This document shows, piece by piece, positions 1 to 13,708 of a stretch of 13,708 nucleotides of DNA. How positions within the stretch are numbered: position 1 is the first letter of the stretch; each line of letters starts with the position of its first letter. The notes under the pieces were generated by a model. That model had not been told where the DNA came from, made no database searches, and saw only the letters and a program-made list of their open reading frames with translations. The stretch is taken from NCBI GenBank assembly GCA_008933525.1, contig WBUV01000037.1, forward strand, positions 1-13,708, written 5' to 3'. This stretch comes from Bacteroidales bacterium. Its GTDB lineage: Bacteria; Bacteroidota; Bacteroidia; Bacteroidales; Tenuifilaceae. Both the position numbers and the translations under genes were made by a program.

Positions 1-476
1 ATACTGGGGCAATTTTTGAGGTTAAAGCTACCGATGCTGAGATTGGCAGTATTTGTGGTGGTGGCCGCTACGATGACCTAACTGGTATTTTCGGGTTGAA
101 GAACGTTAGTGGCGTTGGAGTTTCGTTTGGTGCCGACCGAATTTACGATGTAATGCTTCAGCTATATCTGTTCCCCGAAAGCTTGCTTTCATCAACCCAG
201 GTAATGTTTGCCAACTTCAGCAGTAAGGAGGCAGCCTACTGTCTTAAAGCAATTCGTGAACTGCGCAATGCTGGGGTGAGCGCTGAGCTATACCCCGATT
301 CTGCCAAAATGAAAAAACAGTTCGATTACGCCAATAGCCGTAAAATAAAATTTGTGGTGATTGCTGGTGAAAACGAGGTTCAAAACAATCAGCTTTCGGT
401 TAAAAATATGGAAACAGGCGAACAGGTTTCCATTGCGTACTCCGAAATATCAAACTACATCAAGAAAAATATCTAA
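1..476 (+). CDS. hisS: Histidine--tRNA ligase, C-terminal part (5' end outside window)
   Basis: This is the last 157 codons of histidyl-tRNA synthetase, the cytoplasmic class II enzyme that charges tRNA-His with histidine. The frame is open from base 3 and ends at TAA 474-476; the start lies before the window. The first residues (TGAIFEV) are what follows the HisA1 'RGLDYY' motif. GGGRYDDL is the HisA2 motif, and GVGVSFGADRI is class II motif 3 with its ATP-binding Arg. The remaining roughly 100 residues form the anticodon-binding domain (FANFSSKEAA, ELYPDSAKMKKQ, FVVIAGENE). The hutH start follows after 15 bases with no terminator between, so the two genes are probably cotranscribed. Nothing in the visible part looks damaged. 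The family assignment is secure. Confidence 0.96.
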   Translation, partial: TGAIFEVKATDAEIGSICGGGRYDDLTGIFGLKNVSGVGVSFGADRIYDVMLQLYLFPESLLSSTQVMFANFSSKEAAYCLKAIRELRNAGVSAELYPDSAKMKKQFDYANSRKIKFVVIAGENEVQNNQLSVKNMETGEQVSIAYSEISNYIKKNI

Positions 477-491
477 AACAAACATAAACCA

Positions 492-1988
492 ATGATTAAG
501 ACACACCAAATATCGCCCAAACCATTAACCTGGGAGTTGATGGACGATTTAATCAACTCGCAGTATAAACTTGAATTATCTAAGGAGTCTGTTGAACTTA
601 TCAGTAAGTGCCGCAACTACCTCGATGCCAAGATGGAGAACGAAAGCACTCCAATTTATGGCATTACAACTGGCTTTGGTTCACTTTGCAACCGCACCAT
701 TTCAAAAGATGAACTTTCGCAATTGCAGAATAACCTTGTGATGTCGCATGCTTGTAGCACTGGCGATGAGGTTGCTCCCGAAATTGTTAAGTTGATGCTT
801 TTCCTAAAAGCACACGCCCTTTCGTTGGGACATTCAGGTGTTCAGGTTGAAACAGTTCAGCGTATTGTCGATTTTTACAATAACGATATTCTCCCTGTGG
901 TTTACGACCGTGGCTCACTAGGGGCATCGGGCGATTTGGCGCCACTTTCAAACCTATTCCTACCATTGATTGGGATGGGTGAGGTTCGTCATAATGGCAA
1001 AATCCGTCCAGCAGAGGATGTTCTGAAAGAAATGAACTGGAAACCCATCGAGCTCCGCTCAAAGGAAGGATTAGCATTACTGAATGGTACTCAGTTTATG
1101 AGTTCTCACGGTGTTTATGCAATGGTCAAAGCCTTCAAGATTGCAAAGATTTCCGACATTATTGGAGCTATTTCGCTTGAGGCTTTCGATGGTAGAATTG
1201 ATCCTTTCCATGCTAACATACAGAATGTTCGTCCACATCAAGGACAAATTGAAACTGCACGTAATCTCAGAAAGATCCTTGAGGGTAGCGAGTTAATTGC
1301 TCGTCCCAAAAAGCACGTACAGGATCCATACTCGTTCCGCTGTATGCCTCAGGTTCACGGAGCATCCAAGGATGCCATTAACTACGTTGCAGGTGTTCTC
1401 TTAACCGAAATAAATTCCGTTACCGATAACCCAACCATCTGGCCCGATGAGGATTTAATTATCTCAGGTGGAAATTTCCATGGTCAACCACTAGCCATAA
1501 CTTACGATTTTCTGGCAATTGCCCTTGCAGAGTTGGCAAATATCTCAGAGCGCCGAACGGCTCAGTTGATTCTAGGCTTACGAGGACTTCCAGAATTTTT
1601 AGTGGCAAACCCAGGGTTAAATTCAGGTTTCATGATTCCACAGTATGCTGCAGCAGCAATGGTAAGCCAAAACAAGCAACTATGCACACCAGCATCGGTC
1701 GATTCAATTGTTTCGTCGAACGGACAGGAAGACCATGTAAGCATGGGCGCCAATGCTGCAACAAAGTTACTTAGAGTGATCGATAACGTTGAACGAATAC
1801 TAGCCATTGAACTTTTTGATGCTGCACAAGCGTTGGAGTTCCGTCGCCCAGCAAAATCATCACCATATATCGAGGAGTTTATAGCGGATTACCGTCAAAT
1901 TGTACCTTTTGTTAAAATAGACAAGATAATGTACAAGGAGATGGACAAAACCGTTGAGTTTATCCGTCAAGGAAAATTTGAGCGATAG
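492..1988 (+). CDS. hutH: Histidine ammonia-lyase (histidase)
   Basis: Histidase removes ammonia from L-histidine to give trans-urocanate, the first step of histidine degradation in the cytoplasm. The 498-residue length fits the family (about 500). Ala145-Ser146-Gly147 in GASGDLAPL is the triad that cyclises to the MIO electrophile. Other active-site residues known from the family are present: Tyr56 (YGITTGFG), His86 (SHACSTG), Asn198 (LLNGTQ), Gln277, Tyr280 and Arg283 (VQDPYSFR), and Glu413 (NGQEDHVSM). Ser-His at 85-86 is the histidase form of the substrate-selectivity site, unlike phenylalanine or tyrosine lyases, so histidine is the likely substrate. The ATG lies 15 bases after hisS, and a strong terminator follows the stop by 17 bases. 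No hutU, hutI or formiminotransferase gene is in the window, so the rest of the pathway must be elsewhere or absent. Confidence 0.93.
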   Translation: MIKTHQISPKPLTWELMDDLINSQYKLELSKESVELISKCRNYLDAKMENESTPIYGITTGFGSLCNRTISKDELSQLQNNLVMSHACSTGDEVAPEIVKLMLFLKAHALSLGHSGVQVETVQRIVDFYNNDILPVVYDRGSLGASGDLAPLSNLFLPLIGMGEVRHNGKIRPAEDVLKEMNWKPIELRSKEGLALLNGTQFMSSHGVYAMVKAFKIAKISDIIGAISLEAFDGRIDPFHANIQNVRPHQGQIETARNLRKILEGSELIARPKKHVQDPYSFRCMPQVHGASKDAINYVAGVLLTEINSVTDNPTIWPDEDLIISGGNFHGQPLAITYDFLAIALAELANISERRTAQLILGLRGLPEFLVANPGLNSGFMIPQYAAAAMVSQNKQLCTPASVDSIVSSNGQEDHVSMGANAATKLLRVIDNVERILAIELFDAAQALEFRRPAKSSPYIEEFIADYRQIVPFVKIDKIMYKEMDKTVEFIRQGKFER

Positions 1989-2005
1989 TGTAAATGATAT
2001 CAAAG

Positions 2006-2036
2006 AAAATCCTCGGCATAACCGAGGATTTTTTAT
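2006..2036. terminator. Intrinsic terminator after hutH, probably bidirectional
   Basis: The 11-base arms AAAATCCTCGG (2006-2016) and CCGAGGATTTT (2022-2032) pair perfectly around a 5-base loop, followed by TTATTT. Read on the minus strand the stem is followed by TTTTCTTT. The hairpin sits between two convergent genes, so it can end both the hisS-hutH transcript and the SiaC-like gene, whose stop codon lies immediately beside it at 2037. Confidence 0.92.
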
Positions 2037-2444
2037 TTAGTTTATTTCGAGAAGTTCAATTGGTAGTTTAATTATTTGTTTTAAGTCACGGCCCCAATCG
2101 CGCATATCGGTATCATCTGATTCGTAATGGCAAATAATTTCAACGTTTAAGCCTTTAGCATACAGTTCCTCTAAACGTTTCAGCAAGGCTCCTAGGTAAT
2201 GCTCAGAGCAACCATTAACAAAGGTTAGATAAAAGTGGACAGTTAATTTAGACGGGTTGTACTCGGTAGTATAAACTTGAAACCATCTTAGTATTGGGGA
2301 GAAAAATGATTTTGGATCGCTGGGTATTAGATTTCCGATCATTGCAATTTCACCAGAATTAATCGAACACCTAACTTCGGGGGTCTCAGTTGTTGCAGGG
2401 ATATGTAGGTCGATTAAATCAACAAGGTTTTCACTTTCAATCAT
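2037..2444 (-). CDS. SiaC/DUF1987-family regulatory phosphoprotein-like protein
   Basis: This 135-residue protein matches the SiaC (DUF1987) family. Residues 14-22 (HIPATTETP) correspond to the 'HIPGT..TP' start of SiaC, GEIAMIGNLIPSDP (31-44) to its 'G.l.m.G.syPe' strand, and FFSPILRWF to its first helix. The middle strand and C-terminal 'KLPIELLEI' also follow the family pattern. In Pseudomonas, SiaC is an STAS-like protein that is phosphorylated and dephosphorylated by SiaB and SiaA and activates the diguanylate cyclase SiaD. Here the segment aligned with the SiaC phosphosite 'YLNTSS' reads FVNGCS (75-80), so Gly78 takes the place of the phosphorylated Thr. No kinase, phosphatase or GGDEF gene is nearby. 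The gene is alone, with a possible -7 box 25 bases upstream. The family call is fairly sure; the function is not. Confidence 0.78.
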   Translation of the reverse strand: MIESENLVDLIDLHIPATTETPEVRCSINSGEIAMIGNLIPSDPKSFFSPILRWFQVYTTEYNPSKLTVHFYLTFVNGCSEHYLGALLKRLEELYAKGLNVEIICHYESDDTDMRDWGRDLKQIIKLPIELLEIN

Positions 2445-2468
2445 AACTCAAAAATAAATTAACGGCAA

Positions 2469-2476
2469 CAAATGTA
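2469..2476 (-). promoter_or_regulatory. Possible Bacteroidota -7 box for the SiaC-like gene
   Basis: On the minus strand this reads TACATTTG, matching the TAnnTTTG -7 element of the Bacteroidota housekeeping sigma factor. It would start RNA roughly 10-20 bases before the ATG at 2444. No TTTG element lies at the usual spacing upstream, so only half of the promoter is seen. Confidence 0.4.
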
Positions 2477-2490
2477 AAAAAAAGTTAAAA

Positions 2491-2507
2491 TGGAACTAGG
2501 TTTTCCA
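2491..2507 (-). terminator. Weak hairpin plus T-run after the CpxP-like gene
   Basis: On the minus strand, 5-base arms TGGAA and TTCCA flank a 7-base loop, followed by TTTTAAC and a run of eight T. It lies 21 bases past the stop of the CpxP-like gene. The stem is short and the T-run is offset, so it could be a poor terminator or chance. If it does not stop RNA polymerase, the stress operon would read into the SiaC-like gene. Confidence 0.35.
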
Positions 2508-2527
2508 AAAATATTTGACGATTAAAT

Positions 2528-2989
2528 TTACTTCTTTTCTTCTTTGCCCGATTCCTTTACCTTTTGCAAAAGATACCCTTTAAATTCGTAGTTAGACTGA
2601 TACAGTAGCATTATTTTTTTTGGCGACAGAATTGTTTTAAGTCTAGTATTGAACTCGGCTAAAAGTTCTGTTTCCTGCCTATGTGAATTAACGTAACGGT
2701 TGGTATAGTTTACTATGTCTGCATCGGAAAGTTTGTCGCTCTCCTTCAAAAACTCTTCCACAAACTTTCTACGTTCCGATAGAATTGTATTTTTTCTATC
2801 CCAGTACTCGTCGTAAATTGGCCAAAATAGTTTTGCCTCGTCGGGTGTAAGCTCCAACTTTTTAGTAAGAAAGGCAACCTTTTCTGCTTTAAGAGCCTTC
2901 TCATTATCGGTTTTAGTTGTTTGGGCCGATAACGAAAAACTTATGGCAAAAAACAGAAAAACACCAACTATTCTACAAACTGCTTTCAT
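2528..2989 (-). CDS. Secreted CpxP/Spy-like (LTXXQ-type) protein of an ECF sigma operon
   Basis: This 153-residue protein is predicted to be periplasmic. It has a basic start and a hydrophobic segment (residues 8-21), with likely signal-peptide cleavage after SLSA before QTTK. The mature part is almost all charged helix. It contains LTPDEAKLFWPIYDEY (residues 47-62), the Bacteroidota form of the CpxP/Spy 'LTxxQ' helix, and a second repeat-like turn at LSPKKIMLLYQ. CpxP and Spy relatives are small periplasmic chaperones or metal-stress sensors that bind misfolded protein or modulate a sensor partner. Its ATG overlaps the stop of the anti-sigma gene by 4 bases (ATGA), so the two are translationally coupled, and the sigma factor lies first in the same operon. 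I infer that it modulates or responds to the anti-sigma factor. The ligand is unknown. Confidence 0.8.
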   Translation of the reverse strand: MKAVCRIVGVFLFFAISFSLSAQTTKTDNEKALKAEKVAFLTKKLELTPDEAKLFWPIYDEYWDRKNTILSERRKFVEEFLKESDKLSDADIVNYTNRYVNSHRQETELLAEFNTRLKTILSPKKIMLLYQSNYEFKGYLLQKVKESGKEEKK

Positions 2990-3447
2990 GGCTGAATTTC
3001 CTTTTTCTCATCAATTATGGTAATACAATTATTGCTTCGAATATAGTATCGATGGTACATTTCGCGTGTAGCCTCATTAATTGTATCCTGCTTCTTTCTA
3101 TTTTCAATGGAACGATATAGGTCAATATCTTCAAAGTCAGAAATACTGCGACTCACAATCTCTACATAGTCTGTGCCAACATGTCTGGAGTTATGCTGAC
3201 TTACTGGACGAGATAAATAATAACCAAAGTATGCTATTACTGCCATAAAGGCAAAACCAGCAGCAAAAGCAAGCTGTGAGCGAAAAGTTACAACCCAACC
3301 ACCATTTTCTGTAACGGTTTCTGAAGCAGAGGTTTCGGCTTGTATTCGTGCTTGAATCTTTGCTGGCAAATTATCAAAATAACCATCAGGAACAGAGAAT
3401 GGTAACTCTCGTCCTGCTTTAAACTCTATTTTTTCCTTCTCACTCAT
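2986..3447 (-). CDS. Single-pass membrane anti-sigma factor, non-zinc type
   Basis: This is a roughly 153-residue protein with one central membrane segment (about 57-78, rich in Phe, Ala and Tyr) that separates a cytoplasmic N-terminus from a periplasmic C-terminus. The N-terminal PFSVPDGYFDNLPAKIQARI matches the short helix found at the start of many Bacteroidota anti-sigma factors ('VPxGYFxNLPxkIxxRI'). The HxxxCxxC zinc motif of the ZAS family is absent. The periplasmic half is charged and has no recognised domain. I chose ATG at 3447 over the in-frame GTG at 3450 immediately before it. The sigma gene ends 47 bases upstream, and the CpxP-like gene starts inside this stop codon. Gene order (sigma, membrane protein, secreted protein) is the main evidence that it holds the sigma factor inactive. 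Confidence 0.75.
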   Translation of the reverse strand: MSEKEKIEFKAGRELPFSVPDGYFDNLPAKIQARIQAETSASETVTENGGWVVTFRSQLAFAAGFAFMAVIAYFGYYLSRPVSQHNSRHVGTDYVEIVSRSISDFEDIDLYRSIENRKKQDTINEATREMYHRYYIRSNNCITIIDEKKEIQP

Positions 3448-3494
3448 CACTACTGATGTTTTCTAAATTTATGATGGTATTATATCAACAAGGT

Positions 3495-4043
3495 TTAATC
3501 CTCTTCCAAAAATTTCTCTATTTTTTTTACTGCATGATGAAATGATGCCTTAAGCGCACCCACCGACGTTCCCAACACATCCGACATATCCTCGTACTTC
3601 ATTTCGTCATAATACTTCATATTGAAGACTATTCTTTGCTTTTCGGGCAGTTTCAATATAGCTTGTTGAAGTTTAATTTGCAGTTCATCGCCATCAATAT
3701 GAGGATCGCTCTCAAGTGTTTTACACAATTGTTGTTCCACATCCACTAATGGCAGTAAAAATTTTGTTTTCTTTTTCTTTAAAAAAGTCAATGCTTCGTT
3801 AGTAGCTATGCGATATAGCCATGTAAACAACTGAGAATCTTCACGAAACGACTCCAGACCACCCCATACTTTTAGAAAGGTGTTCTGGATAACATCGTCG
3901 GTATCGTCGTGGCTAATTACTATTTTGCGAATGTGCCAGTAAAGGCGTTCCTGATACTTCCGCATAAGCAGATTAAATGCGTAGTTTTTTGTTTCGCAAT
4001 TGCGAAACATTTCCAGCAGTTCCCTGTCGGAATAACTATTCAT
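3495..4043 (-). CDS. ECF sigma factor (RpoE-like) with adjacent anti-sigma
   Basis: This 182-residue protein has the two-domain layout of extracytoplasmic-function sigma factors. Region 2 (about 24-92) holds DDTDDVIQNTFLKVWGGL and FTWLYRIATNEALTFLKKKK, for -10 recognition and core binding. Region 4 (about 124-178) holds LKLPEKQRIVFNMKYYDEMKYEDMS followed by the helix-turn-helix GTSVGALKASFHHAV, for -35 recognition. It should direct RNA polymerase to envelope-stress promoters once released by the membrane anti-sigma encoded next. Its ATG lies 18 bases after the transketolase C-subunit stop with no terminator between, and I see no housekeeping -7 box upstream, so it is either read from the transketolase operon or driven by its own ECF promoter. 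The family is certain; the regulon is unknown. Confidence 0.92.
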   Translation of the reverse strand: MNSYSDRELLEMFRNCETKNYAFNLLMRKYQERLYWHIRKIVISHDDTDDVIQNTFLKVWGGLESFREDSQLFTWLYRIATNEALTFLKKKKTKFLLPLVDVEQQLCKTLESDPHIDGDELQIKLQQAILKLPEKQRIVFNMKYYDEMKYEDMSDVLGTSVGALKASFHHAVKKIEKFLEED

Positions 4044-4061
4044 TCAATCGTTGGATTTAAT

Positions 4062-5012
4062 TTATTTTCTGGCAATTGCCTTTAGTGCTGCATCTACAAT
4101 ATTTGGAGTATCCAAACCATATTTAACCATAAGATCGGTTGGAGTACCACTCTCGCCAAACATATCGTTCACGGCCACCATCTCCAGTGGAGTTGGTAAT
4201 TTGCGTGCAAGAACCTGAGCAATGCTATCGCCTAAACCACCATTCATCATGTGTTCCTCGGCCGAAACTGCACAACGTGTTTTGCTAACCGAACGGATAA
4301 TTGCTTCTTCGTCCAAAGGTTTTATGGTGTGTATATTGATAACCTCGGCGGAGATTCCTTTTTCTGCAAGAATATCGGCGGCTTCCAGTGCTTTCCACAC
4401 TAAGTGTCCTGTAGCAAAAATTGAAACCTGACTTCCTTCCTGAAGCGTAATTGCTTTACCAATTACAAACTCTTGGTCGGCTGGGGTAAAGTTTGGAACG
4501 GCAGGACGACCAAATCGTAGATAAACAGGTCCAATATGCTTTGCAATAGCCAATGTAGCGGCCTTTGTTTGATTATAATCGCAAGGGTTAATAACCACCA
4601 TATTGGGAAGCATTTTCATCAATCCCAAATCTTCCATCATTTGGTGGGTGGCTCCATCTTCTCCTAACGTTAAACCTGCATGCGATGCGCAAATCTTAAC
4701 ATTCTTGTTGGAGTAAGCAACGCTTTGGCGGATTTGGTCGTAAACACGTCCTGTTGCAAAGGCTGCAAATGTTCCCGCAAAAGGTATTTTACCGCCAATG
4801 GTTAAACCAGCAGCCATTCCAATCATATTTGCCTCGGCAATACCAGTTTGAACGAAACGCTCAGGGAAGTCCTTAACAAAATCGTCCATTTTAAGCGAGC
4901 CAATTAAATCAGCGCAAAGTGCAACAACGTCTGAGTTAGATTTTCCAAGTTCGTAAAGTCCAGCACCAAAGCCTGAACGAGTATCTTTGTTTCCAGTTGA
5001 AGTATATTTCAT
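4062..5012 (-). CDS. tkt: Transketolase, C-terminal subunit (pyrimidine-binding and C-terminal domains)
   Basis: This is the second half of a two-gene transketolase, which moves two-carbon ketol units between sugar phosphates in the non-oxidative pentose phosphate pathway using thiamine diphosphate. The 316-residue length fits split C subunits. Glu60 in TGIAEANMIGMAAGL is the Glu that activates the cofactor's aminopyrimidine ring. PFAGTFAAFATGRVYDQIRQS and ASHAGLTLGEDGATHQ (from about 77 and 109) are the conserved PYR-domain segments. The C-terminal domain starts near 185, with HTIKPLD and AEEHMMNGGLGD following. The gene starts 13 bases after the methylglyoxal-synthase-like gene and is in the same operon as the N subunit. 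The relative 1-deoxyxylulose-5-phosphate synthase is a single chain and less like this; specialised split transketolases acting on unusual sugars cannot be excluded. Confidence 0.92.
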   Translation of the reverse strand: MKYTSTGNKDTRSGFGAGLYELGKSNSDVVALCADLIGSLKMDDFVKDFPERFVQTGIAEANMIGMAAGLTIGGKIPFAGTFAAFATGRVYDQIRQSVAYSNKNVKICASHAGLTLGEDGATHQMMEDLGLMKMLPNMVVINPCDYNQTKAATLAIAKHIGPVYLRFGRPAVPNFTPADQEFVIGKAITLQEGSQVSIFATGHLVWKALEAADILAEKGISAEVINIHTIKPLDEEAIIRSVSKTRCAVSAEEHMMNGGLGDSIAQVLARKLPTPLEMVAVNDMFGESGTPTDLMVKYGLDTPNIVDAALKAIARK

Positions 5013-5025
5013 TGTGTAATAAGTC

Positions 5026-5424
5026 TTAAGCGTTACGTTTCATTCTTTCCATTGCTTCCTTGCGAATCTGACCAATTATTACAAGTTCAGCTGTTGCCTG
5101 ATTGGTTGCAAGTGGTATATTGTTTACGTTACAAGCCTCGAGTAGATGGCGAATATCCTCGTGGTGTGCTTGAACCACTTTGTGGTCGCGAAGGAAAATT
5201 ACGATATCAACCTCGCCCTTTTCAATCATACTGGTAATCTCATTGTAACCACCATATTGTCCTTGACTAAGGTGTCGACATTTAATTCCCTGCTCCTCAA
5301 TGAATTCTGCAGTTCTTCCAGTTGCAAGTAAATTAACACCAGGCAACCACTCTTCGTGCTCTTTAAGGAACTTAACCAGCTCAGGTTTTTTTGCATCGTG
5401 TGCAATTACTGCAATATTTTTCAT
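5026..5424 (-). CDS. Methylglyoxal-synthase-like protein with altered active site
   Basis: This 132-residue protein follows methylglyoxal synthase (MgsA) along its whole length: IAVIAHDAKK at the start, LLATGRTAEFI, GEVDIVIFLRD, then NIPLATNQATAEL. MgsA converts dihydroxyacetone phosphate to methylglyoxal and phosphate. Aligned by memory with the E. coli and B. subtilis enzymes, His9, Asp10, Lys13, Thr35, Thr38, Asp80, His87 and Asp90 are kept. The segment SGPxGGDQQ, however, reads SQGQYGGYNE, so the catalytic base Asp71 is Tyr60, the phosphate-binding Ser65 is Gln, and Thr47 is Arg37. Canonical activity is therefore doubtful. The same fold serves as an allosteric domain in carbamoyl-phosphate synthetase. 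The gene sits between the two transketolase halves, 28 bases after one and 13 before the other. I infer a sugar-phosphate-binding or regulatory role, or a different lyase. An annotation pipeline would probably call it mgsA. Confidence 0.8.
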   Translation of the reverse strand: MKNIAVIAHDAKKPELVKFLKEHEEWLPGVNLLATGRTAEFIEEQGIKCRHLSQGQYGGYNEITSMIEKGEVDIVIFLRDHKVVQAHHEDIRHLLEACNVNNIPLATNQATAELVIIGQIRKEAMERMKRNA

Positions 5425-5452
5425 CTTTTTTGATCGTTAAAGATTCATCAAA

Positions 5453-6298
5453 CTAAAAATCACCAATAGTTTCGGGTAATTGAGCCATTGCCTTCTCAAA
5501 CTCTTCGTTACTTGGGGCTTTTCCATGCCATTTATGAGTTCCCATCATAAAATCGACACCCATACCCATTTCGGTCTTCATAAGAATCACTACTGGCTTT
5601 CCTTTCCCTGTAAGGTTTTTGGCCTCAACAAAAGCTTTTAAGAGTTGCGCCATATCATTACCATCAGTTTCTACAACATCCCAACCAAACGATAACCATT
5701 TTAGCTTTAAATCACCTAGAGTAACAACTGAATCTACAGGTCCATCTATTTGTTTACCGTTATAGTCAACGGTTGCAATTAGATTGTCAATTTTCTTTGC
5801 AGCGGCAAAAAGAACAGCTTCCCAGATTTGACCCTCCTGCAACTCACCATCACCGTGTAAGGTGTAGATTAAACTCTTGTCACCATTGAGTTTCTTTGCT
5901 AAAGCAGCGCCACACGCTACCGACAAACCTTGTCCTAGCGAACCTGATGCTATTCTAATTCCTGGCAAATGTTCGGCTGGAGTTGGATGGCCTTGCAACC
6001 TTGAATCGATTAGTCGAAATGTAGAAAGTTCTTTCACATCGAAGTAACCACGGCGGGCAAGAACACTATACCAAACTGCTGAAAGGTGTCCGTTTGATAA
6101 GAAAAACAAATCCTCACCTGCTCCATCCATGGAGAACTTTTGCGGATTGATGTTTAGCACATCAAAGTAAAGTGCAGTGAAAAAATCAGCACATCCTAAA
6201 GAACCACCAGGATGGCCACTTGCTGGTTTATGTACCATACGAATTACATCGCGGCGAACCTGCGCTGCAATCTTCTTAAGATTTTCAATATCAGTCAT
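5453..6298 (-). CDS. tkt: Transketolase, N-terminal subunit (TPP-binding domain)
   Basis: This is the first half of the split transketolase, carrying the diphosphate-binding domain of thiamine diphosphate. Residues 148-180 hold the family's cofactor motif: HGDGELQEGQIWE, then about 30 residues later VDYN. The substrate- and cofactor-binding histidines are seen in SGHPGG (His29), GHPTP (His104) and THKWHGKAP near the end. The 281-residue length is normal for a separate N subunit. It must pair with the product at 4062-5012 to form an active site. It is the first gene of the operon, with a near-consensus promoter ending about 34 bases upstream. The next gene is the methylglyoxal-synthase-like one rather than the C subunit, which is unusual for a pair needed in equal amounts. 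Confidence 0.93.
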   Translation of the reverse strand: MTDIENLKKIAAQVRRDVIRMVHKPASGHPGGSLGCADFFTALYFDVLNINPQKFSMDGAGEDLFFLSNGHLSAVWYSVLARRGYFDVKELSTFRLIDSRLQGHPTPAEHLPGIRIASGSLGQGLSVACGAALAKKLNGDKSLIYTLHGDGELQEGQIWEAVLFAAAKKIDNLIATVDYNGKQIDGPVDSVVTLGDLKLKWLSFGWDVVETDGNDMAQLLKAFVEAKNLTGKGKPVVILMKTEMGMGVDFMMGTHKWHGKAPSNEEFEKAMAQLPETIGDF

Positions 6299-6331
6299 TT
6301 AATGATAAATTTCAAGATTTTTCCCAATTTG

Positions 6332-6364
6332 CAAAGGTAATACTTTTTGTGTTGAAAAAGCAAA
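6332..6364 (-). promoter_or_regulatory. Bacteroidota-type promoter of the transketolase operon
   Basis: On the minus strand, TTTG (6364-6361) is followed after 21 bases by TACCTTTG (6339-6332). This is the -33/-7 pair of the phylum's housekeeping sigma factor, with a spacer slightly longer than the usual 19. The predicted RNA start falls near 6325, leaving a leader of roughly 25-30 bases to the ATG at 6298. Confidence 0.75.
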
Positions 6365-6417
6365 GCCCTTCTTATTGTTGCCCTGCTTAATGTTAAATAG
6401 AATAAAAAATAGTGATC

Positions 6418-6438
6418 CGAAACCATTGAAAGGCTTCG
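6418..6438 (-). terminator. Weak hairpin downstream of the 180-residue protein gene
   Basis: On the minus strand CGAAGCC and GGTTTCG pair over 7 bases with one G-T pair around a 7-base loop. A TATTTTTTATT stretch follows only after about 7 bases. It lies between the gene ending at 6467 and the transketolase promoter, where a terminator is expected, but it is not a strong one. Confidence 0.3.
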
Positions 6439-6466
6439 ACCAATAAATAACTATGAATACATGAGT

Positions 6467-7009
6467 TTATAGCCAGGTAATAAGATACTCGTCGTGCTGA
6501 GCACCTTTCGATTCCTCTTTATCCAACTCAACCTTAACACCAAAAACTTTTGATTTACGGATTAATGCATCGAGCAAACCAAGCTGTATTTGAGTATTAA
6601 AAATTTGTGTCTTTCGCATTAAAATTGACTTCTCGGTTGTCGACACAATTTCCCAACCTCGCTTCTGAGGATCCTGAACACCCTTTTGGGCAGTAAGTAT
6701 AAGTGCTTTCATAATGTCAACTGGCGAACTTGCCTCGTTCACCATATTGTTATCGACCATAACTTTATATGTAGATTCACCAATATTTCTACCTATCTTA
6801 ATGAGGTTAAATTTCCCAAGTTTATGGTCTATCCAATCACACATATCGATATACACCTGAATTGGCACTTTGTTGTTTGGTTTTGATAGATCTAAACCCT
6901 TCGCCATTTCGAACAGTTCCCAATAATCGTTCTTTTTATCCTGATAATTCTTTAAAATATCGATTATTGCCCATGCATAAAGGGTAACGTTTTCAACTGA
7001 TGAGTCCAT
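6467..7009 (-). CDS. Uncharacterised 180-residue protein, possible small ligand-sensor domain
   Basis: I do not recognise this gene. The product is 180 residues, with no signal peptide, no membrane segment and one Cys, so it is probably cytoplasmic. The first 110 residues look helical (VTLYAWAIIDILKNY, YIDMCDWIDHKLGKFNLIKIGRNIGES). The last 65 look like strand-helix-strand ending in DEYLITWL. A helical half followed by a small alpha/beta half that ends on a short strand with Trp faintly recalls Myxococcus DUF2378 proteins and the heme-NO-binding/V4R superfamily, but no diagnostic residue is visible, and I would not assign a ligand. The gene is alone, divergent from ychF, and has -7-like boxes upstream. 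It is probably a genuine gene: it fills the interval, and both the codon use and the protein composition look ordinary for this genome. Confidence 0.7.
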   Translation of the reverse strand: MDSSVENVTLYAWAIIDILKNYQDKKNDYWELFEMAKGLDLSKPNNKVPIQVYIDMCDWIDHKLGKFNLIKIGRNIGESTYKVMVDNNMVNEASSPVDIMKALILTAQKGVQDPQKRGWEIVSTTEKSILMRKTQIFNTQIQLGLLDALIRKSKVFGVKVELDKEESKGAQHDEYLITWL

Positions 7010-7236
7010 AATTAAGCTACGTTTAGGGGGTTAAAAAACACTTCACAATTTCCTGACAAATATAAATTATGGCAAACGTATTTCTATTTTTTACACCTAA
7101 TTTAGCACATCAGTCTATTTTTTTATTCTTTTACAGTCTTTTAAACTTTTAACGGCATGTTTTTTACACCATTTACTTAACGCTTTTACCATAATTAATA
7201 TGTATAGTATAAAGCCAATGGGCTAATCTTCTATAT
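7010..7236. other. AT-rich divergent intergenic region
   Basis: This gap of about 280 bases between divergent genes, including the ychF promoter at 7237-7267, holds promoters for both sides. I see no further open frame with coding character, no tRNA and no strong hairpin. Only a 4-base inverted repeat (AGCC-AATG-GGCT, 7213-7224) stands out, just upstream of the ychF promoter. Confidence 0.6.
7057..7080 (-). promoter_or_regulatory. Two candidate -7 boxes for the 180-residue protein gene
   Basis: On the minus strand TATATTTG (7064-7057) and TACGTTTG (7080-7073) each match TAnnTTTG. Neither has a TTTG at the expected distance upstream. They lie 48 and 64 bases before the ATG at 7009, which is a plausible place for a start of transcription. 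Confidence 0.4.
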
Positions 7237-7267
7237 TTTGCATAATTCATCAAATGAAGTAACTTTG
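7237..7267 (+). promoter_or_regulatory. Consensus Bacteroidota promoter of ychF
   Basis: TTTG (7237-7240) and TAACTTTG (7260-7267) are separated by exactly 19 bases, the consensus arrangement for the Bacteroidota primary sigma factor. RNA should begin about 7274, giving a short leader to the ATG at 7292 that is A-rich and lacks a Shine-Dalgarno sequence. This supports constitutive expression and the chosen ychF start. Confidence 0.82.
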
Positions 7268-7291
7268 CCGGCTATAAAAAAATAACAATAG

Positions 7292-8392
7292 ATGGGTTTA
7301 CAGTGTGGAATTGTTGGTTTACCGAATGTTGGAAAATCAACTTTATTTAATTGTTTATCGAATGCGAAGGCACAATCGGCAAATTTTCCTTTTTGTACGA
7401 TTGAACCTAACGTAGGTGTAATTACAGTTCCCGATGACAGACTAGTAGTTCTGGAACAGCTAGTTAAACCTAACAGAGTGGTTCCTACAACCGTGGAGAT
7501 AGTTGACATTGCTGGTTTAGTGAAAGGTGCAAGTAAAGGTGAAGGTCTGGGCAATAAATTTCTAGCAAACATCCGAGAAACCGATGCCATTATTCACGTT
7601 ATAAGGTGTTTTGATGACGACAACATAACTCATGTCGACGGAACAGTAAATCCTGTACGAGACAAAGAGGTAATTGACATGGAGTTGCAACTAAAGGACT
7701 TGGAAACAATTGAGAGCAGAATTTCAAGAACCGAAAAAATTGCAAAAACAGGTAAAGATGCTGAGGCTCGCAAGGCATACGAGTTACTACTTCGATATAA
7801 AGAGGCTTTAGAAAAAGGCAAATCGGCTCGAACTGTTGAACTGACAGAACCAGAAAAAGATATTGCCAAGGAGTTCTTTCTTCTAACGAACAAACCGGTA
7901 CTTTATGTTTGCAACGTAGACGAAGGTTCTGTGGTGAATGGCAATAAATATGTTGACCAGCTTCGAGCATCGGTTGCTGATGAAGATGCAGAAATACTAA
8001 TAATTGCTGCAAAAACCGAAGCCGAAATTGCCGAATTGGAAACATTCGAGGAGCGTCAAATGTTCCTTGCAGACCTTGGTCTTAAGGAATCGGGAGTGGT
8101 AAAGCTTATCCGCCATGCATATCATTTATTGAATTTACAAACCTATTTTACTGCAGGCGTTCAAGAGGTACGAGCCTGGACTTTCCATAAAGGTGATTTA
8201 GCTCCGCAAGCTGCAGGGGTTATTCACTCCGACTTTGAGAAGGGATTCATAAGGGCCGAGGTTATTAAATACGACGATTACGTAAAGTATAAAAGCGAAC
8301 AGGCTTGCAAGGAAGCAGGTAAAATGCATGTTGAGGGAAAGGAGTACGTTGTTCAGGATGGTGATATTATGCACTTCCGATTCAATGTATAA
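7292..8392 (+). CDS. ychF: Ribosome-associated P-loop ATPase YchF (Obg family)
   Basis: YchF (EngD, human OLA1) is a conserved cytoplasmic P-loop protein of the Obg family that binds ribosomes, prefers ATP to GTP and is linked to oxidative-stress control of translation. The 366-residue length matches the family (about 363). The P-loop is GLPNVGKST (residues 9-17), followed by NFPFCTIEPNVG and the G3 segment DIAGLVKGASKGEGLGNKFL. The G4 site reads NVDE in place of the GTPase NKxD, which is the known reason for ATP use. A coiled-coil-like helical insert (about 120-185) and a C-terminal TGS domain (TYFTAGVQEVRAWTF onward) complete it. It is a single-gene unit with its own promoter and terminator, and no oddity is seen. 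Confidence 0.97.
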   Translation: MGLQCGIVGLPNVGKSTLFNCLSNAKAQSANFPFCTIEPNVGVITVPDDRLVVLEQLVKPNRVVPTTVEIVDIAGLVKGASKGEGLGNKFLANIRETDAIIHVIRCFDDDNITHVDGTVNPVRDKEVIDMELQLKDLETIESRISRTEKIAKTGKDAEARKAYELLLRYKEALEKGKSARTVELTEPEKDIAKEFFLLTNKPVLYVCNVDEGSVVNGNKYVDQLRASVADEDAEILIIAAKTEAEIAELETFEERQMFLADLGLKESGVVKLIRHAYHLLNLQTYFTAGVQEVRAWTFHKGDLAPQAAGVIHSDFEKGFIRAEVIKYDDYVKYKSEQACKEAGKMHVEGKEYVVQDGDIMHFRFNV

Positions 8393-8409
8393 ATGCACAT
8401 ACAAATTAC

Positions 8410-8447
8410 AAAGACCTGAATACTTGAACATTCGGGTCTTTTTTTTT
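8410..8447 (+). terminator. Intrinsic terminator after ychF
   Basis: The 12-base arms AAAGACCTGAAT (8410-8421) and ATTCGGGTCTTT (8430-8441) pair with a single G-T pair around an 8-base loop, and the run of T continues to 8447. It lies 17 bases after the ychF stop. Confidence 0.93.
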
Positions 8448-8475
8448 GCTATCTGAAAAAAAATTAAAAAAACGA

Positions 8476-8493
8476 TAGGGTATTTTTAGGGTA
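8476..8493 (+). repeat. Tandem TAGGGTA direct repeat upstream of gene A
   Basis: TAGGGTA occurs at 8476-8482 and again at 8487-8493, 11 bases apart, about one helical turn. It is in the 100-base leader of the secreted protein gene at 8551, where no TAnnTTTG housekeeping -7 box is present. It could be an operator or part of an alternative-sigma promoter. Chance is also possible in such AT-rich DNA. Confidence 0.4.
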
Positions 8494-8550
8494 AAGTATC
8501 ATAATAGCAAAACAACAAAAATGCTGTTAAATTTTTAAACTGATATAACT

Positions 8551-9819
8551 ATGAAAACACTATCGAACATTATCAGAAAAAGCCTAAAGATATCAGCTGT
8601 GGCTATTGCCATGCTTATCTCGGCTTCAGTTATTGGTCAAGAGGCCGATTTCCACACAATTAATGGTGTAATTAAGGATTCCAAAACAAAAGAACGAGTT
8701 GTATTTGGAAACGTGTCGGTTCCAGGAACCAATATTGGAACAGTTGCAAACTCGGATGGACAGTTTACAATTAAGATTCCAAAATCGCTAAACATCAAAG
8801 AATTTGAGATTTCGCATCTTGGTTATCAAAACAAAAAATTTGCGATAACTGAAAATGGAAAATCAGAACAAACATTTCTAATTGATGCTGCCTCAGTAGA
8901 ACTTAAAGGAGTAGTTGTTCGCCCAGAGGATCCACGAATGATTGTTAGCCAAGCAATAAACAAAATTGGAACAAACTACAGCAACCACTCAAGTACACTT
9001 ACCGGATTCTACCGCGAAACTATTAAGCAGCGAAAAGATTACATTTCTATTGCAGAAGCTGTTACAGAAATTTACAAAACTCCCTACGATTTCACACTAG
9101 AATCGGATAAGGTAAAAATTCTAAAAGGACGTAAAGGTAGCAATGTGAAAAAAGCCGATACTCTAATGGTTAAAATGCAAGGTGGCCCACATGTATCATT
9201 ATACCTCGACCTTGTGAAATACCCCGATCTACTTCTAAGCAGCGAGGAAATCTACAATTACGACTATGAAATTGTTGACATGGTAAGCCTCGACAATGAA
9301 CCAAACTACGTTATTTCGTTCAAACCAAGAGTACAGTTAGAATATCCTCTTTACTCAGGTAAACTTTACATAGCAGTAGAAAGTCTAGCCGTAACAATGG
9401 CAGAATTCAGCCTCGATATTAGCGATGTTGATAAAGCCACTCGGATTTTTGTAAAGAAAAAACCTACTGGCTTAAGATTCGAGCCACAAAGCACTAGTTA
9501 TCTTGTTACTTACAAAAAACAAGGCGACAAGTACTTCCTTAACTATATGCGTAACGAGATTAAATTCAGAGCCGACTGGCGAAGAAAGATTTTCCAAACC
9601 ACATACACAGTTATGTCCGAAATGGTTATAACCGAGCGTAAAACTGAAAATATTGATAAGATAAGCGCAAAGGAATCGTTCCGTCCATACGCAGTGCTTG
9701 CCGACAGAGTTAACGAATACTTTGATGAAAACTACTGGGGTGCATACAACACAATTGAGCCCGATGAGTCTATACAATCTGCAATTAACAAATTCAACCG
9801 CAGGTTCAAGAAGCAATAA
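8551..9819 (+). CDS. Secreted CarboxypepD_reg-like protein 'A' (FYRE family), paralogue of 11505-13085
   Basis: This is a 422-residue exported protein. Residues 1-29 form a signal peptide ending near VIG before Q30, with no lipobox Cys. Residues 36-112 form a CarboxypepD_reg-like beta-sandwich (HTINGVIKDSKTKERVVFGNVSV, NSDGQFTIKIP, ISHLGYQNK) of the type found at the start of SusC-like receptors. Here no TonB plug or barrel follows. The remaining 300 residues are an unnamed conserved region with a central GFYRE motif (152-156), DTLMVKMQGG, a beta-rich stretch with LYSGKLYIAVESLAVTMAEF (267-286), and WRRKIFQTTYTVMSE. The same motifs occur in the same order in the protein at 11505-13085, which adds an STN domain. 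A terminator separates this gene from the sigma gene downstream. The role is unknown; it is probably periplasmic or attached to the outer membrane, and linked to the signalling operon beside it. Confidence 0.78.
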   Translation: MKTLSNIIRKSLKISAVAIAMLISASVIGQEADFHTINGVIKDSKTKERVVFGNVSVPGTNIGTVANSDGQFTIKIPKSLNIKEFEISHLGYQNKKFAITENGKSEQTFLIDAASVELKGVVVRPEDPRMIVSQAINKIGTNYSNHSSTLTGFYRETIKQRKDYISIAEAVTEIYKTPYDFTLESDKVKILKGRKGSNVKKADTLMVKMQGGPHVSLYLDLVKYPDLLLSSEEIYNYDYEIVDMVSLDNEPNYVISFKPRVQLEYPLYSGKLYIAVESLAVTMAEFSLDISDVDKATRIFVKKKPTGLRFEPQSTSYLVTYKKQGDKYFLNYMRNEIKFRADWRRKIFQTTYTVMSEMVITERKTENIDKISAKESFRPYAVLADRVNEYFDENYWGAYNTIEPDESIQSAINKFNRRFKKQ

Positions 9820-9839
9820 CTAGTATTACATGAATTAAT

Positions 9840-9870
9840 AAGGCAAAGGGATAACCCCCTTTGCCTTTTG
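9840..9870 (+). terminator. Intrinsic terminator between gene A and the FecI-like sigma gene
   Basis: The 11-base perfect arms AAGGCAAAGGG (9840-9850) and CCCTTTGCCTT (9857-9867) enclose a 6-base loop and are followed by a short T tract. The 3' arm also contains the TTTG sequences that could act as the -33 element of the next promoter, so terminator and promoter overlap. Confidence 0.88.
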
Positions 9871-9893
9871 GAGTAAAAAAATCTATATCTTTG
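9860..9893 (+). promoter_or_regulatory. Likely promoter of the fecI-fecR-B operon
   Basis: TATCTTTG at 9886-9893 matches the -7 box and lies 22 bases before the ATG at 9916. TTTG candidates at 9860 (22-base spacer) and 9867 (15-base spacer) are both off the usual 19, so the promoter may be weak. Its position supports the chosen start codon. Confidence 0.55.
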
Positions 9894-9915
9894 ACAGCAA
9901 GAAATCAGGTTTTTA

Positions 9916-10464
9916 ATGGGTTTTTCGGACTTACATAAGCAGGGCAGAATTAAGCAAAACGACCTTAGTGAATTTGAGGAACTTTTTAAAAGTTACTACA
10001 ACCCGCTCTGTAATTATGTTTATTCAATAGTAAAGGATAAGGATCAGTCCGAGGAAATTGTTCAAGAGTTCTTTTACAACTACTGGAAAAACCGAAAGGA
10101 AATTAGCATAAAGCTATCGCTCAAGGCTTATATTTACAGATCGGTTAGGAATAGTGCTATAAGGTATTTGCAGCATAAACAAATTGAACAAAAATACCTA
10201 AACAATTTGCATTCCGAGGATCTTGTTACATCACCATCGCTTACAATGGAATACAGTGAGATGAATGAAGTTGTGGAGTCAACACTATCGCAACTACCCG
10301 AGCGATGCCGACAAATATTCGAACTGAGTCGATACAATGGTTTAAAGTACCATGAAATTGCCGATCTCCTTTCAATATCGGTTAAAACAGTAGAAGCGGA
10401 CATGTCCAAGGCATTGTTTACTTTTAGGCAGAACCTTGGGAAATTAGGAATAAATACTCATTGA
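9916..10464 (+). CDS. FecI-like ECF sigma factor (Bacteroides expansion family type)
   Basis: This is a 182-residue sigma-70 factor of the FecI-like expansion common in Bacteroidota. Region 2 (about 20-88) includes FEELFKSYYNPLCNYVYSIVKD, SEEIVQEFFYNYWKNR and the AIRYLQHKQIEQKYL helix typical of this group. Region 4 (about 118-172) includes LSQLPERCRQIFELSRYNGLKYHE and a helix-turn-helix at LLSISVKTVEADMSKAL. It precedes a FecR anti-sigma gene by 37 bases. In the known systems, FecR releases the sigma factor when an outer-membrane receptor is occupied, and the sigma then transcribes the receptor genes. Which promoters this one reads is unknown; the gene A upstream region and the operon itself are candidates. 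Confidence 0.94.
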   Translation: MGFSDLHKQGRIKQNDLSEFEELFKSYYNPLCNYVYSIVKDKDQSEEIVQEFFYNYWKNRKEISIKLSLKAYIYRSVRNSAIRYLQHKQIEQKYLNNLHSEDLVTSPSLTMEYSEMNEVVESTLSQLPERCRQIFELSRYNGLKYHEIADLLSISVKTVEADMSKALFTFRQNLGKLGINTH

Positions 10465-10501
10465 AACTGATATCATTTTAACTCTTTTGATTTTTTAGAA
10501 C

Positions 10502-11512
10502 ATGGAAAGCAATAGCAATACATCAGCAAATCACCTCAGAGTAACACGATATATAACAGGTGAAATGACCATACTCGAAAAGTTTTGGTTCGAAAGGATA
10601 ATTGCTATAAATCCTGCAATGAAAAGTACCATAAACACAATGAAGAAGGATTGGGATTCAATTGGAGAAAGTTTAACAATGAAAGATTTTAATTCAAATA
10701 AGGCTTGGAGCAATTTATACCATAGATTTGAGCAGGAGCAACTACTCCCAGAGAAAAATTCAATTTCGTTTAAATTTGTTCCGCAGCAATACTTAAAGTA
10801 TGCGGCAATAATTCTTTTTGCTGTTATTCTTTCGGGTGTAGGGGGGTACAAGTATTTCAACCCAGAACTAAAACAGTTGGCGAACAACTCAAACAATAAT
10901 ACCATAATCGCCACTCTTCCCGATGGAACATCCATTTACCTTGCTCAAAATTCGACACTTACTTACCCTTCGCGTTTTGTTGGAGGAAAACGAAAAGTAA
11001 AACTTGATGGTGAAGCGTACTTCGAAGTTGCAAAAAATCCAAAAAAATCGTTTATCATTGAAACAAAAGCAGCATCAGTTCAAGTAATTGGAACCTCGTT
11101 TAACCTCAAATCAACCAATTCCGAAAACTTTGAGCTTAAAGTTGTTGAAGGAAAGGTGGGCGTAAACCTAAATGCAAACCCTAGCGAAAGTCTTATTGCA
11201 GTTGCTGGCGATGTTGTTATGGCCAATAACAAAAAACTTATTAAGGACAGAATCTCAAATATTATCACCACCAAGAATAGAATGATTCGCTTGCAGTTTC
11301 AGGACGAAAACCTGGAGAGCATCATTAATGTCATAAATAAACACTACAATTCCAACTTGAAACTAGACGGAGAGGAACTAAAGAATAGAAATATTTCAGT
11401 TACATTTGAGAATGATTTAAGTAGTATAGTAAACATTCTTTCGGTTTCGCTTAATCTCGAATTGATTCGCCAACCCGATAGTACAATCATACTTAAAGAA
11501 AAACATGAATAG
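10502..11512 (+). CDS. FecR-family transmembrane anti-sigma factor with DUF4974-like C-terminus
   Basis: This 336-residue inner-membrane protein controls the sigma factor encoded just before it. The cytoplasmic N-terminus (1-95) contains the short sigma-binding helix region (LRVTRYITGEMTILEKFWFE). One membrane segment (about 99-117) follows. The periplasmic FecR domain (about 135-222) has the family signatures ATLPDGTSIYLAQNSTLTYPSRF, VKLDGEAYFEVAKNPKKSF and VIGTSFNLKS. The last 70 residues (LQFQDENLESIINVINKHYN, ISVTFENDLSSIVNILS) match DUF4974, which has an STN-like fold and is where signal is thought to be received. Its last 8 bases overlap the start of the STN-containing gene B, so the two are translationally coupled. 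All parts expected of a working FecR are present. Confidence 0.93.
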   Translation: MESNSNTSANHLRVTRYITGEMTILEKFWFERIIAINPAMKSTINTMKKDWDSIGESLTMKDFNSNKAWSNLYHRFEQEQLLPEKNSISFKFVPQQYLKYAAIILFAVILSGVGGYKYFNPELKQLANNSNNNTIIATLPDGTSIYLAQNSTLTYPSRFVGGKRKVKLDGEAYFEVAKNPKKSFIIETKAASVQVIGTSFNLKSTNSENFELKVVEGKVGVNLNANPSESLIAVAGDVVMANNKKLIKDRISNIITTKNRMIRLQFQDENLESIINVINKHYNSNLKLDGEELKNRNISVTFENDLSSIVNILSVSLNLELIRQPDSTIILKEKHE

Positions 11513-13085
11513 GCAAAACGCCTACAGATTCCTTCCATTTCCATTAAACAACAAATGGATACTCCTGTTTTTGATGATAGGATTATCGTTAGGTGCTTAC
11601 TCGCAGCAACGCGACTCTCTGCTAAGTAAACCTATCACAATAAACATAAAAGGAGCAACGGTTTACCAAGCTTTAAACCAAATTGGCGATTTAGCCGACT
11701 GTTTTTTTATATACGATAGTAAGGATGTAAAAAGCGATAAAAAAGTTCAATCCCTTGAGGTAACCAACAAACCTCTCATCGATATTCTAAATCAACTACT
11801 ATCCGATCCAGCAATTGACTATAAAGTAATAGACAAGCACATTCTTATTTTTCGAAACGAATTAAACCAAAAAAAAACAACTGTTGAAGTAGCTGACTCT
11901 TCAGGTTTTATTACAATTGGAGGAGTTATTTACGATAAGGACACAAAAAGCCCAATTCCCTTCTCCACTGTAGTAATCGAAAAGTTGGGACTTGGAACTA
12001 TCTCAAACTTTGAAGGGTTATTTTACCTAAGAATACCTAAAAAGTTCGCTAAAACAAACATTATTGTTTCTCACTTGGGCTACGAAAACCTGTCGGTTCC
12101 AATTGAAATGCTGGAAGGAAAAACCTACAAGTTGTATATCCAGCCTCGCTACATCCCAATACAGGAGGTATTTATCAGGAATATTGATGCCAAAGGAATT
12201 GTAAAATCGGCCATAGAAAATAAAGATATAAACTACTATAACTCGAACATTTACCTAACAAGCTTTTACAGAGAGGGTGTAAAGCGAAACAACAAGTACC
12301 TAGGTTATAGCGAGGCTGTTTTCAAAATATTTAAATCGTCGTACCAGACAGGAACGGAATTCGACCAAGTAAGACTTTTAAAGTCAAGAAAAATTGAACT
12401 TTCCGAACGAAGCGATACACTTGTAGTTAAACTTAAGGCTGGAATTAAAGGGGCAATAGATCTGGACATAGTCAAGAGTATGCCCGACTTTCTCGATCCA
12501 GAATTCATGGACAACTATATCTACACAAAAAATGACATTATTTCACACGATTCTCGAAGTGCATATGTTATTAACTTCGAACAAAAACCAAACATATATC
12601 AACCTCTTTTCTCAGGGACCATATACATAGATGTTGAGAAATTAACCATTCTGGGCGCTGATTTCGGAATTAACCCAAAATATGTTGAAACTTCTGCAAA
12701 TCTGTTTGTGCTGAAGAAGGATCGAAAAATAACTGTAAAGCCAGAAAATATTTGGTATTCCGTAAAATACAGGCAATGGAATGGAAGATATTACATTTAC
12801 CATGCCCGGGGTGATTTATCTTTCAATGTAAAGGAGCGCCGAAAGTTATTCTCCAACACTTACAGCCTATTCCTTGAGTATGTCGGATTTCAAATAGATA
12901 CTCTTAATGTTGAACGTTTTACACGAAGAGACATTTTGCGACCAAACATTGTTTTCTCCGAAGAAAACTACACCTACGACTCCGAGTTCTGGAAAGATCT
13001 AAACTTTATTTCGCCCGAAGAGGATATTAACAAAGCGATATCTAAGATTAATTTAAAGATTGAAAGTATTGAGAACGAACAATAA
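11505..13085 (+). CDS. STN + CarboxypepD_reg-like secreted protein 'B' without TonB barrel (FYRE family)
   Basis: This 526-residue exported protein starts inside the fecR stop region (8-base overlap). A hydrophobic segment at 17-33 ends in AYSQ and acts as signal peptide; there is no lipobox. Residues 43-116 form an STN domain (ITINIKGATVYQALNQIGDL, FFIYDSKD, LIDILNQLL), the domain by which TonB-dependent receptors contact FecR. Residues 136-215 form a CarboxypepD_reg-like domain (GGVIYDKDTKSPIPFSTVVI, ISNFEGLFYLRIP, VSHLGYENL). A SusC-like receptor would then have a plug and a 22-strand barrel of over 600 residues. This protein has only about 310 more, collinear with gene A (SFYRE 253-257, DTLVVKLKAG, LFSGTIYIDVEKLTILGADF, ERRKLFSNTYSLF). 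A terminator follows at once. I infer that it is the signal-giving partner of FecR; what it senses is unknown. Confidence 0.82.
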   Translation: MNRQNAYRFLPFPLNNKWILLFLMIGLSLGAYSQQRDSLLSKPITINIKGATVYQALNQIGDLADCFFIYDSKDVKSDKKVQSLEVTNKPLIDILNQLLSDPAIDYKVIDKHILIFRNELNQKKTTVEVADSSGFITIGGVIYDKDTKSPIPFSTVVIEKLGLGTISNFEGLFYLRIPKKFAKTNIIVSHLGYENLSVPIEMLEGKTYKLYIQPRYIPIQEVFIRNIDAKGIVKSAIENKDINYYNSNIYLTSFYREGVKRNNKYLGYSEAVFKIFKSSYQTGTEFDQVRLLKSRKIELSERSDTLVVKLKAGIKGAIDLDIVKSMPDFLDPEFMDNYIYTKNDIISHDSRSAYVINFEQKPNIYQPLFSGTIYIDVEKLTILGADFGINPKYVETSANLFVLKKDRKITVKPENIWYSVKYRQWNGRYYIYHARGDLSFNVKERRKLFSNTYSLFLEYVGFQIDTLNVERFTRRDILRPNIVFSEENYTYDSEFWKDLNFISPEEDINKAISKINLKIESIENEQ

Positions 13086-13123
13086 AAGAATGGTAGGGAC
13101 TAAAATCCATACCATTCTTTTAA
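13084..13123. terminator. Intrinsic terminator between convergent genes, probably bidirectional
   Basis: The perfect 12-base arms AAAAGAATGGTA (13084-13095) and TACCATTCTTTT (13110-13121) start at the stop codon of gene B. Read from either strand, the stem ends in a short T tract. It can serve both gene B and the outer-membrane protein gene that ends at 13140. Confidence 0.88.
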
Positions 13124-13139
13124 TCTCTACGTTACCTAG

Positions 13140-13679
13140 TTAGAAGTAGAAGTTCAACCCACCTCCAATAAGATGATACGCTGGATCGGTAAGGCCAATC
13201 TCTGCCTCAAGAATAAAACTCATATTCTTTTTAATGCCAATATCTAAGCCCACTGGTAACCATAGCAAAAATTGGGTTTCTGGCTCTGTAAAATTTACAT
13301 CAAGATCTAATCCAGAAAACAAACGAACCCCACTTTTTATTGGAATAGTAAAGTTAAGAGTTCCATCCAGCCCAAAAACTCCAAAATCGTGAGCACCAAC
13401 AGCAAGAGAAATTCTTTTAGCAATAGCAAACTCAACATCAGCACCAATGTAAGTTTCTGGGCCAAGTACCCCAACGTTTAATCCGAAGTCAATGCCACTC
13501 CTTAACCCATAACCACCATGCAGAAAAAGCATAAACTCATTGCTGCCGTTAATTAGAACCGCTGGCTCGAATCCAACGCTAAAAGTTTTGGCTTTCAAGG
13601 TTTGGCCTGTGTTGAAAACTTGACCGAATGAAAACTGTGTTAGAATAACCAACAATGGTATAATAAAAAGTTTTTTCAT
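13140..13679 (-). CDS. Small outer-membrane beta-barrel-like protein
   Basis: This 179-residue protein has a clear signal peptide (MKKLFIIPLLVILTQFSFG, cleaved before Q20). The mature part consists of short amphipathic strands alternating polar and hydrophobic or aromatic residues with Gly-rich turns (FSVGFEPAVLI, FLHGGYGL, GIDFGLNVGVLG, YIGADVEFAIA), and it ends in GGGLNFYF, the C-terminal aromatic pattern recognised by the BAM machinery. I count roughly eight likely strands, so a small closed barrel is plausible. There is no named family that I recognise and no OmpA-type peptidoglycan-binding domain. The gene is convergent with the signalling operon and is followed on its 3' side by the shared terminator. 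Only a few bases upstream of the ATG are in the window, so its promoter is not visible. Confidence 0.75.
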   Translation of the reverse strand: MKKLFIIPLLVILTQFSFGQVFNTGQTLKAKTFSVGFEPAVLINGSNEFMLFLHGGYGLRSGIDFGLNVGVLGPETYIGADVEFAIAKRISLAVGAHDFGVFGLDGTLNFTIPIKSGVRLFSGLDLDVNFTEPETQFLLWLPVGLDIGIKKNMSFILEAEIGLTDPAYHLIGGGLNFYF

Positions 13680-13708
13680 TTTTTTTTAGATTTAATATTA
13701 TTCAATAC

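What the first reader, a model, noticed from the sequence alone, without database searches (positions are those of the whole stretch)
9916..13085. FecI/FecR signalling operon whose STN partner has no TonB receptor barrel
The sequence shows fecI, fecR and gene B in one operon, with fecR and B overlapping by 8 bases. B carries an STN domain (43-116) and a CarboxypepD_reg-like domain but ends after about 310 further residues, with no TonB plug and no room for a 22-strand barrel. In known Fec-type systems the STN domain of a TonB-dependent receptor passes the signal to FecR. Here the signal input must be something else, held by the unnamed FYRE region. It may be a barrel-less form of cell-surface signalling.
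Basis: partly seen in the sequence, partly recalled or inferred. Interest (0 to 1): 0.72.

Follow-up and report, generated by a model that had tools for sequence, protein, structure and literature searches.

The report
Barrel-less Fec switch with LolA-like sensor
Some Bacteroidales bacteria carry a four-gene switch in which the contact module of an iron-uptake receptor is joined to a domain that looks like a lipid carrier instead of an outer-membrane channel; it may watch the state of the cell envelope and switch on a twin of its own sensor.

The parts
8476..8503 (+). ECF-type promoter motif TAGGGTA-N16-TCATA, 47 bases before the ATG of A; likely target of the cassette's own sigma factor
   Evidence: Strict motif before 40 of 46 A genes, and before 0 of 46 fecI, 0 of 48 fecR, 0 of 49 B; slightly stricter form 38 of 45, shuffled 0.015 per set; position-blind scan of 21 genomes has A as next gene in 12
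8551..9819 (+). gene A: CarboxypepD_reg-like + LolA/RseB-like protein (422 aa) with signal-peptide-like start, STN-less paralogue of B, likely sigma-dependent output
   Evidence: cassette conservation
9842..9869 (+). terminator-like hairpin between A and fecI (9-pair perfect stem, then TTTT)
   Evidence: sequence and -16.6 kcal/mol fold; not listed by the stricter consensus scan
9916..10464 (+). fecI: ECF sigma factor, Bacteroidetes subfamily TIGR02985
10502..11512 (+). fecR: sigma regulator with FecR and FecR_C domains
11505..13085 (+). gene B: STN + CarboxypepD_reg-like + LolA/RseB-like putative sensor, 526 aa, no TonB plug or barrel
11631..11855 (+). STN domain of B (residues 43-117)
11916..12149 (+). 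CarboxypepD_reg-like (SusC NTE-type) domain of B (residues 138-215)
12168..12935 (+).

Best explanation
A self-contained envelope-sensing switch of four genes. B is exported to the periplasm. Its STN domain docks on the STN-like C-terminal domain of FecR, as the signalling domains of FoxA and PupB dock on FoxR and PupR, and shields FecR from proteolysis. Its second half, a LolA/RseB-type half-barrel, binds an amphipathic ligand (a lipid, part of LPS, or a lipoprotein on its way to the outer membrane), much as MucB does. Ligand binding changes or breaks the B-FecR contact, FecR is cut, and the FecI-like sigma factor is freed. It then transcribes gene A from TAGGGTA-N16-TC[AT]TA, and in this genus perhaps also a retropepsin-PDZ protein and a PD40 propeller protein. 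A, the same two domains without STN, would be the working carrier or buffer for that ligand and would lower the signal again. Shown by sequence: domains, gene order, motif and its place. Predicted: the fold. Inferred: export, FecR contact, ligand class, proteolysis, negative feedback.
For: Paralogy of A and B; in a tree of half the loci plus others, all 23 cassette A rows lie on one starred branch that no cassette B row enters, and the STN profile hits 25 of 25 cassette B and 0 of 23 cassette A. Cassette: 46 of 51 loci; commonest neighbour family outside it in only 7 of 46 loci. Fold. Weak sequence hints: 2 of 69 FYRE domains match Pfam LolA_like (best E 1.3e-4) and 8 of 69 DUF5686 (best 8.4e-5); in a DUF5686 protein (L179) a sub-threshold LolA_like hit at 245-302 (E 0.0049) falls on the stretch that the FYRE profile hits. 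Promoter; possible further targets. B has fecR upstream in 16 of 19 B copies even in loci picked for unusual arrangement. Models: FoxA domain protects FoxR from proteolysis (PMC11637429, abstract and first part of Discussion); PupR/PupB complex (PMC7186176, passages); lipid in MucB's cavity leads to MucA cleavage (PMC7400510, abstract and Introduction).
Confidence: 0.52

Rival explanations
1. Ordinary cell-surface signalling with the receptor encoded elsewhere: a TonB-dependent or SusC-like receptor in the outer membrane contacts B (perhaps through its NTE-type domain), and B only relays to FecR.
Against: No family of neighbours, receptors included, recurs in more than 7 of 46 loci; the repeated gene behind the motif is A; the STN domain, the usual receptor part that meets FecR, is already in B.
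Confidence: 0.17
2. Substrate-induced uptake rather than stress: A and B bind a particular imported hydrophobic nutrient or pigment; B senses it and A carries it.
For: A behind the sigma motif parallels fecA under FecI; A-type genes without fec genes beside them occur in other families.
Against: No transporter or enzyme family recurs widely beside the cassette; the possible extra targets are a retropepsin-PDZ protein and a propeller, which look more like quality control.
Confidence: 0.2
3. B is an outer-membrane protein with a small barrel, a shortened DUF5686-type protein, so 'no barrel' is only 'no TonB barrel'.
Confidence: 0.09

Closest known systems
Fec/Fox/Pup cell-surface signalling (FecI-FecR-FecA)
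   Same: FecI-like ECF sigma factor, FecR with FecR_C domain, partner with an N-terminal STN domain, partner-type gene behind a sigma-type promoter motif
   Different: Partner has no plug or barrel; sensor and regulated gene are two paralogues instead of one receptor
RseB/MucB with RseA/MucA and sigma-E/AlgU
   Same: LolA-type fold (model match) tied to an anti-sigma factor
   Different: Unrelated anti-sigma factor; an STN domain as the likely contact; no sequence match to RseB or MucB chains
LolA/LolB lipoprotein carriers of Bacteroidota
   Different: Only sporadic, weak Pfam match (2 of 69); NTE-type domain in front; own sigma-type promoter
DUF5686 (PF18939) proteins
   Same: CarboxypepD_reg-like domain followed by a segment that the FYRE profile hits (L178, L179)
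   Different: The two tested are 703 aa (cut) and 831 aa with a long further part; A and B stop at 422 and 526
[quoted passage not shown]
   Same: Bacteroidota-specific coupling of the envelope to an ECF sigma factor
   Different: Dma is one protein with tether and C-terminal barrel and an ECF21 partner; here FecR plus a separate sensor
NCBI name 'STN and carboxypeptidase regulatory-like domain-containing protein'
   Same: Name given by a source to homologues of B (P0008, P0100)
   Different: A domain name only, no system or function

Membership tests
Fec-type cell-surface signalling | FecI-like ECF sigma factor | tested here: met
   TIGR02985, 167.9 bits against cut-off 126.4
Fec-type cell-surface signalling | FecR regulator with FecR and C-terminal FecR_C domains | tested here: met
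   PF04773 64.6 bits, PF16344 34.8 bits, both over cut-off
Fec-type cell-surface signalling | Partner with N-terminal STN signalling domain | tested here: met
Fec-type cell-surface signalling | Partner is a TonB-dependent receptor with plug and 22-strand barrel | tested here: not met
   526 aa, no plug or barrel family, half-barrel model instead
Fec-type cell-surface signalling | STN domain physically contacts FecR | not testable with these tools
   single-chain predictions only
RseB/MucB family | LolA-like fold | tested here: met
RseB/MucB family | Sequence relationship to RseB/MucB | tested here: inconclusive
   No PDB sequence matches the FYRE profile at E up to 10
RseB/MucB family | Binds lipid and controls anti-sigma cleavage | not testable with these tools
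   needs biochemistry
LolA/LolB carriers | Pfam LolA-type sequence match | tested here: inconclusive
   2 of 69 FYRE domains match LolA_like, best E 1.3e-4; the window's B does not
DUF5686 | Match to PF18939 | tested here: inconclusive
   8 of 69 FYRE domains match weakly, best E 8.4e-5; the window's whole A and B do not at E up to 1

The most novel reading that the evidence does not exclude
A separate class of Bacteroidota envelope-stress pathway built from Fec parts: the STN domain acts as a plug-in that turns an output protein into a sensor docked on FecR. B is output A plus STN; in two genomes (G383, G485) a retropepsin-PDZ protein with an STN-like start sits between fecR and B, while a form of that protein without this start sits behind the sigma motif in the window's genus. 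The pathway would sense stalled lipids or lipoproteins through a LolA/RseB-type domain, a convergent counterpart of RseB-DegS-RseA.
Probability: 0.35. Interest if true: 0.88.

Novelty: new variant of a known kind. Interest (0 to 1): 0.74.

Why it matters
FecR systems are read as reporters of receptors for siderophores and other substrates. A FecR partner with a lipid-carrier-type domain and no receptor would widen what this anti-sigma family can sense and give Bacteroidota a candidate counterpart of RseB. It also touches an open question: in Flavobacterium johnsoniae some lipoproteins still reach the outer membrane without LolA and LolB (PMC11885536, abstract and passages), and the A-type proteins found here, with or without the fec genes, are further LolA-fold candidates. 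Sensor and output being twin proteins, with a promoter motif to test, allows direct reporter and knock-out tests.

Tried and rejected
A three-gene operon as the whole unit: rejected, A belongs to it in most loci.

Motif scans. Own genome with one mismatch: 29 sites against 34 in the reversed control, noise; only exact sites were followed. One search was run with a spacer one base too long by my mistake; it gave one site in each of three congeners and none in 28 other genomes (reversed control: 1). These three sites later proved to lie 77 bases before a retropepsin-PDZ gene. Of 17 loci of that gene that I read, 4 have the motif (G000, G001, G002 and, 62 bases upstream, G493; all four genomes also have A-type genes), 3 in genomes with A or A+B lack it (G504, G327, G521), and 10 in genomes without a match to A/B lack it. 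Three of the four are one genus, so this is suggestive only.

Whether the motif drifts with diverged sigma factors was not tested formally; profile scores of fecI point both ways (G407 diverged with motif, G025 not diverged without).

Literature: no paper on a barrel-less STN partner of FecR stood in the listings of searches; the library holds open-licence papers only, and I read parts of seven (PMC11637429, PMC7186176, PMC7400510, PMC11885536, PMC13088901, PMC9249621, PMC12045153), none whole.

Limits of the counts. The motif was derived from A upstream regions, so the scan is blind to position, not to those genes. One search used B-specific peptide patterns, so 46 of 51 overstates how fixed the order is, 60 of 247 genomes match and, by my count of the listing, 37 have two matches close together on one contig and 23 do not. 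In the 46 loci four have A or B itself cut by a contig end (L027, L056, L060, L061). From the A counts I dropped L205 (372 aa) and L216 (cut), which group with B in the tree.

Full report

The missing gene. Directly upstream, A (8551-9819, 422 aa) aligns to B residues 129-518 with 33% identity over 392 positions and has no STN match. One scan of the species-genome collection with a B profile gave 51 loci. In 46 of them A, fecI, fecR and B stand in this order on one strand; the other five are cut by contig ends before the missing genes. Flanking genes differ from locus to locus: the commonest neighbour family occurs in 7 of 46. A-B identity within one locus averages 32% in the shared domain (28-38%, 42 loci). 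In a tree of 103 domains (every second locus plus other copies) all 23 cassette A rows and 21 further A-type rows lie on one starred branch; the 25 cassette B rows lie outside it, in a 41-row group with weak support (81/72); 12 other A-type rows lie outside both. So the two cassette paralogues separated before these lineages did, but the wider A and B labels are not each one clade. The STN profile finds all 25 cassette B rows and none of the 23 cassette A rows.

Spread and looser forms. In 296 genomes of the phylum 81 have a match at 1e-5; many are frames of about 800-860 aa with partial matches, and the two that I tested are DUF5686 proteins. Strong full-length matches include single A-type genes of 426-476 aa in eight genomes of one family (f18); I saw no fecI, fecR or B beside them except a FecR about 4 kb away in G256. 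In the order, 60 of 247 genomes match at 1e-40; 37 have the pair close together on one contig, 23 do not (my count of that listing). I read the surroundings of those 23 and of G025, G268 and G463. In the loci, B has fecR upstream in 16 of 19 copies, two of them with another gene between. G260 has A alone, near the same gene type that flanks the full cassette of its congener G268, but turned the other way. Five genomes have B with fecI-fecR and no second match at 1e-40 (G350, G383, G408, G485, G507), and five have only an A-type match (G260, G358, G520, G521, G539).

Promoter. Before A lies TAGGGTA-N16-TC[AT]TA (window 8476-8503, 47 bases from the ATG). A strict form occurs before 40 of 46 A genes; the six misses are one cut by the contig end (L015), one with a misplaced start (L040), one with a 17-base spacer (L050), and three near matches (L033, L053, L059). 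The same pattern occurs in 0 of 46, 0 of 48 and 0 of 49 upstream stretches of fecI, fecR and B. A position-blind scan of 21 genomes gave 41 exact sites (reversed control 32); A is the first gene downstream in 12 genomes, and the one other clearly repeated target is a PD40 propeller gene in three congeners (85-92% identical proteins), with a 35% identical propeller in G025. In the looser loci the motif is before 8 of 20 A genes, before fecR in G355, G375 and G478, and before fecI in G408 and G507. Of eight A genes not linked to fecI two carry it (G375, G478, one family) and six do not. The best reading is that this is the cassette's sigma target, with A as main output where the cassette is intact, and that the target has moved or changed in some lineages.

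A second pair. In G383 and G485 a protein with an STN-like start (own STN profile E about 2e-11; Pfam FecR_C and STN below cut-off), two retropepsin-type domains and a PDZ domain lies between fecR and B. In 44 further of 247 genomes of the order a match at 1e-25 covers the protease-PDZ part without that start, one of them in the window's own genome (C248, 414 aa). In the window's genus (three genomes) and in G493 that gene has the motif with a 17-base spacer 62-77 bases upstream; three genomes with A or A+B and ten without lack it. This repeats the A/B pattern: an output protein and an STN-tagged version beside fecR. It rests on few genomes.

How it would work. In Fox signalling the STN domain holds FoxR and protects it from proteolysis until the signal comes (PMC11637429, abstract and first part of Discussion); in PupR/PupB both subdomains of the regulator are needed for the contact (PMC7186176, passages); in MucA/MucB lipid in MucB's cavity lets MucA be cut (PMC7400510, abstract and Introduction). 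B has the first kind of contact domain and the second kind of sensing domain. I therefore propose that B guards FecR and lets go, or shifts, when its cavity is filled, and that A, made by the freed sigma factor, carries or soaks up the same ligand. Export, contact, ligand and proteolysis are inference.

Novelty. Homologues of B carry a domain name from NCBI, but no paper on the system stood in the listings of ten searches (open-licence library only). I file it as a new variant of Fec-type signalling because the defining receptor is absent while sigma factor, FecR and STN partner are present.

Noticed in passing
L071 (own genome C379) 353-5775: A second barrel-less STN protein beside a FecR: fecR, then a 606-aa STN + CarboxypepD_reg-like protein with GVQVAGV-type repeats, then a 792-aa protein with a CarboxypepD_reg-like domain that by eye looks like a TonB receptor.
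   Followed up: partly
L210 6223-7788 (-) and L211 2588-4156 (+): Protein with STN-like start, two retropepsin-type domains and PDZ between fecR and B; candidate FecR-linked protease, seen in two genomes of one family.
   Followed up: partly
L232 1623-2944 (own genome C248): Retropepsin-PDZ gene without the STN-like start, with the 17-base-spacer form of the motif 77 bases upstream; same in two congeners with different neighbours.
   Followed up: yes
L106 190-1359 (own genome C308): PD40 propeller gene with an exact motif 143 bases upstream, conserved in two congeners.
   Followed up: partly
window 2528-4043 (-): A different ECF sigma factor (3495-4043) followed by a possible membrane-anchored protein (2986-3450) and a small secreted-looking protein (2528-2989): perhaps a second signalling operon (by eye).
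   Followed up: no
window 13140-13679 (-): Secreted-looking 179-aa protein without a Pfam match, with relatives next to B in only two of the 46 loci (L011, L013).
   Followed up: no
L191, L192, L203 before fecR; L208, L209 before fecI: In some families the same motif lies inside or before the fec operon, suggesting autoregulation.
   Followed up: partly
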